Shown here in pieces: positions 1-64,000 of a stretch of 64,000 nucleotides of DNA (position 1 is the stretch's first letter; every line of letters begins with the position of its first letter). The stretch comes from Planctomycetota bacterium. GTDB taxonomy: Bacteria; Planctomycetota; Phycisphaerae; Phycisphaerales; SM1A02. The position numbers and the translations under genes are program-made. The notes under the pieces are model-generated. The model was given only the letters and a program-made list of their open reading frames with translations. It did no database searches and had not been told where the DNA came from. The stretch covers positions 558,001 through 622,000 of the forward strand of contig JAIOPG010000002.1 in assembly GCA_021414025.1 (NCBI GenBank). Reading direction: 5' to 3'.

Positions 1-414
1 TACAAAGTGCGCGCGACGAACGCCTCTGGGTCCACCGACTCCAACACCATCAGCATCGATGTCCCGGTAAATATTTGTGCATCCGCAAATTTGCCTGGAA
101 ACTTCACGCTATCGAATCAGACTCCGATCTGCGACACCACTCCGCCTGCAAACCCGGCAATTACACTCAATTGGACCCAATCGAATGGAGCGACAACTTA
201 CGCCGTTTATCGCAACAGCAGCCTTTACGCTTCATCCATTACTGGGCTTACATTTTACAACAATGCAAACATGACGGCGGGGCAAACATACACCTACAAA
301 GTGCGCGCGACGAACGCCTCTGGGTCCACTGACTCTAACACCATCAGCGTCGATATCCCAGTAAATATTTGTGCATCCGCAAATTTGCCTGGAAACTTCA
401 CGCTATCGAATCAA
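1..414 (+). repeat. Near-identical tandem DNA repeat inside the FN3-like region
   Basis: Bases 1-120 and 295-414 differ at only 6 positions, a 294-base period equal to one 98-residue repeat. Identity falls off sharply after base 120 of the unit, so only the repeat junction (end of one FN3 unit, start of the next) is homogenised. The window starts inside the repeat, so more copies may lie upstream. Confidence 0.9.
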
Positions 415-3400
415 ACGCCATTTTGCAATTTTGATCCGCCTGCGACACCAGAGATCGATTTAAACTGGACAGCCTCGAGCGGCGTAGCGACTTATCAGGT
501 GTGGCGTGATGGCGTTCCGTATAGCCAAAACCAAACACAACAATATTTCTACAACCAGATCAATCTGTCACCGGGGCAAACATACACCTACACGGTGCGC
601 GCGACTAACTCATTCGGGTCTACTGACTCAAATGCGATTGTCGTCACTATTCCGGCCAATATATGTTCAGCTACGAATCTGCCCGGAAATTTTACACTAT
701 CAACTCCGACGCCAATTTGCGACCCCACCCCTCCCGCAAAACCCGCAATTCCTCTCGGTTGGACGGCCTCAAGTGGTGCGGCGACTTATACCATGTTTCG
801 CAATGGCAGCCCCTATGCGTCTACCACGGGATTGACGTTTCTCAACAATGCTAATTTGATTGCCGGACAAACATACTCCTATATGGTGCGCGCAACAAAT
901 ACTATCGGATCAACAGATTCAAATACAATTAGCGTTGTAATACCTGAAAATATTTGCATTACTTCTGACTGCCCAGCAGGAGAGATTCGTGACTGCAATG
1001 GTAATTGTGCGCCGGCAGCCTGGGCAAGTGATGCATATTGCGACAATGGCTACTACTGGTACAACGGGGTCTCAATTAACTTTGACTGTTCCAAATATAA
1101 TAGTGACGGTGGAGCTTGTATAAATGTCCCTGGATTGTCCGAGCCGGCAGCCCACAGCAAGCCTCTGCCGACCATATGTATCCCGCAGGATCCTCCAACT
1201 CCAACCCAAAAAAACCTTGTTGAAATTGTCCATGGACGCAATACAAGTGACGATGCTTATCGCGGTGTTTGGAAAGCAATGGCAGATAGGATTCGTTCTC
1301 AGCTCGGATCAGATTGGCAAGTGGTTGCTCACAACTGGACTCAAGAGTCAAATCATGGAGTTGGATCCGTGCTTTCGTATGCAGCTACGCAAGGTACTTA
1401 TGTTGGAAAAGCAATAGCAGCGGGGCATTACGACCATGTTCATTTAATCGGCCACAGCGCTGGTGCTATGGTCATTGCCACGGCAGCATTCTGGATCAAA
1501 CATCCAGATGGGGATCCATATTCCACTCCAACAAATACGGTGATTCATACAACTTATCTAGATGCATATACAGGAATATGGGAAGGGCTTTGGACCGGAC
1601 AAATATACGGAGCGAATGCAAATTGGTCGGATCAATATTACTCAAAAGAACCAAGGGATTCAGAGTGCTATGGCCCTTATGGAGACATATATCATGATCA
1701 ATGCTCGACATATCTATATACAGAAGCGGTACTTCCATTATGCCATAATGTCGATATTACCGAATTGGATCAGTCGTATTCGCCTGTATGTCTCTCGACG
1801 CACTCTTGGCCACACAAGTTCTACCGATACTCAATCACGGGTGAAACCTCCGAATTAGGGTGCTCTTCCTGCGGCATACGGTATTGGTGCTACGATCCGC
1901 CATTCCAGACCTATGCCCCGTACGGCTTTGGCTTAAGCAAAGAGAAATTGGGTTCGGCATGGGGATCGACTGTAGCGGACGACAGATATATACGTGGTGC
2001 GAACGTTGCTTTGGGGGGGGCAGATTTGGTTGCGCCACCGGATGCGACTGCATCATTTCAATTTCGCATTAACGAATCTATTGCTGTGGCGGGTGTCCCA
2101 TTCACTACTAGTCCTGGAAATGCAGTGGCAGTCACGGCAAACGGTTGTTCTTTGACAATTCCGGGAAGGCCTGTGCCGGAATCAGCATGGATTAGCATTC
2201 AATTTACTCCCTCATTTAAGACGAACATTGTTCAGTTCGAACTTGGATTCTTGGGTGATGCTGGAGTATTCACTGCATACGTTGACGGAGAAGAGTTGCT
2301 AAAATTTGAGCCGAGTTTGATGAAGCCCGGTGTTACTATACAGAACTTACAATGCGATACTGATTTAAACCCGGGAACAACACACACGCTTTCGTTTCGA
2401 CTGGATGAGATACCCCCTGGGTCTATATCTGTCGTATTACAAAACATGCATTCTGGATGGGCAGGATTCGCGCCATTGGAAAATGGGACTGTCGTAGCTT
2501 GGGGTGCAGGAATGACAAATTCGGATTATCCTAACTACGGCCAATCACTCGTTCCTGCAACTCTTGGTCCATGTAAAGCGGTTGCTGCGGGCTCCTATCA
2601 CTCTCTTGCAATTCAGGAAGATGGGAAAGTCGTGGGTTGGGGCGCAATTTCTGGTTACAACTACGGCCAATCCATTGTTTCTGCAAATCTTGGTCCTTGT
2701 AAAGCAATTGCTGCAGGCAACATCCATTCTGCAGCTATTCAGGACAATGGAACCGTTGTGGCTTGGGGTGATGATTATGCCGGTAAATGCGATGTTCCTG
2801 CAACTCTTGGTCCTTGCAAAGCAATTGCAACTGGTTCTGACCATACTGTCGCATTACAAGAAAGTGGAATAGTTGTGGGATGGGGAAACAACAGTGAGGG
2901 TCAAGCCAAAGTGCCGGTATCACCTGCGGCTTGCAAAGCAGTTGCGGCGGGAAACCACACCGTTGCGTTGCAGGAAAATGGAATAGTTCTGGCTTGGGGA
3001 AACAACTACTCCGGTCAATGCGATGTGCCAGAAACTCTTGGAGCTTGCAAGGCAATTGTTGCGGGTCTCCAATATAACTCTATAGGAGGGCATAACGTCG
3101 CTTTGCGGGAAAATGGAACAGTAGTGGCTTGGGGTGACAACTACTCCGGTCAATGCGATGTGCCAGCAACCCTTGGTGTGTGTAAGGCAATTGCTGCAGG
3201 GAGTTTCCATTCGGTTGCAATTAAGGAGGATGGCACGGTCGTGGCTTGGGGAACGGGTTACCAAAATGACGGCCACTCAATAGTGCCGCCAAATCTCGGA
3301 CCTTGTAAAGCTATCGCTGCAGGATTTGACCACACGGTTGCAATCCTTGAAGATGGAAATGTAGTGGCATGGGGGTACAACGGCTACGGAGAAACTAACG

Positions 3401-4371
3401 TACCCGTGAATCTGGGTGCTTGTAAGGCAGTTGCTGCTGGCGGGAATAATTATTACGGTGGGCACACCGTAGCGCTGCAAGAAAATGGAAGTGTTGTGTG
3501 TTGGGGTGCAAATAGCTACGGGCAATGTAATGTGCCAGTAAATCTTGGTGCTTGTAAGGCAATTGCTGCAGGTGAGTACCACACTGTGGCTCTAACTGAA
3601 AATGGAACCGTAGTTGCTTGGGGTGACAACTACTCGGGACAATGCGATATACCTGCGCCTCTTGGGGTCTGTAAAGCTATTGCAGCAGGTAATTACCATA
3701 CAGTTGCAATTCGGGAAGATGGAGCCATTGTTATTTGGGGTGACAACGGCTACCAACAATCCACGGTGCCAGTATCGCCGGGTGTCTGTAAAGCAATTTC
3801 AGCAGGCGGTAATCATACTTTGGCACTAAAGGAAATCGGAACAGTCGTTGCCTGGGGTAACAACTACTTGGGTCAATGCAATGTGCCCGTGAATCTTGGG
3901 CCCTGTAAGGCAGTAGCTGCGGGAGGGGGACACTCAGTGGCTCTAAAAGAAGACGGAACGGTCGTCGCATGGGGTAGCAACATGTGGGGTCAATGTAACG
4001 TGCCAGCAAATCTGGGGACTTGCAAAGCAATTGCCGCAGGTTCAGATCACACCGTGGTAATTAGGGATGATGGAACGGTCGTGGCTTGGGGAACGAGTTT
4101 CCAAAATTACGGCCAATCAATAGTGCCGCCTAATCTTGGAGCCTGCAAAGCAGTTGCAGCCGGATTTGGTCACACTCTTGGAATCCAATCTCCCTCTGTA
4201 CCGTGCCCGTCCGACCTTGACGGCTCGGGCGAAGTTGATGGTGGAGACATTGGTCTGATCCTTCTTGATTTTGGACCATGCAACGGCTGCTCCACCGACC
4301 TGGATGGATCAGGTGAAGTTGATGGTGGTGACATCGGACTCGTGTTGCTCGATTTCGGACCGTGCCCGTGA
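1..4371 (+). CDS. Giant secreted modular protein (FN3-like, lipase-like, RCC1 repeats, dockerin-like tail), 5' partial
   Basis: The reading frame is open from base 1, so the true start lies upstream and 1456 residues are visible. Counting codon 1 at base 1, residues 27-319 are three FN3-like repeats of 97-98 residues that each end in NIC, preceded by the tail of a fourth. A Cys-rich linker (about 319-375) has the 'CNGNC' pattern. Residues about 405-600 resemble an alpha/beta hydrolase, with the nucleophile elbow GHSAG at 484-488. Fourteen RCC1-type repeats (about 817-1399) follow. The end carries two copies of 'DLDGSGEVDGGDIG' (from about 1401), an EF-hand/dockerin-like calcium motif seen at the C-termini of planctomycete exported proteins. 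The role is probably extracellular binding plus ester hydrolysis, but the substrate is unknown. It is visibly less GC-rich than all its neighbours. Its stop lies 6 bases from the convergent SIMPL gene. Confidence 0.85.
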   Translation, partial: YKVRATNASGSTDSNTISIDVPVNICASANLPGNFTLSNQTPICDTTPPANPAITLNWTQSNGATTYAVYRNSSLYASSITGLTFYNNANMTAGQTYTYKVRATNASGSTDSNTISVDIPVNICASANLPGNFTLSNQTPFCNFDPPATPEIDLNWTASSGVATYQVWRDGVPYSQNQTQQYFYNQINLSPGQTYTYTVRATNSFGSTDSNAIVVTIPANICSATNLPGNFTLSTPTPICDPTPPAKPAIPLGWTASSGAATYTMFRNGSPYASTTGLTFLNNANLIAGQTYSYMVRATNTIGSTDSNTISVVIPENICITSDCPAGEIRDCNGNCAPAAWASDAYCDNGYYWYNGVSINFDCSKYNSDGGACINVPGLSEPAAHSKPLPTICIPQDPPTPTQKNLVEIVHGRNTSDDAYRGVWKAMADRIRSQLGSDWQVVAHNWTQESNHGVGSVLSYAATQGTYVGKAIAAGHYDHVHLIGHSAGAMVIATAAFWIKHPDGDPYSTPTNTVIHTTYLDAYTGIWEGLWTGQIYGANANWSDQYYSKEPRDSECYGPYGDIYHDQCSTYLYTEAVLPLCHNVDITELDQSYSPVCLSTHSWPHKFYRYSITGETSELGCSSCGIRYWCYDPPFQTYAPYGFGLSKEKLGSAWGSTVADDRYIRGANVALGGADLVAPPDATASFQFRINESIAVAGVPFTTSPGNAVAVTANGCSLTIPGRPVPESAWISIQFTPSFKTNIVQFELGFLGDAGVFTAYVDGEELLKFEPSLMKPGVTIQNLQCDTDLNPGTTHTLSFRLDEIPPGSISVVLQNMHSGWAGFAPLENGTVVAWGAGMTNSDYPNYGQSLVPATLGPCKAVAAGSYHSLAIQEDGKVVGWGAISGYNYGQSIVSANLGPCKAIAAGNIHSAAIQDNGTVVAWGDDYAGKCDVPATLGPCKAIATGSDHTVALQESGIVVGWGNNSEGQAKVPVSPAACKAVAAGNHTVALQENGIVLAWGNNYSGQCDVPETLGACKAIVAGLQYNSIGGHNVALRENGTVVAWGDNYSGQCDVPATLGVCKAIAAGSFHSVAIKEDGTVVAWGTGYQNDGHSIVPPNLGPCKAIAAGFDHTVAILEDGNVVAWGYNGYGETNVPVNLGACKAVAAGGNNYYGGHTVALQENGSVVCWGANSYGQCNVPVNLGACKAIAAGEYHTVALTENGTVVAWGDNYSGQCDIPAPLGVCKAIAAGNYHTVAIREDGAIVIWGDNGYQQSTVPVSPGVCKAISAGGNHTLALKEIGTVVAWGNNYLGQCNVPVNLGPCKAVAAGGGHSVALKEDGTVVAWGSNMWGQCNVPANLGTCKAIAAGSDHTVVIRDDGTVVAWGTSFQNYGQSIVPPNLGACKAVAAGFGHTLGIQSPSVPCPSDLDGSGEVDGGDIGLILLDFGPCNGCSTDLDGSGEVDGGDIGLVLLDFGPCP
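2449..4197 (+). repeat. Fourteen RCC1-type protein repeats
   Basis: Each unit of 38-46 residues follows the pattern E-(N/D)-G-x-V-V-x-W-G, then G-Q-C-(D/N)-V-P, then L-G-x-C-K-A-(I/V)-A-A-G and H-(T/S)-V-A. RCC1 repeats normally build seven-bladed beta-propellers, so fourteen units would fit two propellers. Nearly every unit has the Cys of LGxCKA and about half also have the Cys of GQC. This pairing would allow disulfides in an exported protein. Confidence 0.85.
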
Positions 4372-4377
4372 ACGAAT

Positions 4378-5151
4378 TCACCGCTCGATGAAATACTCCA
4401 TGCTCACCACGGCCTTGGCCGACTTCTTGATGGACGAAGTGTCGTTCAGGCCGTAGTCGGACACTTCATTGGAGCCATAGGGCACAATCTGGAAAACGCC
4501 CTGCGACGCGTTGGCGAGCGTGCCGACCTTGCTGCCCGAGCCCTTGGCCAAGACCATCGCGCGGTCATATCCATTCTGCGTCGCCTTCTCCAGCAGATCC
4601 ATTTTGACGCTGTCGATCGTGCTGCAGGTGTAGGAGGGGTCGTAGGAAGTGATCGTCACGCCATCCTTCTGCAGGTCGGCGGCCTTGCGCTGCAAATCAC
4701 GCAATGCCTCGACGCGCGTCGAGGCGACGGAAATTTCCTGCGAGGCAACGTAGTGGTCGACCGCGCTCAGGGCGACGCCTTTGTCGTTCTTGACATAGAC
4801 CGTGGTCAGGGTCAGTTCGTCGAGCGAAATCTCCTCGGTTGGAAACTGATTGGTGCGAATCAGTGACTGGACCTTGTTCATCGAGGCGTCGAGCTTGGCG
4901 AAGCACTCGGCGGGTGCCGCGCCCTTGGCGCAGACACTGCCGCGCCAATTGCCCTTGTCGGAGAGCATCATGACCTCGGCCACTCCCTTCACGTGGATCG
5001 TGCGACCCGATTTGCTGTGCGAGGCGATCGCCTGCCCGACGGCCTGCGAAGAGAGCACCACGCCCAGTGCGAGCGTGGCGCCGAGCAGAAACATGCCGAG
5101 CCCGAAGTTCTTGACCAGCGGCGGAAAACGAGACAGGAAAGTTGATTTCAT
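4378..5151 (-). CDS. SIMPL (DUF541) domain protein
   Basis: The 257-residue product has an N-terminal membrane anchor or signal (about residues 12-40) followed by a SIMPL/DUF541 domain. The domain is recognised from 'SGRTIHVKGVAEVMMLSDKG' and the following alternating strands. Family members are periplasmic or membrane-anchored, and their biochemical role is poorly defined. I chose the ATG at 5151 because the minus strand has AAAGGA seven bases before it. The upstream TTG extension to 5187 lies over a promoter-like sequence. The gene converges on the giant secreted gene with a 6-base gap. An inverted repeat lies upstream (5220-5240). Confidence 0.8.
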   Translation of the reverse strand: MKSTFLSRFPPLVKNFGLGMFLLGATLALGVVLSSQAVGQAIASHSKSGRTIHVKGVAEVMMLSDKGNWRGSVCAKGAAPAECFAKLDASMNKVQSLIRTNQFPTEEISLDELTLTTVYVKNDKGVALSAVDHYVASQEISVASTRVEALRDLQRKAADLQKDGVTITSYDPSYTCSTIDSVKMDLLEKATQNGYDRAMVLAKGSGSKVGTLANASQGVFQIVPYGSNEVSDYGLNDTSSIKKSAKAVVSMEYFIER

Positions 5152-5171
5152 GACGCAGTCCTTTGCGAAAG

Positions 5172-5199
5172 ATTTTGAAGCGTTCAACGACCTTGTCGA
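5172..5199 (-). promoter_or_regulatory. Sigma70-like promoter of the SIMPL gene
   Basis: On the minus strand TCGACA (5194-5199) is separated by 16 bases from CAAAAT (5172-5177). This places transcription start near 5165, just ahead of the AAAGGA ribosome binding site and the ATG at 5151. Confidence 0.45.
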
Positions 5200-5219
5200 A
5201 CGGGGCGATGATCGTAGAG

Positions 5220-5240
5220 ATTTACCCTCAGCAGGTAAAT
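5220..5240. promoter_or_regulatory. Perfect inverted repeat ATTTACC-N7-GGTAAAT, possible operator
   Basis: The two 7-base arms match perfectly around a 7-base spacer, and an AT-rich palindrome is rare in this GC-rich sequence. It lies about 20 bases upstream of the predicted -35 box of the SIMPL gene. No T-run follows on either strand, so it is more like a protein-binding site than a terminator. Confidence 0.4.
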
Positions 5241-5268
5241 GAAAATCAATCTGATTTCAAAAAAAGTC

Positions 5269-6054
5269 TCAACCGGCGGGGGCGCTCTCGGCCACATCGC
5301 TGGTGAGCCCGCCGTAGGTCCGGCGGCGGTTGGCGAAATCCTGCAGGGCGATCTCCAGGTCCTTCTCGCCGAAGTCCGGCCAGAGGGTCTGCGTCACATG
5401 GAATTCGGCGTAGGAAATCTGCCAGAGCAGGAAGTTGCTCACGCGCATCTCGCCGGCCGTGCGAATCAGGAGGTCCGGATCGGGAAGCCCCGCGGTGAAG
5501 AGGTGCTGGGAAATGACCGACTCTGAAATGGAATCGACCGTGATCGCTCCATCCTTGGCCTTCTGTGCCAGAACTCTGCAGGCATCGGCCAACTCCGCCC
5601 TGGCTCCGTAATTCAAGGCAAGGCAAAGGGTTAAGCCGCCGCAATGAGCGGTGGCCTTCTCAGTGTCATCCAGAAGTGCCAGCACATCCGCATGCAGCCC
5701 CTCGCGCCGGCCGATCCGCCGGAAGCGGATGTTGTTGGTGAGCATCGTCGGCAGCTCCCCCTTGAGGTGCTCGCGCAGCAGCTGCATCAGGGCGGCGATC
5801 TCCGCTTGCGGCCGTTTCCAGTTTTCGCTGGAGAAGGAGTAGAGGGTGAGGGCCTGGATGCCGCGCTTGGCGCAGCTTTCGGTGATCTCGCGCACGGTCT
5901 TGCTGCCCGCCTTGTGGCCGAGCTCGCGCACCAGTCCGCGGGCCTCCGCCCATCGGCCATTGCCATCCATGATGATGGCGATGTGCCTGGGCACCAGCGG
6001 GTTGGGCCGCGTGCCGGAAATTGCAGTCGCGGGTTTGGCCGTGGTCGGACTCAT
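5269..6054 (-). CDS. uppS: Isoprenyl (undecaprenyl) diphosphate synthase
   Basis: This is a cis-prenyltransferase of 261 residues, the usual family length. It condenses isopentenyl units onto farnesyl diphosphate to make the C55 lipid carrier for cell envelope glycans. The signature 'IAIIMDGNGRWA' carries the catalytic Asp30. The second family block 'DLLIRTAGEMRVSNFLLWQ' near the C-terminus contains the diphosphate-binding Arg residues. It lies 18 bases downstream of purA on the same strand. It also has its own TACCAT hexamer 6 bases before the ATG, so it may be expressed as a leaderless message independently of purA. Confidence 0.95.
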   Translation of the reverse strand: MSPTTAKPATAISGTRPNPLVPRHIAIIMDGNGRWAEARGLVRELGHKAGSKTVREITESCAKRGIQALTLYSFSSENWKRPQAEIAALMQLLREHLKGELPTMLTNNIRFRRIGRREGLHADVLALLDDTEKATAHCGGLTLCLALNYGARAELADACRVLAQKAKDGAITVDSISESVISQHLFTAGLPDPDLLIRTAGEMRVSNFLLWQISYAEFHVTQTLWPDFGEKDLEIALQDFANRRRTYGGLTSDVAESAPAG

Positions 6055-6060
6055 GGTTCG

Positions 6061-6066
6061 ATGGTA
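6061..6066 (-). promoter_or_regulatory. Leaderless-type -10 box of uppS (TACCAT)
   Basis: On the minus strand TACCAT is followed by exactly 6 bases and then the uppS ATG at 6054. It lies in the 18-base gap after purA. No Shine-Dalgarno sequence is present. Confidence 0.5.
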
Positions 6067-6072
6067 TGCCGA

Positions 6073-7398
6073 CTAGGTGCCGGCGGCGACAAGCGTCTGG
6101 GTTCGCTCGGGGCCGACGCCGACCATCTCGATCGGAATCTTCAGGTAGGCCTCGATGCGCTCCAGGTATTTGCGGGCATTGGCCGGCAACTGGGATCGTT
6201 CGGCGGCTTCATTGATGGGTTCGCTCCAGCCCGGCAATGTTTCATAGATGGCCGTGACCCCCTGAAGACGTCGGGCGTCGGGAATGAAGCGGTCGGTTTC
6301 GCGGCCGTCGGGCAGGCGATATTTGGTGCAAATCTTCAGCTCCTTGACGCCGCTGAGCACATCCAGCAAGGTGCAGGCCACGCCGGTGGCTCCGCAGATC
6401 ATTGCCGCGTAGCGGACGGCGACCAGGTCGAGCCAGCCGATGCGCCGCGGCCTACCCGTAGTCGTTCCATATTCGCGGCCTCGATCGCGGATGCCCTGGC
6501 CGATCTCGTCCAGCAGCTCAGTCGTGAATGGTCCGGCGCCGACCCGCGTCGAGTAAGCCTTCATGATTCCCAGTACTCGGTGGATCGAACTGCCGGGCAG
6601 ACCCGTGCCTGGCGGAATGCCCAGCGTGGAGCAATTGCTGCTGGTCACGAAGGGATAAGTGCCATGGTCGATGTCGAGCAGACAGGCGTTGGCTCCCTCG
6701 AAGAGGATGCGCTTGCCCGCCTTGATGGAGTCGTGCAGGCCGTAGACCGTGTCCTTGATGTGCGGGCGAAGCGACTCGCCGGCTTTCGCAAAGCGCGTGG
6801 CTAGCGCGTCGGCATCAAGCGGCGGCGCCTTCACGCCGAGAGCTTGAAGTTCCTTGGTCCGCAGACGGCAAATCACCCGGAGCCGCTCCTGCAAATAGGT
6901 TGGGTCCAGCAGATCGCCCATGCGAATCGCGGTGGAGCGATTGATCTTGTCGCCGTAGGCCGGGCCGATGCCGCGCCGCGTGGTGCCGATCGCCAGGCTT
7001 CCAGCGTCATTCTCGGTGACGCCCGCCAGATATTCCTCCAGCGCCGCATCCTGCTCCTTGTGGTAGGGCAGCACCGCGTGGGCCCGGTCGCTGACCTGCA
7101 GATTGTCGGCTACGCGCACGCCGCGCTTGCGAAGACCGTCGATTTCCTCGAGCAGCTTCTCCGGATCCACGACCACGCCATTGCCGATCACGCAGGACTT
7201 GTCCGGGTGCAGGATGCCGCTGGGCACCAGGTGCAGTGCGTAGCGATCCTTGCCCACCACCACGCTGTGGCCGGCGTTGGCGCCGCCGTTGTAGCGCACG
7301 ATGACATCGTGCTGGCTGGTCAGAAGGTCGACGATCTTGCCTTTGCCTTCGTCCCCCCATTGAAGGCCGACGACCGCGGTGTTTTTCGATTCGTTCAC
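6073..7398 (-). CDS. purA: Adenylosuccinate synthetase
   Basis: This enzyme joins IMP and aspartate using GTP, the first committed step from IMP to AMP. The 441-residue length is typical. The N-terminal 'VVGLQWGDEGKGKIVD' is the family P-loop signature with the catalytic Asp, and 'YNGGANAGHS' follows with the catalytic His. 'GIGPAYGDKINR' and 'TSNCSTLGIPPGTG' are further family blocks. The start is GTG, chosen because it opens directly on the conserved N-terminus and is preceded by TAGCAT with a 6-base gap. The gene is divergent from hemW. Confidence 0.96.
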   Translation of the reverse strand: MNESKNTAVVGLQWGDEGKGKIVDLLTSQHDVIVRYNGGANAGHSVVVGKDRYALHLVPSGILHPDKSCVIGNGVVVDPEKLLEEIDGLRKRGVRVADNLQVSDRAHAVLPYHKEQDAALEEYLAGVTENDAGSLAIGTTRRGIGPAYGDKINRSTAIRMGDLLDPTYLQERLRVICRLRTKELQALGVKAPPLDADALATRFAKAGESLRPHIKDTVYGLHDSIKAGKRILFEGANACLLDIDHGTYPFVTSSNCSTLGIPPGTGLPGSSIHRVLGIMKAYSTRVGAGPFTTELLDEIGQGIRDRGREYGTTTGRPRRIGWLDLVAVRYAAMICGATGVACTLLDVLSGVKELKICTKYRLPDGRETDRFIPDARRLQGVTAIYETLPGWSEPINEAAERSQLPANARKYLERIEAYLKIPIEMVGVGPERTQTLVAAGT

Positions 7399-7404
7399 GG
7401 GGTC

Positions 7405-7410
7405 ATGCTA
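7405..7410 (-). promoter_or_regulatory. Leaderless-type -10 box of purA (TAGCAT)
   Basis: Minus-strand TAGCAT, then six bases, then the GTG start at 7398. There is no Shine-Dalgarno sequence. Confidence 0.5.
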
Positions 7411-7485
7411 CTACGGGAACGCCTTCGACTTGGGCGACTGTCACACGGGGCAAAATCGTTAGTTCTTGTTTTGAGCGTGAGCGTC

Positions 7486-7491
7486 TATCGT
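7486..7491 (+). promoter_or_regulatory. Leaderless-type -10 box of hemW (TATCGT)
   Basis: TATCGT, then six bases, then the GTG at 7498. The spacing supports the choice of this GTG over the other in-frame GTG at 7477. Confidence 0.5.
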
Positions 7492-7497
7492 GGACGC

Positions 7498-8697
7498 GTG
7501 AAGCTCACCGTCGCCCCGACCAACGCAGCCCAGCCCGCGGACTTGAAGCAAGTCCTGCCTGGGGATGGTGTGCGCGGCGATGGCCTCTATGTGCATGTCC
7601 CGTTCTGTCGGCACAAGTGTCACTACTGCGACTTCTATTCCTTCGTCGACTCCGAGGATCGGCAGGAGCCCTTCGTGGCCCGAATGGAAAATGAGCTCGA
7701 TGCATGGGCGCGGGTGCAGCGCGGAGAATTGCAGACGCTATTTGTCGGCGGCGGCACGCCGACCATGCTGCGGGCGGACCTGCTCGACCGGATGCTCTCG
7801 GCCATTCGCGGCAAATTGAAGTGGCAGGCCGGCGCCGAGTGGACCGTGGAGGCGAACCCGGAAACCGTGAGCGAGGAGATCGCCGCAACGCTGGCCAAGC
7901 ACAAAGTCACGCGGGTCTCGCTGGGCGCCCAGAGCTTTCAACCGGAGTTGCTCAAGGCGCTGGAGCGAACGCATGACCCCGCTTCAGTCGGCCGAGCCGT
8001 GGGGCGGCTGCGAAAAGCGGGGATCAACAGCATCAATCTCGACCTGATCTACGCCGTTCCGGGTGCTTCAATCGAAATGTGGCGACGCGACCTGGAAGCC
8101 ACGCTTGAATTGCATCCCGAGCACATGTCCTGCTACGGGCTGATGTATGAGTCCAATACGCCGCTGGGTGTGCGCCATCATCGCGGCGAAGTTGCGGCGG
8201 TCAGCGAAGAGCTTGAAGTGGAAATGCACGAACTCGCGGCGAGCATGCTCGGTGCCGCCGGCTACGAGCACTACGAGATTTCCAACTGGGCCAAGCCCGG
8301 CCATGCCTGCAAGCACAACTTGCTCTACTGGAAGAATTCAAATTGGTTTGCCGCCGGTCCCGCGGCCAGTGGTCACGCGGACGGACTGCGCTGGCGCAAT
8401 GTGCCGCGGCTTTCCGACTGGCTCGAGACCAATGACTTCGCCCCTGTGCAGGATGTGGAGAGCCTCGAGATCGACGGCCAGGTCGGTGAGGCCTTCATGA
8501 TGGGATTGCGCCTGCTGGAGGGAATGCCCAGCGAGCGCGTCGAGCAACTGCTCGCCCTCGGTGAGCGCTCCACCGTGCGCCGAATCGCGATCGCGCAACA
8601 TCTCGCTGAAGGTTTGCTCGAATGGGCAGGCGACAAGCTTCGCCTTACGGCCCGCGGCCGCATGCTGGCAAGCGAAGTCGCGATGGCTTTACTTTAG
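7498..8697 (+). CDS. hemW: HemW-type radical SAM protein (coproporphyrinogen III oxidase-like)
   Basis: The 399-residue product is a radical SAM protein of the HemW family, now regarded as a haem chaperone/insertase rather than a true HemN. The 4Fe-4S motif is C37-x3-C41-x2-C44 in 'PFCRHKCHYCDFYSF'. The downstream 'CKHNLLYWKN' is the HNxxYW block that separates HemW from HemN. The frame is open well upstream, but that region is antisense to purA. I start at the GTG at 7498, which is correctly placed behind a TANNNT box. The gene overlaps the convergent ACT-domain gene by 4 bases at its 3' end. Confidence 0.9.
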   Translation: MKLTVAPTNAAQPADLKQVLPGDGVRGDGLYVHVPFCRHKCHYCDFYSFVDSEDRQEPFVARMENELDAWARVQRGELQTLFVGGGTPTMLRADLLDRMLSAIRGKLKWQAGAEWTVEANPETVSEEIAATLAKHKVTRVSLGAQSFQPELLKALERTHDPASVGRAVGRLRKAGINSINLDLIYAVPGASIEMWRRDLEATLELHPEHMSCYGLMYESNTPLGVRHHRGEVAAVSEELEVEMHELAASMLGAAGYEHYEISNWAKPGHACKHNLLYWKNSNWFAAGPAASGHADGLRWRNVPRLSDWLETNDFAPVQDVESLEIDGQVGEAFMMGLRLLEGMPSERVEQLLALGERSTVRRIAIAQHLAEGLLEWAGDKLRLTARGRMLASEVAMALL

Positions 8698-9101
8698 GTC
8701 CGCGAAAGCACTTCCATCAAGCGGGATTCATCGGTTTCATCCACCCAGATGACTGCCGCCAGCGACCCGTCGATGGTGAGGCTCTGGATGATCTCGATGT
8801 TGATGCCGGCCCCAGCGATCGAATCCAGCCGGGCCACGAAACTGCCGCCGTTGGCCTTGTCCTTGATGAGAAAGGCGTTGGCCTCGGTGACCAGCATGTC
8901 GGCGTCGCGGGCGAAGGAGCGGAACTGGTCGGCCCGCTCGGGAATGCAATGGAATCCCACGGAAGCCCGCCCAATGACCGGCCCCCACATGCCAAGGATC
9001 TCCACGTCTGCCTCGCGCAACTGCGTGGCCAGCCGCGCCAATTCTCCGGGCCTGTGCGACAGTCGAAGAAGGAAGTCCGTGACCCGCGCCCACTGAAGCA
9101 T
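8694..9101 (-). CDS. ACT-domain protein
   Basis: A 135-residue protein with two ACT-like halves. The first half begins 'VTDFLLRLSHRPGELARLA', the typical ACT pattern ending in an amino-acid-binding loop. The second half covers 'SFVARLDSIAGAGINIEIIQ'. Stand-alone ACT proteins often sense amino acids, but no partner enzyme is fused or adjacent, so the ligand is unknown. It converges on hemW with a 4-base overlap. On the minus strand TATCAT stands 6 bases before the ATG. Confidence 0.75.
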   Translation of the reverse strand: MLQWARVTDFLLRLSHRPGELARLATQLREADVEILGMWGPVIGRASVGFHCIPERADQFRSFARDADMLVTEANAFLIKDKANGGSFVARLDSIAGAGINIEIIQSLTIDGSLAAVIWVDETDESRLMEVLSRT

Positions 9102-9107
9102 GACCGG

Positions 9108-9113
9108 ATGATA
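9108..9113 (-). promoter_or_regulatory. Leaderless-type -10 box of the ACT-domain gene (TATCAT)
   Basis: Minus-strand TATCAT, six bases, then ATG at 9101. There is no Shine-Dalgarno sequence. Confidence 0.5.
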
Positions 9114-9153
9114 GCGGGCGATTTTGAACCTTCGCAGGGATCCGAAATTCGTT

Positions 9154-9159
9154 TACTCT
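9154..9159 (+). promoter_or_regulatory. Leaderless-type -10 box of the unknown gene upstream of fahA (TACTCT)
   Basis: TACTCT, then seven bases, then ATG at 9167. A TTGAAC lies at 9123-9128 but is too far upstream for a standard -35. Confidence 0.4.
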
Positions 9160-9166
9160 CATTCTC

Positions 9167-10093
9167 ATGATTGGCCTCAGACGACTGCTCGAAGGTGTGA
9201 TCGACTATGCGGGATTGTTCCCGCCCGCCGCGCTGCCGATGCAGAAGACGGTGGAGATGTTCGCGGCTCACCGCCAGACGCCGGAGCGATGGCTGCTCTC
9301 GCGCATCGCGGTGCCGGCCAAGCGGCTCTCCGAGTTCGAGAAGTGCGCGTCGCCGCTCTGGCCCAAGTCCGCCGGCGAGGGCAACTCGAACACCTGGCGG
9401 ATCTCGGCAATCGTTTCCGCGCTGGACGACCCCGAATTGGAACGCGACCTGGAGCAGATCGACGAGTTCAACGCCTTCTACAAGAAGAAAGGCGGCACGC
9501 CGGTCCACATCGAGGCGATCGAGACCAAGGCCACCAACAGTGAGATGATCACCGAGATGATGGAGCTCATACCCGACGAGTTCGAGGCCTGGGTGGAGAT
9601 TCCCTGGGAGAAGGACCCGCGCGGCATGATCGCGGCACTGGGTGGTTTCGACGCGGGGGCCAAGATCCGCACTGGCGGAATGAAGCCGAATGCACATCCA
9701 ACGCCGGAAGCTCTTGCGGTATTCATCGAAGCGGCGGCCGCGACCAAGGCGCCGATGAAGGCAACGGCGGGGCTGCACCATCCGGTGCGCCACATGGCCA
9801 AGAGCGTCGGCTGCGAGCAGTTCGGATTCTTCAACGTGGTTGTCGGCGCGTGTCTGCGCTATCACGAGATGGCCAAGGGCGAAAAGCTGGTTCAAGTGCT
9901 GGTCGAGGCTGACGAAAAGCAGTTCAAGTTTGGTCCTGAAGGACTGAAGTACAAGGACTACAAGTTGTCGCTGAAGCAGATCCAAGAGGCGCGCAAGAAG
10001 TTCTTCCGTGCCATCGGCAGTTGCTCCTTCGAGGAACCGGTCGAGGAACTGAATCGTCTCGGCTTGATTCGACAAGAAGAGACCGCTTCATGA
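9167..10093 (+). CDS. Conserved protein of unknown function, co-directional with fahA
   Basis: The 308-residue product has no domain I can name. It is soluble-looking, with no signal peptide or membrane segment. Blocks that look conserved are 'DYAGLFPPAALPM' near the N-terminus (about residues 13-25), 'AKIRTGGMKPNAHP' (about 165-178) and 'ATAGLHHPVRHMAKS' (about 204-218). The Lys, Arg, Gly-Gly and His residues in the last two blocks would suit binding of a phosphate or carboxylate in a TIM-barrel-like enzyme, but that is a guess. The stop is 37 bases from fahA, so the two are probably co-transcribed. The homogentisate pathway here lacks a maleylacetoacetate isomerase gene, so a role in that pathway is possible. 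Confidence 0.8.
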   Translation: MIGLRRLLEGVIDYAGLFPPAALPMQKTVEMFAAHRQTPERWLLSRIAVPAKRLSEFEKCASPLWPKSAGEGNSNTWRISAIVSALDDPELERDLEQIDEFNAFYKKKGGTPVHIEAIETKATNSEMITEMMELIPDEFEAWVEIPWEKDPRGMIAALGGFDAGAKIRTGGMKPNAHPTPEALAVFIEAAAATKAPMKATAGLHHPVRHMAKSVGCEQFGFFNVVVGACLRYHEMAKGEKLVQVLVEADEKQFKFGPEGLKYKDYKLSLKQIQEARKKFFRAIGSCSFEEPVEELNRLGLIRQEETAS

Positions 10094-10130
10094 ACGCACG
10101 CGGGTTGGAATCGTCCGTGGAGCAGCCTTC

Positions 10131-11420
10131 ATGAAAACTAGTTGGGTCGAATCGGCGCAAGCGAAAGATTGCGACTTCCCATTGGCGAATCTTCCATGGG
10201 GTTGCTTCACGCGTGCCGATCGAAGCAACGGCACGCGCATCGGGGTGGCGATCGGCGACCAAGTGTTCGATGTGCATGAGGCGTTGGGGCATGGATTGCT
10301 TGCCGAGTTGCCCGCCAGTGTGCAGGGCGCACTTCGCGAGTGTTCGCTGAACGCATTCATGAGCCTGGGAGTGCCGCAATGGAAGCTGGCGAGAACGCAC
10401 ATCGCCAAGCTCTTGTCGAGCGAAGAGCGATCGTTGCAAGACCATCCCAAGGCGGGGGAGATCGTGCTTCCTGCGAGCGCGGTCGCCATGAAGCTGCCTG
10501 CGCAGATTGGCGACTACACCGACTTCTACGCCAGCATTCACCACGCCACGAATGTCGGCAAGATGTTCCGCCCGGACAATCCTCTGCTGCCCAACTGGCG
10601 GCATCTGCCGGTGGGCTACCACGGCCGGGCCAGCTCTATTGTCGTCAGTGGCACGGAGTTTCGCCGGCCGATGGGGCAGACCTCCGCGACCGACGATGGC
10701 CCGCCAAGTTTCGGTCCGTCGAAGCTGCTGGACTATGAGCTTGAGGTGGGCGTCTATGTCGGGAAGGGCAACGCGATCGGCGAGCGCATCGACATTCAAC
10801 GCACGCGCGAGCACCTGTTCGGCATCTGCCTGATCAACGACTGGAGCGCCCGCGATGTCCAGAAGTGGGAGTACCAGCCGCTGGGTCCCTTCAATGCGAA
10901 GAACTTCGCGACCACCGTCTCGCCCTGGATCGTCACGCTTGACGCGGTCGAGCCCTGGTTCGAGCGCGGCCCGGTCCGCGAGAAGGATGCACCGGCGAAT
11001 CTTCCCTACCTGACCTGGAAGGACGACTTCACTTTCGACTTGAAGCTGTCGGTGTCGATCCTCACGGCATCGATGCGCGAGAAAAAGTCAGCGCCTTTCG
11101 AGATCAGCCGCGGTTCCTATCGCGACATGTACTGGACGCTGGCGCAGATGCTGGCGCACCACACTTCGACAGGTTGCCCGATGAATGCCGGTGATCTGCT
11201 GGGCAGCGGTACGGTGAGCGGCACAACTCCTGAGAGTCGCGGCTGCATGCTTGAGCGCACTTGGCGAGGGTCGGAACCGCTTGCGCTTCCCGATGGCAGC
11301 ACGCGCAAGTTCCTCGACGATGGTGATGAAGTGGTCATTCGGGGCTGGCTCGACGCAAAGAACAATCTGCCGCGCATTGGCCTGGGCGAATGCCGCGGGC
11401 AAATCCTGGCTGCGAAGTAA
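10131..11420 (+). CDS. fahA: Fumarylacetoacetase
   Basis: This enzyme hydrolyses fumarylacetoacetate to fumarate and acetoacetate, the last step of tyrosine/homogentisate degradation. Its 429 residues match the family. Blocks 'GDYTDFYASIHHATNVG' and 'LPVGYHGRASS' hold the catalytic His and metal-binding Asp. 'LLDYELEVGVYVGKGN' and 'NDWSARDVQKWEYQPLGPF' are the metal and substrate site blocks, and 'GDLLGSGTVSG' follows near the C-terminus. A GGAG lies about 9 bases before the ATG. The stop abuts the convergent DUF192 gene with no intervening base. Confidence 0.97.
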   Translation: MKTSWVESAQAKDCDFPLANLPWGCFTRADRSNGTRIGVAIGDQVFDVHEALGHGLLAELPASVQGALRECSLNAFMSLGVPQWKLARTHIAKLLSSEERSLQDHPKAGEIVLPASAVAMKLPAQIGDYTDFYASIHHATNVGKMFRPDNPLLPNWRHLPVGYHGRASSIVVSGTEFRRPMGQTSATDDGPPSFGPSKLLDYELEVGVYVGKGNAIGERIDIQRTREHLFGICLINDWSARDVQKWEYQPLGPFNAKNFATTVSPWIVTLDAVEPWFERGPVREKDAPANLPYLTWKDDFTFDLKLSVSILTASMREKKSAPFEISRGSYRDMYWTLAQMLAHHTSTGCPMNAGDLLGSGTVSGTTPESRGCMLERTWRGSEPLALPDGSTRKFLDDGDEVVIRGWLDAKNNLPRIGLGECRGQILAAK

Positions 11421-11984
11421 TCAGTGCAAATAGCTCTTGAACTTGGCGTGGTCCAGCGCGATCGTGTCGCCGGGTTTCACGCCGAGCTTCGCGTACTCGC
11501 CCGCAGGCAACTCGAGCGCGTAGATGGCGTCGTCCGCAGAGGGATAGTGTTTCAACCGCAGGTGATAAGCCTCTTCGCTCTCGGTGGCGGCCCTCGGCGG
11601 CTCGACCTTCATCGTGTAGATCGACACCACCTTGCCGTTGCGGTCGAGGTAGGCGATGTCCATGTCAATCAGGCAATCAACCATCCAGTAGCTCAGCATG
11701 TCGGAGACCCTGTGGACGAAGATCATCCCCGTGCCCGCAGGAATGCTGGCGCGGTGGCTCAGCCCGCGCATGCGGCTGGCGTCGTTGGCGGCGACCTCCA
11801 GCTCGTATTTCTTTCCGCCGATGGTGACCATCTCCAGCGGCAGCCCTGACGGAGCCTTGCGCACGCTGGTCTGCGGCTTCGCCGCTCCCGTCGCGGTCGA
11901 CTGCTTCGAGTTGTCCAGTGCCACGAACCCCGCGATGGACGCGGTCAGCAGGGCGATGATTCCGATTTTGATCGACAATTTCAT
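11421..11984 (-). CDS. DUF192 domain protein, membrane-anchored
   Basis: A 187-residue protein with an N-terminal hydrophobic segment (about residues 3-22) and a DUF192 domain covering roughly residues 45-185. Recognisable blocks are 'SRMRGLSHRASIPAGTGMIF' and 'SYWMVDCLIDMDIAYLDRNG', ending in 'LELPAGEYAKLGVKPGDTI'. DUF192 proteins are small, usually exported, and have no settled function. I start at the ATG at 11984, 4 bases after the hmgA stop, rather than at the overlapping GTG at 12008. It therefore appears to be the second gene of an hmgA operon. Confidence 0.82.
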   Translation of the reverse strand: MKLSIKIGIIALLTASIAGFVALDNSKQSTATGAAKPQTSVRKAPSGLPLEMVTIGGKKYELEVAANDASRMRGLSHRASIPAGTGMIFVHRVSDMLSYWMVDCLIDMDIAYLDRNGKVVSIYTMKVEPPRAATESEEAYHLRLKHYPSADDAIYALELPAGEYAKLGVKPGDTIALDHAKFKSYLH

Positions 11985-11988
11985 GGCG

Positions 11989-13233
11989 TTAATCCCAAGT
12001 GTTCGCACTGGTGGGTCCTTTGGGTTTGGCCTCGGGCGCCGCCTTGGTGAAATGCTCCTCTTCCCAGCTGCGCGGATAGGCCAGATCGTCCAGATCCAGC
12101 GCCGCCTTGGTCGGAAAGAGCGGCCGGAAGGTGTCGCACATCACGGCGAGCTCGTCGGTCACCGTCGCGCCCAGGCTCTTCTCGATCGTGCCGGGATGCG
12201 GCCCATGCGGAATGCCCTGCGGATGCAGCGTGACCGAAGAAACCTCGATGCCCTTGCGGGCCTTGTAGTTGCCGTGCACGTAGTAGAGCACCTCGTCGGA
12301 GTCCAGGTTGGAGTGGTTGTAGGGAACCGGAATTGCCTGCGGATGGAAATCCAGCAGCCGCGGACAGAACGAGCAGATCACGAAGTTGTGCCCCTCGAAG
12401 GTCTGGTGCGTCGGGGGCGGCATGTGGTGCTTGCCCACGATCGGGCTGAAGTCGTCGATGTTGAACGCGTAGGGGTAGTAGCAGCCGTCCCATCCGATCA
12501 CATCGCAGGGATGGTGCTTGTAGAAGTAGCGGTGCACCTGGTCGCGGCTCTTGATGCGCACCTCGAACTTGCCATCCTTGTCGAAGTGCAGCGGCTCCTG
12601 CGGCAGGCGCAGGTCGCGCTCGCAGTAGGGGGCATGCTCCAGGAACTGCGCCGTGGCCTTGGAGATGTAGCGCGGCGGCGGCAGGATGTGGCTTCCGTTT
12701 GCGGTTTCGAAGCCCACAAAGCGCGGATGGGGCTCGCCCGCCTTGGGCTTGTCGAAAGTCATCTTGTAGATCACGCCCTTGGGAATGATCAGGTAATCCT
12801 TCGGGCCGAATTTCAGCGTGCCGAAGGTGGTCTCCAGCGTGCCGCTGCCGAAATGAATGAAGAGGCACTCGTCGCCCTGGGCGTTCTTGAAGTGGTAGGG
12901 CATCGTCTCGGCGGGGACGCAGACGAACATCTCCACGTCGCAGTTGCCGAAGAGAATCACGCGACCGGTCACCGGGTCGCCCTTGGGAGGCATCGCCGCG
13001 GTCTTCACGTGGCGCATGCGCATCACGCTCTGCTCGACATAGACGGGCTTGGTTTCGTAGAGCGTCTCCCAGCCGATCACCTGCGTCGGCGGATGGATGT
13101 GGTAGAGCGTGCTGGTGGGGCCGGAGAACCCCTCGGTGCCGAAGACTTCCTCCGAGTAGAGCGCTCCGTCGGGTCTGCGGAACTGGATGTGCCGCTTGGC
13201 CGGCACTTGTCCCATCGAGGTGTAGTACGCCAT
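11989..13233 (-). CDS. hmgA: Homogentisate 1,2-dioxygenase
   Basis: This Fe(II) dioxygenase opens the ring of homogentisate to give maleylacetoacetate. The 414-residue product is close to the family length. 'YNHSNLDSDEVLYYVHGNY' supplies the metal-binding His/Glu pair, and 'LHPQGIPHGPHPG' supplies the third His. 'GWDGCYYPYAFNIDDFSP' is another conserved block. The frame extends upstream to 13476, but only the ATG at 13233 opens onto the conserved N-terminus (MAYYTSMGQV). That ATG is preceded by TACACT with a 6-base gap. It is divergent from rluA and is followed by the DUF192 gene. Confidence 0.96.
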   Translation of the reverse strand: MAYYTSMGQVPAKRHIQFRRPDGALYSEEVFGTEGFSGPTSTLYHIHPPTQVIGWETLYETKPVYVEQSVMRMRHVKTAAMPPKGDPVTGRVILFGNCDVEMFVCVPAETMPYHFKNAQGDECLFIHFGSGTLETTFGTLKFGPKDYLIIPKGVIYKMTFDKPKAGEPHPRFVGFETANGSHILPPPRYISKATAQFLEHAPYCERDLRLPQEPLHFDKDGKFEVRIKSRDQVHRYFYKHHPCDVIGWDGCYYPYAFNIDDFSPIVGKHHMPPPTHQTFEGHNFVICSFCPRLLDFHPQAIPVPYNHSNLDSDEVLYYVHGNYKARKGIEVSSVTLHPQGIPHGPHPGTIEKSLGATVTDELAVMCDTFRPLFPTKAALDLDDLAYPRSWEEEHFTKAAPEAKPKGPTSANTWD

Positions 13234-13239
13234 GGCGAG

Positions 13240-13245
13240 AGTGTA
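13240..13245 (-). promoter_or_regulatory. Leaderless-type -10 box of hmgA (TACACT)
   Basis: Minus-strand TACACT, six bases, then ATG at 13233. There is no Shine-Dalgarno sequence. It faces the rluA box across about 27 bases. Confidence 0.5.
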
Positions 13246-13272
13246 CGAAACCGCGGCGAGGTGTTCAGGCGT

Positions 13273-13278
13273 TATTCT
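13273..13278 (+). promoter_or_regulatory. Leaderless-type -10 box of the rluA-like gene (TATTCT)
   Basis: TATTCT, six bases (GCGGTG), then ATG at 13285. This spacing supports the short 221-residue product rather than the long upstream open frame. Confidence 0.5.
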
Positions 13279-13284
13279 GCGGTG

Positions 13285-13950
13285 ATGAGCAACCCCGTGA
13301 CGACCCCGAGCATGCAGCCCGTGGTGTTGCACGAGACCAAGGAATGGCTGGTGGTGAACAAGCCCGCGGGGTGGCACTCGGTGTCGCGCGAGGGCGACAC
13401 CGGCGAGAGCGTGCAATCCTGGCGAGCCCGCTGCGAGCCATCCGCGATTGAACTTCCGGAATCCGGTTTGTGCCACCGGCTAGATCAGACCACCTCGGGT
13501 TGTCTGCTGATCGCCAAGACGCTTGCGGCGCATGAGCGGCTTCGCACCGCGATGGGCGGCGCCGACGGCACCATTCAGAAAACCTATCTGGCCCTGATGA
13601 AGGCCGGCATCGAAAAGGAGGGCAACTTTCGCCTTCATTTCGAAGGCCGCTACAAGCGCTCCGCCAAGACCACGGTGTCGCGCGCGGGCTCGTGGGAAAC
13701 GGGCGGCCGCTGCAAGTGGAAGGTGCTGCGCACGATTGTGGCCCGTGGCGTGGATGTGGTCGAAGTCGAGCTCATCGGCCCCGGTCGGCGCCACCAGATC
13801 CGCGCGGGCTTCGCCTATCTGGAGCATCCACTGGAAGGGGACACGCTCTACGGCGGTCCCGGCCCCGCAAATTCGTCGCTTCATGCATGGAAGTTGATCG
13901 TGGCGGGAGTCACTGTGATCGCACCGCCACCCCCGAGGTTTGTTCCATGA
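13285..13950 (+). CDS. RluA-family pseudouridine synthase
   Basis: The 221-residue product has the catalytic block 'GLCHRLDQTTSGCLLIAK', in which the Asp of HRLD is the invariant nucleophile. 'GRRHQIRAGFAYLEHPLEGD' is the C-terminal substrate-binding block. It isomerises uridine to pseudouridine in rRNA or tRNA, but which site is modified cannot be read from sequence. The very long open frame upstream (from 11698) is antisense to hmgA and the DUF192 gene and was not used. The stop overlaps the ATG of the next gene (ATGA). Confidence 0.88.
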   Translation: MSNPVTTPSMQPVVLHETKEWLVVNKPAGWHSVSREGDTGESVQSWRARCEPSAIELPESGLCHRLDQTTSGCLLIAKTLAAHERLRTAMGGADGTIQKTYLALMKAGIEKEGNFRLHFEGRYKRSAKTTVSRAGSWETGGRCKWKVLRTIVARGVDVVEVELIGPGRRHQIRAGFAYLEHPLEGDTLYGGPGPANSSLHAWKLIVAGVTVIAPPPPRFVP

Positions 13951-14534
13951 AACTTGCCAAGCATCTTTTCCTGGCCACCGTGGTCGCTGCGGGCGCCTCC
14001 TGCCGCAACCGGGAATTCATCGAGCCGCTGGTCGGATTTATTCCCGGCACCATCCCGCTCACCTTCAATCCGAACAGCGAAAGCTACAGCTACAAGAATC
14101 ACTCCATGTCGCTGGGCGACTTCAAGTCCGTCCTGGTCCACGATGTCCAACTCGTCTCGGATGGCGGAGATCCGGACGGGGCAAGTGCATTGGCGATTCA
14201 GTTTCGCAATGAGATCATTTCCGTGGTGGGTCTTCCGGCCGCCTCCGGGCTGGGTCCGGGCGTGCTGGAGATCCGCGCCGTCATCACGGGACTCGAGGCC
14301 AACGAGCCCTTGTTCAACATCGCGCCGCAGACCCAGGTGCGCCGCCGGGGCTATGGCTTCGTGGCGGTCGAGATGTACGCCATCGATGGAGGGAACGCGG
14401 CTCCGGTCGCCGCCTACGCCGACACGCAGGACACGCAGCGATTCTCCGCTGAAAAACTCAGCACCTGGGGCAGCGCCCAGGCGGGATTGAAATCCATCGC
14501 GGATGCGTTCGGCACGCTGCTGAAGTCAAAATAA
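13947..14534 (+). CDS. Probable exported lipoprotein, DUF3313-like
   Basis: The 195-residue product starts with a Lys-containing signal peptide ending in 'VVAAGASCRN', a weak lipobox with Cys at about residue 19. The rest has 'VLEIRAVITGLEAN' and a C-terminal 'WGSAQAGLKSIADAFGTLL'. Both recall the DUF3313 lipoprotein family, but the match is from memory and tentative. It overlaps the rluA-like stop by 4 bases (ATGA), so the two are translationally coupled. It converges on hpd. Confidence 0.7.
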   Translation: MKLAKHLFLATVVAAGASCRNREFIEPLVGFIPGTIPLTFNPNSESYSYKNHSMSLGDFKSVLVHDVQLVSDGGDPDGASALAIQFRNEIISVVGLPAASGLGPGVLEIRAVITGLEANEPLFNIAPQTQVRRRGYGFVAVEMYAIDGGNAAPVAAYADTQDTQRFSAEKLSTWGSAQAGLKSIADAFGTLLKSK

Positions 14535-14568
14535 ATTTCCGGCTCAACTGCGGCAAAAGCCCCGTGCC

Positions 14569-15771
14569 TCAAAGGTTGCCGCGGCGTTCCTGCTCAATTT
14601 CCAGCGACTCGAAGAGCGCCTTGAAATTGCCCTTGCCGAAGCTCTGGCTTCCGCGGCGACAAATGATTTCAAAGAACATGGTGGGGCGATCCTGCAGCGG
14701 CTTGGTGAAGAGCTGCAGCAGGTAGCCCTCGTCGTCGGCGTCGACCAGAATGCCCAGGTCGCGGACCCGCTGATGATCCTCCTTGACGGCCTGGTGCCCG
14801 CTCTTGGTGAGCATGGCGTTGACCCGCTCCCAGACATTCTTGTAGTAGGCCTCGGGAATCGTCAGGAAGTCCACGCCGCGGCGGCGCAACTCGGCGACGC
14901 TGGCGAGCTCATCGTCGGTGCGGAAGGCCAGGTGCTGCACGCCCGGAGTCTGGTCGTGCCAATCCAGGAACTCCTGGATCTGGCTCTTGCGCTTGCCGGG
15001 GGCGGGCTCGTTGATCGGCATCTTGATCAGGTGGTTGCCGCTGGCCATCACCTTGCTCATCAGCGCCGAATAGTCGGTGGAGATGTCCGCGTCGTCGAAG
15101 TGCTTGAACATCTTGAAGCCCATGACATGCTCATACCACTCCACCCAGTGGTTCATCTTGCCCAGCTCGACGTTGCCCACGCAGTGGTCGAAGAACTTCA
15201 ATCCGCAGCTGTGCTCGCGGTTGTAGTCGTTGAGCTTGTTGTCCGTGACCTTGGCGAATTTCGGCAGGAAGAGGCCGCCGGTCTTGAGCTTGGTCAGGGC
15301 GTAGTCGCCGCTGCGGCTGACGAAGGTGTGCTGCACGCGGCCGTAGGTCTTAATGCCGGCGAACGTCACTGAGCCCGTCGAGTCCGACAGCGTGTAGGGC
15401 TGGTAGGCGCTCTCGCCGCCGTTTTTCAAGGCCTGTTCATAGGCCTTGGTCGCGTCGAAAACCGTCAGGGCGATGTCCTTGATGCCGTCGCCGAATCGGA
15501 CCAGCTCTTGGTTCCACGGATGGGCCTTGGTCAGCGGCGTCTCCAGCAGCAGCCGGATGTTGCCCTGGGTGAGCAGGTACTTGGCGCTCTCGCGGTTGTC
15601 GGTGGTGAGGTCGGAGATCTGGTCGATCTGGAAGCCAAAGGCCTGGGCGTAGAAGAACGCGCTCTGCTTGGCGTTGCCGACGATGAAGTGGACATAGTCC
15701 ACATCGATCAGGGCGAGCGGATCGGTGACGGCCGCGGCGTTGGCTGAAGTGGTTGGAGCGGTCTTGTGCAT
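14569..15771 (-). CDS. hpd: 4-hydroxyphenylpyruvate dioxygenase
   Basis: This enzyme converts 4-hydroxyphenylpyruvate to homogentisate, feeding the hmgA product. The 400-residue product has two vicinal-oxygen-chelate domains. 'VDYVHFIVGNAKQSAFFY' opens the N-terminal one. Metal ligands are the His of 'FFDHCVGNVE', the His of 'PGVQHLAFRTDD' and the Glu of 'PTMFFEIICRRG'. A TAGAAT stands 6 bases before the ATG, close to the -10 consensus. It has its own promoter facing the small membrane protein gene. Confidence 0.96.
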   Translation of the reverse strand: MHKTAPTTSANAAAVTDPLALIDVDYVHFIVGNAKQSAFFYAQAFGFQIDQISDLTTDNRESAKYLLTQGNIRLLLETPLTKAHPWNQELVRFGDGIKDIALTVFDATKAYEQALKNGGESAYQPYTLSDSTGSVTFAGIKTYGRVQHTFVSRSGDYALTKLKTGGLFLPKFAKVTDNKLNDYNREHSCGLKFFDHCVGNVELGKMNHWVEWYEHVMGFKMFKHFDDADISTDYSALMSKVMASGNHLIKMPINEPAPGKRKSQIQEFLDWHDQTPGVQHLAFRTDDELASVAELRRRGVDFLTIPEAYYKNVWERVNAMLTKSGHQAVKEDHQRVRDLGILVDADDEGYLLQLFTKPLQDRPTMFFEIICRRGSQSFGKGNFKALFESLEIEQERRGNL

Positions 15772-15777
15772 GAGGGC

Positions 15778-15783
15778 ATTCTA
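15778..15783 (-). promoter_or_regulatory. Leaderless-type -10 box of hpd (TAGAAT)
   Basis: Minus-strand TAGAAT matches TATAAT at five of six positions. Six bases follow, then ATG at 15771. There is no Shine-Dalgarno sequence. Confidence 0.55.
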
Positions 15784-15879
15784 GTCCGCCGGGACTGGGA
15801 GCAAAGCAGGGAAGCGCGGTCGAGGCGGAGATTTTCGCCGCGACTTTTGGTCGGTATGCTTGCCCGCAAGGTTCCACCC

Positions 15880-16017
15880 ATGAACAATCGCAAAGCCATC
15901 GCACTCTTTATCGCGGCCCTGATCGGCTTCGCGATCATCTTTCTCTTCGTTCTTTTCACCGCGGGCACGGCCAAGGAGCTGCAGCCCCCTGTGAACATGG
16001 CCCCGAGCAAGAATTAA
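15880..16017 (+). CDS. Small single-pass membrane protein
   Basis: A 45-residue product with charged 'MNNRKA', a hydrophobic helix of about 22 residues ('IALFIAALIGFAIIFLFVLF') and a short polar C-terminus. AAGG lies 8 bases before the ATG. A TATGCT at 15855-15860 could be the -10 box. An alternative ATG at 15856 would add 8 residues. No family is recognised. It sits between hpd and apt and converges on apt. Confidence 0.55.
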   Translation: MNNRKAIALFIAALIGFAIIFLFVLFTAGTAKELQPPVNMAPSKN

Positions 16018-16054
16018 TCTGCGGAATGCCGCGGCGCAATCCGGGTTTCGCAGA
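16018..16054. terminator. Possible bidirectional hairpin between convergent genes
   Basis: TCTGCG at 16018-16023 pairs with CGCAGA at 16049-16054 across a 25-base loop, directly after the TAA of the small membrane protein gene and before the apt stop. There is no clear T-run, so the call is weak. Confidence 0.25.
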
Positions 16055-16060
16055 CGCTCT

Positions 16061-16582
16061 TCAGTAGACGATCGGAGCGTGGATTTCCAGCCCGGGCAGG
16101 ACCGCCCGCCCCTGGAGCGCCTTGAGCTCGATCAACACCGTCGCGCCAAACACATTCGCTCCCAGGCTCTTCATCAGATCCACGCACGCCTTCATGGTTC
16201 CGCCGGTGGCCAGCAGATCATCGACCATCAGGATCTTCTTGCCGTTGGCGACCGCGTCCTCGCGCACCTCGAGCGTGTCCTGCCCATATTCCAGGTCGTA
16301 GGTCACAGCCCGAACCGGCGGCGGCAACTTGCCTTTCTTGCGAATCGGGATGAAGCCGCACGAAAGCGCCTGCGCCACCGCGATGCCGAAGATGAAGCCG
16401 CGGCTCTCGGCGCCGGCGACGGCGTGGATGCCCTTGCCTCGGAAAGGATTCGCCATCAATTCGACCGCCATCGAAAGAGCCGCGGGATCGTTGAGCAGCG
16501 GCGTGATGTCCTTGAAGAGAATCCCCGCCTTGGGAAAATCGGGAACGTCGCGGATCAATTTTCGAAGGTGGGTGGTGGGCAT
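16061..16582 (-). CDS. apt: Adenine phosphoribosyltransferase
   Basis: This purine salvage enzyme makes AMP from adenine and PRPP. The 173-residue length fits. 'IRDVPDFPKAGILFKDITPL' is the N-terminal Apt signature and 'KKILMVDDLLATGGTM' is the PRPP-binding loop. 'GAESRGFIFG' is the flexible loop region. The open frame runs upstream to 16978, but that part is antisense to the GroES-like gene. The ATG at 16582 gives the family length and has TGCAAT 6 bases upstream. Confidence 0.95.
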   Translation of the reverse strand: MPTTHLRKLIRDVPDFPKAGILFKDITPLLNDPAALSMAVELMANPFRGKGIHAVAGAESRGFIFGIAVAQALSCGFIPIRKKGKLPPPVRAVTYDLEYGQDTLEVREDAVANGKKILMVDDLLATGGTMKACVDLMKSLGANVFGATVLIELKALQGRAVLPGLEIHAPIVY

Positions 16583-16588
16583 GCGGGC

Positions 16589-16594
16589 ATTGCA
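16589..16594 (-). promoter_or_regulatory. Possible leaderless-type -10 box of apt (TGCAAT)
   Basis: Minus-strand TGCAAT, six bases, then ATG at 16582. The spacing matches the other leaderless-type boxes, but the hexamer departs from TANNNT. Confidence 0.3.
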
Positions 16595-16624
16595 CGGCGA
16601 AATCGGTTCCTTGTCCAGCGCCGC

Positions 16625-16630
16625 TACCAT
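16625..16630 (+). promoter_or_regulatory. Leaderless-type -10 box of the GroES-like gene (TACCAT)
   Basis: TACCAT, six bases, then ATG at 16637. There is no Shine-Dalgarno sequence. Confidence 0.5.
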
Positions 16631-16636
16631 GGCGGC

Positions 16637-16972
16637 ATGGCAGAACCCAAGGCGAAGATCCTGCGGCTGGAGACCGTCGAGCCCATCGGCAAGCGGGTGC
16701 TGATTCGCAAGGACGAGGACCGCAAGATCACCAAGGTGGGTATCCATCTGCCTGACAAGATGGAGATTCCCACGCTGACCGGCCGCGTGGTGGCGCTGAG
16801 CGCCCAGATCGCCCGCGACGAGGACTACCCCATCCGCCAGTACGACCGAATCCTCTTCAACCCGCGCCATGGGATTCCCGTGGATTTCGAGGGGGACAAC
16901 CGCCTCTTCGTGGTGCCGATCGAGGACATCGTCGCGGTCTTCCGCGCCACCGACGGGGATGCCGCGAAGTGA
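16637..16972 (+). CDS. GroES-like (Cpn10 fold) protein
   Basis: The 111-residue product aligns by eye with co-chaperonin GroES. 'VEPIGKRVLIRKDE' corresponds to the first strand, 'GIHLPD' to the mobile-loop region, 'YDRILFNPRHG' to the GD-x-V block and 'VVPIEDIVAVF' to the C-terminal DI-x-AV. It is divergent: the mobile loop lacks the usual GGI-x-L and the dome loop is altered. No groEL is adjacent. Instead its stop overlaps the GTG of aroA, which is an odd partner. It may be a specialised paralogue, and binding to a GroEL is inferred only. Confidence 0.72.
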   Translation: MAEPKAKILRLETVEPIGKRVLIRKDEDRKITKVGIHLPDKMEIPTLTGRVVALSAQIARDEDYPIRQYDRILFNPRHGIPVDFEGDNRLFVVPIEDIVAVFRATDGDAAK

Positions 16973-18294
16973 CCGCAAGCGCCAAGGGAGGGCTCGAGGT
17001 CCATTCCGCCCCCCGCGCGACGGGGCCGGTGCGCGGCGCGTTCTTGCCGCCGGGCTCGAAGAGCCTGACGCAGCGTTTCATGATGCTGGCGGCGCTGGCC
17101 GAGGGCTCCAGCACGATCGACCATCCATTGGATTCCGCGGACACGCGGGCCCTTGGCGCCGGGTTGGCGACTTTGGGCGCCTCGGTGCGCTGGCCGGAGC
17201 GCGGGCCGCTGGTCATTCGCGGCGTGGATGGAACTTTCCCCGGCTTTGGAAATCTGGACGCAGTCGATGGCGGCACGCCGGCGCGATTCCTGATGGCGGC
17301 CGCGTGTCTTGCGAGCGGCAGCTCCGTGCTCGATGGATCGGCGCGACTGCGCCAGCGGCCGATGCAAGATGGCGTTTCCATATTGAATTCACTCGGCGCG
17401 ACTCTCAAGCAATCGACCTCCGCGCAACTGCCGATCACGATCACGCCGACGCAGGAGTTCCGCAAGGGTGGCTCATGCCGGATTCCCGCCGCCGCAAGCA
17501 GCCAATTTATTTCGGCGCTGGCCTTGATCGGCCCATGGCTCACTCGCGGCGTCGAAGTGCGCCTCGAGGGCGAGCAGCCCAGTCTTTCCTACATTGATCT
17601 CACGGTGCATTGCCTGCGCAAGGTGGGGGCCGCCGCAGCGTGGCGAGCCAGCGAAGGCGTGCTGCGCGTGGAGCCGACGCGTTTGAAGGCATTTCATGTC
17701 GCGATCGAACCGGATGCCTCCAGCGCGGCCTATGGGCTGGCGCTGGCAGCGATCATGCCGGGCAGCGAAGTGACGGTGGCGGGCCTTCCCCGAAGTTCGC
17801 ACCAGCCGGACATGGCGGTCTTCGACGCGCTCGTCGAATTGGGCGCGGTCGACTGCTCGACTGCCGGCGGATCGGCGATTCGATATGGCTCGCGGCTGAA
17901 TGGCGGCGTGCTCGACGCCTCGCGTTGGCCCGATGGAAGCCTGGCGGTCATGGCTGCGGCGGCCTTTGCCTCGGCACCCGTCGAGATCCGCGGACTGTCC
18001 ACGCTCGCCGGCAAGGAAAGTGATCGCATCGAGGCGATGGGCGCCTGGCTGCAGGCGGCGGGCGCGACCGTCGAGTGCGGCGGCGACTGGATTCGCGTCG
18101 ACGGGCGCTCCTTGCATGACCGCCAGATCGTCGTCGATCCGCGCAACGATCACCGCATCGCCATGAGCGCCGCAGTTGCCGGCGCGGCCCGCGGCGGAGT
18201 GCGGATTTCCGACCCTGCGTGCGTCGGCAAGAGCTGGCCCGGATTCTGGCCCGCCTGGCAGCGTCTGGTGGCCGGTTTTGGAGGGAGCACTTGA
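16969..18294 (+). CDS. aroA: 3-phosphoshikimate 1-carboxyvinyltransferase (EPSP synthase)
   Basis: This enzyme transfers enolpyruvate from PEP to shikimate 3-phosphate in aromatic amino acid synthesis. The 441-residue product has 'LPPGSKSLTQRFMMLAAL', the PEP-binding signature, and 'DGGTPARFLMAA', a variant of the GNAGT block. Near the C-terminus are 'KESDRIEAM' and 'DHRIAMSAAVAG'. The GTG start overlaps the GroES-like stop (GTGA). The stop overlaps the ATG of the ABC exporter (TGATG), so translation of the three genes is coupled. Confidence 0.93.
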   Translation: MTASAKGGLEVHSAPRATGPVRGAFLPPGSKSLTQRFMMLAALAEGSSTIDHPLDSADTRALGAGLATLGASVRWPERGPLVIRGVDGTFPGFGNLDAVDGGTPARFLMAAACLASGSSVLDGSARLRQRPMQDGVSILNSLGATLKQSTSAQLPITITPTQEFRKGGSCRIPAAASSQFISALALIGPWLTRGVEVRLEGEQPSLSYIDLTVHCLRKVGAAAAWRASEGVLRVEPTRLKAFHVAIEPDASSAAYGLALAAIMPGSEVTVAGLPRSSHQPDMAVFDALVELGAVDCSTAGGSAIRYGSRLNGGVLDASRWPDGSLAVMAAAAFASAPVEIRGLSTLAGKESDRIEAMGAWLQAAGATVECGGDWIRVDGRSLHDRQIVVDPRNDHRIAMSAAVAGAARGGVRISDPACVGKSWPGFWPAWQRLVAGFGGST

Positions 18295-20159
18295 TGGATC
18301 ACCCCAAGAGCGACGATACTGGCGGGATGCGCGATTTTTGGTGGTTCGCACGTGGACTTCTTCGCCCCAGGCACGAGGCGATCATTGCGCTCATCGGCGC
18401 CTTCATCAGCGCCGGCGGTTTGGGCGCGGGCCTGCTCAGCCTGGGGCCCTTGATGCAGCTCATTCTGAGGGATGGCACCTCGCTGCAGCAGATTCTGCGC
18501 AACTTCAACGCGAGGGGAGAATGGATCCAGGCCCCGGAATGGATCATCGGGTTGATGCCCACGACTCCCTACGGCGGCGTCGTCTGCCTGCTGGTGGGTT
18601 TGTGCGTGCTGACCGTCTTCGGCGCCGCCGCCAATTTCATCCATCAGCTCGTGGCCATGGGACTCTGCGCGCGGACCACTGCGAAGATCCGCCTGGAGAT
18701 CTTCCGCCATGTGATCCATCTGCCGCTTTCGGTCGTCACCAAGCAGGGACCCGCCGAGTTCACCAGCCGCATCAACAACGACGTCACGATGCTCAACAGC
18801 GGGTTCGAGGCGCTGACCAGCAAGACGATCGCGCAGCTCACCAAGGGCGTGGCGGCGCTGGCCGCGGCCCTCTACTTCGACTGGCGGCTGGTCCTGGTTT
18901 CCTGCACGGTGGGACCGATCCTTGCCGTCGTTCTGCGCAAGACCGGCAAGTCGATCCGCAAAGGCACGCGCGGCGCGCTGGAGGCGCAGGAGTCGCTGTT
19001 GCGGACCACGCAGGAGTCGATGCAGGGATTGCGCACCATGAAGGGCTCGACCGCCGAGTTGGAGTCCATCCGCCGCTTCGCACTGTTCAACCACAAAGTG
19101 CTGCGGCAGAACCTGCGCGTCCGCAAGTCGCGTGCGCTCTCGGGACCGCTGATCGAGATGCTGGCGATCTTCGTGGTTGCCGGGCTGGCGCTGATCGCCG
19201 CCAAGAGCATCTTGGGCGGCGAACTTTCGTTCGAGAATTTCCTGCTTTCGCTGGGCGCGCTGGCGGTTTGCGCCAACAGCCTCAAGCCATTGACCGGCTT
19301 CATCAACGAGTTCCAGGCCACGGCGGCGCCGGCGGCGCGGCTTCGCAGCATTCTGAAGATCCCACGCGAAGACAAGAACGAGACAGGGAAGCCCGGACTC
19401 AAGCGGCACGCGCAGTCGATCAAGTTCGAAGGAGTTGTGTTCGCCTATCCCAACGCGCCGCAGCCTGCGCTGGCGGGGGTCAACTTCTCGGTGCTCCACG
19501 GCGAGCGCGTCGCCATCGTCGGCTCCAACGGCTGCGGCAAGACCACGCTGCTTTCGATGGTGCCGCGTCTGCTCACGCCTACGGGTGGTCGCATCCTCGT
19601 CGACGACGTCGACATCCAGGGCATTGACCTGAAAAGTCTGCGCCGTCAAATCGGATTGGTGACGCAGGAATCGGTGCTGATCCAGGGAACCATCTACGAG
19701 AACATCCGGCTCGGTTTCCGCCGCGCTAATCGTGCCGAGGTCGAGACCGCGGCGAAACGGGCCCGCGCCTGGGATTTCATCTCCGCCATTCCCGGAGGCC
19801 TCGACGGCCATGTCAGCGAGCAGGGGGCGAGTCTTTCCGGCGGGCAGCGCCAGCGCATTGCCATCGCCCGCGCCATTCTGCGCGACCCGGCAATCCTGCT
19901 GATGGACGAAGCGACCAGCCAGGTGGACGCCGAGAGCGAGGAGCAGATCAACAAGGCGATCGCCGAGTTCGGCGTGGGGCGCACGGTTCTGGTGGTGGCT
20001 CACCGCCTGAGCACGGTGCTGGCGGCGGACCGGATCGTGGTGATGGATTTCGGCCGCGTGGTCGACATGGGAACGCACGCGGAACTTTTGAAGCGCTGCG
20101 ATGTCTACCGGCGAATCGCGGCGACGCAGATGCTCACCCCCGAAGTCGCGGTGCGCTAG
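18294..20159 (+). CDS. ABC exporter, fused permease and ATPase (MsbA-like)
   Basis: The 621-residue half-transporter has about six N-terminal membrane helices (roughly residues 25-320) and a C-terminal nucleotide-binding domain. Walker A 'GSNGCGKTT' is near residue 413, signature 'LSGGQRQR' near 514 and Walker B 'ILLMDEA' near 535. The family exports lipids, peptides or drugs, and the layout is the MsbA/lipid-flippase type. The substrate cannot be read from sequence. The ATG at 18294 overlaps the aroA stop. Longer frames upstream run through aroA. It converges on the hydrolase gene. Confidence 0.9.
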   Translation: MDHPKSDDTGGMRDFWWFARGLLRPRHEAIIALIGAFISAGGLGAGLLSLGPLMQLILRDGTSLQQILRNFNARGEWIQAPEWIIGLMPTTPYGGVVCLLVGLCVLTVFGAAANFIHQLVAMGLCARTTAKIRLEIFRHVIHLPLSVVTKQGPAEFTSRINNDVTMLNSGFEALTSKTIAQLTKGVAALAAALYFDWRLVLVSCTVGPILAVVLRKTGKSIRKGTRGALEAQESLLRTTQESMQGLRTMKGSTAELESIRRFALFNHKVLRQNLRVRKSRALSGPLIEMLAIFVVAGLALIAAKSILGGELSFENFLLSLGALAVCANSLKPLTGFINEFQATAAPAARLRSILKIPREDKNETGKPGLKRHAQSIKFEGVVFAYPNAPQPALAGVNFSVLHGERVAIVGSNGCGKTTLLSMVPRLLTPTGGRILVDDVDIQGIDLKSLRRQIGLVTQESVLIQGTIYENIRLGFRRANRAEVETAAKRARAWDFISAIPGGLDGHVSEQGASLSGGQRQRIAIARAILRDPAILLMDEATSQVDAESEEQINKAIAEFGVGRTVLVVAHRLSTVLAADRIVVMDFGRVVDMGTHAELLKRCDVYRRIAATQMLTPEVAVR

Positions 20160-20206
20160 CCGCCCAGCGTCTCGTCGCCAACGCCACGTGTCGGCGAAGC
20201 AAGAGA

Positions 20207-21004
20207 TCAGGGCGCGATGGGCAGAAGTTGCTCGACCAAAAATTTCGTGCCGAGGGTCTTGGCTTCCGCGGCGCAGGTGCCGAATCCAATGTGCTCTGCC
20301 GGGGCGCCGGTCGGCCCGAATTCATGCCAGATAACAGGAAGGCTCGCCGGGGTGCGCCGGCGGATCTCGGCGATGAAGTCGCGCTGCGGCCCCACGGCAA
20401 CCATCTGATCTCCGGCGGCGTGCAAGGCGAGAAGCGGTGTGGGCTTCCAGGAATCCAGGTGTCGAAGGGGCTCGAACTTCGCGGCGCGGCCGGGATCGTG
20501 ACGCGCCGAAACGAGCTGGCTCCAATCGCCGCTCGAGGCCTCGATCAGCGCGGCCTTGAAGGGATGTGGCCGGCACATCGCCGCCAGCGCCGTCATCGCG
20601 CCAAGGCTGAAGCCGCCGATGGCGCAGCGCGAGGAATCGAATTCGGGGAATTGCTTCAGCACCTCGAGCACGCCGGGCAGCTCGCCCAGCATCGATTCGA
20701 CGACTTCCAGCGAGCGCTCTGAAGTCTGCAGCTCGCTCTGGGCTCGCTCGCCATGGCCGGGCAGGTCGATCGCCACCGTCGCGATGCCGGCCCGCAACAA
20801 CCTCAGATAGCGCCCGCTGTCGAGCTCCTTCTGCGCGGTGCGGCCATGCATCCAGAAGAGGTAGGGCGCGCTGCCCGCGCTGCTTCCGCTCGCCCTGTCG
20901 AAGCGCGGATGGATCAGCAGTGCCGGCGTCCGCGATGGACCTAGGCGAAGCACGCGACTCTGGGCCAGCAAGGATCGGGGAAGGGTGGTGGCGAGATCGG
21001 CCAT
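20207..21004 (-). CDS. Alpha/beta hydrolase
   Basis: A 265-residue alpha/beta hydrolase. The nucleophile elbow is 'GGFSLGAM', 'DLPGHGER' is a loop near the oxyanion site, and a C-terminal His lies in 'PAEHIGFG'. No signal peptide is seen, so it is probably a cytoplasmic esterase or peptidase-like enzyme of unknown substrate. The ATG at 21004 was preferred over the in-frame ATGs upstream, which add an unrelated Pro/Arg-rich stretch. It is divergent from rsmD and convergent with the ABC exporter. Confidence 0.8.
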   Translation of the reverse strand: MADLATTLPRSLLAQSRVLRLGPSRTPALLIHPRFDRASGSSAGSAPYLFWMHGRTAQKELDSGRYLRLLRAGIATVAIDLPGHGERAQSELQTSERSLEVVESMLGELPGVLEVLKQFPEFDSSRCAIGGFSLGAMTALAAMCRPHPFKAALIEASSGDWSQLVSARHDPGRAAKFEPLRHLDSWKPTPLLALHAAGDQMVAVGPQRDFIAEIRRRTPASLPVIWHEFGPTGAPAEHIGFGTCAAEAKTLGTKFLVEQLLPIAP

Positions 21005-21037
21005 GGAATGCCGCCCGGGTTGCGGGCGCGGACACAC

Positions 21038-21043
21038 TAGCAT
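21038..21043 (+). promoter_or_regulatory. Leaderless-type -10 box of rsmD (TAGCAT)
   Basis: TAGCAT, six bases (CACGGA), then ATG at 21050. Confidence 0.5.
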
Positions 21044-21049
21044 CACGGA

Positions 21050-21652
21050 ATGCTCCAGGTGATCGCCGGCGAATTCCGCTCACGCATCCTCAAGACGCCC
21101 AAGGATGACGCCCTCACCCGGCCGATGGGCAGCCGCACCAAGGAAGGCCTCTTCAACATTCTGCGCGGTTGGTTCGAAGGAGCCCGCGTGCTCGACCTCT
21201 TCGCCGGCGTGGGCACGCTGGGAATCGAGGCGGTCAGCCGCGGAGCCAGCAAAGTCTTCATGGTCGAGAAGGATCGCAAGATCCATTCGCTGCTGCGTGA
21301 GAACATCGAGGCGCTGGGTTGCGGCGAGCGCGCCGTCGCGGTCCAGGCGGATGCGCTTGGCGAGGCGGCGATCAGCGCCGCTGCCCCCGAGGTCAACATC
21401 GTGCTGATGGATCCGCCCTTCGCCCTGGTGGAAACCGAGGAGGGATTGCGCCAAGTGCTTGAACAGGCGGCGCGCACGCGGAAATTGTTCCTCGCCAAGG
21501 GCTTCCTGATCCTGCGCCTGCCGGGCGTTTCGAATCCGCCCCCGGCCATCGCGGGCTTCGACGGCCCCGAGGTGCGTCAGTACGGCGCCCAGCAGAATCT
21601 GCTGCTCTACATGCCGCACTTCGAGGCTTCCCAAGTCGCGAACCCGGAATGA
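21050..21652 (+). CDS. rsmD: 16S rRNA (guanine966-N2)-methyltransferase
   Basis: The 200-residue product opens with 'MLQVIAGEFRSRILKTP', the typical RsmD start. 'RPMGSRTKEGLFNIL' follows, then the SAM-binding 'VLDLFAGVGTLGIEA' and the catalytic block 'LMDPPFAL'. It methylates G966 of 16S rRNA during small-subunit assembly. The gene lies 30 bases upstream of ispD in the same direction. Confidence 0.93.
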   Translation: MLQVIAGEFRSRILKTPKDDALTRPMGSRTKEGLFNILRGWFEGARVLDLFAGVGTLGIEAVSRGASKVFMVEKDRKIHSLLRENIEALGCGERAVAVQADALGEAAISAAAPEVNIVLMDPPFALVETEEGLRQVLEQAARTRKLFLAKGFLILRLPGVSNPPPAIAGFDGPEVRQYGAQQNLLLYMPHFEASQVANPE

Positions 21653-21682
21653 TCCGGTTCTTGGCTTAGACTCCGGCGCACC

Positions 21683-22477
21683 ATGGATCCGTTTTCCGTC
21701 TCCATCATTCTCGCCGCCGCCGGAAGCAGCACCCGCTTCGGCAGCGACAAGCTCGGCCAGGATCTGGGCGGCCGGCCGCTGCTGCTGCGCAGCGTGGAGC
21801 TTTTCACCAAGCGCGATGAGGTGCGCTCGATCATCGTGGCAGCGCCGCCGAACAACATGCAGGAATTTCGCGATCGCTTCGGTGCCCAGCTGAGCTTCCA
21901 CGGCGTGACGATCGTTGCGGGCGGGACCATCGACCGGTGGGAAACCATCCGCAACGCCCTCAAGGCGGTCCCCGCCGAAGCCACGCACATTGCAGTGCAT
22001 GATGCGGCGCGGCCCGCCACCAGCGACGACCTGATCTCGCGGGTCTTCGAGGCCGCCAAACGCCACGACGCGGTGATCCCCGCGCTGCCGGTGGCCGACA
22101 CGCTCAAGCGCGTCAACGAGGAAGTCGTCGAAGCCGAGAAGGAGGACGCGATCGCCGATCTGATTTTGGGCGAGGATGCCGACGCCTCCAAGGCCAAGGG
22201 AAAGTTCGTGCAGTCCACGGTGGATCGAAAGAATCTCGTCGCGGTGCAGACCCCGCAGGTGTTCAAGGCGGACTTGCTTCGCCGCGCCTATCAGCAGACG
22301 GATCTCAGCGCCGTCACCGACGACGCGGCGCTGGTGGAGCGCATGGGCGAAAAGGTGCTGGTGGTGGATGGTGAGTTCCGCAACTTGAAGGTGACGATTC
22401 CGGACGATCTTCGCACGATTCGCCTGCTGCTTGGCATCGCCGCCCCCGAGGGCCGCGCCGTACACAAGCGCTTCTAG
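21683..22477 (+). CDS. ispD: 2-C-methyl-D-erythritol 4-phosphate cytidylyltransferase
   Basis: This MEP-pathway enzyme forms CDP-methylerythritol, supplying isoprenoid precursors that uppS also uses. It has 'SIILAAAGSSTRFGSDK' for CTP binding, 'AVHDAARPATSDDL' and 'VDRKNLVAVQTPQVF'. At 264 residues it is about 30 longer than usual. The excess is an acidic, charged insertion at about residues 145-174, between 'DTLKRV' and 'STVDR', where other IspDs have a short turn. A TAGACT lies 10 bases before the ATG. It converges on the DUF3299 gene. Confidence 0.92.
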   Translation: MDPFSVSIILAAAGSSTRFGSDKLGQDLGGRPLLLRSVELFTKRDEVRSIIVAAPPNNMQEFRDRFGAQLSFHGVTIVAGGTIDRWETIRNALKAVPAEATHIAVHDAARPATSDDLISRVFEAAKRHDAVIPALPVADTLKRVNEEVVEAEKEDAIADLILGEDADASKAKGKFVQSTVDRKNLVAVQTPQVFKADLLRRAYQQTDLSAVTDDAALVERMGEKVLVVDGEFRNLKVTIPDDLRTIRLLLGIAAPEGRAVHKRF

Positions 22478-22531
22478 CGCAGACGTGGCATCTCGCTCCC
22501 CCATCAAATCAATTTTGATTTTCTGTCCGCG

Positions 22532-23356
22532 TCACATGTCCGACTGCAGCGACGCCGACTCAAGCTGGTAGAGGCCCACCAGCCAGTTCTCCACGAGGTA
22601 GGGATCGACCTTGAACTTGCCGGTGATGGTGCCGAAGTTGAAGGTGTGGCGGCGCCCCGGCTTCACCGGAGTTGCGAGTTTGACTTCGATCGCGTCGTAG
22701 GGAGTCGGCGGCACGCCGATGCAGCAGCCGTCCCATTGGTTGAGCATCACCAGGATCTCGCTGCTCTCCTGCAGCATCAGCGGAAAGGCCATGTACCCCT
22801 CGATGCGGACCCACGCGCCGTCGAGCATGGCGACGCGCTGCGGAATTGCATTTTGTTGCAGGCGCGGAATGTAGGTCTGCGAGGCGCTGGTGAGGCACTC
22901 CCAGGTGATCTTGTAGGGATCCGCCTCCGTGCCCGCGCCGCTGATGAGGTACTTGTTGTCGGCGAGAATCGACCCGTCGCTCTGCTTGATGAGGTTGCCT
23001 GGAACGATGGTCGCGTTGGCGATCTTGCGGTCGAGCCCAAGCTTCAGCGAGTCCGGTGAGATCGCGGTGGAAGCGGCCTTTGGCTTTTCGACCGCAGTGA
23101 CAGGGAGATTGGCGACGGAACCTTTGGCGATTGGTTGCACAGGCGGCTGCGCGGTTGTGGGTGCCGCCGATGATGATGGAATGACCGCCGCGGGTTTCGC
23201 AGCGACTATCGTCGGCGACGGAGCAGCCTGGTTCGATGATGGAGAAACCGCGGCAAGCTCGCCGGATTCGTCGCGCCGCACTGCCGGAGTAGGGAAAATG
23301 ACCGCCAATAATGCGGCGAAGCAGATCAGCGCCAGAATGCTCCAGACAATCCGCAT
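22532..23356 (-). CDS. DUF3299 protein, membrane-anchored
   Basis: The 274-residue product has an N-terminal membrane anchor (about residues 4-22), a Pro/Ala/Ser-rich linker to about residue 95 and a C-terminal DUF3299-type domain. The domain is recognised from 'VRIEGYMAFPLMLQESSE', then 'QWDGCCIGVPPTPYDAIEV'. The Cys pair and PP motif resemble the family's C-x-H-x-P-P-P region. It is the last gene of a three-gene ABC operon, 2 bases after the permease stop. In Vibrio, DUF3299 proteins occur with such ABC genes in the zinc-regulated zrg operon. A metal-related role is inferred. Confidence 0.75.
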   Translation of the reverse strand: MRIVWSILALICFAALLAVIFPTPAVRRDESGELAAVSPSSNQAAPSPTIVAAKPAAVIPSSSAAPTTAQPPVQPIAKGSVANLPVTAVEKPKAASTAISPDSLKLGLDRKIANATIVPGNLIKQSDGSILADNKYLISGAGTEADPYKITWECLTSASQTYIPRLQQNAIPQRVAMLDGAWVRIEGYMAFPLMLQESSEILVMLNQWDGCCIGVPPTPYDAIEVKLATPVKPGRRHTFNFGTITGKFKVDPYLVENWLVGLYQLESASLQSDM

Positions 23357-23358
23357 GG

Positions 23359-24633
23359 CTAGGCCTCGGGTCTCAGGTTCTCCGCCACGGAAGTTCGATA
23401 GGCGTTCATCGCCGGCAACACGCCGGCCAGCGCCGAAAGCAGAATAGCACCGGCGAGAATGATCAAGGTGCTGCGCGGGTCCAGTGACGGGTCGACGACG
23501 AGCCCGATGCGCGCCTTCAAGGCGCCGGAGGCGATCGCGTTGCCGGCCAGGCTCAGCAGGGCGCCGGCCAACGCGCCGGCAAAGCCGATCAGCGTCGCCT
23601 CCGTGAGGATCATCCCGGTGATGCGCGACCTCGCCACGCCAAGGGCGCGGAGCAGTGCGATCTGTCGCCGCCGCTCCGCCATGGAATTGTGCATGGCCAG
23701 CAGGATCGAGATGCCGCTGGAGACCAGGACCGCGGCGCCCAGGGCGATGAACAATTCATCGACGTTGCCAACGATCGAGCGGAGCCGGTCGATCTGCTGC
23801 GCCGGCTGCGCCACCACGATGCTGGTGTCGCGGCGCAGCGCGTCGAATTGCTGCTGCACCGCGGCGCTGGCGTCGTGGCCGGGCCGCGTGGGCAGGCGCA
23901 GCAGGATTCCGGTGATCTTCCGATCTTCATCCTTGAGGTCAGCGGCGGTGGCCACGCCTTCGATGCCCTCGTGCTCGCGGCGTTCCTGCGCGTGAAGAAT
24001 CCAGGTGCTTTCAAGATTGATGAAGACCGCGCGGTCGTGCGCCGATCCGCTGGGCTCCAAGATGCCGACGACTTCAAAGGGAAACTCGTCGTGTTCGTGG
24101 GCGTGCTCGGTTTCGCGGCTCGAGCCTGTGCCATGCGTCAGGACAATTTTCTGCCCGACCTGAATGCCGGTGCCCGCCGCGGCGGCCGAGCCCAGGCAGA
24201 CTTCGAAAGTCTTCGACGGGAAATGCCCGGCGGCCAGTTTCCACGGCTCGCCGCGCACCGGTTCGAAGCGCGTGAAGAACTCCGGACCCACGGCGGCAGT
24301 GGGAAAGCCCTTGAAGGAATCGCCTTGCTGCGTGGGGATCGCCCAGTCGTAGGGGAAGGCGCCCTTGATCTCCTGGTACTTGCTCCACGAAATCGGATTC
24401 GACGGCGCGTTGGCGTAGAAGACGCCATTGAGCACTGCGGTCAGCGGGCTTGAGTCGGCGCTGACCAGCAGATGGGTGGTGCCGGTGCCGCGTTGGAAGG
24501 CCTCGAAGCTGGCGGTGCGCAGCGAAAGCATGGTGAGCAGCAGGGCGGTCGCCACCGCGACGCTGCCGGCGGTGACCACGGTGCTCAGTCGGCGCGAGCG
24601 CAGGCTGTTGACGACGATCGAGAGGTCGTTCAT
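23359..24633 (-). CDS. ABC transporter permease, FtsX/MacB type
   Basis: A 424-residue permease. One helix lies near residues 18-40, a large extracytoplasmic domain fills about 41-290, and three helices close to the C-terminus are typical of the FtsX/MacB family. 'MAERRRQIALLRALGVARS' is the family's coupling motif. The periplasmic loop has a small His-rich stretch, 'ETEHAHEHDEF', that could bind a metal. Its ATG overlaps the stop of the ATPase gene (TGATG). Confidence 0.85.
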   Translation of the reverse strand: MNDLSIVVNSLRSRRLSTVVTAGSVAVATALLLTMLSLRTASFEAFQRGTGTTHLLVSADSSPLTAVLNGVFYANAPSNPISWSKYQEIKGAFPYDWAIPTQQGDSFKGFPTAAVGPEFFTRFEPVRGEPWKLAAGHFPSKTFEVCLGSAAAAGTGIQVGQKIVLTHGTGSSRETEHAHEHDEFPFEVVGILEPSGSAHDRAVFINLESTWILHAQERREHEGIEGVATAADLKDEDRKITGILLRLPTRPGHDASAAVQQQFDALRRDTSIVVAQPAQQIDRLRSIVGNVDELFIALGAAVLVSSGISILLAMHNSMAERRRQIALLRALGVARSRITGMILTEATLIGFAGALAGALLSLAGNAIASGALKARIGLVVDPSLDPRSTLIILAGAILLSALAGVLPAMNAYRTSVAENLRPEA

Positions 24634-25319
24634 CAGCGCGTCCCCGATTTTGCGTTGGCCCGTGCACTTGCGGCGAACGAATCGACCTCGATCACGCGCT
24701 GGAAGCGCGACTGCATCGCCCGGTCATGGCTGGCACAGAGGAGCGCCGCTCCCGCGTCGCGGCACGCCTGCTGGATCAGGTCCATGGCTTGCATGGCGTT
24801 GGCCTCGTCCAGGCTGGCGGTCGGCTCGTCGGCCAGCACCACCGCGGGAGCGCAGACGATGGCGCGGGCCACGGCGACGCGCTGCTGCTGCCCGACGCTC
24901 ATGGTCGACACCGCGGCGTCCGGGCGCTCGATGCCAAGCTTTGCCAAAAGTTCGCGCGATCGCCGCGCGTGGTCGCGCTCGGGCTCGCCCGCGGCCATCA
25001 GCGCCAACGAGACATTCTCCTGCGCGGTGAAGCTGGGCAGCAAATGGTGCGTCTGGAAGACCAGGCCGATGCGCCTCGCGCGGATCCGATCGGCGGCGCT
25101 CTCTGAAACTCCATCGATCCGCTCGCCCGCGACCATGATGCTGCCGCGGCGCGCCCGCAGCAAGCCGGCCACGATCCAGAGCAGCGTGCTCTTGCCCGAG
25201 CCCGAGCCGCCGGAGATCAAAGCCATCTCGCCCTTGGCCAGCGCGAGCGAAGGAATCGACAGCGCGAAGCCTCCGCCATAGTCAAATTCCACATGGTCAA
25301 GTTGGATCGCGTTGGACAT
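24633..25319 (-). CDS. ABC transporter ATP-binding protein (LolD/MacB type)
   Basis: The 228-residue ATPase has Walker A 'GGSGSGKST' (37-45), Q-loop 'VFQTHHLLPSFT' and Walker B 'VVLADEPTASLD'. The signature reads MSVGQ rather than LSGGQ. It pairs with the overlapping permease. The frame is open far upstream through recG, but only the ATG at 25319 starts on the conserved domain. TAAGAT stands 7 bases before it on the minus strand. Confidence 0.88.
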   Translation of the reverse strand: MSNAIQLDHVEFDYGGGFALSIPSLALAKGEMALISGGSGSGKSTLLWIVAGLLRARRGSIMVAGERIDGVSESAADRIRARRIGLVFQTHHLLPSFTAQENVSLALMAAGEPERDHARRSRELLAKLGIERPDAAVSTMSVGQQQRVAVARAIVCAPAVVLADEPTASLDEANAMQAMDLIQQACRDAGAALLCASHDRAMQSRFQRVIEVDSFAASARANAKSGTR

Positions 25320-25326
25320 TGGGGGG

Positions 25327-25332
25327 ATCTTA
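25327..25332 (-). promoter_or_regulatory. Leaderless-type -10 box of the ABC operon (TAAGAT)
   Basis: Minus-strand TAAGAT, seven bases (CCCCCCA), then ATG at 25319. There is no Shine-Dalgarno sequence. Confidence 0.45.
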
Positions 25333-25387
25333 GACTTCGAGCCGCCCCAACGCCCAGTTCGGATTTCAATTGCTTCGGAGCCGACGA

Positions 25388-27523
25388 TCAGCCGACATCG
25401 CCCAGTCCCAGCGCCTTGCCATAGGCGAGCATGAGTTTGTGCTTGAGCGCCGCCACGCCCGCGGCGGCGAGTTCCGGATCCCGGTCGATCCATTCCTTGG
25501 CGTCCTGGCGGGCCTGGCCCAGAAGCTCCGCGTCGCGGGTGAGGTCCGCCACTTGAAAGGGCGGCAGCCCCGACTGGCGGCTGCCGAACACTTCGCCCGG
25601 TCCACGGATGCGCAGGTCGGTCTCGGCAATCTCGAATCCGTCGTCGGTGGCACCGATGGCCGCGAGCCGATCTTTGCCCTCGGTCGTGACGGCATCGCCC
25701 AGGAAGACGCAGAGGCTCGGCGTGGCGCCGCGGCCGACGCGCCCGCGCAGCTGGTGCAGCTGCGCCAGGCCGAAGCGATCGGCGTGCTCCACCACCATGA
25801 TGCTGGCGTTGGGTATGTCCACGCCGACCTCGATGATGATCGTGGCCACCAGCGCCTGCACCGCGCCGCTGCGGAAGACCTTCATGTTGGCCTCGCGGTC
25901 CTCGCGCGTCATCGCGCCATGCAGGCAGGAGATGGCGATGCCCTTCCACGGCCCTTCCTGCAGATAGCGCACATGGTTGGCGACATCCTTCAATCCAAGG
26001 TCGGATTCCTCGATAGCGGGCACCACCACATAGGCCTGCTCGCCGCGATCGAGGCGCGTGCGCAGATAGGCATAGACCTCCGGCGCCTTCTCCGGCGTGA
26101 CCACGCGCGTAATGACGCGAGTTCGCCCCGGCGGCATGCCGCGCAGCACGCTGGTATCCAGGTCGCCGTAGAGCGTGATTGCCAAAGTGCGTGGAATCGG
26201 CGTCGCGGTCATGACCAGCGTGTGGGGGACCAGCGGCAACTCGCCCTGGCCCTTTTGCCGGATGGCGGCGCGCTGCTTCACGCCGAAGCGATGCTGCTCG
26301 TCGATGACGGCGACGGCGAGGCTGCGAAAGGCGATGCCGCTCTCAAGCAGGGCGTGCGTGCCGATGGCGATGTCGAATTTGCCGGTGGCCAGGCCCGCGA
26401 CGCGCTCCATGCGCTCGGCGCCGGTGTTGGAGCCGGTGACGAAGGCGATGCGGACCTGGCTGCCCTTGAGCATGTTCCGCAGCACTGCGTAGTGCTGCTC
26501 CGCGAGGATTTCAGTGGGGGCGACCAGCGCCGCCTGGTGGCCGTGAGCGACCGCAAGCAGCATGGCGTAGACCGCGACCGCAGTCTTGCCGCTGCCCACG
26601 TCACCTTGAAGCAGTCGGTTCATCGCAAAAGGCTCGCCCATGTCCTTGGCGATTTCCCCGATGACGCGATCCTGCTCGGCGGTGAGCGTGAAGGGAATCC
26701 GGGCGCGGATGTGCTGGTCGATGGTGGGCTCGAGCTTCAGGGGAATCGCCCGGGTGCGCGAGCGAAGCTGCGCCCGCCGCATCATGACGCCCAACTGCAG
26801 CAGAAACAATTCGTCGTAGGCCAGGCGCTTGCGCGCCGCGGCGACATCCTCATCGTCGCGGGCGTCGTGATAGAGCCTATAGGCCTCGGCCAGCGCGATC
26901 AGACCGCGGGCCTGGCGGAACTCGCTCGGCAGGGGATCTTCGATCGTGGCGCAGACCGGCTGAAGGACTTTTCCCACCGCCAGCTCGATCTCGCTGGAGA
27001 GCAGCTGCTCCGACGCGGGATAGACCGCGCGAAGGCGATCCATCGATTCGGCTGGCGCGCTGGGGGGCTTGGGCGCCTTGGGCTCTGCCTCATCCGAAGC
27101 GCGGTCGGGAATCCAGCGTGGGTTGCCCAGCTCCAGAAAGCCATTTCGAATCTTGGCCTTGCCCTCGGCGACGCCGGTGTCGCCGGGGTGAATCTTGTCC
27201 CGCATCCAGCCTGCGTTGAACCACATCAGGCGGGCGCTGCCGCTCTCATCCTCCAACGTTGCCTCCACCACGGCGCCGCGACCTCTGCGAACCTTGACCG
27301 CGGCCACCGTTCCGCGGACGCGGACCACGGCCTGCTCGTCGGCGACTTCCTTCTCCGTCTGGGCGATGGTGCGCTCCGCAAGCCGCCGCTCATGGCGCAT
27401 GGGAAAGTGTCGCACCAGGTCGCCCGCGGTGCGCAGTTCGAAGGCGCTCAACCGCTCCACCAGCCGCGGGTTCAACCCCGGCAGGTCCGCGATGCGAGTC
27501 TTGGCGGTGATGGCGTCGGGCAT
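25388..27523 (-). CDS. recG: ATP-dependent DNA helicase RecG
   Basis: This helicase remodels stalled replication forks and branched DNA. The 711-residue product has the N-terminal wedge/OB domain (about 60-140) and then motif I 'GDVGSGKT' (307-314), with the RecG-specific motif II DEQH (408-411). The C-terminal helicase half contains 'HQLRGRVGRG'. The open frame continues upstream to 28111, antisense to xseA, and was trimmed to the ATG at 27523. GAGAG lies upstream of that ATG. It is divergent from xseA, with overlapping -10 boxes. Confidence 0.95.
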   Translation of the reverse strand: MPDAITAKTRIADLPGLNPRLVERLSAFELRTAGDLVRHFPMRHERRLAERTIAQTEKEVADEQAVVRVRGTVAAVKVRRGRGAVVEATLEDESGSARLMWFNAGWMRDKIHPGDTGVAEGKAKIRNGFLELGNPRWIPDRASDEAEPKAPKPPSAPAESMDRLRAVYPASEQLLSSEIELAVGKVLQPVCATIEDPLPSEFRQARGLIALAEAYRLYHDARDDEDVAAARKRLAYDELFLLQLGVMMRRAQLRSRTRAIPLKLEPTIDQHIRARIPFTLTAEQDRVIGEIAKDMGEPFAMNRLLQGDVGSGKTAVAVYAMLLAVAHGHQAALVAPTEILAEQHYAVLRNMLKGSQVRIAFVTGSNTGAERMERVAGLATGKFDIAIGTHALLESGIAFRSLAVAVIDEQHRFGVKQRAAIRQKGQGELPLVPHTLVMTATPIPRTLAITLYGDLDTSVLRGMPPGRTRVITRVVTPEKAPEVYAYLRTRLDRGEQAYVVVPAIEESDLGLKDVANHVRYLQEGPWKGIAISCLHGAMTREDREANMKVFRSGAVQALVATIIIEVGVDIPNASIMVVEHADRFGLAQLHQLRGRVGRGATPSLCVFLGDAVTTEGKDRLAAIGATDDGFEIAETDLRIRGPGEVFGSRQSGLPPFQVADLTRDAELLGQARQDAKEWIDRDPELAAAGVAALKHKLMLAYGKALGLGDVG

Positions 27524-27536
27524 GATCTCTCTTTCG

Positions 27537-27543
27537 TACGATA
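27537..27543. promoter_or_regulatory. Overlapping divergent -10 boxes of recG and xseA
   Basis: TACGAT on the plus strand (27537-27542, 11 bases before the xseA ATG) and TATCGT on the minus strand (27538-27543, 14 bases before the recG ATG) share five bases. If both are used, the two promoters cannot be occupied together. Confidence 0.4.
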
Positions 27544-27553
27544 CCCCGTAGCG

Positions 27554-29092
27554 ATGAAGCGGCCTCCATTCGATCCAACCTTTGCCAAGGGCGGGCTCTT
27601 CGACTTCTCCGAGGACGCCGACGCGCCCAAGCCCAAGGCCGAGGCCCAGATGGGGAGCGCCGGCGAAGACACCGCAAAAGCTGGCGCGACCAAGTCCAAA
27701 GCGTCCAAGCCAATTGCAGTGGAGACCGAAGCACAAACTGAGACGCAATCGGCAGTGGCGCAACGCCCGCTGCAGGTGAGCGAGGCGGCGCAACTGCTCG
27801 ACGATCGGCTGGCGTCGCTGGGAAAGTTGGCCATCGAAGGCGAAGTCGGCGGCTACCGCGGCGCCAACAACAGCGGCCACCTCTATTTCTCCATCAAGGA
27901 TTCCGGCGCCGTGATCTCCTGCGTGGTATGGAAGTCCCGCGCCGCCTCGATCAAGGTTCCGCTGGCCGAGGGCCTCAAGATCGTCATCGAGGGTCGCTTC
28001 AACTATTACGCCGAGGGCGGCCGCCTCTCCTTCATCGTCGAGTCGATCCGCGCCACCGGCCAGGGCGACCTGGATGCCAAGTTCCGCCAGCTTTGCGCCG
28101 AGTTGAAGCAACTGGGCTATTTCGAGGAGGCCCGCAAGCGGCCGCTGCCCATGCTGCCGCGCGGAATCGCCATCATCACCAGCGCCTCCGGCGCCGCGCT
28201 GCAGGATTGCCTCGCCGTCGCCGCGCGGCGCTTCCCCTCAGTGCCGATCTTCGTGATCGATGTCGTCGTCCAGGGGCTCGGCGCCGCGGCAGCAGTCTCG
28301 GGTGCGATTCGCGCCGTCGATCTCGCCGCCAGGCGGTTGCGCATCGACGCGATCCTGGTCACCCGCGGTGGCGGCAGCCGCGAGGATCTCGAAGCCTTCA
28401 ACGACCGCCTGATCGCCGATGCGGTTTTCCATTGCGCCACGCCAGTCGTCGCCGCGATCGGCCATGAATCCGACACCTCGATCATCGAGCTGGTGGCAGA
28501 CCTCCGCGCCAGCACGCCCACCGCGGCGATGAACCGGCTGCTGCCCGACCGCGGCGAGCTGCGCCAGCAATTGGAGTACGTCGACTCCTCGCTTCGCCAG
28601 GCGGTGCTGCAATTCTGCAGCGCGAAGTCGCTCGCCCTTTCGCAGATGTCCAGCCGTCCCTGTCTGCGTGATCCGGCGCGCTTGTTGCAGTTGCCCGCCG
28701 CAAGACTGGATCTACTCGCGCGGGAGATTTCGAACCGAATGCTGTCGCGCATCGAGCGGACGCGGCGCACCACGTTGGAACTCTCGGGCCGCCTCGACGC
28801 CGTCTCGCCGGCCTCCACGCTCGCTCGCTCGCAGGCGCGCTCGCAGTCAGCCCGTCAGCGCCTTCTCATCGCGATGAAGAACTTCCATTCGACCACGGAC
28901 AAGCGGCTCGTGGCGCTGGAATCGCAATTGCGGGCGGTGGGTCCGCAGGGCACGCTCTCGCGCGGCTACTCCATCACGCGCTCGCCCGACGGCAAGCTGC
29001 TGCGCAGCGTCGCGCAGGCTCGGGCCGGCGAGATCATCCACACCGTCCTGATCGACGGTGAGATCCGATCACGGATCGAGAAGGGCGGGTAG
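27554..29092 (+). CDS. xseA: Exodeoxyribonuclease VII large subunit
   Basis: The 512-residue catalytic subunit of the single-strand-specific exonuclease. Residues 1-75 are a low-complexity Ala/Lys/Glu-rich extension absent from most homologues. The OB domain follows (about 75-175). The catalytic domain has 'GIAIITSASGAALQD', 'ILVTRGGGSREDLEAFND' and 'VAAIGHESDTSIIELVAD', ending in 'LSRGYSITRSPDGK'. Upstream open frame (25370 on) is antisense to recG. xseB follows after 9 bases. Confidence 0.95.
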   Translation: MKRPPFDPTFAKGGLFDFSEDADAPKPKAEAQMGSAGEDTAKAGATKSKASKPIAVETEAQTETQSAVAQRPLQVSEAAQLLDDRLASLGKLAIEGEVGGYRGANNSGHLYFSIKDSGAVISCVVWKSRAASIKVPLAEGLKIVIEGRFNYYAEGGRLSFIVESIRATGQGDLDAKFRQLCAELKQLGYFEEARKRPLPMLPRGIAIITSASGAALQDCLAVAARRFPSVPIFVIDVVVQGLGAAAAVSGAIRAVDLAARRLRIDAILVTRGGGSREDLEAFNDRLIADAVFHCATPVVAAIGHESDTSIIELVADLRASTPTAAMNRLLPDRGELRQQLEYVDSSLRQAVLQFCSAKSLALSQMSSRPCLRDPARLLQLPAARLDLLAREISNRMLSRIERTRRTTLELSGRLDAVSPASTLARSQARSQSARQRLLIAMKNFHSTTDKRLVALESQLRAVGPQGTLSRGYSITRSPDGKLLRSVAQARAGEIIHTVLIDGEIRSRIEKGG

Positions 29093-29095
29093 ATT
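29090..29095 (+). promoter_or_regulatory. Leaderless-type -10 box of xseB (TAGATT) built on the xseA stop codon
   Basis: The TAG stop of xseA (29090-29092) forms the first half of TAGATT. Six bases follow, then the xseB ATG at 29102. Confidence 0.4.
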
Positions 29096-29101
29096 TCAGC
29101 C

Positions 29102-29365
29102 ATGGCAAAGTCATCGACCGGCAAAGCGACTTCGGATCCGACGGCCACAACGGTGGATCCCTCGACGGGCTACGAGGAGGCCATGAAGGAACTCGAGTCC
29201 ATCGTCGACCAGCTTGAATCGGGCTCCATTTCCCTTGAGGAAAGCCTGAAAGCCTTCGAGCGCGGCCGCGCCCTCTCCAATCACTGCCGCGCCATCCTGG
29301 ACAACGCCGCCAAGCGCATCCAGACGCTGACCGCCGAGGCCCTGGGCAAGCAGGAGCGGGAGTAA
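29102..29365 (+). CDS. xseB: Exodeoxyribonuclease VII small subunit
   Basis: The 87-residue product matches XseB: 'GYEEAMKELESIVDQLESGS' followed by 'ISLEESLKAFERGRALS' is the helical hairpin that binds XseA. A short N-terminal Ser/Thr-rich tail (about 18 residues) precedes it. It follows xseA by 9 bases. The pair forms one enzyme, so a shared operon is expected. Confidence 0.93.
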   Translation: MAKSSTGKATSDPTATTVDPSTGYEEAMKELESIVDQLESGSISLEESLKAFERGRALSNHCRAILDNAAKRIQTLTAEALGKQERE

Positions 29366-29376
29366 TCCAAGCCTTC

Positions 29377-30576
29377 ATGGATGGAGTCCTGGATCGCATG
29401 TACCTGTGGCTTCCGCATTTGGTGCAGGGATTTTTTGTCTTCGCGGCGGGGGCCTGCGTCGGCAGTTTCATCAACCTGATTGCCTGGCGCCTGCCGCGCG
29501 GCCAGGGCATCATCCATCCCGCCAGCCGCTGCACGGCCTGCGGACGGGCGCTCTCCTGGTTCGAGAATGTCCCGATCCTCTCCTACATTTTTCTCAACGG
29601 TCGCTGCCGCACCTGCCGCACGCGCTTCGGCGTGGAGCACCTGGTGATCGAGTTCTGCATGGGGATGCTCTTCTTCGGCACCTACTTCATGCTCTACGCA
29701 GGTCCATGGCAGGCGCGTGCAAGCGATCATGCCTGGTGGTGGATCCGCAATGGACCGCTGACGACGATGCCGGCGCTGCTGGCGGTGCTGACTTGCTGGT
29801 CGACGCTGGCGGCGGTCTCGCTTATCGACGCGCGGACCTTCTACGTGCCCATCCGGATCACGGCGGCTTCCACGGTCGCGGCTTTCCTGCTCTGGCGGAT
29901 GCAGGCGCTGGTGCCCTCCATCGAGCTGGGCTTCAACCACTCGCGCTGGGGACTCGATCTGCTGCCGATTCCACTGGAGGTCGCGGCGGTCTTCGGCCTG
30001 GTCGGACTCGCCATCTCGGCGGCCCTGCTCTGGCGGCGCCTTCTTCCGCGCAGCTTCGCCGGATGCGACATGGAGACGATCCGCCCGCGCACGGTGCGCA
30101 TCGAAGTGCTCAAGGAAGTGCTCTTTCTGCTGCCGATCGCCATCGCCATGGCCGCCGGCTACTGGATTGGCTCGCTCGAGGCGGTGCAGGCCTGGTGTCA
30201 TAGCGCCACGTTCGCGGCGCTGGGAATCTCGTCGATGGGATTCCTCGCCGGTGGCGGGATCATCTGGGCGACGCGCATCGCGGGGTCGCTTGCCTTTGGC
30301 CGCGAGGCGATGGGGCTGGGCGACGTGCACATTCTCGGCGCCGCAGGGGCGGCCCTGGGCTGGCGGTTTGTGGTGACCGCCTATTTCCTGGCGCCCTTCA
30401 TCGCCCTTGCGTGGCTGGCACTCTCCGGCGGACTCCATCGAATCCTTGGCACCCGCTCGCGGGAGGTTCCCTACGGGCCTTATCTGGCGGTGGCATGCGT
30501 CGTCTCCTTCCTCGGCTCGCCCTGGATCGATCCTTTCCTTCGATCGTTGCTCATGCCGATGGCTTCGGGCGAGTGA
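29377..30576 (+). CDS. Prepilin peptidase (A24 family, GspO/PilD-like)
   Basis: A bifunctional leader peptidase/methylase for type IV pilin-like proteins. The N-terminal cytoplasmic loop has two CxxC pairs at C52/C55 and C77/C80. The aspartic protease pair is Asp151 ('SLIDARTF') and Asp316 in 'MGLGDVH'. The 399-residue length exceeds the usual 230-290. The extra lies between the two Asp residues and includes more membrane helices. A second possible start is the ATG at 29398. Its pilin substrates are not in this window. It lies 11 bases after xseB. Confidence 0.9.
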   Translation: MDGVLDRMYLWLPHLVQGFFVFAAGACVGSFINLIAWRLPRGQGIIHPASRCTACGRALSWFENVPILSYIFLNGRCRTCRTRFGVEHLVIEFCMGMLFFGTYFMLYAGPWQARASDHAWWWIRNGPLTTMPALLAVLTCWSTLAAVSLIDARTFYVPIRITAASTVAAFLLWRMQALVPSIELGFNHSRWGLDLLPIPLEVAAVFGLVGLAISAALLWRRLLPRSFAGCDMETIRPRTVRIEVLKEVLFLLPIAIAMAAGYWIGSLEAVQAWCHSATFAALGISSMGFLAGGGIIWATRIAGSLAFGREAMGLGDVHILGAAGAALGWRFVVTAYFLAPFIALAWLALSGGLHRILGTRSREVPYGPYLAVACVVSFLGSPWIDPFLRSLLMPMASGE

Positions 30577-30634
30577 CCGGCTCGACGCGGCGGTGAAAAT
30601 TCAGCGGGAATCCCGCAAATTTCCTTCCCAAGGC

Positions 30635-30640
30635 TTGACA
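30635..30640 (+). promoter_or_regulatory. Perfect -35 hexamer TTGACA upstream of the OmpA-like gene
   Basis: TTGACA matches the sigma70 -35 consensus. The -10 region 17 bases downstream (TGCACT) is weak, so the promoter is only a candidate. Confidence 0.3.
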
Positions 30641-30743
30641 AAACTCCTCGCGGCGTTTGCACTGCCGCCACACGCAAAATTGGAGCTCGAATCATGTCTC
30701 GCCGGGACATGTTGGGGGCTCGTCAACCTGAAGGAATCCGATC

Positions 30744-31382
30744 ATGAACACCACCCGCATTTGCTCCATTCTCGCCCTCGTCTGCGTCAGCGCCCTCGTC
30801 GGCTGCAACAACAAGCCGACCACCGACCAGCTCACTTCGGAGAATGAGACCCTGCGCAAGCAGCTCGATGATCGCAATGCCGCGCTGGAGGCTGCCGAGC
30901 GCGAACGCCTGGCCGCCGTGACCCGCGCCGATGATGCCGAGGCCAAGCTGAAGGCCGGCGGCGGATCGCTGAGCTCTTCGGGCAACGACAAGAATTTCGC
31001 CGGCATCGAAGGCGTGACCACCAGCCGCGTCGGCAATGAGCTGCACGTCAGCATCGAGGGCGACGTGCTCTTCGACTCCGGCAAGGCGACCCTGAAGGAC
31101 AGTTCGAAGAAGAGCCTGGACAAGGTGGCCGCGAAGCTCAAGGAGAAGTACTCCGGCAAGCTCATCCGCGTCGCCGGCTTCACCGACACCGATCCGATCA
31201 AGAAGTCCGCCTTCAAGAACAACTACTACCTCGGCTTCGACCGGGCCTACGCGGTGCGCGAGTACATCATCGGCAAGGGGCTCGACGGCAAGGACATCTC
31301 GCTCTCCAGTTTCGGGCCCGACGCGCCGCTGAAGACCAAGGCCCTGAGCCGCCGCGTTGAAGTGATCGTGGTCGACGGCTGA
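30744..31382 (+). CDS. OmpA-family peptidoglycan-binding lipoprotein
   Basis: The 212-residue product has a signal peptide ending in the lipobox 'ALVGC' (Cys at about residue 21). A coiled-coil segment of about 40 residues follows, then an OmpA C-terminal domain with 'VLFDSGKATLKDSSKKSLDK', 'VAGFTDTDPI' and 'LSRRVEVIV'. It resembles Pal-type proteins linking a lipid membrane to peptidoglycan. AAGGA lies 8 bases before the ATG. The 167-base leader region separates it from the prepilin peptidase gene. Confidence 0.9.
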   Translation: MNTTRICSILALVCVSALVGCNNKPTTDQLTSENETLRKQLDDRNAALEAAERERLAAVTRADDAEAKLKAGGGSLSSSGNDKNFAGIEGVTTSRVGNELHVSIEGDVLFDSGKATLKDSSKKSLDKVAAKLKEKYSGKLIRVAGFTDTDPIKKSAFKNNYYLGFDRAYAVREYIIGKGLDGKDISLSSFGPDAPLKTKALSRRVEVIVVDG

Positions 31383-31406
31383 TCGATTCGTCGACCGTCC
31401 TCTTCT

Positions 31407-32258
31407 CTAGAAGCTGACGCCCAGACCTTCCTCCTTGATCTTTCGGATCAGGAGCTGGAGGTCGCGCATCGTCAGTTCGAGTCGCCGCGAGGCATCGGTG
31501 AGATTCTCGAAGAGTTCGGGATCATTCATCAGGCGACCCACGGTGCCCTCGCCGGTGGAGGCCTTCTTTGCCAGTTCGCGGATCTCATCCAGCGTCGCCG
31601 TCAGTCCCGCGAAGGCCGGGGCGACCTTGTCCATCAGCTCGTGGGAATCGGTGCGAAGCTGCGTGGAGAGCTTGGTGATGCTGTCGACCGTCGCGGTCGC
31701 CTGCTCGATGAGCTGATTGGCCTTCCACACGGCGCTCTTGAAATCCTGCCGCAATTGCTCGTCGCCCAGCCAGGCCTTGGCGCTGGCCACCACCTGCTCC
31801 ACGCCGGTGCCGATCGCTTCCAGCCGGTCGGTGATGGTCGTGAAGCGGGCCACCAGCACGGTGGTCTTGGTCGGGTCGATCAGGCCGTCGCTCTTGGTGT
31901 AGGCGGCGGGAATCTTCAGGTCGATCTTGCTGCCGCCGCCGATCAGCATGGTCTGGATCGTCGGCACGACTCCGACCGGCAGCCGCGCCTTCTCGTGGAT
32001 GGTCAGCGTCATGCGGACCGGGTTGGGCTCCTCCGGAATGATCAGGATCTCGCCGACCTGTCCCACGACCACGCCTTCGAGCATGACCTGGCTGCCCTCG
32101 CGCAGACCCGCCGCGCTGTTGGCCTGCAGTTGCACCGGATAGGTTTTCTGGAAGAGCCAGGTCAGTTCGCCGAAGAGCAGCAGCAGCGTGGCCAGCCCCA
32201 GCAGCGCAATGATCGAGCAGACGCCGACGACGAAATCTCGGTGACGGGGGGTGAGCAT
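31407..32258 (-). CDS. MCE-domain protein (MlaD family)
   Basis: The 283-residue product has one N-terminal helix (about residues 9-30), a single MCE domain (about 38-120) with 'GLREGSQVMLEGVVVGQV', and a long helical tail. MlaD-type proteins form hexameric rings that pass phospholipids between membranes. It is 22 bases downstream of an Mla-type ATPase gene. No MlaE permease, MlaC or MlaB gene is adjacent. It converges on the OmpA-like gene. Confidence 0.88.
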   Translation of the reverse strand: MLTPRHRDFVVGVCSIIALLGLATLLLLFGELTWLFQKTYPVQLQANSAAGLREGSQVMLEGVVVGQVGEILIIPEEPNPVRMTLTIHEKARLPVGVVPTIQTMLIGGGSKIDLKIPAAYTKSDGLIDPTKTTVLVARFTTITDRLEAIGTGVEQVVASAKAWLGDEQLRQDFKSAVWKANQLIEQATATVDSITKLSTQLRTDSHELMDKVAPAFAGLTATLDEIRELAKKASTGEGTVGRLMNDPELFENLTDASRRLELTMRDLQLLIRKIKEEGLGVSF

Positions 32259-32280
32259 GAGGGAGGGTTCTATCCTAAGT

Positions 32281-33060
32281 TCAAGACTGGATCTCGGCGA
32301 GTTCCTCGGGGCTCGCCTCTCCCCTGAGGAAGCGCGACACCACCGGCAGCTTGGATTGCCGCACCTTGTCGGGCGTGCCCTCCATCACCACTTCGCCCTC
32401 GTGCAGCATGACGATGCGGTCGGCCACCTTGAAGGCACTGGCCAGGTCATGCGTGACCACGATGCTGGTGATCTTCAGCTCCCGCGCCAGCTTCATGATG
32501 AGCTCGTTGATGATGTCGCTGGTGATGGGGTCGAGACCGGTGGTGGGCTCGTCGTAGAGCACGGCCGCGGGCTCCATCACAATGGCCCGCGCCAGGGCCA
32601 GCCGCTTGCGCTGCCCGCCGGAAAGCGATGCAGGCATCTGGGCGATCTTCTCGCCCAGCCCGACCATGTGCAAAACATGCTCCACCATGGCGTGGGCCTT
32701 GGGTCCGGTCGCCACGCCATGCTCGATCAGCGGGAAGGCGATGTTCTCCTCCACCGTGAGTGAGTCGAAGAGGGCGCCTTGCTGGAAGAGGAAGCCGATC
32801 TGCCGCCGCGGCAGGGTCAGCTCGCGCTCGGTGAGCAGGTCGATGCGCACATCGCCGAACCAGACCTTGCCGCGGTTGGGCTTCTCCAGTCCGACCAGAT
32901 GGCGCAGCAGCACGCTCTTGCCGCATCCGCTGGGCCCCAGCACCACGGTGGTCTTGCCCCGGGTGAAGTCGATGGAGATCCCCTTGAGCACATGCAGCGG
33001 GCCGTACGACTTGTGCAAATCCTCGACGCGAAAGGCTTGAGCCTGGGAAGGGGACACCAC
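32281..33060 (-). CDS. ABC ATPase, MlaF type
   Basis: The 259-residue ATPase has Walker A 'GPSGCGKSVLLRHL', signature 'LSGGQRKRLALARA' and Walker B 'VLYDEPTTGLDP', with 'IGFLFQQGALFDSLTV', typical of the MlaF/Ttg2A group. It would power lipid transport with the adjacent MCE protein. I start at the GTG at 33060. The longer frame to 33141 reads a His/Arg-rich stretch that looks non-coding. The rhomboid gene is divergent 105 bases away, so no permease is encoded upstream. Confidence 0.87.
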   Translation of the reverse strand: MVSPSQAQAFRVEDLHKSYGPLHVLKGISIDFTRGKTTVVLGPSGCGKSVLLRHLVGLEKPNRGKVWFGDVRIDLLTERELTLPRRQIGFLFQQGALFDSLTVEENIAFPLIEHGVATGPKAHAMVEHVLHMVGLGEKIAQMPASLSGGQRKRLALARAIVMEPAAVLYDEPTTGLDPITSDIINELIMKLARELKITSIVVTHDLASAFKVADRIVMLHEGEVVMEGTPDKVRQSKLPVVSRFLRGEASPEELAEIQS

Positions 33061-33165
33061 TGCATCATCGTCGCACGCAGGCCTTCTGTGCAAGCGGCCG
33101 GCGCCGGGGCGGTGGGATTTCCCGCGTCCACCGCGTCGCATCGAAGACGATAGGCTTTGGGATTC

Positions 33166-34317
33166 ATGGCCTCCGAGAACCGCGACTGGATGAGACCCTC
33201 ACGGCGCAACCGCGTCTCGTTTCCCCGGTGGTCGGTGACCGCCTGGATCATCGCGGCGTGCGTCGCCATCTTCGTCATTGATGGATTCCTGGCCAAGTCG
33301 GTGCCCGGCTGGATGTTCCTGGGCTCGACCACCACCGACGGACAGCCGATTCCTCCGTCGATGGCGAAGCAGGTCGCTTCGGGGGGCAAGGTCCTCTCGT
33401 TCCAGGAGGCCGCGAACACCGACCGCGCTCTGGTGCCGATCATCTACATGGTCAAGAACATCCTGAAGGTGGACAAGAGCGAGATCGGCATCCAGCCCCT
33501 TGAGATCAATGGCGAGATCGTGGGCTTCGCCTGGTATCAGGTCACGACGCCGCTCAAGTCGTGGCTCTATTTCTCGACCAGCACCGCCCTGTGGAGTTCC
33601 AGCAGCCCGCCGGGCCGCGGATTCGAGCTCTGGCGCTTCATCGGATTCCAGTTCCTGCACGCCAACCTCAGCCATCTGCTCTTCAACATGATCGGCCTCT
33701 ACTTCTTCGGCCCGCTGGTGGAGCGCTACCTGGGCGGCAAGCGCTACCTTGCCTTCTACCTGATCTGCGGCATTGCCGGGGCGGGCATGTACCTGCTGCT
33801 GAATTTCCTGGGGATCCAGGCGACGGCGCTCTTTCCCGCCTACAAGATTCCCTTCGTGCTGGTGGACGATCCGAACACGCCGCTGGTCGGGGCCAGCGCC
33901 GGCATCTTCGGCGTGATCATGGCGGCGGCTTATCTGGCGCCGACGGCGCAGGTGCTGGTCTTTTTCATTCTGCCGATGCCGCTGCGCACTCTGGCCTACA
34001 CGCTGGTGGCCATCGCGCTGCTCACCATCTATCTGCGCAGCGGCAACGCCGGCGGCGAGGCGGCCCATCTGGGCGGGGCGATCGCCGGCTACTGGTTCAT
34101 CCGCCACCCCGACTCACTGCACGGCATGTTCAATTGGCTGGGAAGGGCCGATCCCACCAGCCGCACGCGCAAACTCAAGGCCAGCAGCGGACGGGAATCC
34201 GGCCCGGACGCGGCGACGGTCGACCGCATTCTGGACAAGATTCGCAAGGGCGGCCTGCAGGCCTTGACCGATCACGAGCGCGAGATCCTGCGCGAGGCAA
34301 GCCGCCGGTCGCGTTGA
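33166..34317 (+). CDS. Rhomboid family intramembrane serine protease
   Basis: The 383-residue product has a first helix near residues 25-43, a soluble insertion of about 100 residues, then the rhomboid core with 'WRFIGFQFLHANLSHLLFN'. The catalytic Ser244 is in 'GASAG' and His301 in 'AAHLGGA'. The C-terminal segment (about 325-383) ends 'KGGLQALTDHEREILREAS', a short helical module also found after rhomboid cores in other phyla. TAGGCT lies 9 bases before the ATG. The target is unknown. It precedes tgt by 6 bases. Confidence 0.88.
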   Translation: MASENRDWMRPSRRNRVSFPRWSVTAWIIAACVAIFVIDGFLAKSVPGWMFLGSTTTDGQPIPPSMAKQVASGGKVLSFQEAANTDRALVPIIYMVKNILKVDKSEIGIQPLEINGEIVGFAWYQVTTPLKSWLYFSTSTALWSSSSPPGRGFELWRFIGFQFLHANLSHLLFNMIGLYFFGPLVERYLGGKRYLAFYLICGIAGAGMYLLLNFLGIQATALFPAYKIPFVLVDDPNTPLVGASAGIFGVIMAAAYLAPTAQVLVFFILPMPLRTLAYTLVAIALLTIYLRSGNAGGEAAHLGGAIAGYWFIRHPDSLHGMFNWLGRADPTSRTRKLKASSGRESGPDAATVDRILDKIRKGGLQALTDHEREILREASRRSR

Positions 34318-34323
34318 TCCCGC

Positions 34324-35478
34324 ATGCCCGTTCAATTCACCGTCAAGCAGAAATCCGCTGAAAATCAGGCCCGGCTGGGGCTTCTGAAGACGCCCCACGG
34401 ATCGATCGACACGCCGGCCTTCATGCCGGTGGCCACCGCCGCCGCGATGAAGGGGCTGACCCCGGCGCAGGTGCGCGGCACCGGCACCCAGTGCATCCTC
34501 AACAACACGCTGCACCTCATGCTCCGTCCCGGCGACGAGCGCATCGCCCAACTTGGAGGCGCGCACCAGTTCATGCGCTGGGAGGGACCCATCCTCACCG
34601 ACTCGGGCGGCTTCCAGGCTTTCTCGATGGCGGCCATTCGGGACATCGACGACGACGGCGTCACCTTCAAGTCCTTCATCGACGGCTCGCGCGTGCGCGT
34701 GACCCCTGAGCGCAGCATCGAGGCGCAGAACCGCATCGGCGCCGACATCATCATGGCCTTCGACGACTGCCCGCCCAGCGCCGGACCCGGCGCGTCGCTG
34801 CAGCGCGTGGAGCAGGCGATCCAGCGCAGCGCGCTCTGGCTGGAGCGTTGCCGCAAGGCGCACATGCGGCCGGGCGAACAAGCCCTCTTCGGCATCGTGC
34901 AGGGGGGGACCTCGCTCGAGCTCCGCGCTAGCAGCCTGGAGCTGACGCTGCGGACGGAGCTCCCCGGCTACGCCATCGGCGGCGTGGCGGTGGGTGAGAG
35001 CACGCAGGCCATTGCCAGCGTGGTGCAATTCACCGCCTCGCGCCTGCCCGAGTCGAAGCCGCGCTATCTGATGGGCGTGGGGTACGCCCACGACATCCTG
35101 ATGGCGGTCGCCGCGGGCGTGGATCTCTTCGACTGCGTTCTGCCCACGCGCAACGGCCGCAACGGCCTGGTCTTCACCCGGCAGGCGCCGATGCGGCTGC
35201 GAAACGCCGTCCACACGGATGATTCCAGGCCCATTGAGAGCGATTGCGACTGCGAATGCTGCTCGGGCGGATTCTCCCGGGCCTACCTCCGACACCTGTT
35301 TATGGCGGGGGAAATGCTCGGTCCCACGCTCGCCAGCCTGCACAATATCCGTTTCTACCAGAGGTTCCTGTTAGACATTCGGCGGGCGATCGGTTGTAAT
35401 GCGTGGTCCTCGCTGAAAGAGGCCTGGCCGTGTCTTACGGTCAGCCCCCCAAGCCCTGACGGAGACGACTCGGAATGA
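34324..35478 (+). CDS. tgt: tRNA-guanine transglycosylase
   Basis: This enzyme exchanges guanine-34 for preQ1 in queuosine tRNAs. The 384-residue product has 'ILTDSGGFQAFSM', whose Asp is catalytic. 'AFDDCPPSA', 'GIVQGG' and the C-terminal zinc site 'CDCECCSGGFSRAYLRH' are family blocks. The order tgt-yajC-secDF is the classic arrangement. The stop overlaps the yajC ATG (ATGA). Confidence 0.96.
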   Translation: MPVQFTVKQKSAENQARLGLLKTPHGSIDTPAFMPVATAAAMKGLTPAQVRGTGTQCILNNTLHLMLRPGDERIAQLGGAHQFMRWEGPILTDSGGFQAFSMAAIRDIDDDGVTFKSFIDGSRVRVTPERSIEAQNRIGADIIMAFDDCPPSAGPGASLQRVEQAIQRSALWLERCRKAHMRPGEQALFGIVQGGTSLELRASSLELTLRTELPGYAIGGVAVGESTQAIASVVQFTASRLPESKPRYLMGVGYAHDILMAVAAGVDLFDCVLPTRNGRNGLVFTRQAPMRLRNAVHTDDSRPIESDCDCECCSGGFSRAYLRHLFMAGEMLGPTLASLHNIRFYQRFLLDIRRAIGCNAWSSLKEAWPCLTVSPPSPDGDDSE

Positions 35479-35897
35479 CTTTCGCAACCGCACTGCAGAA
35501 CGATGGACCCGCACTCGCCGGACAAGCCCCTGTCGCCGCGCCAAGCGTCGGCGCCGTGCCGGGCGCTCCGCCCGCCGCCGCCCCCGCGGCGCCCGCCGGA
35601 GACATGTTCTGGATCCTCATCCCGGTGCTGGTGATGATGGTGCTCTTCAGCACCCTCAGCGGCCGCAAGCAGAAGAAGGCGCGGGCCAAGATGCTCTCTG
35701 AACTCAGGAAGAACGACCGGGTGGTGACCGCGGGCGGCATCATCGGCAGCGTCGTCGAGGTCAAGCCTGACGTGGTGGTGCTGCGCGTCGACGAGGGTCG
35801 CGAGACCAAGCTGACCTTCACCCGCGACGCCATCACCAACATTCTCAAGCGCGACTCCAGCGAATCGGACGACGCGACGACGGCGAAATTGAACTGA
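35475..35897 (+). CDS. yajC: Preprotein translocase subunit YajC
   Basis: The 140-residue product has an Ala/Pro-rich N-terminus, one membrane helix (about residues 50-66) and the YajC block 'LRKNDRVVTAGGIIGSVVEV'. It associates with SecDF at the Sec translocon. The N-terminal Ala/Pro extension of about 45 residues is longer than in enterobacteria. It overlaps tgt and precedes secDF by 35 bases. Confidence 0.94.
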   Translation: MTFATALQNDGPALAGQAPVAAPSVGAVPGAPPAAAPAAPAGDMFWILIPVLVMMVLFSTLSGRKQKKARAKMLSELRKNDRVVTAGGIIGSVVEVKPDVVVLRVDEGRETKLTFTRDAITNILKRDSSESDDATTAKLN

Positions 35898-35932
35898 CGA
35901 ACGACTCGGAACCATTCCGTGAAAGGGTTTGA

Positions 35933-38900
35933 ATGAATCGGCTTGCGCTACAAGTAACGTGTGTTGTCGCCCTCTCCGTGACGCTCTTCTGGAGCATCTG
36001 GCCCCTGGACAAGACGCTGCGCCTGGGCAAGGACCTGCGCGGCGGCGTGAGCCTGGTCTATGCGGTCAAGATGCCGCCCACGGCCAAGCCCGAGCAGGTG
36101 CTCAAGCAGGTCATTGACGTGCTCAAGCAGCGCGTGAACCCGACCGGCGTGCTCGACATCTCCTTCGTGCCCCAGGGCCGCGACCGCATCGAGGTGGTCA
36201 TGCCGCTGCCCGGCGCCGAGGTCCGCGCCAAGCAGGTCGCCTTCAAGCAGGCGCTCACCGAACTGGCCAGCCGCAGCGTGATCGACGCCACGGAATTGAA
36301 CCAGACCCTCGCCGCCGGCGGCGCCGTGCAGCGCTTCGGCGGCACCGATCCCGCATTCAAGGAGAAGATCGCCAAGCTGCAGGCGGCCTACGACCAGGCC
36401 AAGTCCGCGCGGAGCGCGCTGGAGGCGGCCACCAAGGGCGGCGGCGACATTTCGGCCGCGGAGACGGCGCTGGCCAAGGCAGAGAACGAGCTTGAGGCCC
36501 AGCTGAGCGGCGTGGCCACCAAGGGAATGGGCGAGTCGCGCCTGCTGCGCGTGCTGGCCCTGGACCACACCCCGCGCCCGATGCGCGACGCGCAGGGCGC
36601 CATCATGCTGGACGAGAACGGCAAGACCCGGATGGGTCCCAGCGAGCGCGACCGCGGCCTGCAGGCCATCCGCGCCGAGTTCGCCGGTTCGGCGAAGGAC
36701 CTGGACGCCATGCTGGCGGCCTACGCCGAATACGAGAAGGTGCACACCAGCCTGGACGATCCCGAGGACTTGAAGCGACTCTTCCGCGGCGCCGGCGTGC
36801 TGGACTTCCGCATCGCGCTGAAGAACAGCATTCCCGAGGGCGTCAACCCCGAGCAGATGCGCAAGGAGCTCGCCGAGCGCGGCCCCAGCGGCGCCCAGAG
36901 CGCCGTCGCCGCGTGGTATCCCATCAACGATCCCAAGCAGTGGGGAGAGACACCGGCCCAGATCGACGCGCTGCTGCGCGACCCCGCCACGTATTTCGCC
37001 CAGCGCGACCTGATCGCCGCCAGCTACGACGGCAAGCCCTACATCCTGCTTTCGACGCTTCCCGAGAACATCCTGACCCACTCCAGCGGCGGGCATTCCT
37101 GGAGCATGGAGCGCGCCTCGCGCAGCGTGGACGAACTCGGACGCACCAGCGTGGCCTTCCAGCTGGACAAGACCGGCGGCGAGGAGATGGGCCGCCTCAC
37201 CGGGCCGCACGTCGGCCGCGCCATGGCGGTCATCCTGGACGGCCAGGTCTACACCGCGCCGAATCTGCAGAGCCGCATCACCAGCCACGGGCAGATCACC
37301 GGAAGCTTCGATGAAGAGGAAGTGAAGTACCTGATCCGCGTGCTCTCTGCGGGCGCCCTCGAAGGCCAGCTCAGCGCCGAGCCGGTCTCGGTCAGCGTGC
37401 TCGGACCCTCGCTGGGATCCGACAATCTGCAGCGCGGCTTGCTGGCGGTGGCCTTGTCCACCCTGGTGCTGGCCGTGGTCAAGATCCTCTACTACCTCGT
37501 CGCCGGAGGCATCGCCGACATCTCGCTCATCGTCAACGCACTGGTGATCTTCGGCGTGATGTCCTTCATGGACGCCACCTTCACGCTGCCCGGCCTGGCC
37601 GGCGTGGCGCTGAGCATGGCGATCGCGGTGGACGCCAACGTGCTCATCTATGAGCGCATCCGCGAGGAATTGGTGATCAACAAGGAACCGCTGCGCAACG
37701 CGGTGCGCCTGGGTTTCCAGCGCGCCTTCGCCGCCATCTTCGACGGCAACATCGCCAATCTGATCATCTGCACCATGCTGATCATGTTCGCCGGCACCGA
37801 AGTCAAGGGCTTCGGCGTGACCATGGCCATCGGCGTCTTCGCCACCTTCATCACCGGTCTCTGGGTGACCCGCGTGCTGCTGGCGGTCTGGACCAACTGG
37901 ATGGGACAGAAGAAACTGCCGATGCTGGCGATCGTCTTCCCGGGCGTGGCGCGGGCGCTTCTGCCCTCGATCGACTGGATCAAGATCCGCGGCGTGCTGG
38001 TGGGCGGCGCCTTCGTGGTGGCCGTGGTCTGTCTCTTCGGCATCGTGCACCGCGGTTCCGACATCTTCGAGACGGAGTTCCGCGGCGGCGTCTCGATCAC
38101 CATGACCACCCGCCTGGCCAAGCCGGGCGAGGCGGCGGACAAGAGCGGCCATCTGCTGCTGTCGCGGGCCGAGGTGGAGCACCGCATCCAGGAGGTCGGC
38201 AAGAAGAATGCCGACAACGCCATCCTGAGCGAGTTTGCCGCGGCCACCGCCCTGACCGTTGGCGAGCAGACCGCGGACTTCCGCGCCGCCACCTTCCAGC
38301 TCAAGATTCCCAATCCCTCCTCCATCGAGGATGAGAGCAAGATCACATCCACGGTGACCAATGCGGTGGTGAAGGAGTTCGCCAGCGAGATGGACGCGCG
38401 GCTGCCCTCCAAGTTCGTCGGTTCCGACGACGCCTCGCATGCCAAGAACACCTTCCCGCTGGAGCGTGACACGATCGGCGCCAGCGTCGGACGCCCGGGC
38501 CTGGAGCGTCCGGTCGGCAACTTCCGCGGCGGCGTCGCGGTGGTCATCGACGGCATCGAGCCGCCGGTCACCGTCGAGGATCTGAAGCAGCGCATGACGC
38601 GTCTGCGCAACCAGCCGGACTTCTCCGAGCAGGCGGGACGCGACAGCGAGGTCATCGGGCTCGATCCCGTGACGCTGCCCGACGGCAAGAGCGGCTTCCG
38701 CTCGCTGGTCGTGCTGGTCTCCGATCCCTCCATCAATTCGCTCAAGTCGCCCTTCGAGACCTGGGACGCCACACTGGCCGCCACCGAATGGAAGCTCATC
38801 TCGACCGCGGTCGGGCAGGGCACCACGCTCGACCAGGTGAGCAGCTTCAGCCCCAGCGTCGCCCGCAATCTCGTCGCCAATGCCACCGTCGCCGTCGCCA

Positions 38901-39460
38901 TCAGCCTGCTGCTCATGCTGGGCTACATCTGGGTGCGCTTCGGCTCCTTCCGCTTCTCCTTCTGCACGGTGCTCTCGCTGGTGCTGAACATGGTCGTCTG
39001 CCTGGGCGCGCTGGCCTTCAGCGGCATGATCTCGCGCACCAGCTGGGGAGCGGCGCTGGGGATCAGCGATTTCCGCATCGACCTGAACGTGGTGGCCGGA
39101 CTGCTGACCGTGCTGGGCTACGGCCTCAACGACGCGGTGGTCATCCTCGACCGAATCCGCGAAAATCGCGGCAAGGCGCACTACGCCACCCGCACCGTGG
39201 TGAACTCCAGCATCAACCAGAGCTTCGGCCGAACCGTGCTCACCGGGGGCAACTCGCTGGCCACCGCGCTCATCCTCTATGAACTCGGCGGCGCCGGACT
39301 CAAGCCCTTCGGTTACGTCTACTTCGTCGGAGTGCTGGTCAGCACCTTCTCCAGCGTGGCCATCGCGGCGACGCTGGTCTACGTCAAGAATGAGGATCCC
39401 ACCGCACAGGCAAAGGCGGAATCGGATTTGCGCACGGGCTCGAAGGCCCTTCCCGCGTGA
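35933..39460 (+). CDS. secDF: Fused protein export membrane proteins SecD-SecF
   Basis: A single 1175-residue polypeptide with the SecD half first ('LGKDLRGGVSLVYAVK' near the N-terminus, then 'AIAVDANVLIYERIREEL') and the SecF half after about residue 680 ('FRGGVSITM', then 'LGYGLNDAVVILDRIRENRG'). About twelve helices are expected. The SecD periplasmic region contains an Ala/Lys-rich coiled-coil insertion (about residues 140-205). It uses the proton motive force to pull proteins through SecYEG. AAAGGG lies just upstream of the ATG. Confidence 0.95.
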   Translation: MNRLALQVTCVVALSVTLFWSIWPLDKTLRLGKDLRGGVSLVYAVKMPPTAKPEQVLKQVIDVLKQRVNPTGVLDISFVPQGRDRIEVVMPLPGAEVRAKQVAFKQALTELASRSVIDATELNQTLAAGGAVQRFGGTDPAFKEKIAKLQAAYDQAKSARSALEAATKGGGDISAAETALAKAENELEAQLSGVATKGMGESRLLRVLALDHTPRPMRDAQGAIMLDENGKTRMGPSERDRGLQAIRAEFAGSAKDLDAMLAAYAEYEKVHTSLDDPEDLKRLFRGAGVLDFRIALKNSIPEGVNPEQMRKELAERGPSGAQSAVAAWYPINDPKQWGETPAQIDALLRDPATYFAQRDLIAASYDGKPYILLSTLPENILTHSSGGHSWSMERASRSVDELGRTSVAFQLDKTGGEEMGRLTGPHVGRAMAVILDGQVYTAPNLQSRITSHGQITGSFDEEEVKYLIRVLSAGALEGQLSAEPVSVSVLGPSLGSDNLQRGLLAVALSTLVLAVVKILYYLVAGGIADISLIVNALVIFGVMSFMDATFTLPGLAGVALSMAIAVDANVLIYERIREELVINKEPLRNAVRLGFQRAFAAIFDGNIANLIICTMLIMFAGTEVKGFGVTMAIGVFATFITGLWVTRVLLAVWTNWMGQKKLPMLAIVFPGVARALLPSIDWIKIRGVLVGGAFVVAVVCLFGIVHRGSDIFETEFRGGVSITMTTRLAKPGEAADKSGHLLLSRAEVEHRIQEVGKKNADNAILSEFAAATALTVGEQTADFRAATFQLKIPNPSSIEDESKITSTVTNAVVKEFASEMDARLPSKFVGSDDASHAKNTFPLERDTIGASVGRPGLERPVGNFRGGVAVVIDGIEPPVTVEDLKQRMTRLRNQPDFSEQAGRDSEVIGLDPVTLPDGKSGFRSLVVLVSDPSINSLKSPFETWDATLAATEWKLISTAVGQGTTLDQVSSFSPSVARNLVANATVAVAISLLLMLGYIWVRFGSFRFSFCTVLSLVLNMVVCLGALAFSGMISRTSWGAALGISDFRIDLNVVAGLLTVLGYGLNDAVVILDRIRENRGKAHYATRTVVNSSINQSFGRTVLTGGNSLATALILYELGGAGLKPFGYVYFVGVLVSTFSSVAIAATLVYVKNEDPTAQAKAESDLRTGSKALPA

Positions 39461-39478
39461 GTGTGATTCCGGAACACC

Positions 39479-40546
39479 ATGAATAAATCCCTCCGAGTTT
39501 TGATCGCCGTCGTCGTCCTCGCCTTCGCCGCCGCGGGCCTCTACTACGCGTGGTTCGCCCCGGCCAAGCCCGCGCTGGAGAAGATCGATCTGCAGAAGCA
39601 GGCAGGGCCCAAGGTCGCCATCGACCAGGGCAAGCCGCTGGAGGATGTGGGCAGGCCTTCGACTGCCGCCCCGGCTCCGGTCTCGGTGCCATCGACGGTG
39701 CCTGCGACGGCGACCCCTCCCGAGGCCGCCTTCACCGCCACGCCTCCCTCGAACATTCCGCCGGGGTTCAAGGTCGATGATCGACCCATGCAGCCCTTGC
39801 CCAGCACGCTGCCCGGTTTTGTTCCGGCGCAGACCACCGGCGCGGCGCCCAATGGAACGACCGCGCCTGCCAGCGGCGCTTCGACGCCGCCAACGGGCGC
39901 CGGATCCGCGAAGAACTCCGGGACCGCGCCAAATCCCTCAACCATCGCTCCGGTTCCCAACAGCAATCCGGTCGTTCCATCCCCAAGCAACCCCGGCGCC
40001 AAGTCGCAGGGGATTCCCGCGACCACTCCGGGAGCACCGCCTGCGGGTGTCACGCCGGTTCCCGCTTCGAAGACGCCCGCAACCAAATCACCTTCCACGG
40101 GTGAAACGATCCATGTCGTCGTTGAAGGCGACACGCTCAGCTCCATCGCCCGCAAGTACTGGGACACGGCGCAGGGCTGGGAGAACATCGTCAAGGCCAA
40201 CCCCGGCGTGAATCCCAACGCCTTGAAGCTGGGCACCAAGCTGGTCATTCCGGCAAAGGATGGCGCCGCCGGCCCCGCGACCAAGAACGCTCCCTCCGCG
40301 CCGGCCGCGACGCACACCGGCAAAGTCACCGACTACGAAGTCATCTCCGGCGACACGCTCTCGAAGATTTCCAACAAGGTCTACGGCGATTCGAAGTTCT
40401 GGAAGTTGATCTACGAGGCGAACCGCAAGACCATCGGCAATGATCCCGCGGCGTTGACCGAGGGCATGAAGCTGACCATACCGCCCAAGCCGGATGGCGC
40501 GACGAAGCCTTCGACCCCTACGACGCCGCCAACGAAGCCGTCCTGA
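39479..40546 (+). CDS. Membrane-anchored protein with two LysM domains
   Basis: The 355-residue product has an N-terminal signal anchor (about residues 6-25), a Pro/Ala/Thr-rich linker to about residue 205 and two LysM domains. LysM1 (about 208-255) begins 'VVVEGDTLSSIARKYW' and LysM2 (about 284-335) begins 'YEVISGDTLSKISNKVYG'. LysM binds peptidoglycan or chitin-like glycans. It follows secDF by 18 bases and probably shares its transcript. Its 3' end overlaps the convergent aldo/keto reductase gene by 29 bases. Confidence 0.88.
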   Translation: MNKSLRVLIAVVVLAFAAAGLYYAWFAPAKPALEKIDLQKQAGPKVAIDQGKPLEDVGRPSTAAPAPVSVPSTVPATATPPEAAFTATPPSNIPPGFKVDDRPMQPLPSTLPGFVPAQTTGAAPNGTTAPASGASTPPTGAGSAKNSGTAPNPSTIAPVPNSNPVVPSPSNPGAKSQGIPATTPGAPPAGVTPVPASKTPATKSPSTGETIHVVVEGDTLSSIARKYWDTAQGWENIVKANPGVNPNALKLGTKLVIPAKDGAAGPATKNAPSAPAATHTGKVTDYEVISGDTLSKISNKVYGDSKFWKLIYEANRKTIGNDPAALTEGMKLTIPPKPDGATKPSTPTTPPTKPS

Positions 40547-41315
40547 GGTTTTCCCGCAGGCGATTCAAGTCCAGTCCGCCCACCACGACGCTGGTGACCT
40601 GCGGGTGGGCCAGGATCCAGGGCAGAGCGATCTTGGGATCGAGCGTTCCGCTGGCCAGCGGCTTCTTCACGAAGATGGCCTTGCCCAGGGAATGCGCCAA
40701 CGGAAGCAGCGGTAGCAGTTGCAGCGCGTCGGGATGGACCTCCAGCATCACCGCGTCGACCATGGGATGCTTGATGGCGAGCTCGCCGCCCAGGAAGGTC
40801 TTGGAGGAGAAGCCCACGTTGCGGACGCGCGACTCCTTCTTCAATTCGTGCAGCGCCTCCACGCAGCCGCTCTCCTGCAGGATCTGTGCGTCGCTTCCAT
40901 CCGAATGCACGAACACCGCGTCCAGGGCGTCGCAGTTCAGTCGGGCGAAGCTCTCCTCCACGCTCTCCATGACCGCGGCGGGGCTGAAGTCGAAGCGCGA
41001 GGCGCCCTCGACGAAGCGCTCGCCGACCTTGGTGGTGACGAAGAGTTCGGCGCGAAGGGTCGGGTCCAGGGTCGCAAAGGCCTTGCCCAGGCGCTCCTCG
41101 CTGCTGCCATAGGCGGGGGCGGTGTCGATCAGCCGGACTCCCTCGCGGATCACTTGGTGCACGAAAGCGATGGCTTCGGCCTCGCTCGGAAGCCTGAAGG
41201 CAGCGGGGTACTTGGCCCCCTGGTTGCGCCCGATCTTGAAGGCGCCCCATCCGATCACGGGCACCGGACGGTGCAGTCGCGGTGCGGTTCGCGTTGGAAT
41301 GGAGAGGGCATTCAT
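40518..41315 (-). CDS. Aldo/keto reductase family protein
   Basis: The 265-residue product has 'RLIDTAPAYGSSEERLGKAF' (Asp and Tyr of the catalytic tetrad), 'ELFVTTKVGERF' (Lys) and 'AVFVHSDG' (His), plus 'RVRNVGFSSKTF'. It probably reduces or oxidises a carbonyl/alcohol with NADP(H). The substrate is unknown. The ATG at 41315 overlaps the stop of the upstream FAD oxidoreductase (ATGA), so the two are coupled. The frame upstream of 41315 is antisense-like and was dropped. Confidence 0.85.
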   Translation of the reverse strand: MNALSIPTRTAPRLHRPVPVIGWGAFKIGRNQGAKYPAAFRLPSEAEAIAFVHQVIREGVRLIDTAPAYGSSEERLGKAFATLDPTLRAELFVTTKVGERFVEGASRFDFSPAAVMESVEESFARLNCDALDAVFVHSDGSDAQILQESGCVEALHELKKESRVRNVGFSSKTFLGGELAIKHPMVDAVMLEVHPDALQLLPLLPLAHSLGKAIFVKKPLASGTLDPKIALPWILAHPQVTSVVVGGLDLNRLRENLRTASLAAS

Positions 41316-42499
41316 GGAAGTTCGCTCCATTGCGCATGATCCCAGGGACGGGCAGCAAGCGGGGGCCTTGGCAAGGGCTCGGGCCAGCGAGTTTGCGCAT
41401 GAACCGACGGAAGCAGGTTGGCCACGATCGACTGTGCGGCAAGAGGGGCCAGCACCAGCTTCACCGGCCAGATCGTGGTGATCCGGCCCGTCGTGCTCGT
41501 GAACGCTTTGGGCGGACGCCGCCCATCGCGGGTGTGGGGCTCGGCGCGGGCCACATCGTGGCTGGCGAAGGCGCAGCCGGCGAAGGAGACCGCGGGAAGG
41601 CAGCGGGAAATTTCCTCCATCGCATGGTGGCGAAACTGATCCGGGCTCATTCCGGGACCATCCTCGGCGATCTGACCGCCGACATTCCACACCACGCGGG
41701 CGCCGATCTCGCCGCCGGATGTTCGTTCCGTCGTGGCGCTGGTCACGGTGATCCTGGTCTTCGCGCCGTCGATGCAATGGCCGAACACCATCGGCAGATC
41801 ACCGCGAATCAGCGCCTGACGAAGTGGACGCTGCTGCATGGGAGGACCGCTCAGATGCGCCAAGCCGAGCATCTCCTGATTGCCAAGCCCGGCCGTCAAG
41901 ATGAGGTGCCGCGCCCGAACCCGGATGCCTGGCGAGCCTTGAATCTCGACCTCCACATGGTCAGGGTTCTGCGTGATGCCGGCGACCGCCCCATGGAGAA
42001 GCGTTTCCGCATGGGGCCGGGCGAGCTCCTCCAACAGCGAGATGGGATCGATCACCAATTCGCCCAGCGAAAGCACCTCGCCCTGCACGCCGCCCACCCA
42101 GGCGGGTCGAACGGAACTCTCGACCGGAATCGGCCGGGTCCGCAGGGCCAACTTCGCACCCAGCAAGCCGGCGGCGCCGCTGAAACCTGAAGTTCGCCAG
42201 AGCATGCACTGCCGGGTGAGCACGCGGACCGCGCCCAGATCTTCCTTGTCGGCAAGCATGCCTTCCCAAAGCTGGGCCGCCGCGGAGGCCTCGACCGCGT
42301 CATCGCCGGCCAGCCCGCCCAGCGCATACTTCACTCCGGCGTGCAGGATGCCCTGACTCGCGGTGGTTTGGCCCAAGCCCAGCGCATGTTTTTCCACCAG
42401 CAGCACCGACGCGCCCGCACGGCGCAGCTCGCGCAGCGCAAAAAGTCCGGCGGCACCGCCGCCGACCACCAGGGCATCGATAAGAATGGGCTCACGCAT
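41312..42499 (-). CDS. FAD-dependent oxidoreductase
   Basis: The 395-residue product begins with the dinucleotide-binding motif 'ALVVGGGAAGLFALRELRRA', then 'GQTTASQGILHAGVKYAL', typical of the DAO/glycerol-3-phosphate dehydrogenase-like group. No membrane segment is seen. The substrate is unknown. The overlap with the aldo/keto reductase suggests that the two act in one pathway. A TAGCAT at 42518-42523 on the minus strand could be its -10 box. Confidence 0.83.
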   Translation of the reverse strand: MREPILIDALVVGGGAAGLFALRELRRAGASVLLVEKHALGLGQTTASQGILHAGVKYALGGLAGDDAVEASAAAQLWEGMLADKEDLGAVRVLTRQCMLWRTSGFSGAAGLLGAKLALRTRPIPVESSVRPAWVGGVQGEVLSLGELVIDPISLLEELARPHAETLLHGAVAGITQNPDHVEVEIQGSPGIRVRARHLILTAGLGNQEMLGLAHLSGPPMQQRPLRQALIRGDLPMVFGHCIDGAKTRITVTSATTERTSGGEIGARVVWNVGGQIAEDGPGMSPDQFRHHAMEEISRCLPAVSFAGCAFASHDVARAEPHTRDGRRPPKAFTSTTGRITTIWPVKLVLAPLAAQSIVANLLPSVHAQTRWPEPLPRPPLAARPWDHAQWSELP

Positions 42500-42517
42500 G
42501 CGGCAAGTCGCCGGCGG

Positions 42518-42527
42518 ATGCTATCCT
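42518..42527. promoter_or_regulatory. Back-to-back -10-like boxes between the FAD oxidoreductase and icd-like genes
   Basis: Minus-strand TAGCAT (42518-42523) and plus-strand TATCCT (42522-42527) overlap by two bases. They would give an 11-base leader for the oxidoreductase and a leader of about 50 bases for the dehydrogenase gene. Confidence 0.3.
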
Positions 42528-42586
42528 GCTTCGCTCGCACATTCACTCGACCTAGTTTGCACCTGCACTCGACCGCTCACCCGCAA

Positions 42587-43612
42587 ATGACCCTACAAGC
42601 AGTCCTCATTCCTGGCGACGGCATCGGACCGGAAGTCTCCGCGGCGGTGTGCCGGATCTTCGCGGCCGCCAAGCTCGACATCCAGTGGCTGCGCCACGAC
42701 GCGGGGCTCGCCGCGGTCGAGGCGGGCTCCAAGACCACGCTGCCGGAGTCCACGCTCAATGCGATCCGCCAGCACCATGTGGCCCTCAAGGGACCGTGCA
42801 CCACGCCCATCGGCACCGGATTCTCCAGCGTGAATGTGGCGTTGCGCAAGACGCTGGGCCTCTACGGCGCCGTCCGCCCGATCCGCAGCCTCGCCGGAGT
42901 GCCGACCCGATTCCAGGATGTCGATCTGGTCGTGATCCGCGAGAACACTGAGGGCCTCTACGCGGGCATCGAGAATGAAATCACCCCCGGCGTCGTCACC
43001 AGCCTGAAGGTGGCCACTGAGCTGGCCAGCCGGCGCATTGCCGAGTTCGCCTTCACCTACGCCGCCGACCGCGGCCGCAAGAAAGTCTCCGTCTTCCACA
43101 AGGCCAACATCATGAAGATGAGCGACGGGCTCTTCATCCGCTGCGCCAAGGAAGTCTCCCAGAAGTGGGCCGGAAAGATCCAGTACGAGGAGCTCATCAT
43201 CGACGCCGCCTGCATGCGCCTGGTGCAGGATCCGTCTCGCTTCGACGTGATCCTGATGGAGAACCTCTACGGGGACATCGTCAGCGACCTCGCCGCGGGC
43301 CTGATCGGCGGCCTGGGCGTGGCGCCCGGCGCCAACTTCGGCGGCGAGGATGCGGTCTTCGAGGCGGTCCACGGATCCGCCCCCGACATCGCCGGCAAGG
43401 GCATCGCCAATCCCATGAGCCTGCTCATGAGCGGCGTGATGATGCTCAACCACCTGGCCGTGAAGCGACATCTTCCCGAGCTCAAGGCCGCCGCCGACCG
43501 GATCCGCAACGCCTACGACAAGGCGCTGCAGGAAGGCTGCAAGACCGCGGACATCGGCGGCAAGCTTTCCACGGAGCAGTTCGTGGACGCGGTCATAGCG
43601 CGGCTGGCCTAA
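42587..43612 (+). CDS. NAD-type isocitrate/isopropylmalate dehydrogenase family, probably isocitrate dehydrogenase
   Basis: The 341-residue product has 'LIPGDGIGPEVSAAV' and 'VVIRENTEGLYAGIE'. 'FHKANIMKMSDGLF' carries the catalytic Lys, and 'ENLYGDIVSDLAAGLIGGLG' has the metal-binding Asp. 'EAVHGSAPDIAGKGIANP' is the cofactor-binding loop. The NTEG-x-Y-x-G-I-E pattern favours isocitrate over isopropylmalate, and 'HGSAPDIAG' favours NAD. Homoisocitrate or tartrate dehydrogenase activity is not excluded. The long frame upstream of the ATG is antisense to the oxidoreductase. No Shine-Dalgarno sequence is evident. Confidence 0.88.
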   Translation: MTLQAVLIPGDGIGPEVSAAVCRIFAAAKLDIQWLRHDAGLAAVEAGSKTTLPESTLNAIRQHHVALKGPCTTPIGTGFSSVNVALRKTLGLYGAVRPIRSLAGVPTRFQDVDLVVIRENTEGLYAGIENEITPGVVTSLKVATELASRRIAEFAFTYAADRGRKKVSVFHKANIMKMSDGLFIRCAKEVSQKWAGKIQYEELIIDAACMRLVQDPSRFDVILMENLYGDIVSDLAAGLIGGLGVAPGANFGGEDAVFEAVHGSAPDIAGKGIANPMSLLMSGVMMLNHLAVKRHLPELKAAADRIRNAYDKALQEGCKTADIGGKLSTEQFVDAVIARLA

Positions 43613-43677
43613 TGGCCCGGTCGGCTTTCGCCGAAGACGAAGGCAATATCAATCACCTCCGGCGCATGTGAGTTTTC

Positions 43678-43708
43678 AAAAACAACGCCGCCTGACTCGG
43701 GAGCGTTG
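43678..43708 (-). terminator. Intrinsic terminator on the minus strand
   Basis: On the minus strand CAACGC and GCGTTG (43703-43708 and 43683-43688) form a stem followed directly by TTTTT (43682-43678). The orientation matches transcripts coming from smc or from a small gene in the spacer. No T-run exists in the plus direction. Confidence 0.6.
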
Positions 43709-43782
43709 CGCACTCAACCCCCACAAGGGCAGAGTGCGTGACCCGGAGACCCGCCGGGCGCTCCGCCATCAGGCGGCAGCGC
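43709..43782 (-). ncRNA. Candidate structured RNA (two hairpins ahead of the terminator)
   Basis: CGCACTC (43709-43715) pairs perfectly with GAGTGCG (43732-43738). GCGCTCCGCC (43758-43767) pairs with GGCGGCAGCGC (43772-43782), with one bulged C and a 4-base loop. Together with the adjacent terminator hairpin they form a compact string of three stems. It could be the smc 3' untranslated region or an independent small RNA. No known RNA family was recognised. Confidence 0.3.
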
Positions 43783-43788
43783 AAACAT
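43714..43788 (-). CDS. Possible 24-residue small ORF
   Basis: On the minus strand AAGGA is followed by 6 bases and ATG, then 24 codons and TGA. The peptide is Gly/Pro-rich with a Cys-Pro-Cys near its end. The good ribosome binding site and the terminator 6 bases downstream support it. The hairpins that lie within the ORF and the lack of homology argue for caution. It may be a leader or simply chance. Confidence 0.25.
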   Translation of the reverse strand: MFALPPDGGAPGGSPGHALCPCGG

Positions 43789-43952
43789 ACTTGTTCCTTG
43801 GGCGGGGACAAATGGAAACCGGAAAAATTCTTCACTTGCCATAAATAGTTCGCGGCGCGGTGGAAGGCATCTGCTGGCCGTCTTTGTGCACCAAGAGTGC
43901 CTTGCGGATCGCAGGAATTGAGGTCGTAACGTCGCGAGGGGCGGCGACGCAC

Positions 43953-46900
43953 TCAAACGCCCGCGGTTTCGGTCGCCGCGGCGGCGATTCGGCCATCCTC
44001 GCCCACCTGGTCCACCCGCACCGAAACCCGCCGGCTCACGCCGCGCTCGGCCATGGTCACGCCGTGCAGCTCGCGGCAGGCCTGCATGGTGCGCTTGTGG
44101 TGGGTGATGATGATGAAGTGGCTGCGGTCCAGGAAGGGGGGCAGGGCCTTGGTGAATCGCTCCACGTTGGCCTCGTCCAAGGCGGCGTCCACCTCGTCCA
44201 GGATGCAGAAGGGGCTGGGGCGGCTGCGGAAGATCGCCATCAGCAGGGCCACGGCGGTCATGGTCTTCTCGCCGCCGGAGAGCTGGCTGATCACGCGGGG
44301 TTCCTTGCCGGGGGGTTTGGCGCGGATCTCCACGCCGCTCTCCAGCCAGTCGACTTCGCCGTTCTCCATCGGGATCAGGTAGAGGTCGGCGCTGCCGCCG
44401 CCGAAGAGTCGCCGGAACATGCCGTCGTTGCCGGCGAAGCGTTCGCGCACCGCCTCGAAGGTCTCCTTGAACTTGCGGCGGCTCACGTCGTCCAGCTTGA
44501 GCACCAGCTCGCTGAGCCCGGCTCGGGCAGCGTCAATGTCGCCCACCTGTCGGGAGAGCTCCTCGTTCTTGCCCTCGAGCTGGGAGAGTTCGTCGATGGC
44601 CTCCATGTTGACGTTGCCCAGGGCCTTGATCTCGTCGCGCAGCTGGTCGGCTTCTCGGCTGGCGGCCTCGCGATCGGGGGTCATGAAGCCGGGCACGGAG
44701 CGCTCGGCCACATAATCGGGATAGCCCGAGGAAAGGTCGATCGCCAGCTCAGAGAGCGAACTCTCCTCGATGGATTCACGGCGGACCTCCGCCTCGCGTC
44801 GGCTCATCTCGACCGCCGAGTGGTCGCGTTCCACGCGGGCGGCTTCGTCGCGGACGATCCGCATCGCCTCGGAAAGCTGCTCGGCAAGCATCACGGCCTG
44901 CTCGAGTTGCTCCGCCATCACGGCGACCTGCGCCGCCGCGGCCTGCTGTTGATCGGCGGCCAAAGCCTTCTGGGCCTCAGCCTCGGCCTGCTGCCGGGCC
45001 AGATCCTGCGAGCGCTCGGCGCGGCGCTCGGCGTCGCTCTGAAGCTCGGCGTCCTGAAGTTTCGCCTCGTCGAACTGGGTCTCAACCAGGCGGCGCTCGC
45101 GCTGCCGTCCCTGCAAAAGTGCCGTCGACTCGCCAAGGCGGGTGCGCGCCGCGGCCAGCGATTCGTTGGCCGCCTCAAGCGATTGCCGGATTCCATTGGC
45201 GGCTTCCGTGGCCACGGCGATGCCGGTGCGTTCCTCGCCAAGAAGTCGGTCGAGGCTGGCGACCTTGGCGGCGCCCTCGCTGCGCTCCTGATCGATTTCG
45301 CGCAAGCGGCGGTCCGCCTCATGGCGTTCCAGGTCGGTGCGGTCGCGGTCGTGCCGGACGCGCGAAGCGAGCTGCTCCAGCCGGTCGGCCTGGTACTGCG
45401 CGTCGAGTCGCTTGCGCATGGCCAGCTTCATGCTTTCATCCGCCTCGCGGTGGCGGGCGGCGGCGATCTTGGATTCCTCAGTGAGGCCGGAGAGGTCGCC
45501 CTCGGCCATGGTGATCTCCACGGAGATGGCGGCGATCGCGGCCTCGAGCTCGCCGCGCTCCACACGCCGTGCCAGCACACCGGAGCGCAGGGCCCGGGCG
45601 CCGGTCATGTGAATCTGGCCGCGATGATCGACCATCGCCCCGCAGCGGCTCACCAGCGTCGCGCCGCGGTATTCGCCATTGGCCAGGCGAAGTGCCGCCG
45701 CCAGCGAATCCACCACGAAGGCGTCGCCCAGCAGGGAGTGAACCAGCGGCTTCAATTCATTGCTGCAGCGAACCGCGTCGACCAGCGGCTCCACGCCGGG
45801 CTGCCGAGGTCGCTCGGCGGCGGGGGCGGGGACTCGGTCGATGGCACCGATGCGCACCCGGCCCTCCTGGCTGCGGATGGAATCCACCGCGGTCTCGAGG
45901 TCGGCGTGGCTGCTCACCAGCAGCATCTGCAGGTCCTCGCCCAATGCGGATTCGATGAAGGTGGCGTGCTGGCCGTCGGTCTCGATCAGGTCGCCGAGCA
46001 TGCCGGCGAACCACGCGTAGTTCTGCCGCTCCGAGAGAATGCGCTTGACCGCCTCGTCCAGGCCCTCGCCCATCGAGGCCATTTCGTCGAGCAGGCGCAG
46101 CCGGCTCTCCAGGCTTGAGCGCTCCTCGCGCCGCGATGAGAGCCGCGCGATCGCCTCTGCCTGACGGTCGCCGACGGCTTCGACCGCGGACGCTTCGGCC
46201 TGCAGCTGCGTGTGCAGCCGCTCGATTTCCTGCTCGGCGAGCTTTCGCGATTCCAGTTCCTGGGCGCGCTGCGATTCAAGCGTGGCGAGCTCGCTCTGCA
46301 GACTCTCAACGCGCGCCGTGAGTCGCTTGACTTCCTCGTTGAGAAGGGGGACGCGCTCATCCATGGCCGCCAGTCGTCCGGCGGCCCGGGCGCGCTCACG
46401 CTCGATGCCGGTGGCGCTCTCGCCGCGCCGGCGCATTTCCTGCTCGGACTCGCTCAGGCGCTCGGAGGCAACCGCCCGCTCGCGCGACGCGCTGGCCGCG
46501 GCCTGCTCCGCCTCGGTCACCTGAGACTCGGCCGCCGCCGTCAGGGATTGTGCATCCTCAAGGCTTGCGGAAAACTCACCCAGCTTGACCTTCATCGCCG
46601 CCAGACGCTGTCCCTCCGACTCCGCCGCCTGCAGATTCTCCGCGCGGGCCCGCTCCAGGAACTCAAGCCTCTGCTGGGCTTGCCGCTCGATTCCGGCGGC
46701 TTCCAGCTGCGATTGCTCGAGGGAATGGCGTCGATCCAGTTTTTGGGCGCGGTCGGCGTCGGCGTCCAGGCGCCGCTGCTCGGTGCTCTCCAACTGGGCC
46801 GTGACCTGCCTTCGCTTCTCCTCGAGCGTGGTCACCTGGTTGGTCAGGCCAACCAGCTGCTCGCGCAATTCGTGGTATTGCTCGAATGCCACCGAGCGTC

Positions 46901-47687
46901 GCAGGCTGCTGCGGCGATCCTCGAGCAGTCGGAACTTCTTGGCCTTCTCGGCCTGACCGCGCACGATGCGCAGTCGGCGCTCGACGCCCAGCAGTTGCTC
47001 GCGCACCGCGACCAGGTGGCGCTCCGCCAGATCAAGCTTGCGCGCGGCTTCGTGCTTGCGCGATCGGAAGCGCGCCACGCCGGCGGCCTCTTCGAGGATG
47101 GAGCGCCGCTCCACGGGCTGGGCGCGCAGCATCGCATCCACCTTGCCCTGCTCGATGATGCAGTAGGCGTCGTTGCCGATGCCGGTGTCCAGAAATAGTT
47201 CGCGGATGTCGCGCAGGCGCACCTTGCGCGAGTTCACCAGATATTCGCTGCGGCCATCCGCCCAGAGGCGGCGCTCCACCTGCACCTCGTCGCTGTCGAC
47301 CGGCAGCACGCGGTCGCGAACCGCCTCGCGCCGGATGACCTCGCCGTCGGCGGGCTCGTCGCCGAATTCCTCGGCCTCCACGAGCTCGGGGGAGGACTCG
47401 GATCGCTGCAGGAACTCCTGCATTTTCGGGTTCTCGAAGACCAGGATGACGCTGGCCATGCCCGCGGGCTTGCGCGACGCGCTGCCGGCGAAGATCACGT
47501 CCATCATGGCGCCGCCGCGCAGGCTCTTGGCGCTGCGCTCGCCCAGCACCCACTTCACCGCGTCCACCACATTGCTCTTGCCGCAGCCGTTGGGCCCGAC
47601 CACGCCGGTCAGAGGGGAATCGAATCTGAATTCAGTTGTGTCAGCGAAACTCTTGAAGCCGCTGAGTACCAGTCGAGCCAGTCGCAT
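43953..47687 (-). CDS. smc: Chromosome segregation protein SMC
   Basis: The 1244-residue product has the full SMC layout. Walker A is '[19 protein letters not shown]' at about residues 30-48, with coiled coils on either side of a central hinge (about 515-670). The C-terminal head carries '[19 protein letters not shown]' and the Walker B '[19 protein letters not shown]'. It organises and condenses the chromosome with ScpA/ScpB, which are not encoded here. AGGAGG lies 4 bases before the ATG, giving it a classical leader. Long frames on the opposite strand are shadows of this gene. Confidence 0.97.
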
Positions 47688-47691
47688 TGGA

Positions 47692-47697
47692 CCTCCT
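47692..47697 (-). promoter_or_regulatory. Perfect Shine-Dalgarno AGGAGG of smc
   Basis: Minus-strand AGGAGG lies 4 bases before the ATG at 47687. It is notable because many neighbours have no such site. Confidence 0.7.
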
Positions 47698-47755
47698 GTC
47701 AGTTGCGCCGCGTCCCTCCTGGACGCCTTCGAAAACCGCTGGGGACCGAGTCCAC

Positions 47756-49567
47756 TCAGCGCGGGACAGTATCAACGATTTTCGGCTTGGCATCAAGTTG
47801 CTTCGGGGTGGAATCCGGCGTCCGGGTCAGCAGGGAATCGGTGACGTCCGCCTCCGACGGGAACTCGGGCCGGTCGACCGGAGTCGCCCGTTTGTCCTCC
47901 TTCAGGATCGCCGCCAGCAGGCGGTCCTGCTCCCCCTGGAACTCGCCGGCGATGTAGCCCGCGCTCCACAGGGAGTGCAGCGCATTGATGGTCTCGCTGT
48001 AGCTCAGCGCGATGCCCGCGTCGGCGCCGCGGGGTCCGACGGGCTTGGCCATGAAGCTCACGATCGAGGCGAGCTTGGCCGGGACGTTGTCGATGGTGGG
48101 ATTGATGTCGGGGCTCGAGCGGTAGAAGATCTGCACGTTCGGGTCGTCCATCTCGCCCCGCATCAGCAGCTTGCCGTTCCAGAGATTGGCGGTCAAAGGC
48201 CGCATCAACTCGGCGTTTTCGCCGAAAATCACGATCCGCGGATCTCCGGTCTGGGTGAGGTAGATCAGGGGCTTCTTGGCGTCCACCAGCTCCATCTTGA
48301 AGCGTCCGTTGAGGGAGTAGACGCGGATCGAGGAGTCACGTCGCCGGCGCAGGCATTCGTAGGCCGCGAAGCGCACGTCCATGTCCCGGTCGTCCAGGAA
48401 CTGCCGCACGCCGATGTCGATCATGGGGTTGGGATCCATCCGGGAGAGCAGTCGGATCGCCGCTTGGCGGTTGTCCTTGGGTCCGGACTTGGCCATCTCC
48501 AGCAGGGCGGGAACGGCCAGCGGGTCATTCAGCTTGGCGCCGGCTTCGAGCGCCGCCATTCGGGGCTGCTCCTCGGGGTTGGTGTAGAGCTCCTGAATGA
48601 TCGGAATGCTTTTCTTGCCCAGCGACTGCCAGCGCCAGGCGGCCGCTTCGGCGGCGCCGGGATTGGCCACCAGGCTGCGCCGGATGTTGGTGGCGGTCTG
48701 CTCGGTCGCGCCGATGTCCACCGGCGAGTGGCGGATGAGCTGGGCGAAATCACCGGTCCGGTCCTTGAAGCTCGGCGGCACGGTGAGGTCGATCAATTCG
48801 TCGCTCTTGCCCATGGCAGTGTCGTTCTTCTGACCCACCTCGCGCGGAAAGAGTCCATTGATCGCGGATTGAATGGTGCGCGTGCGATTGTGGCTGGGGG
48901 TCGCCAGGCGCAGCTTCAGCGAGCGATCCTTCAGCACGGTGCCGCCCTCGAGGATTCGGCCGCTCAGGCGGTCGACCGCGTCGGAGCCCACCGCCACCGC
49001 GGTCGAGAAGGGATTGATGAAGATGGGTCCGCCCGCCTCGGCGATGGGGAAGGCCTGCTGGGCGCCGCTGGTCAGAATGCCGGGGCGCAGATCCGTGGTC
49101 CACAGGCGTCCGCCCTCCAGGCTCGTGGTCGAGGTGCCGGGCGCCGCGAAGAGGCGCACGTCGAACTTCGTCCCCGCGATCGCGCCCGGCGGAATGATGC
49201 CTTCCACGATCACCGCGGCCACGTCGTCGGTGTCCAGCAGTCGCGAAGGAGATCCGCCCAGGTTCAGCAGGGGATCGGACATGTTGCGCCGGCCCATTTC
49301 GCGCAGCAGCAGGGCGCGGACCTCCACCGGCATGGCCCGGCTTCCGGTGCCCTTGAGGCCGACCACCAGTCCGTAGCCGCGCACCACGGTGTCGTTGAAG
49401 CCGAGCAGCACGGCCTCTCCCGCGATGGTCCCGCGCATGATCGGATCGACGTCCATCTCCACCGGCGGGCGCTGCACGAAGGAGGACTTGGGCTGCGGTG
49501 TCGCCTTCTCAATGTTGGAGCAACTTGAGGCGACGCAGATCAGGATCAAACACAGGACGAACCGCAT
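47756..49567 (-). CDS. FlgI-like lipoprotein with HEAT-type repeats
   Basis: The 603-residue product has a lipoprotein signal ending in 'ICVASSCSN' (Cys at about residue 16). Residues about 35-190 resemble the flagellar P-ring protein FlgI: '[20 protein letters not shown]', then '[20 protein letters not shown]' and '[15 protein letters not shown]'. Residues about 290-400 look like HEAT/armadillo helices ('[13 protein letters not shown]', '[15 protein letters not shown]'). No flagellar gene is near, so it is more likely an envelope ring or secretin-associated protein than a P-ring. The ATG at 49567 has TACCCT 9 bases upstream. It lies 68 bases downstream-facing from smc on the same strand. Confidence 0.78.
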
Positions 49568-49602
49568 GGATTGCGAAGGGTAGCGTGCCAGCGGGTTCTT
49601 TC

Positions 49603-50400
49603 TCAAACCGGTGGTTGCCATTGCTGCTTTCGGGCGAATTGAAGCAGGTCGATTCCCGGCGTGCTGCGAACCCGCTCCCGCTTTCCAGCCACGCTTTGGA
49701 ATTCGATCTCCCAGGCGTGAAGCAGCAGGGGTTCCGGATCGCGCCCGGCGGGAGCCCGTGAAGTGTTGGGAGGCAGGTCGGCGCGGTAGACGCGGTCGCC
49801 CACGATCGGGCAGCCGATCATCGCCAGATGGGCCCGGATCTGGTGCAAGCGGCCGGTCAACGGCTCGACCTCAAGAAAGGCATGCGTCTTGGACTTGTCG
49901 AGCTGCTTCCAGCGGGTCTCCGCGGCCTCGCCGCCGCGCGGCGGATGGACGCTGACCTTCATCTCGCCGCGGATGACTTCCTCCAGCGCCCGCGTGCAGC
50001 GGCCCGTCGGAGCGGGTGGCGCGTGGTGGACGATCGCAAGGTAGCGCTTGGCGACCGTGCGATTCTCGAATTGCGCCCGCACCCGGTCGTAGCCCAATTC
50101 GGTCAACCCCAGAAGCACCACTCCGCCGACATCGCGGTCCAGACGGTGCAGCAAGCCCCAGTCGCGGTCGGCGCCAAGCTTGGAGAGCGCCTCGCCATGC
50201 GTGGCAAAGGCGGCGTTGACCAGCGTGTCGTCCAGGTGGCCGCGGCCGGGCTGCGTGGGCAACCCCGCGGGCTTGTCCAGCGCGAGCACATGCCCGTCGT
50301 CGAACAGAATGGTGACGCGGATTTTCGGATTGGCCTTGGGAAGCTGGCGCTCCGGCCGCGCAGTCTGCGCCTTCGGTTGCTTGTCGTGCTGGTGGGCCAT
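49603..50400 (-). CDS. RluA-family pseudouridine synthase
   Basis: The 265-residue product has 'LLHRLDRDVGGVVLLGLTE' with the catalytic Asp. The usual T-S-G of HRLDxxTSG reads V-G-G. 'TGRLHQIRAHLAMIGCPIVGD' is the substrate-binding block. It modifies rRNA or tRNA at an unknown uridine. It is distinct from the gene at 13285. It is divergent from the aminotransferase gene and lies 36 bases upstream of the FlgI-like gene. Confidence 0.87.
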   Translation of the reverse strand: MAHQHDKQPKAQTARPERQLPKANPKIRVTILFDDGHVLALDKPAGLPTQPGRGHLDDTLVNAAFATHGEALSKLGADRDWGLLHRLDRDVGGVVLLGLTELGYDRVRAQFENRTVAKRYLAIVHHAPPAPTGRCTRALEEVIRGEMKVSVHPPRGGEAAETRWKQLDKSKTHAFLEVEPLTGRLHQIRAHLAMIGCPIVGDRVYRADLPPNTSRAPAGRDPEPLLLHAWEIEFQSVAGKRERVRSTPGIDLLQFARKQQWQPPV

Positions 50401-50441
50401 GGATCGGTCGCGGTCGTGGATCTTCGCCGACCGGGCGTCGA

Positions 50442-50447
50442 TACTAT
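50442..50447 (+). promoter_or_regulatory. Leaderless-type -10 box of the aminotransferase gene (TACTAT)
   Basis: TACTAT, six bases (CCCCTC), then ATG at 50454. There is no Shine-Dalgarno sequence. Confidence 0.5.
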
Positions 50448-50453
50448 CCCCTC

Positions 50454-51650
50454 ATGCTTCGCGAGAGCTCACCCACGGCGGCTCGCCTTGCCCCATTCGG
50501 CGAGAGCGTCTTCACGCGCATGAGCCGTCTGGCCGCGGAGCACAAGGCCGTGAATCTGGGTCAGGGGTTTCCCAATTTCGATGGACCGGAGTTCGTCAAA
50601 CTCGCCGGAAAGTCGGCGATCGACGGGGGATTCGGCCAGTACGCCCGTGCCTTCGGCCTGCCCGAATTGAACCGCGCCATCGCGGCGAGATTCCGGATCG
50701 ACTCCGGCATCGAGGTCGATCCCGAGAAGGAAGTCACCGTCACCAGCGGCTGCACCGAGGCGATCGCGGCGGTCATGCTCGGACTGGTCGAACCCGGCGA
50801 GGAAGTCGTGGTGGTCGAGCCCTTCTACGACAGCTACGGAGCGACCATTGCGATGGCGGGGGGAGTGCTGCGCAGCGTCCGCCTGAGCCCGCCCGATTTC
50901 TCATTTCCGCTCGAGGCGTTGAAGGCCGTGCTCACGCCGCGCACACGCTTGATCCTTGTCAACTCGCCCCACAATCCCACCGGTCGCGTCTTCACCGACG
51001 CGGAGCTTGCGGGCATTGCGGCGCTGGCCATCCAGCACGACTGCCTGGTGGTGAGCGACGAGGTCTACGAGCACATCTGGTTCGAGCGCCGGCACCGCTC
51101 CATCGCCACGCTTCCCGGCATGCGCGAGCGCACCATCGTGCTCTCCAGCCTGGGCAAGACCTTCTCGCTCACGGGATGGAAGATCGGGTGGGCCATCGCG
51201 CCGCCACGATTCACGCAAGCCATCCGCAGCGCCCACCAGTTCCTCACCTTCTGCTCGGCAACGCCCCTGCAGCGGGCCGCGGTCGACGCGCTGGCGGCGC
51301 CCGAGAGCTATTTCACCCAGTTGCGAAGTGATTACGCCAAGCGGCGGGAATCCTTGCTGGGCATTCTTCGCGCTTCCGGATTCGATCCCTTCGTCCCCGA
51401 GGGCTCCTATTTCGTGCTCGCCCGACATGAGCCTTTTGGGTTTCCCACCGACGAGGCCTTCTGCGAACACCTGATCAAGAGCGTGGGCGTGGCAGCGATT
51501 CCATGCAGTCCCTTCTATGCAGCCGCGGCCGGTGAGACCGGCGGAGACGATCCGACCCGGCTGATTCGCTTCGCTTTCTGCAAAAACATCGACACCATCG
51601 AGGAGGCGGGGCGGCGGCTGAAGCAGGGTTTGAGGCCTGTCGCGAAATAG
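50454..51650 (+). CDS. PLP-dependent class I/II aminotransferase (kynurenine/methionine aminotransferase-like)
   Basis: The 398-residue product has 'AVNLGQGFPNFDGPEFVK', typical of the kynurenine aminotransferase/YbdL subgroup. 'LVNSPHNPTGRVF' and 'VVSDEVYEHIWF' follow, and the PLP-binding Lys is in 'SSLGKTFSLTGWKIGW'. It probably transaminates methionine, glutamine or aromatic amino acids. An aromatic substrate would feed 4-hydroxyphenylpyruvate to hpd, but that link is inference. Confidence 0.9.
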   Translation: MLRESSPTAARLAPFGESVFTRMSRLAAEHKAVNLGQGFPNFDGPEFVKLAGKSAIDGGFGQYARAFGLPELNRAIAARFRIDSGIEVDPEKEVTVTSGCTEAIAAVMLGLVEPGEEVVVVEPFYDSYGATIAMAGGVLRSVRLSPPDFSFPLEALKAVLTPRTRLILVNSPHNPTGRVFTDAELAGIAALAIQHDCLVVSDEVYEHIWFERRHRSIATLPGMRERTIVLSSLGKTFSLTGWKIGWAIAPPRFTQAIRSAHQFLTFCSATPLQRAAVDALAAPESYFTQLRSDYAKRRESLLGILRASGFDPFVPEGSYFVLARHEPFGFPTDEAFCEHLIKSVGVAAIPCSPFYAAAAGETGGDDPTRLIRFAFCKNIDTIEEAGRRLKQGLRPVAK

Positions 51651-51660
51651 GGATTTCTGC

Positions 51661-51692
51661 TAGGCTGCTCGGCTTGCCCCTTTTCACAGGAG
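51661..51692 (+). promoter_or_regulatory. -10-like box and Shine-Dalgarno sequence of rplU
   Basis: TAGGCT at 51661-51666 would start transcription near 51673. AGGAG at 51688-51692 lies 6 bases before the GTG at 51699, which decides that start. Confidence 0.45.
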
Positions 51693-51698
51693 AGACAC

Positions 51699-52019
51699 GT
51701 GTACGCAATTTTTGAAGACAGCGGAACCCAGATTCTTGTTCGCCAGGGTGATGAGATCGAGATCGATCTTCGTCCCCTCGAGGACGGCCAGAAGACCCTC
51801 ACCTTCGACAAGGTGCTCGCCCTTGGCGGCACTGACGGCACCCCCGCGAAGATCGGTGTTCCCTACCTCGCCACGGCGAAGGTGGAGGCCGAGGTGATGG
51901 AGTCCTTCCTGGGCGAAAAGCTGGTCATCGGCAAATATTCCCGCCGCAAGGGCTACCGCCGCACACTTGGTCATCGCCAAGGGCTGCTGCGCGTCCGAGT
52001 GACGGGCATCTCGGCGTAA
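51699..52019 (+). CDS. rplU: 50S ribosomal protein L21
   Basis: The 106-residue product has the L21 start 'MYAIFEDSGTQILVRQGDEI' and the C-terminal 'KYSRRKGYRRTLGHRQ' that binds 23S rRNA. The start is GTG with a good AGGAG. In most bacteria rplU is followed by rpmA (L27) and often obg. Here it is followed by the RNase P RNA gene. Confidence 0.94.
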   Translation: MYAIFEDSGTQILVRQGDEIEIDLRPLEDGQKTLTFDKVLALGGTDGTPAKIGVPYLATAKVEAEVMESFLGEKLVIGKYSRRKGYRRTLGHRQGLLRVRVTGISA

Positions 52020-52078
52020 CTCGCACCGCACCTGCACGCGAGCTTCTTGAGGGCTCGTCCGGGCAGTTTCGGCGCCTC

Positions 52079-52467
52079 ACAGATTTGGGCAGGCGGTCGC
52101 CCTTGAAGTGTTTAAGCCTTCAGGCGAGGAAAGTCCGGACACGGAAGAACACGGTGATGGCGAACGGCCACCGACCAAGCTGATGGTCAGGGATAGTGCC
52201 ACAGAGAAGAAACCGCCGAACGGCTCCTCACGGAGTGCGTGGCAAGGGTGAAATGGTGCGGTAAGAGCGCACCGCTTGTCTGGCGACAGACAAGGCATGG
52301 AAAACCCCACCGCGTGCAAGCGCAAGCAGTCCTTGTTGGGAAACCAACGCCCGTTGTTCGCGGGTCGGACGGGTCGCGTGCTTCGAGGTCAACGGCAACG
52401 TTGATCCAGAGAGAAATGATCGCCACCAGCTTCGGCTGGAACAAAATCCGGCTTACGTCCAATTTCA
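52079..52467 (+). ncRNA. rnpB: RNase P RNA (bacterial type A)
   Basis: The catalytic RNA that removes 5' leaders from tRNA precursors. Conserved parts appear in order: 'GAGGAAAGTCCGGACAC' (P4 5' strand, 52130 region), 'CACAGAGAAGAAACCGCC', 'GGTGCGGTAAGAGCGCACC', 'AAACCCCACC'-like sequence near 52300, 'GAGAGAAATGATCG' and 'ACAAAATCCGGCTTAC' at 52441-52456 (P4 3' strand). The ends are estimated from P1 pairing of GATTTGG with CCAATTTC. The length of about 390 is normal. Open frames across it are artefacts. Confidence 0.95.
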
Positions 52468-52470
52468 GCG

Positions 52471-52503
52471 GCGGCGGGTCTTCGGACCCGCCGCGTCATT
52501 TTT
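52471..52503 (+). terminator. Intrinsic terminator of rnpB
   Basis: A perfect 10-base stem GCGGCGGGTC/GACCCGCCGC around a TTCG tetraloop (52471-52494), followed by GTCATTTTT (T-run at 52499-52503). Confidence 0.92.
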
Positions 52504-52568
52504 GGAGAAAATTAATTTTGAAACGCGCTTCTTTCCCGAGGATCAAGGGCAAAAATAAAAGAATTGTC

Positions 52569-52597
52569 TTGAACTGCGGGGTCGATTCTGCGATAAT
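52569..52597 (+). promoter_or_regulatory. Sigma70-like promoter of the unknown gene at 52608
   Basis: TTGAAC (52569-52574), 17-base spacer, GATAAT (52592-52597, five of six consensus positions). Transcription would start at about 52604, only about 4 bases before the ATG at 52608, giving an almost leaderless message. Confidence 0.6.
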
Positions 52598-52607
52598 GGT
52601 CACCCTC

Positions 52608-53243
52608 ATGGAAAAGAACTCACTCAAAAGAGACCTGCCGGATCCCTCGGGTTCCAAGGCGGGCAACCTGCAGTCCTACGTGATGCTGGTCTACCGCAAG
52701 GCGGTTCATCCGGAGTTCTTCGGCATCGAGGGCCGCCGCCGCATCGTGCACCCGGACTACGAGTTCGAGGGCTGGATCTTCAAGGGCGGACACGCCGGAA
52801 GATTCCAGTTTGCCAATCTTTGCGTGTGCGAGGTCGTGGTCGAGGGCGGCACCAACCTGCCCGACCGGGGCCTGCTGGCCAACCTGCCCTGTGCCGGCGA
52901 ACGCGACCACACCGAGGTCATGAGCGACAGCCTGACCTACATGACCACCATCCAGACCGAGACGCTTTCCGAGCACCTCTTCAGCGGCACCCACCGCGAG
53001 ATGCTGGCGCACATCCGTGACTCGAACTCGCTTCACAGCATCTGGACCGACTCCAAGGGGCGGCAAAACCTTTCCCTGATCGACATGCAGCGCTACCGCA
53101 ACGAGGTCCACATCCAGGGCTTCCATCTGCGCAGCGATTCCGGCATGGTGCTGCGCACGCAGTCCATGTTCAAGATGGGCGGCGAGAACGCGCCCTCTCC
53201 CAAGCCGGGCAAGACGGCCAAGGGCACCGGGAAAACTTCCTGA
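52608..53243 (+). CDS. Conserved-looking protein of unknown function
   Basis: The 211-residue product has no recognisable domain, signal peptide or membrane helix. The body is rich in charged and aromatic residues ('GRRRIVHPDYEFEGWIF', 'RNEVHIQGFHLRSDSG') and ends in a Lys/Pro-rich tail. A His-rich, single-Cys region ('FANLCVCEVVVEGG') is visible. I use the ATG at 52608, because the in-frame ATG at 52596 overlaps the -10 box. It has its own strong promoter behind the rnpB terminator, so it is independently expressed. Confidence 0.75.
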   Translation: MEKNSLKRDLPDPSGSKAGNLQSYVMLVYRKAVHPEFFGIEGRRRIVHPDYEFEGWIFKGGHAGRFQFANLCVCEVVVEGGTNLPDRGLLANLPCAGERDHTEVMSDSLTYMTTIQTETLSEHLFSGTHREMLAHIRDSNSLHSIWTDSKGRQNLSLIDMQRYRNEVHIQGFHLRSDSGMVLRTQSMFKMGGENAPSPKPGKTAKGTGKTS

Positions 53244-53282
53244 GCCCGGTGCGCCGCCTCGCACGCCATCGAGTTGTGATGC

Positions 53283-54242
53283 ATGACGATTGAACGCGCC
53301 GGCGAACTGGCCGGGCTCGCGACCAGCGCGCTGTGGGTGATCTCAAGCCTCTCCTTCGCCGCGGCGGGACGCCGGATGGGCGCCACCCAGGTCAATTTGC
53401 TGCGAAGCCTGCTGGCGGGTGTGTTCCTTTTGGGATTGCACTGGATTCTCTCGGGCACACCCTGGCCGCAGATCGGCTCGCATCGCACCTGGATCCTCGC
53501 GCTGAGCGGCGTGCTCGGCCTGGCCATCGGCGATCAATTCCTTTTCGCGGGCTACGTCCTGGTCGGGCCGCGCACCACCACGCTGCTTTTGACTCTGGCG
53601 CCGGCCGTCGCGGCGATGCTCTCCTGGGTCCTCTTCGGAGAGTGGATGGTGATGCAGGCCATCGTCGGCATGACGGTCACTCTGGCCGGGGTGATGTGGG
53701 TCGCGGCGGAGCGGCCGCATGCCTCCAGCTCGATCACGCCCGCCCAACAGCGCAAGGGGGTCTGGTATGGAGTCGGTGCTGCGGTCTGCCAGGGCTTGGG
53801 CATGGTCCTGGCCAGCAACGGGCTCAAGGGTGCCATCGATCCGATCTCCGCCCAGACCGTCCGCATGAGCGCCGGCGCCGTGGGCATTGTGCTCATTGCG
53901 ATGATCGTCGGCCGAATGAACCGGGCGAAGAGAAACGCTTTCGCCGCCGATGCGATGACCGCGCCACCACCGCTTGCGCTCCCTCCTCAAGGCGGCATCC
54001 TGGCGCTGCTCCTGGGAACCGTGACCGGCCCGATTCTGGGCGTGTGGTGCTCGCTCTACGCCCTGCAAAAACTCGAAGTGGGGGTGGCCACGACCCTGAT
54101 GTCCCTGGTCCCGGTGATGATTCTGCCCTTCACCCGCCTCACGGAGGGGCGCTGGCCGACGCCGCGGGCCATGCTTGGCGCGGTGATTGCCGTGGCGGGT
54201 GTGGCCATTCTGGCGACCGCGCCCAGCGCCGCTGTCGTCTGA
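53283..54242 (+). CDS. EamA/DMT family transporter
   Basis: The 319-residue product has about ten membrane helices in two EamA repeats (about residues 5-140 and 165-315). 'LSWVLFGEWMVMQAIVGMTV' and 'LPFTRLTEGRWPTPRAMLGA' are the repeated helix-end motifs. Such carriers move small metabolites out of or into the cell, and the substrate is unknown. No leaderless box or strong Shine-Dalgarno sequence is evident. It follows the unknown gene by 39 bases. Confidence 0.88.
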   Translation: MTIERAGELAGLATSALWVISSLSFAAAGRRMGATQVNLLRSLLAGVFLLGLHWILSGTPWPQIGSHRTWILALSGVLGLAIGDQFLFAGYVLVGPRTTTLLLTLAPAVAAMLSWVLFGEWMVMQAIVGMTVTLAGVMWVAAERPHASSSITPAQQRKGVWYGVGAAVCQGLGMVLASNGLKGAIDPISAQTVRMSAGAVGIVLIAMIVGRMNRAKRNAFAADAMTAPPPLALPPQGGILALLLGTVTGPILGVWCSLYALQKLEVGVATTLMSLVPVMILPFTRLTEGRWPTPRAMLGAVIAVAGVAILATAPSAAVV

Positions 54243-54266
54243 TACTTTCGCCGCCGAGCTTCACGC

Positions 54267-55169
54267 ATGAGTCCCTCAATCAACACCAGGCTTCAATCGC
54301 TCAACCTTGCCGACCAGGCGATGGGATTGAAGTCGGTGCCGGCACACCGGGCGCAACCCGCTCCCAATCTTGGCGGCGAACCCGTTCGAGAGAATGTCCA
54401 GACTCAAGCCGTTCGCGCGCCGTCGGACACCATGTCGGAGAAGCCGCTGCAAACGCCGATTCCGCGCGCAACTTCACCCGCTCCCAAAGCGGCCGGCGGA
54501 ATCGCCGGCTCCGCGAGCATGCAGTGGGGTCTCGCTCGTCCGCTGCCAAATTCACTCCAGGAGCGCAACGCAGCCTTGGAGGAAATCCGCGCCCGCCACG
54601 ACTCGACCTGCCCGCTCTGCACGACCATCGACACCTACACCCAGACGGTTCCGGGCGAAGGCAGCGCTGTGGCCGAATTGTTTTTCGTCGGCGAAGCGCC
54701 GGGCGAGCAGGAGGATCTGACCGGCCGGCCCTTCGTGGGACGGGCCGGCGCCAAACTGGAGGAGATGATGAAGGCCATGGGCCTGAGCCGCGAGCAGGTC
54801 TTCATCGCCAACGTGCTCAAGAGCAGGCCTCCCAACAATCGCACCCCGACGCCCATCGAAGTGGATCAGTGCGGCCCCTTCCTCCTCGAGCAGTTGATGG
54901 TGATCCGCCCCAAAGTCATTGTCACCCTCGGCGGTCCTGCCACCAAGTTGATCCTTGGGCTCGAAGAGGGGATCACCAGGCTCCGTGGGATCTGGGCCGC
55001 TTGGACGCCCCCCAAGGGCGTCGATCTGCAGCCGATTCCGGTGATGCCGACCTTCCATCCCGCCTATTTGCTGCGGAATTACACCTTGGAAACCCGCACG
55101 CAAGTCTGGTCCGACCTGCAAAAGGCGATGACCAAGCTGGCTCCCCGCCCGCCGGCCTCAAAAAACTGA
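54267..55169 (+). CDS. Uracil-DNA glycosylase, family 4 (Fe-S type)
   Basis: The enzyme removes uracil from DNA. The first 95 residues or so are a low-complexity Pro/Ala extension. The catalytic domain has C115-P-L-C118 at its start (cluster ligands), 'FVGEAPGEQEDLTGRPFVGR' as the active-site block, 'ANVLKSRPPNNRTP' with further ligands nearby, and 'PTFHPAYLLRN' as the Leu-loop. The long N-terminal tail is unusual for a family whose members are often about 200 residues. It ends before a strong terminator. Confidence 0.9.
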   Translation: MSPSINTRLQSLNLADQAMGLKSVPAHRAQPAPNLGGEPVRENVQTQAVRAPSDTMSEKPLQTPIPRATSPAPKAAGGIAGSASMQWGLARPLPNSLQERNAALEEIRARHDSTCPLCTTIDTYTQTVPGEGSAVAELFFVGEAPGEQEDLTGRPFVGRAGAKLEEMMKAMGLSREQVFIANVLKSRPPNNRTPTPIEVDQCGPFLLEQLMVIRPKVIVTLGGPATKLILGLEEGITRLRGIWAAWTPPKGVDLQPIPVMPTFHPAYLLRNYTLETRTQVWSDLQKAMTKLAPRPPASKN

Positions 55170-55189
55170 AAAATGATGGATCGCTTTGG

Positions 55190-55314
55190 GAACCCTCTGC
55201 GTAATGGCACTCCGAGGGTGAAGGATTGACACAACCGCAGCAGGTCTTCACCCCGCTGCCCACATGAGCCCCCACGAGGAGCCCGTTACGGCGCAAGCTG
55301 CGGCGGGCTCTTTT
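55190..55314 (+). ncRNA. Candidate structured RNA or 3' region after the uracil-DNA glycosylase gene
   Basis: Two hairpins precede the terminator: ACCCTC with GAGGGT (about 55193-55219) and GCAGCAGG with CCCCGCTGC (about 55237-55259, one mismatch). The string of stems ends in the terminator at 55279. It may be the 3' untranslated region or a separate small RNA. No family was recognised. Confidence 0.25.
55279..55314 (+). terminator. Intrinsic terminator after the uracil-DNA glycosylase gene
   Basis: GAGCCCG (55279-55285) pairs with CGGGCTC (55304-55310), enclosing an inner CGCA-AGC-TGCG stem, followed by TTTTATTT. Confidence 0.85.
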
Positions 55315-55343
55315 ATTTCAGCGGGCCCACGACCACATCCGGA

Positions 55344-56573
55344 TCAACTTGAGAAGGCGATGGCCGCGGAGCTGACCAGTGAGATTCCATTGGGCTCGCG
55401 CACCTGTTGGTAGTCGATCAAGTCGACGTTGGCCGGCTGCAGAATGCGCTGCGCCGCCGACATGTTGCCGATGCTGCACCAACGGGTCCGGTTCTGGTCC
55501 TTCTTGAAGGCGGCCTGGAACTCGGCGACATCCCTCTTGCAATAGGCGGCCAGTCGATCGCGATCGAGGTGTTCGATTTCTGCGGCGGCGGCGTCATCGA
55601 TGGAACCCTGGTCGCCGAACTGCGGACCCACATGGCTCAGATCACTGCTGGCGATCACCAGATTGCGACCACCCAACTCGGCCAGCGCCGTGCGGACCGC
55701 GGTCACGAATTGATCGGTGGTCGCGCGCTCATCGTCGTCGGCAACCGGCGGAACCATCGGATTGGGGATCAAGGCTGCCACCAAGGGCACTTCGCCGTAG
55801 AGATGCTGGATCCAAGGAATGTGCAGCTGGATCGAATGCTCGCCGAGGTGGTCGATCTGGTCCGCGTAGATCCGCTTGGAACCGAGCGATTTTTCCAGGA
55901 AAGCCAGCACCGCTTTGTCGGGATTCATCTTGCCGAAGGGTGTGAGGAAACCAAACTCGCTCACCACCACGCCATCGCCGATGCCAAAGTGATTGGTCCC
56001 GAGAATGATGACCCGGTCGGGCTTTTGATCCTTGTTCAACGCCTTGTAGGCGGCCGCGTAGCCGGGCCAGCCGCGCTGATAGTCCAGATGGGGAGCCACC
56101 AGTCCGAGAATCGTGCCTTCAATCTCCGGGTCTTCCATCTCTCCCAGCCACTTGTCCAAGGCCTCGCCGCAGGTCTGCGCGTCCTTGCCCAGCCCGGCCG
56201 AAACGCTCATCGGAAAGTGTCCATGCGCCGTGATCTTGGCCTTGGCAACACGCTCGAGTTCCTCGAAGCGGGGGCCCCAGATCAATCCCACCTCGTCCAG
56301 CCGAGTCACCAGATCCCGCAAAATGTGCATCGGCGCCTGGGTTTTCGCGGCGATCTCGTCGAGTGTCTCCCGACCTTGAAAGAGCAGGATCACCTGGAGA
56401 ATCTGGGGCATCACCACGATTTGCTGCTCGGTCAGCATCGAGGGATCCCGGAGCATCACATAGGACTTGCCCTCCTTTTGCATTCCCAGGGGCTGGAAAT
56501 TGCGGATTTGCGGCTTGTTCAGATGCTCCGCAAGGGGGGCGCTCGGGGGCGTTTCGCTTGGCGTGGTGCTCAT
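55344..56573 (-). CDS. MEMO-family protein (AmmeMemoRadiSam B-like) with N-terminal extension
   Basis: The 409-residue product has a C-terminal MEMO domain (about residues 135-409): 'VAPHLDYQRGWPGYAAAY', 'VIILGTNHFGIGDG', 'LGEHSIQLHIPWIQHL' and 'VIASSDLSHVGPQFGD'. The His residues correspond to the metal site of the LigB/MEMO fold. Residues 1-105 form a separate module, possibly a winged-helix or PqqD-like fold ('LTEQQIVVMPQILQVILLF', then 'TLDEIAAKTQ'). The usual partners (AMMECR1 and radical SAM genes) are not adjacent. TACACT stands 9 bases before the ATG. Confidence 0.83.
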   Translation of the reverse strand: MSTTPSETPPSAPLAEHLNKPQIRNFQPLGMQKEGKSYVMLRDPSMLTEQQIVVMPQILQVILLFQGRETLDEIAAKTQAPMHILRDLVTRLDEVGLIWGPRFEELERVAKAKITAHGHFPMSVSAGLGKDAQTCGEALDKWLGEMEDPEIEGTILGLVAPHLDYQRGWPGYAAAYKALNKDQKPDRVIILGTNHFGIGDGVVVSEFGFLTPFGKMNPDKAVLAFLEKSLGSKRIYADQIDHLGEHSIQLHIPWIQHLYGEVPLVAALIPNPMVPPVADDDERATTDQFVTAVRTALAELGGRNLVIASSDLSHVGPQFGDQGSIDDAAAAEIEHLDRDRLAAYCKRDVAEFQAAFKKDQNRTRWCSIGNMSAAQRILQPANVDLIDYQQVREPNGISLVSSAAIAFSS

Positions 56574-56656
56574 AGGCAGGGGAGTGTAACCCGCAAATTC
56601 ACATTCTTGTGAACTCCGGCGGCTTCAGAACCGTTCCCGTTTGTCCGATACTCGGG

Positions 56657-56662
56657 TAGAAT
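56657..56662 (+). promoter_or_regulatory. Possible -10 box of the DUF1573-ankyrin gene (TAGAAT)
   Basis: TAGAAT matches five of six consensus positions. No convincing -35 is found. The leader would be about 40 bases and includes GGAG before the ATG at 56708. Confidence 0.35.
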
Positions 56663-56707
56663 CGCTCCTTCGCCTCTGATGGGACAAAAGTCCCGGAGAT
56701 CTCTCAC

Positions 56708-58522
56708 ATGGTTCGTAGCACCGCATCCAAATTCCCGGTTCTTTTCCTATCGCTCGTCGCCCTGCTGGCGGCTCCGTCTCTGGCGATGCAGGCCACGCCG
56801 CCGACGCAACCGGCCAACACCGCGCCCGCTGGTAAACCTGCCGGTGCGCCGACCTCCAAGGAAGTGAATTTCAAGGAGGCCAACAAGAACAAGAACTCCG
56901 CCAAGGAGCTGTCGGCCTCCAAGCCTCGAACGGACATCGTCAACGAGGATCAGCCGCCGACGCCGCTCAACCCTGGTGCCACACCGCCTGGCGCGACCAC
57001 GACCGCACCTTTGGACAGCACACCGGTGATCAAGATCGAGCCGGAGATCCTGGATCTGGGCGAGATGATGGTCGACACCGCCAAGAGCGGCAAGGTGAAA
57101 CTGATCAATATTTCCGACAAACCCGTCACCATCACCAAAGCGGTGACCAGCTGCGGCTGCACCACCGCAGGCAGCCCCAAGGATCCGATTCCCGTGGGTG
57201 GCTCTGCCGAGGTCGAGATCACGTTGAAGCCGGGACCCAAGGCCGGCGTGCCGCTGAGCAAGCGCGTCACCTTCCAGATCGATGGCCACACGCCGATGAT
57301 GCTCACCGTGCAGGGCACCGTCCCCGCGTTCATCACCATGTCGCCCGACCAGCTCGAGGCGCCGGGCGAGGGACAGACTTCCGAGGGCGCGATCACCTTC
57401 AAGTGCCTCGATGGAACTCCCTTCAAGATCACCAGCGCCGTTCCGCCCATCGTGCCGGACCTGAGCCCTGAAGCCAAGGCGGAGCAGGTGGTCCACGTCG
57501 ACTGGAAGGCCTGGGATGAGACCGGCCGCACGATCAAGCTGACCTTCTCCACCGATCACCCGAAGGTCCCCTCGCTTTCCCTGTTGATCCGACGGCCTCC
57601 GACGGCCGGCACCAGCGTCGAGCCCCGCGCGCCGGGAGCGAATCCCGCCGACCGTGCGGCCAGCGCTCTGGTGACCGCCGCCCGCGCCGGCGATGTCGAG
57701 AAGGTGAAGAAGGAGCTCGAAGGCAAGATCGATGTGAACGCCCCCGAAAGCGCGGGCGGTCGCAGCGCTCTGCACTGGGCCGCGAAGGAAAACCGCGTTG
57801 AGGTCATTCCGGTGCTCCTGGCGGCCAAGGCCGACGTGAACAACCGCGATCGCGCCGGCAAGACGCCGCTCTGCGTCGCCGCTGAAAACCGCGATCCCAA
57901 GGGCGTTGAGTCCATGAAGCTGCTGATCGCCGCCAAGTCGGATGTCAACAGCAAGGATCGCCTGGGCGGCACTCCGCTGCTGTGGGCCTCCGGACTCGGA
58001 ACTCCCGAAGCCGTGGCCTTGCTGATCGATTCCGGCGCCGAGATCAACATTCCCGACAAGAACGGACTCACGCCCTTGCTGTGGGCAGCGGGCACCGGCG
58101 ATCCGCGCTCCGTGCAGCTGCTCATCGACCACAAGGCCGACTTGACCGTCGCCGACAATCTGACCGGTGACACCGCGGTCATGCGCGCGGCTCGCAATGG
58201 CAAGTTCGACAGCATGCTCATCCTGATCAAGGCCGGCTCCAACCTCGAAGTCAAGAACCGCCAGGGCATGACCACCTGGCTGGTGGCGTCGGCCAGCGGA
58301 ACCGTCGAGAAATTGAAGGCTCTCAAGGAAGCCAAGGCGGACACGCAGGCCAAGGATTCCCGTGGCTGGAATGCTTTGGACTATGCCAAAAACCGCGCGG
58401 ACCAGAATCGGTCCGACGTGATCAAGTATCTCGAGACGGAGCTGGGCATGAAGCCCGCGGCGGAACAGCCGAGCCCCGTTGCTCCGTTGCCGACCACGCC
58501 GCCGGCCGCTCCGGGCCGCTGA
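56708..58522 (+). CDS. Secreted DUF1573 protein with ankyrin repeats
   Basis: The 604-residue product has a signal peptide (about residues 1-27), a Pro/Ala-rich linker and a DUF1573 (ASPM/SPD2/Hydin-like) beta domain at about 105-205. That domain carries 'NISDKPVTITKAVTSCGCTT', whose paired Cys are typical. Residues about 315-590 hold roughly seven ankyrin repeats, such as 'GGRSALHWAAKENRVEVIPV' and 'NGLTPLLWAAGTGDPRSVQL'. Both parts are protein-binding scaffolds. The combination in an exported protein is unusual. GGAG lies about 9 bases before the ATG. It ends at a strong terminator. Confidence 0.87.
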   Translation: MVRSTASKFPVLFLSLVALLAAPSLAMQATPPTQPANTAPAGKPAGAPTSKEVNFKEANKNKNSAKELSASKPRTDIVNEDQPPTPLNPGATPPGATTTAPLDSTPVIKIEPEILDLGEMMVDTAKSGKVKLINISDKPVTITKAVTSCGCTTAGSPKDPIPVGGSAEVEITLKPGPKAGVPLSKRVTFQIDGHTPMMLTVQGTVPAFITMSPDQLEAPGEGQTSEGAITFKCLDGTPFKITSAVPPIVPDLSPEAKAEQVVHVDWKAWDETGRTIKLTFSTDHPKVPSLSLLIRRPPTAGTSVEPRAPGANPADRAASALVTAARAGDVEKVKKELEGKIDVNAPESAGGRSALHWAAKENRVEVIPVLLAAKADVNNRDRAGKTPLCVAAENRDPKGVESMKLLIAAKSDVNSKDRLGGTPLLWASGLGTPEAVALLIDSGAEINIPDKNGLTPLLWAAGTGDPRSVQLLIDHKADLTVADNLTGDTAVMRAARNGKFDSMLILIKAGSNLEVKNRQGMTTWLVASASGTVEKLKALKEAKADTQAKDSRGWNALDYAKNRADQNRSDVIKYLETELGMKPAAEQPSPVAPLPTTPPAAPGR

Positions 58523-58547
58523 CGGATCCAACCCAATCTGAAACTCC

Positions 58548-58575
58548 AAGAGCCCCGAATTTTCGGGGCTCTTTT
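58548..58575. terminator. Bidirectional-looking intrinsic terminator
   Basis: AAGAGCCCCG (58548-58557) pairs with CGGGGCTCTT (58564-58573) around AATTTT, followed by TT. It ends the DUF1573-ankyrin transcript. Confidence 0.85.
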
Positions 58576-58577
58576 AC

Positions 58578-58605
58578 TACAATCCCCGCTCAACCCTCTT
58601 AGGAG
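58578..58605 (+). promoter_or_regulatory. -10 box TACAAT and Shine-Dalgarno AGGAG of the M32 peptidase gene
   Basis: TACAAT (58578-58583) matches five of six consensus positions right after the terminator. AGGAG (58601-58605) is 6 bases before the ATG at 58612. Confidence 0.5.
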
Positions 58606-58611
58606 TCCCGC

Positions 58612-60141
58612 ATGAGCACTGCGACCGCCACCAACGCGTTGACCACCCTGTTCGCCGCCGTCAAGGAGGCCCGCCTGCTGGAGAGCACCGCGAATCTGCT
58701 GGGATGGGACCAGGAGACCATGATGCCCAAGGGGGGTGCCGAGCTTCGCAGCCGCCAGCTTTCGCAACTGGCCCGCATCGCCCACGAGACCTTCACCACG
58801 CCAAGGATCGGCGAGCTGCTCGCCGCGGCCGAGGAATCCGCCGCCTCACTCCCCAAGGATTCCGCCGACGCGGTGAACGTGCGCGAAATCCGCCGCGACT
58901 ACGACAAGGCCACCAAGCTTCCCTCGGCGCTGGTCGCGGAGCTGGCCCAGACCGCCAGCCAGGCGCAGCATGTCTGGATCGAGGCCCGCAAGGAGAGCAA
59001 CTTCAAGAAGTTCCAGCCCTGGCTGGAGAAGACCGTCAAGCTGAACATCGACAAAGCGGAATGCCTGGGCTGGTCCAAGGGCGGCGAGGCGTGGGACGCG
59101 CTGGCCGACCACTACGAGCCCGCGCTCACCGCCGCGGCCGTGACCGCGGTCTTCGAGCCGCTGCGCACGCGCCTGCAGCAATTGCTCGACCGCATCCGCG
59201 GCGCCAAGCAGCAGCCTTCCAACGCCTTCAATGAGATCGCCCTTCCCATCGAGTCGCAGGAGAAGTTCGTGCGCTACGTGGCCAAGCGCATCGGATTCAA
59301 TTTCGACAACGGGCGCCTCGACCGCAGCACGCATCCCTTCTGCGGCGGCAGCCACGGGCGCGACGTGCGCATGACGACGCGCTACAACCTCACCTGCGTG
59401 CTCGACGCGCTGGGCTCCACCATGCACGAGTCCGGGCATGGCATGTACGAGCAGGGGCATGATTTCAACCAAGTCGGCCTGCCCATGGGAGAGGCGGCGG
59501 GGCTCTCCGTGCACGAGAGCCAGAGCCGAATGTGGGAGAACCAGGTCGGCCGCGGCCGCAACTTCTGGACCTGGGCGCGGCCGCAGCTTTCGGCCTTCTT
59601 CGGCGACGCCTGCGACCACTTCACGCTCGATCACCTCTACCAGGCCGCCAACGTCGTGGAGCCCGGCTTCATTCGCGTGGAGTCGGACGAGGCCACCTAC
59701 AACATGCACGTGATGATCCGCTTCAAGCTGGAGCGGGCCATGCTCAAAGGCGACATGGCCATCGGCGACCTGCCCGGCTTCTGGAACAAACTCTACAAGG
59801 AATACCTGGGCGTCACGGTGCCGGATGATCGGCGCGGCTGCCTGCAGGATGTGCACTGGAGCATGGGCGCGATCGGCTATTTCCCCACCTACACGCTGGG
59901 CACGCTGCTGGCGGCGCAGCTCTTCGAGAAGGCCCGCAAGGACATCCCCGGCCTCGACGAAGGCTTCTCGCGCGGCGAATTCGCGCCGCTGCTCGCCTGG
60001 CTGCGCAAGAATGTCCACTGCGAGGCCCGCCGCTACCGTCTGGACGAGCTCTGCCGCAAGGTGACTGGGGCACCGCTCTCGGCCGATCCGATGATGCGGC
60101 ATCTGGAATCCAAGTTATTGCCGCTCTACGGCCTCTCGTAA
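58612..60141 (+). CDS. Metallocarboxypeptidase, M32 family
   Basis: The 509-residue product is the usual size for thermostable carboxypeptidase 1-type enzymes, which release C-terminal residues from peptides with a zinc ion. The metal motif HExxH is H272-E273-S-G-H276 in 'MHESGHGMYEQGHDF'. A downstream Glu in 'VHESQSRMWENQVGR' gives the third ligand. 'GDVRMTTRY'-like and 'HFTLDHLYQAANVVEP' blocks are also family features. It is cytoplasmic, with no signal peptide. Confidence 0.94.
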   Translation: MSTATATNALTTLFAAVKEARLLESTANLLGWDQETMMPKGGAELRSRQLSQLARIAHETFTTPRIGELLAAAEESAASLPKDSADAVNVREIRRDYDKATKLPSALVAELAQTASQAQHVWIEARKESNFKKFQPWLEKTVKLNIDKAECLGWSKGGEAWDALADHYEPALTAAAVTAVFEPLRTRLQQLLDRIRGAKQQPSNAFNEIALPIESQEKFVRYVAKRIGFNFDNGRLDRSTHPFCGGSHGRDVRMTTRYNLTCVLDALGSTMHESGHGMYEQGHDFNQVGLPMGEAAGLSVHESQSRMWENQVGRGRNFWTWARPQLSAFFGDACDHFTLDHLYQAANVVEPGFIRVESDEATYNMHVMIRFKLERAMLKGDMAIGDLPGFWNKLYKEYLGVTVPDDRRGCLQDVHWSMGAIGYFPTYTLGTLLAAQLFEKARKDIPGLDEGFSRGEFAPLLAWLRKNVHCEARRYRLDELCRKVTGAPLSADPMMRHLESKLLPLYGLS

Positions 60142-60196
60142 ATCTGAATTTCATCATCGAATCCAAGCGAATCACGGCTACACTGCGGGGCTCATC

Positions 60197-62062
60197 ATGG
60201 AATTCAGAAACGTAGCCATCATTGCGCATGTCGACCACGGAAAGACCACCCTTGTGGACGCCATGCTGCGCCAGGCGGGCGCCTTCCGCGTCAACGAAGC
60301 CCTCACCGAATGCGTCATGGATTCCAATCCGCTGGAGCGCGAGCGGGGGATCACCATCCTCTCCAAGAACTGCGCCGTGACCTACGAAATCCGCTTCGGC
60401 CCGCACAAGGGCACGATCCTGCGGGTCAACATCATTGACACGCCGGGCCATGCCGACTTCGGCGGCGAGGTGGAGCGTGTGCTGCGCATGGCTGACGGTT
60501 GCGCACTGCTGGTGGACGCCCTCGAAGGCCCGATGCCGCAGACGCGCTTCGTGCTGCAAAAAGCCATCCAGTTGGGCCTGAAGCCCATCCTGGTGGTGAA
60601 CAAGTGCGACCGGCCCGACGCCCGCCTGGACGAGGTGGTGAATGAGGTCTTCGACCTGCTCATCGAGCTCGGGGCCGACGACATCGCCCTGGATTTCCCG
60701 GTGCTCTGGGCCAGCGGCCGCGACGGCTGGGCCAGCCGCGACAAGAATCAGAAGGAGCGCGGCGTGGACGACTTGTTCGACGCGATCCTCACCCACGTGC
60801 CGGCGCCGAAGATGGACGCGACCGGTCCGCTGCAGTTCCTGGTGACCAACCTGGACTACAGCGAGTATGTCGGCCGCATCGCCATCGGGCGCGTGATGCG
60901 CGGATCGATCAAGCCGGGCATGGCCGTCGGACTCTGCCGCGCCGATGGGCGCGTGGACAAGGGCCGCGTCACCAAGGTGAATCAGTTCCAGGGTCTGGGC
61001 CGGCGCGAAGCCGAGGAAGTGCTGGCGGGGGATCTCGCCGCCGTCGAGGGTCTGCCGGACATCGCCATCGGCGACACGATCGTCCTGCCGGAGTGTCCCG
61101 AGGCGCTGCCGCGGGTGAGCGTGGACGAGCCGACGCTGCACATGGTCTTCCGCATCAACGACGGTCCACTGGGCGGCCGCGAGGGCAAGTTTGTGACCAG
61201 CCGCCAGCTCTCCGAGCGCCTGGACCGCGAGCTCCGCTCCAATGTGGCGCTGCGGGTTTCGCCGGGCGAAAGTTCCGAAGAATTTCATGTCAGCGGCCGC
61301 GGCCTGCTGCACCTGGGCGTGCTGCTGGAGACCATGCGCCGCGAGGGCTTTGAGTTGACCGTGGGCAAGCCGCAGGTCATCGAGAAGGAAGTCAATGGCG
61401 AACAGTGCGAACCCTGGGAGCGGCTGACCCTGGACGTTGCTGAGTCCGGCATGGGCGCCGCCCTGGAGCTGCTGGGCAGCCGCGCCGCCGAGATCACCAA
61501 GGTCGATCCCCGCAACGGCCGCATGCACATCGAGGCGGACATTCCCGCTCGCGGCCTCATCGGCCTGCGATCGAGGCTGCTCAACGCCACCGGCGGCGAG
61601 GCGGTCATCCACCATGCCTTCGCCTCATGGAGGCCAGTCAACCCCGGCGCCATCAAGCCGCGCGTGCAGGGGGTGCTGATCGCCAATGAAGGGGGTCCCG
61701 CCACCTCCTATGCCATCGAGCCGCTCTCCGACCGGGCAGTCATGTTCGTCAAGCCCGGCGACATCTGCTACCAGGGAATGCTGGTCGGGGAGAACACCCG
61801 CGAGAACAACCTGGTGGTCAACGCCGTCCGCATGAAGCCCTTCTCCAACGTCCGAGCCATCAGCAAGGATGCGACGGTGGTCCTGAAGCAGCCCCGCATC
61901 ATGAGCCTGGAGGCCGCTTTGGAATATATTGAAGAGGATGAACTGGTCGAGATCACTCCCACCGCGATTCGCATGCGCAAGCGTCTGCTCAATGAGACGG
62001 AGCGCAAGCGCGTGGAGCGTTCGGAGCGAAGCCGCGCCGAGGCTCTCTCACGCGAGGAGTGA
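60197..62062 (+). CDS. typA: Translational GTPase TypA/BipA
   Basis: The 621-residue product has the G1 P-loop within '[19 protein letters not shown]' (residues 8-26), then G2 '[11 protein letters not shown]', G3 '[14 protein letters not shown]' and G4 '[10 protein letters not shown]'. The elongation-factor-like domains follow, and the C-terminal BipA domain includes '[20 protein letters not shown]'. It acts on ribosome assembly and stress translation. TACACT at 60179-60184 may be its -10 box. lysC follows after 3 bases. Confidence 0.96.
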
Positions 62063-62065
62063 GTC

Positions 62066-63328
62066 ATGCCCATGCGAGTGATGAAGTTCGGAGGAACTTC
62101 GGTCGCCGATCCGCAGCGCATCCGCCACGCCGCCAGCCGAGTCGGCGCCGCCCGGGCCGATGGTGAACGCGTGGTGATGGTGGTCAGCGCCATGGGGGAC
62201 TCCACCGACGAACTCATCGATCTCGCCAGGAAAATCGCCCCCAAGCCCGCCAAGCGCGAGCTGGACGCGCTGATGGCCACGGGCGAGCTCGCCAGCAGCG
62301 CCCTCTCCGCGATCGCGCTGGAGGACCTGGGTCATCACGCCTGCAGCATGAACGCCTATCAGTGCGGCATCCGCAGCGACGGCGCCTTTGGTCATGCGCG
62401 GATCGACACCATCGACCGGGCCGCCATCGAGCGGCGCATCGACGCGGGTTTCATCCCGGTGATCGCCGGATTCCAGGCGGTCTCGCCGGAAGGGGACCTC
62501 ACAACGCTGGGGCGAGGCGGCAGCGACACCACCGCGGTGGCCATCGCGGCGGCCCTGGATGTGATGCGAGACGCGGGCTGCTGCGAGATCTACACCGACG
62601 TCGACGGGGTCCACACCGCCGATCCGCGGCTGGTGCCCGAGGCCCCGCGGCTCACGCAGATCACCTACGACGAGATGCTCGAACTGGCCGTGGTCGGGGC
62701 GGGCGTGATGCACGAACGAGCGGTGGTCTTCGCGCAGCGGTATGGTGTGCCGATACATGTCCGACACAGCCAGCGCTTCGAGCCTGGCACCATGATTCAA
62801 AAGGAGACTCCCTTCATGGAATCAATCGCCGTCATCGGATGCGCCCTCAAGAGCGATCTTGGACGCGTGGTGCTTAAGGGGTTGCCGTCGGATCCGGGCA
62901 CGCAGGGACGCCTCTTTGGGGCCATCGCCGAGAAGGGCATCCTGGTCGACGACATCATCCAGAATGACTCTGCCAAGAACATCGACCTCAGCTTCACGGT
63001 GCATCACGACGAGCTGCCCGAGGTCAAGGTGGCGGTCACGCAGGTCCTGAAGGCTCTGGGCTCGGGGACGCTCGAGATCGAGATCGGCCTGGCCAAGCTC
63101 AGCGTGGTCGGCTCGGGCATGCGGAACCATTCGGGGGTGGCCAGCCGGCTGTTTGAGACGCTGGGGAAGGCGGACATCGCCATCCGGGGGATCGTTACCA
63201 GCGAGATCAAGATCTCCTGTCTGATCCCGCTGGAGCATGGCAAACAGGCGATCAACCTGGTCCACAAGGCCTTCGGCCTGGAGCAAGGCGAGCGGGTCAC
63301 GATCGAACGGCAACTCGGCAGGGTGTGA
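62066..63328 (+). CDS. lysC: Aspartate kinase
   Basis: The 420-residue product opens with 'MKFGGTSVADPQRIRHAA', the aspartokinase signature. 'TLGRGGSDTTAVAIAAALD' and 'YTDVDGVHTADPR' follow, and the C-terminal third has two ACT domains for feedback control. It phosphorylates aspartate at the start of lysine, threonine and methionine synthesis. It is 3 bases downstream of typA, so probably co-transcribed. Confidence 0.95.
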   Translation: MPMRVMKFGGTSVADPQRIRHAASRVGAARADGERVVMVVSAMGDSTDELIDLARKIAPKPAKRELDALMATGELASSALSAIALEDLGHHACSMNAYQCGIRSDGAFGHARIDTIDRAAIERRIDAGFIPVIAGFQAVSPEGDLTTLGRGGSDTTAVAIAAALDVMRDAGCCEIYTDVDGVHTADPRLVPEAPRLTQITYDEMLELAVVGAGVMHERAVVFAQRYGVPIHVRHSQRFEPGTMIQKETPFMESIAVIGCALKSDLGRVVLKGLPSDPGTQGRLFGAIAEKGILVDDIIQNDSAKNIDLSFTVHHDELPEVKVAVTQVLKALGSGTLEIEIGLAKLSVVGSGMRNHSGVASRLFETLGKADIAIRGIVTSEIKISCLIPLEHGKQAINLVHKAFGLEQGERVTIERQLGRV

Positions 63329-63500
63329 CGGGGTGGGCGGAACGAACGCTGCGGGAATCCGCTGGTTTCAAATGGGCTTTGCCCGGGGCATGCGATTTAA
63401 CAGAATACCTATTATGGGCGAGTAGGGGTTTCAAAGGCAGCGGCAAAGCCGAATCGCGAACCCAAGCATTGTCGCTGGAAGCAGCTCGCCCCGATGCGTT
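63329..63500. other. 172-base spacer between convergent lysC and partial unknown gene
   Basis: No protein-coding gene was recognised. Two small hairpins (GGGC-TTT-GCCC near 63374-63384 and GGC-AAA-GCC at 63442-63450) can also pair with each other. No T-run is present. Confidence 0.6.
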
Positions 63501-64000
63501 TCAGTCGCCGTACTTCTTGCGGATCCGTGAAGATTCGGCAGCTCGATTTTCGTAGTCGGCCAAACCCTTGACCTGCTTGGCCTGCTCATCGTTCAAGACC
63601 TTGCGCAGGTCACGGACAGCCTGCTGGTTCAATTCGTCATTGTCGACGACGACCTTGGCCCGAACTCTCTTGAATTCGTCTTCCCGTTGTCGGTCCTGTT
63701 CGGGTGCAGGAATGTCGGCGCCGTTGTCGCGATCGTTGGCAAATGGAATCAGCTTTCGGAGCAATTGCACATGTTCCGTTTCGGTGCTGGTCTTAAGGGT
63801 CTGCAGAGTGGACTTCTGTTCTTCGGTCAAGTCGGTCAATTTCAGCGCGCCCTTGATGAATGGCAACGCTGAAACATCGCTCTCGAAAAGCGTCGGGTAT
63901 GACTTCTGGTCAAACGCCAACTGCAGGCTGACCCGCTGTGATTCGCTCAACGATTCCAGGGCAGTCGTCCACGCCCGCTGAATCGCCTCCATGTGCTGCC
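63501..64000 (-). CDS. Unknown protein, 5' partial
   Basis: The frame from 63501 is open to the window edge, so the start may lie beyond it. The ATG at 63992 could equally be internal. At least 163 residues are visible. The sequence is highly charged and mostly helical-looking, with repeated 'LTEEQKSTLQTLK' and 'VLNDEQAKQVKGLADYEN' elements resembling the LTxxQ-type segments of periplasmic stress proteins such as Spy. That likeness is weak. Base composition is less GC-rich than neighbouring genes. Confidence 0.6.
   Translation of the reverse strand, partial: QHMEAIQRAWTTALESLSESQRVSLQLAFDQKSYPTLFESDVSALPFIKGALKLTDLTEEQKSTLQTLKTSTETEHVQLLRKLIPFANDRDNGADIPAPEQDRQREDEFKRVRAKVVVDNDELNQQAVRDLRKVLNDEQAKQVKGLADYENRAAESSRIRKKYGD

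Follow-up and report, generated by a model that had tools for sequence, protein, structure and literature searches.

Genomes that encode hpd, hmgA, and fahA and have no maiA appear to contain a broken or gapped tyrosine pathway. This situation is found in the 64,000-nucleotide stretch of Planctomycetota DNA analyzed here (the window), and it raises the question of which protein converts maleylacetoacetate to fumarylacetoacetate. An earlier note on this DNA reported hpd, hmgA, and fahA without maiA and proposed that an unassigned gene upstream of fahA (here, gene X) encodes a non-homologous isomerase or an accessory enzyme. The three pathway genes near X are borne out by library matches (TIGR01263 for hpd, HgmA_N and HgmA_C for hmgA, and TIGR01266 for fahA), and the coordinates confirm a 37-base gap between X and fahA on one strand (10093 and 10131, both +). 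The features of the locus are collected in Table 1.

Table 1. Pathway genes in the window and codons of conserved residues in gene X
Feature	Position	Strand	Evidence or remark
Gene X, 308 aa, candidate maleylacetoacetate isomerase, predicted (beta/alpha)8 barrel	9167-10093	+	Family without a name
Lys166 codon, strand 6	9662-9664	+	79/79, 17/17; paired with E. coli DeoC Lys167 in the alignment
Arg168 codon, candidate carboxylate ligand (putative role)	9668-9670	+	79/79, 17/17
Lys198 codon, strand 7	9758-9760	+	78/79, 17/17; paired with E. coli DeoC Lys201 in the alignment
His204 codon, candidate general acid/base (putative role)	9776-9778	+	79/79, 17/17
Cys286 codon, just past strand 8, candidate nucleophile for cis-trans isomerization (putative role)	10022-10024	+	79/79, 17/17; strand from model
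fahA, fumarylacetoacetase (FAH), next pathway step	10131-11420	+	TIGR01266, 553.3 bits versus cut-off 375.3; Pfam FAA_hydrolase
hmgA-like, homogentisate 1,2-dioxygenase, divergent subfamily	11989-13233	-	Pfam HgmA_N and HgmA_C over cut-off
hpd, 4-hydroxyphenylpyruvate dioxygenase	14569-15771	-	TIGR01263, 384.7 bits versus cut-off 277

The hmgA-like open reading frame spans 11989-13476 (-), and its probable start at 13233, set by the point where the alignment with homologues begins, gives a protein of 414 aa. On TIGR01015 it scores 59.5 bits, far below the cut-off of 510.75, and it passes both HgmA_N (35.3 versus 20.2) and HgmA_C (23.1 versus 21) in Pfam. A Priestia gene annotated as homogentisate 1,2-dioxygenase scores similarly on TIGR01015 (59.3 bits), and the window gene is 45 to 50% identical to the Priestia, Streptomyces, Rhodococcus, and Kovacikia genes. 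This divergent HmgA would supply maleylacetoacetate.

Absence of a maiA match and conservation of gene X

A genome-wide search for maiA, which the earlier note had called for, returned no TIGR01262 match at an E value of 0.001 in the whole source genome (97.48% complete), and a maiA gene hidden elsewhere is rejected at this sensitivity. As controls, the model recovered the maiA genes annotated on two proteobacterial plasmids (254.6 and 256 bits versus a cut-off of 171.05); it also had matches in 3 out of 14 control genomes, one of them with a score above the cut-off. No maiA gene exceeded the cut-off in any of 61 relatives' genomes (the source genome counted among them) or in any of 179 Acidobacteriota; weak matches occurred in five of the 61, only one of which (G059) carries X and FAH. 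Likewise, no match was found in 21 X-bearing genomes reached via named loci (2 of which recur among the 179 Acidobacteriota). Among plasmid records, a count that covers the plasmids alone, without their chromosomes, maiA was over the cut-off in none of 11 bearing X versus both of the 2 proteobacterial ones.

On sequence grounds, X is a real conserved gene, and its family has no name in the libraries searched. It has no Pfam or NCBIfam match up to an E value of 1, PDB sequence searches gave no family match, and a collection scan found at least 587 relatives among 84,980 species genomes. Among 79 members of the family, 12 Pfam families were matched (E value of 10 or less), and PF01791 (DeoC) was absent from these. 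Among the entries listed by literature searches that covered a minority of subscription journals, none names a non-GST maleylacetoacetate isomerase, and a prior description is possible. A paper on pathway-gap filling, PMC9007349, contains no occurrence of maleylacetoacetate, homogentisate, or fumarylacetoacet-.

Co-occurrence and gene neighborhoods

As would be the case for a homogentisate pathway enzyme, X occurs with fahA across genomes. Both are present in 34 of 294 Planctomycetota (X only, 1; FAH only, 0; neither, 259) and in 34 of 179 Acidobacteriota (X only, 1; FAH only, 8; neither, 136). In the set of 61 relatives' genomes, which overlaps the 294 Planctomycetota in part, 44 have both, 3 have X only, none has FAH only, and 14 have neither. 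The co-occurrence proposed for testing in the earlier note is thus near perfect in three partly overlapping sets, and the outcome that the note had set against its own idea (maiA elsewhere in the genome together with no co-occurrence of X with fahA or hmgA) did not arise. Because X and FAH genes are not adjacent in 8 of the 34 Planctomycetota having both, the co-occurrence does not reflect linkage alone. We regard it as close to certain that X belongs to the homogentisate/tyrosine pathway.

Within the 80 named loci with the best scores, FAH lies directly 3' of X on the same strand, with a gap of less than 400 bases, in 53, and it is found within the available stretch around X in 62. All 12 plasmid records opened (from Actinomycetota, Priestia, and one cyanobacterium) have X followed by FAH. 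The order is hppD-hmgA-X-fahA in Tsukamurella, hppD-X-fahA-hisC-hmgA in Priestia, and hmgA-X-fahA in Streptomyces and Pseudonocardia; in the two proteobacterial operons opened, maiA adjoins fahA in place of X. In three Streptomyces plasmids, X-fahA is retained and the stretch shown has neither hmgA nor hpd annotated, which ties X to the substrate of FAH.

There are exceptions on both sides. (i) Eight of 42 FAH-bearing Acidobacteriota match neither X nor maiA. In two of these (L136 and L138), a canonical hmgA adjoins FAH, and a homogentisate pathway can therefore exist without X. No evident isomerase was seen among the genes inspected around FAH in these eight genomes; five of the neighbors were typed by Pfam (a phenylalanine hydroxylase type, two FAA_hydrolase-like proteins near the cut-off, a DDAH-like protein, and an AraC regulator). 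(ii) Two genomes (G249 and G519) carry X, and in neither does an FAH match exceed the cut-off. In G249, nothing FAH-like lies 3' of X in the remaining 1.9 kb of the contig, so that a contig edge is rejected as the explanation.

The first group of exceptions bears on an alternative that we consider unlikely, namely, that X acts in the same pathway segment and carries out another reaction, an aldolase- or hydrolase-like removal of a side product (e.g., stalled maleylacetoacetate or succinylacetoacetate), with the cis-trans step being spontaneous, thiol catalyzed, or bypassed as FAH takes the cis isomer too. The eight Acidobacteriota, including the two with canonical hmgA alongside, are consistent with such a role. 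However, none of the 34 FAH-bearing Planctomycetota lacks X, a constancy that fits an obligatory step, and X adjoins fahA, as maiA does in the opened proteobacterial operons.

Predicted fold and conserved residues

The structure prediction suggested in the earlier note yielded a confident TIM barrel (pLDDT 94.7), with eight strands alternating with helices along the whole chain and conserved residues clustered at one end. Using Foldseek, three matches were below 0.001, all with low TM-scores: L-galactose dehydrogenase, the top match (0.39), and two dihydropyrimidinase-like chains; deoxyribose-phosphate aldolase (DERA) was not singled out. A second structure aligner aligned the model with barrel enzymes across residues 1 to 302 and ranked DERA first (Z 15.5, rmsd 3.5, 221 aligned residues, 13% identity). 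That class I aldolases are the best match of this aligner speaks for the removal of a side product described above, and the aldolase-like lysine in X could point instead to a C-C cleaving enzyme.

In an alignment of 79 sequences (X and 78 relatives; a second set holds 17 sequences across phyla), 23 of 32 near-invariant positions lie at the C-terminal ends of the barrel strands. Conserved residues at one barrel end have the placement expected of an active site. Of the two blocks that the earlier note had described as conserved, KIRTGG (residues 166 to 171) holds for K166, R168, G170, and G171, which are invariant in the 79 sequences, and in LHHPVR (203 to 208) H204 is invariant, H205 is kept in 74 of 79, and P, V, and R are outside the positions conserved at 90%. 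A TIM barrel whose catalytic end carries invariant charged residues and a cysteine, as predicted here, is typical of an enzyme. These features argue, as do the eight FAH-bearing genomes that manage without X, against a noncatalytic role as chaperone, partner, or regulator of FAH, which we find highly improbable despite the tight link of X to FAH specifically.

Like DERA (DeoC), X combines a TIM barrel with a pair of lysines, one on strand 6 and the other on strand 7, in the model and in the hhalign register. That register, in which Lys166 pairs with the Schiff-base lysine of E. coli DeoC (Lys167), comes from an alignment that is itself nonsignificant; profiles against seven DeoC sequences gave hhalign probabilities of 0.8% (E value, 0.068) and 0.2% (E value, 0.28). 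X differs in its gene neighbors and, by eye, in the strand-8 motif (GSCS versus GASS), and it has no Pfam DeoC match, whereas the source genome has two PF01791 matches over the cut-off elsewhere. In the absence of a PF01791 match and with such weak profile alignments, X was rejected as a member of the DERA family and kept as a structural relative only.

With MaiA/GST-zeta (TIGR01262), X shares the proposed step and an operon place beside hmgA/fahA. However, it has 308 residues versus a model of 211 positions, it is matched by neither TIGR01262 nor any GST family, and its predicted fold is a barrel rather than a thioredoxin-like N-terminal domain with a helical C-terminal domain. A diverged GST was rejected because of the missing family match and the barrel model; none of the 50 second-aligner entries shown is a GST, which alone proves nothing.

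Proposed reaction

The absence of a maiA match, the co-occurrence of X with FAH, and the barrel model favor the non-homologous isomerase or accessory enzyme of the earlier note. We consider it likely, given this evidence, that X is the maleylacetoacetate isomerase of the window's homogentisate pathway, with a fold unrelated to that of GST-zeta MaiA, and that it probably works independently of glutathione. X would take cis maleylacetoacetate, the ring-cleavage product of HmgA, and pass trans fumarylacetoacetate to FahA. Lys166, aided by Lys198, may form an iminium at the ketone conjugated with the double bond; alternatively, Arg168 and His204 may polarize this ketone. Cys286 would then add to the activated C2=C3, the single bond would rotate, and departure of the thiolate would give the trans isomer, so that the enzyme's own cysteine would play the part of glutathione in MaiA.

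Known routes for such cis-trans steps use a small thiol. X might likewise be an isomerase that needs bacillithiol, mycothiol, or another small thiol, as MaiA needs glutathione, with Cys286 being structural or redox related. The precedents and the occurrence of X in Priestia and Rhodococcus, which make bacillithiol and mycothiol, fit this reading. Yet we judge it quite improbable, as the invariant Cys286 just past a barrel strand offers an internal nucleophile and the X-bearing phyla differ in the thiols they use. Glutathione-independent cis-trans isomerization is established in the gentisate pathway of Actinobacteria, where it is carried out by the mycothiol-dependent maleylpyruvate isomerase (MDMPI; DinB-like). 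MDMPI belongs to another family and fold than X, and a single one of the 79 X members matches MDMPI_C, at an E value of 0.11 only. Cysteine-dependent maleate isomerase performs cis-trans isomerization via an enzyme cysteine, a chemistry like that proposed for X, and is set apart by its fold and family.

More tentatively, and with somewhat less than even confidence, we propose that X represents an enzyme family of its own, an isomerase that needs no cofactor, has a DERA-like barrel, and combines a Lys166 iminium with Michael addition by Cys286. The step would commonly be solved in this way in Planctomycetota, Acidobacteriota, Actinomycetota, Bacillota, Cyanobacteriota, Chloroflexota, and Gemmatimonadota, and X would be a non-orthologous substitute for the glutathione-dependent MaiA. 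If the isomerase assignment is true, X fills a gap in the tyrosine pathway of several phyla and gives an unnamed family a function. The same cis-trans isomerization would then have arisen twice, one version relying on a borrowed thiol and the other, perhaps, on a cysteine of the enzyme itself.

The homogentisate cluster and maiA

The earlier note placed hpd, hmgA, and fahA in one cluster with X, a candidate for a non-GST maleylacetoacetate isomerase or another accessory enzyme, and profile searches bear out the three named genes: FahA and Hpd pass their NCBIfam models and HmgA passes Pfam.

Genes of the homogentisate cluster in the window
Gene	Positions	Strand	Remarks
Small ACT-domain-like gene	8694-9101	-	Below Pfam cutoff; divergent from X
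X	9167-10093	+	308 amino acids
fahA	10131-11420	+	Above curated NCBIfam cutoff
DUF192 protein gene	11421-12008	-	Between fahA and hmgA
hmgA-like gene	11989-13233	-	Start by homology; above Pfam cutoffs, far below TIGR01015
hpd	14569-15771	-	Above curated NCBIfam cutoff

The window HmgA is 45 to 50% identical to X-adjoining genes of Priestia, Streptomyces, Rhodococcus, and Kovacikia, and on sequence it is a member of a divergent subfamily that is also present in Priestia; the Priestia gene annotated as homogentisate 1,2-dioxygenase scores equally low with TIGR01015 (59.3 bits). At about 59 bits versus a cutoff of 510.75, genes of this subfamily could be overlooked by automatic annotation. X is not bound to the divergent type, since canonical HmgA is found in two other X clusters (L059, 690.8 bits; L149, 654.6 bits). 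The ACT-domain-like gene keeps its divergent place beside X in close relatives, and 18 of the 80 named loci with the highest scores (from a list of at least 587 X relatives) have a DUF192 gene close to X.

The suspected lack of maiA holds genome-wide: the TIGR01262 model finds no match in the 97.48% complete assembly. Nor is there a match above the cutoff in the 61 relatives (own genome included) or in 179 Acidobacteriota; weak matches occur in 5 and 30 of these genomes, of which one (G059) and three, respectively, have X and fumarylacetoacetase (FAH). No match was found in 21 X-bearing genomes of unstated completeness reached via the named loci (two of which, G063 and G067, recur among the Acidobacteriota), and none above the cutoff in 11 X-bearing plasmid records, which hold plasmids without chromosomes; the cyanobacterial record has weak matches. 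Because TIGR01262 gives 254.6 and 256 bits on maiA genes of Sphingobium and Roseomonas plasmids, the model itself works.

Association of X with FAH

Co-occurrence of X with fahA, proposed earlier as a check, was surveyed in the 61 relatives, in 294 Planctomycetota (X at E ≤1e-10, FAH at E ≤1e-40, all above the cutoff), in which the own genome and other relatives recur, and in the 179 Acidobacteriota. X is present in 44 of 44, 34 of 34, and 34 of 42 FAH-bearing genomes, respectively (one-sided Fisher P values of 3e-11, 9e-44, and 8e-28). Since related genomes are not independent, these P values exaggerate the certainty, and the agreement between phyla matters more. Among the relatives, 47 have X and 44 have FAH above the cutoff; in the X-only genomes G029 and G031, an FAH fragment below the cutoff adjoins X, and the third, G003, which is 73% complete, has an X match that ends at residue 131. 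The Planctomycetota comprise 35 genomes with X and 34 with FAH, with one X-only genome (G519) and no FAH-only genome, and the Acidobacteriota comprise 35 with X and 42 with FAH above the cutoff, with one X-only genome (G249) and eight FAH-only genomes. As far as seen, G249 is a real exception to the pairing: its X lies on a 3,039-base contig, where 1.9 kb follow without FAH, and the genome has no FAH above the cutoff. This X (L150, 144 to 1112) is divergent, the block DYAGLFPP appearing as DYAGHFAP. In another genome, G051, FAH matches in two pieces in different frames (L145), meaning that either the gene is broken or the sequence contains an error; X, located elsewhere in that genome, reads through.

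The two genes are also physically linked. When the 80 named loci with the highest scores (from at least 587 relatives) were examined, 62 had an FAH match in the available stretch around X, and in 53 FAH was directly downstream of X, on the same strand and within 400 bases. Judged by record title, these loci are mostly of Planctomycetota, the others being of Chloroflexota, Acidobacteria/Blastocatellia, and Gemmatimonadota. X and FAH are same-strand neighbors in 26 of the 34 Planctomycetota that have both (gap below 400 bases in 25, 523 bases in one). In the other eight, they are on separate contigs, on opposite strands, or distant, so their presence is coupled even without linkage.

A collection of plasmid records contains X 24 times: 11 records are from Streptomyces, 6 from Priestia, 2 each from Rhodococcus and Pseudonocardia, and 1 each from Kovacikia, Nonomuraea, and Tsukamurella, with no proteobacterium among them. 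FAH is present in 119 records of this collection (E 1e-40) and maiA-like genes in 231 (E 1e-15). FAH is the next gene after X in all 12 of the 24 records inspected (10 by annotation; Kovacikia and Nonomuraea by tblastn), and fahA overlaps the end of X in five further Priestia records. The Tsukamurella order, hppD-hmgA-X-fahA, is that of the pathway reactions; the Priestia order is hppD-X-fahA-hisC-hmgA. Two proteobacterial plasmids inspected have phhA-hpd-hmgA-fahA-maiA and hmgA-fahA-maiA. Three Streptomyces stretches (L154, L163, and L168) carry the X-fahA pair with no hmgA or hpd annotated in the collection's incomplete gene tables (absence checked by tblastn in one of the three), which argues that FAH is the constant partner of X. 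Perhaps these stretches serve a related aromatic pathway with the same two last steps. L154 and L163 encode a protein with a maleylpyruvate isomerase N-terminal domain, and L154 also encodes a ring-hydroxylating dioxygenase.

Predicted fold and conserved residues

X has no match in Pfam or NCBIfam up to an E value of 1, and only two chance-level matches (E of about 0.7) among PDB sequences. Only scattered weak matches were obtained for 79 family members against Pfam and for 17 diverse members against NCBIfam and Pfam. Wherever annotated in plasmid records, the product is a "hypothetical protein."

Structure prediction from the 79 aligned sequences, a step suggested earlier, gave a confident barrel (pLDDT 94.7, pTM 0.92) with eight main strands alternating with helices. 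A second-look structural aligner ranked deoxyribose-phosphate aldolase (DERA, DeoC) first (Z 15.5, root mean square deviation 3.5, 221 aligned residues, 13% identity), ahead of pyruvate kinase (Z 13.1); Foldseek alone did not rank DERA first. In the register of a nonsignificant profile alignment with seven DeoC sequences, Lys166 and Lys198 of X fall on Lys167 and Lys201 of DeoC, its two active-site lysines, both invariant in the DeoC alignment. Visual comparison pairs GASS, the DeoC motif on strand 8, with GSCS of X.

D13, E119, E144, K166, R168, T200, H204, R276, and C286 are invariant in all 79 sequences and K198 is conserved in 78; all ten are likewise invariant in 17 members that share 24 to 40% identity with X and represent seven phyla, as assigned from taxonomy or record titles. 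Active sites of barrel enzymes lie at the C-terminal strand ends, where the predicted model places 23 of the 32 near-invariant positions (23 of 80 strand-end positions versus 9 of 228 others, P = 1e-8, with strand ends defined by our own choice as residues -3 to +6).

Proposed role of X

HmgA would deliver maleylacetoacetate, X would convert it, and FahA would act on the trans isomer; gene order and phyletic pattern alike put X between HmgA and FahA. In MaiA, glutathione is the transient nucleophile for this isomerization. We propose that the invariant cysteine of X could take the part of glutathione and that the conjugated ketone could be activated by a lysine whose position matches that of the lysine in Schiff-base aldolases.

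The eight FAH-only Acidobacteriota (L136 to L143), in which neither X nor a maiA match was found, imply that another isomerase exists or that the isomerase step is dispensable. An hmgA-like match adjoins FAH in L136, L137, and L138 (canonical in L136 and L138, with 690.3 and 701.7 bits for TIGR01015); in the five others, hpd adjoins FAH and tblastn recognized no hmgA nearby. It is mainly because of these genomes that we regard the exact reaction assigned to X as likely rather than secure. That X performs the maleylacetoacetate isomerase step is nonetheless a strong inference, and its membership in the homogentisate pathway is close to certain. Listings from an open-access library, which holds only a minor part of the subscription literature, showed no account of such an isomerase. 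X is very probably a case of a known reaction carried out by a new family.
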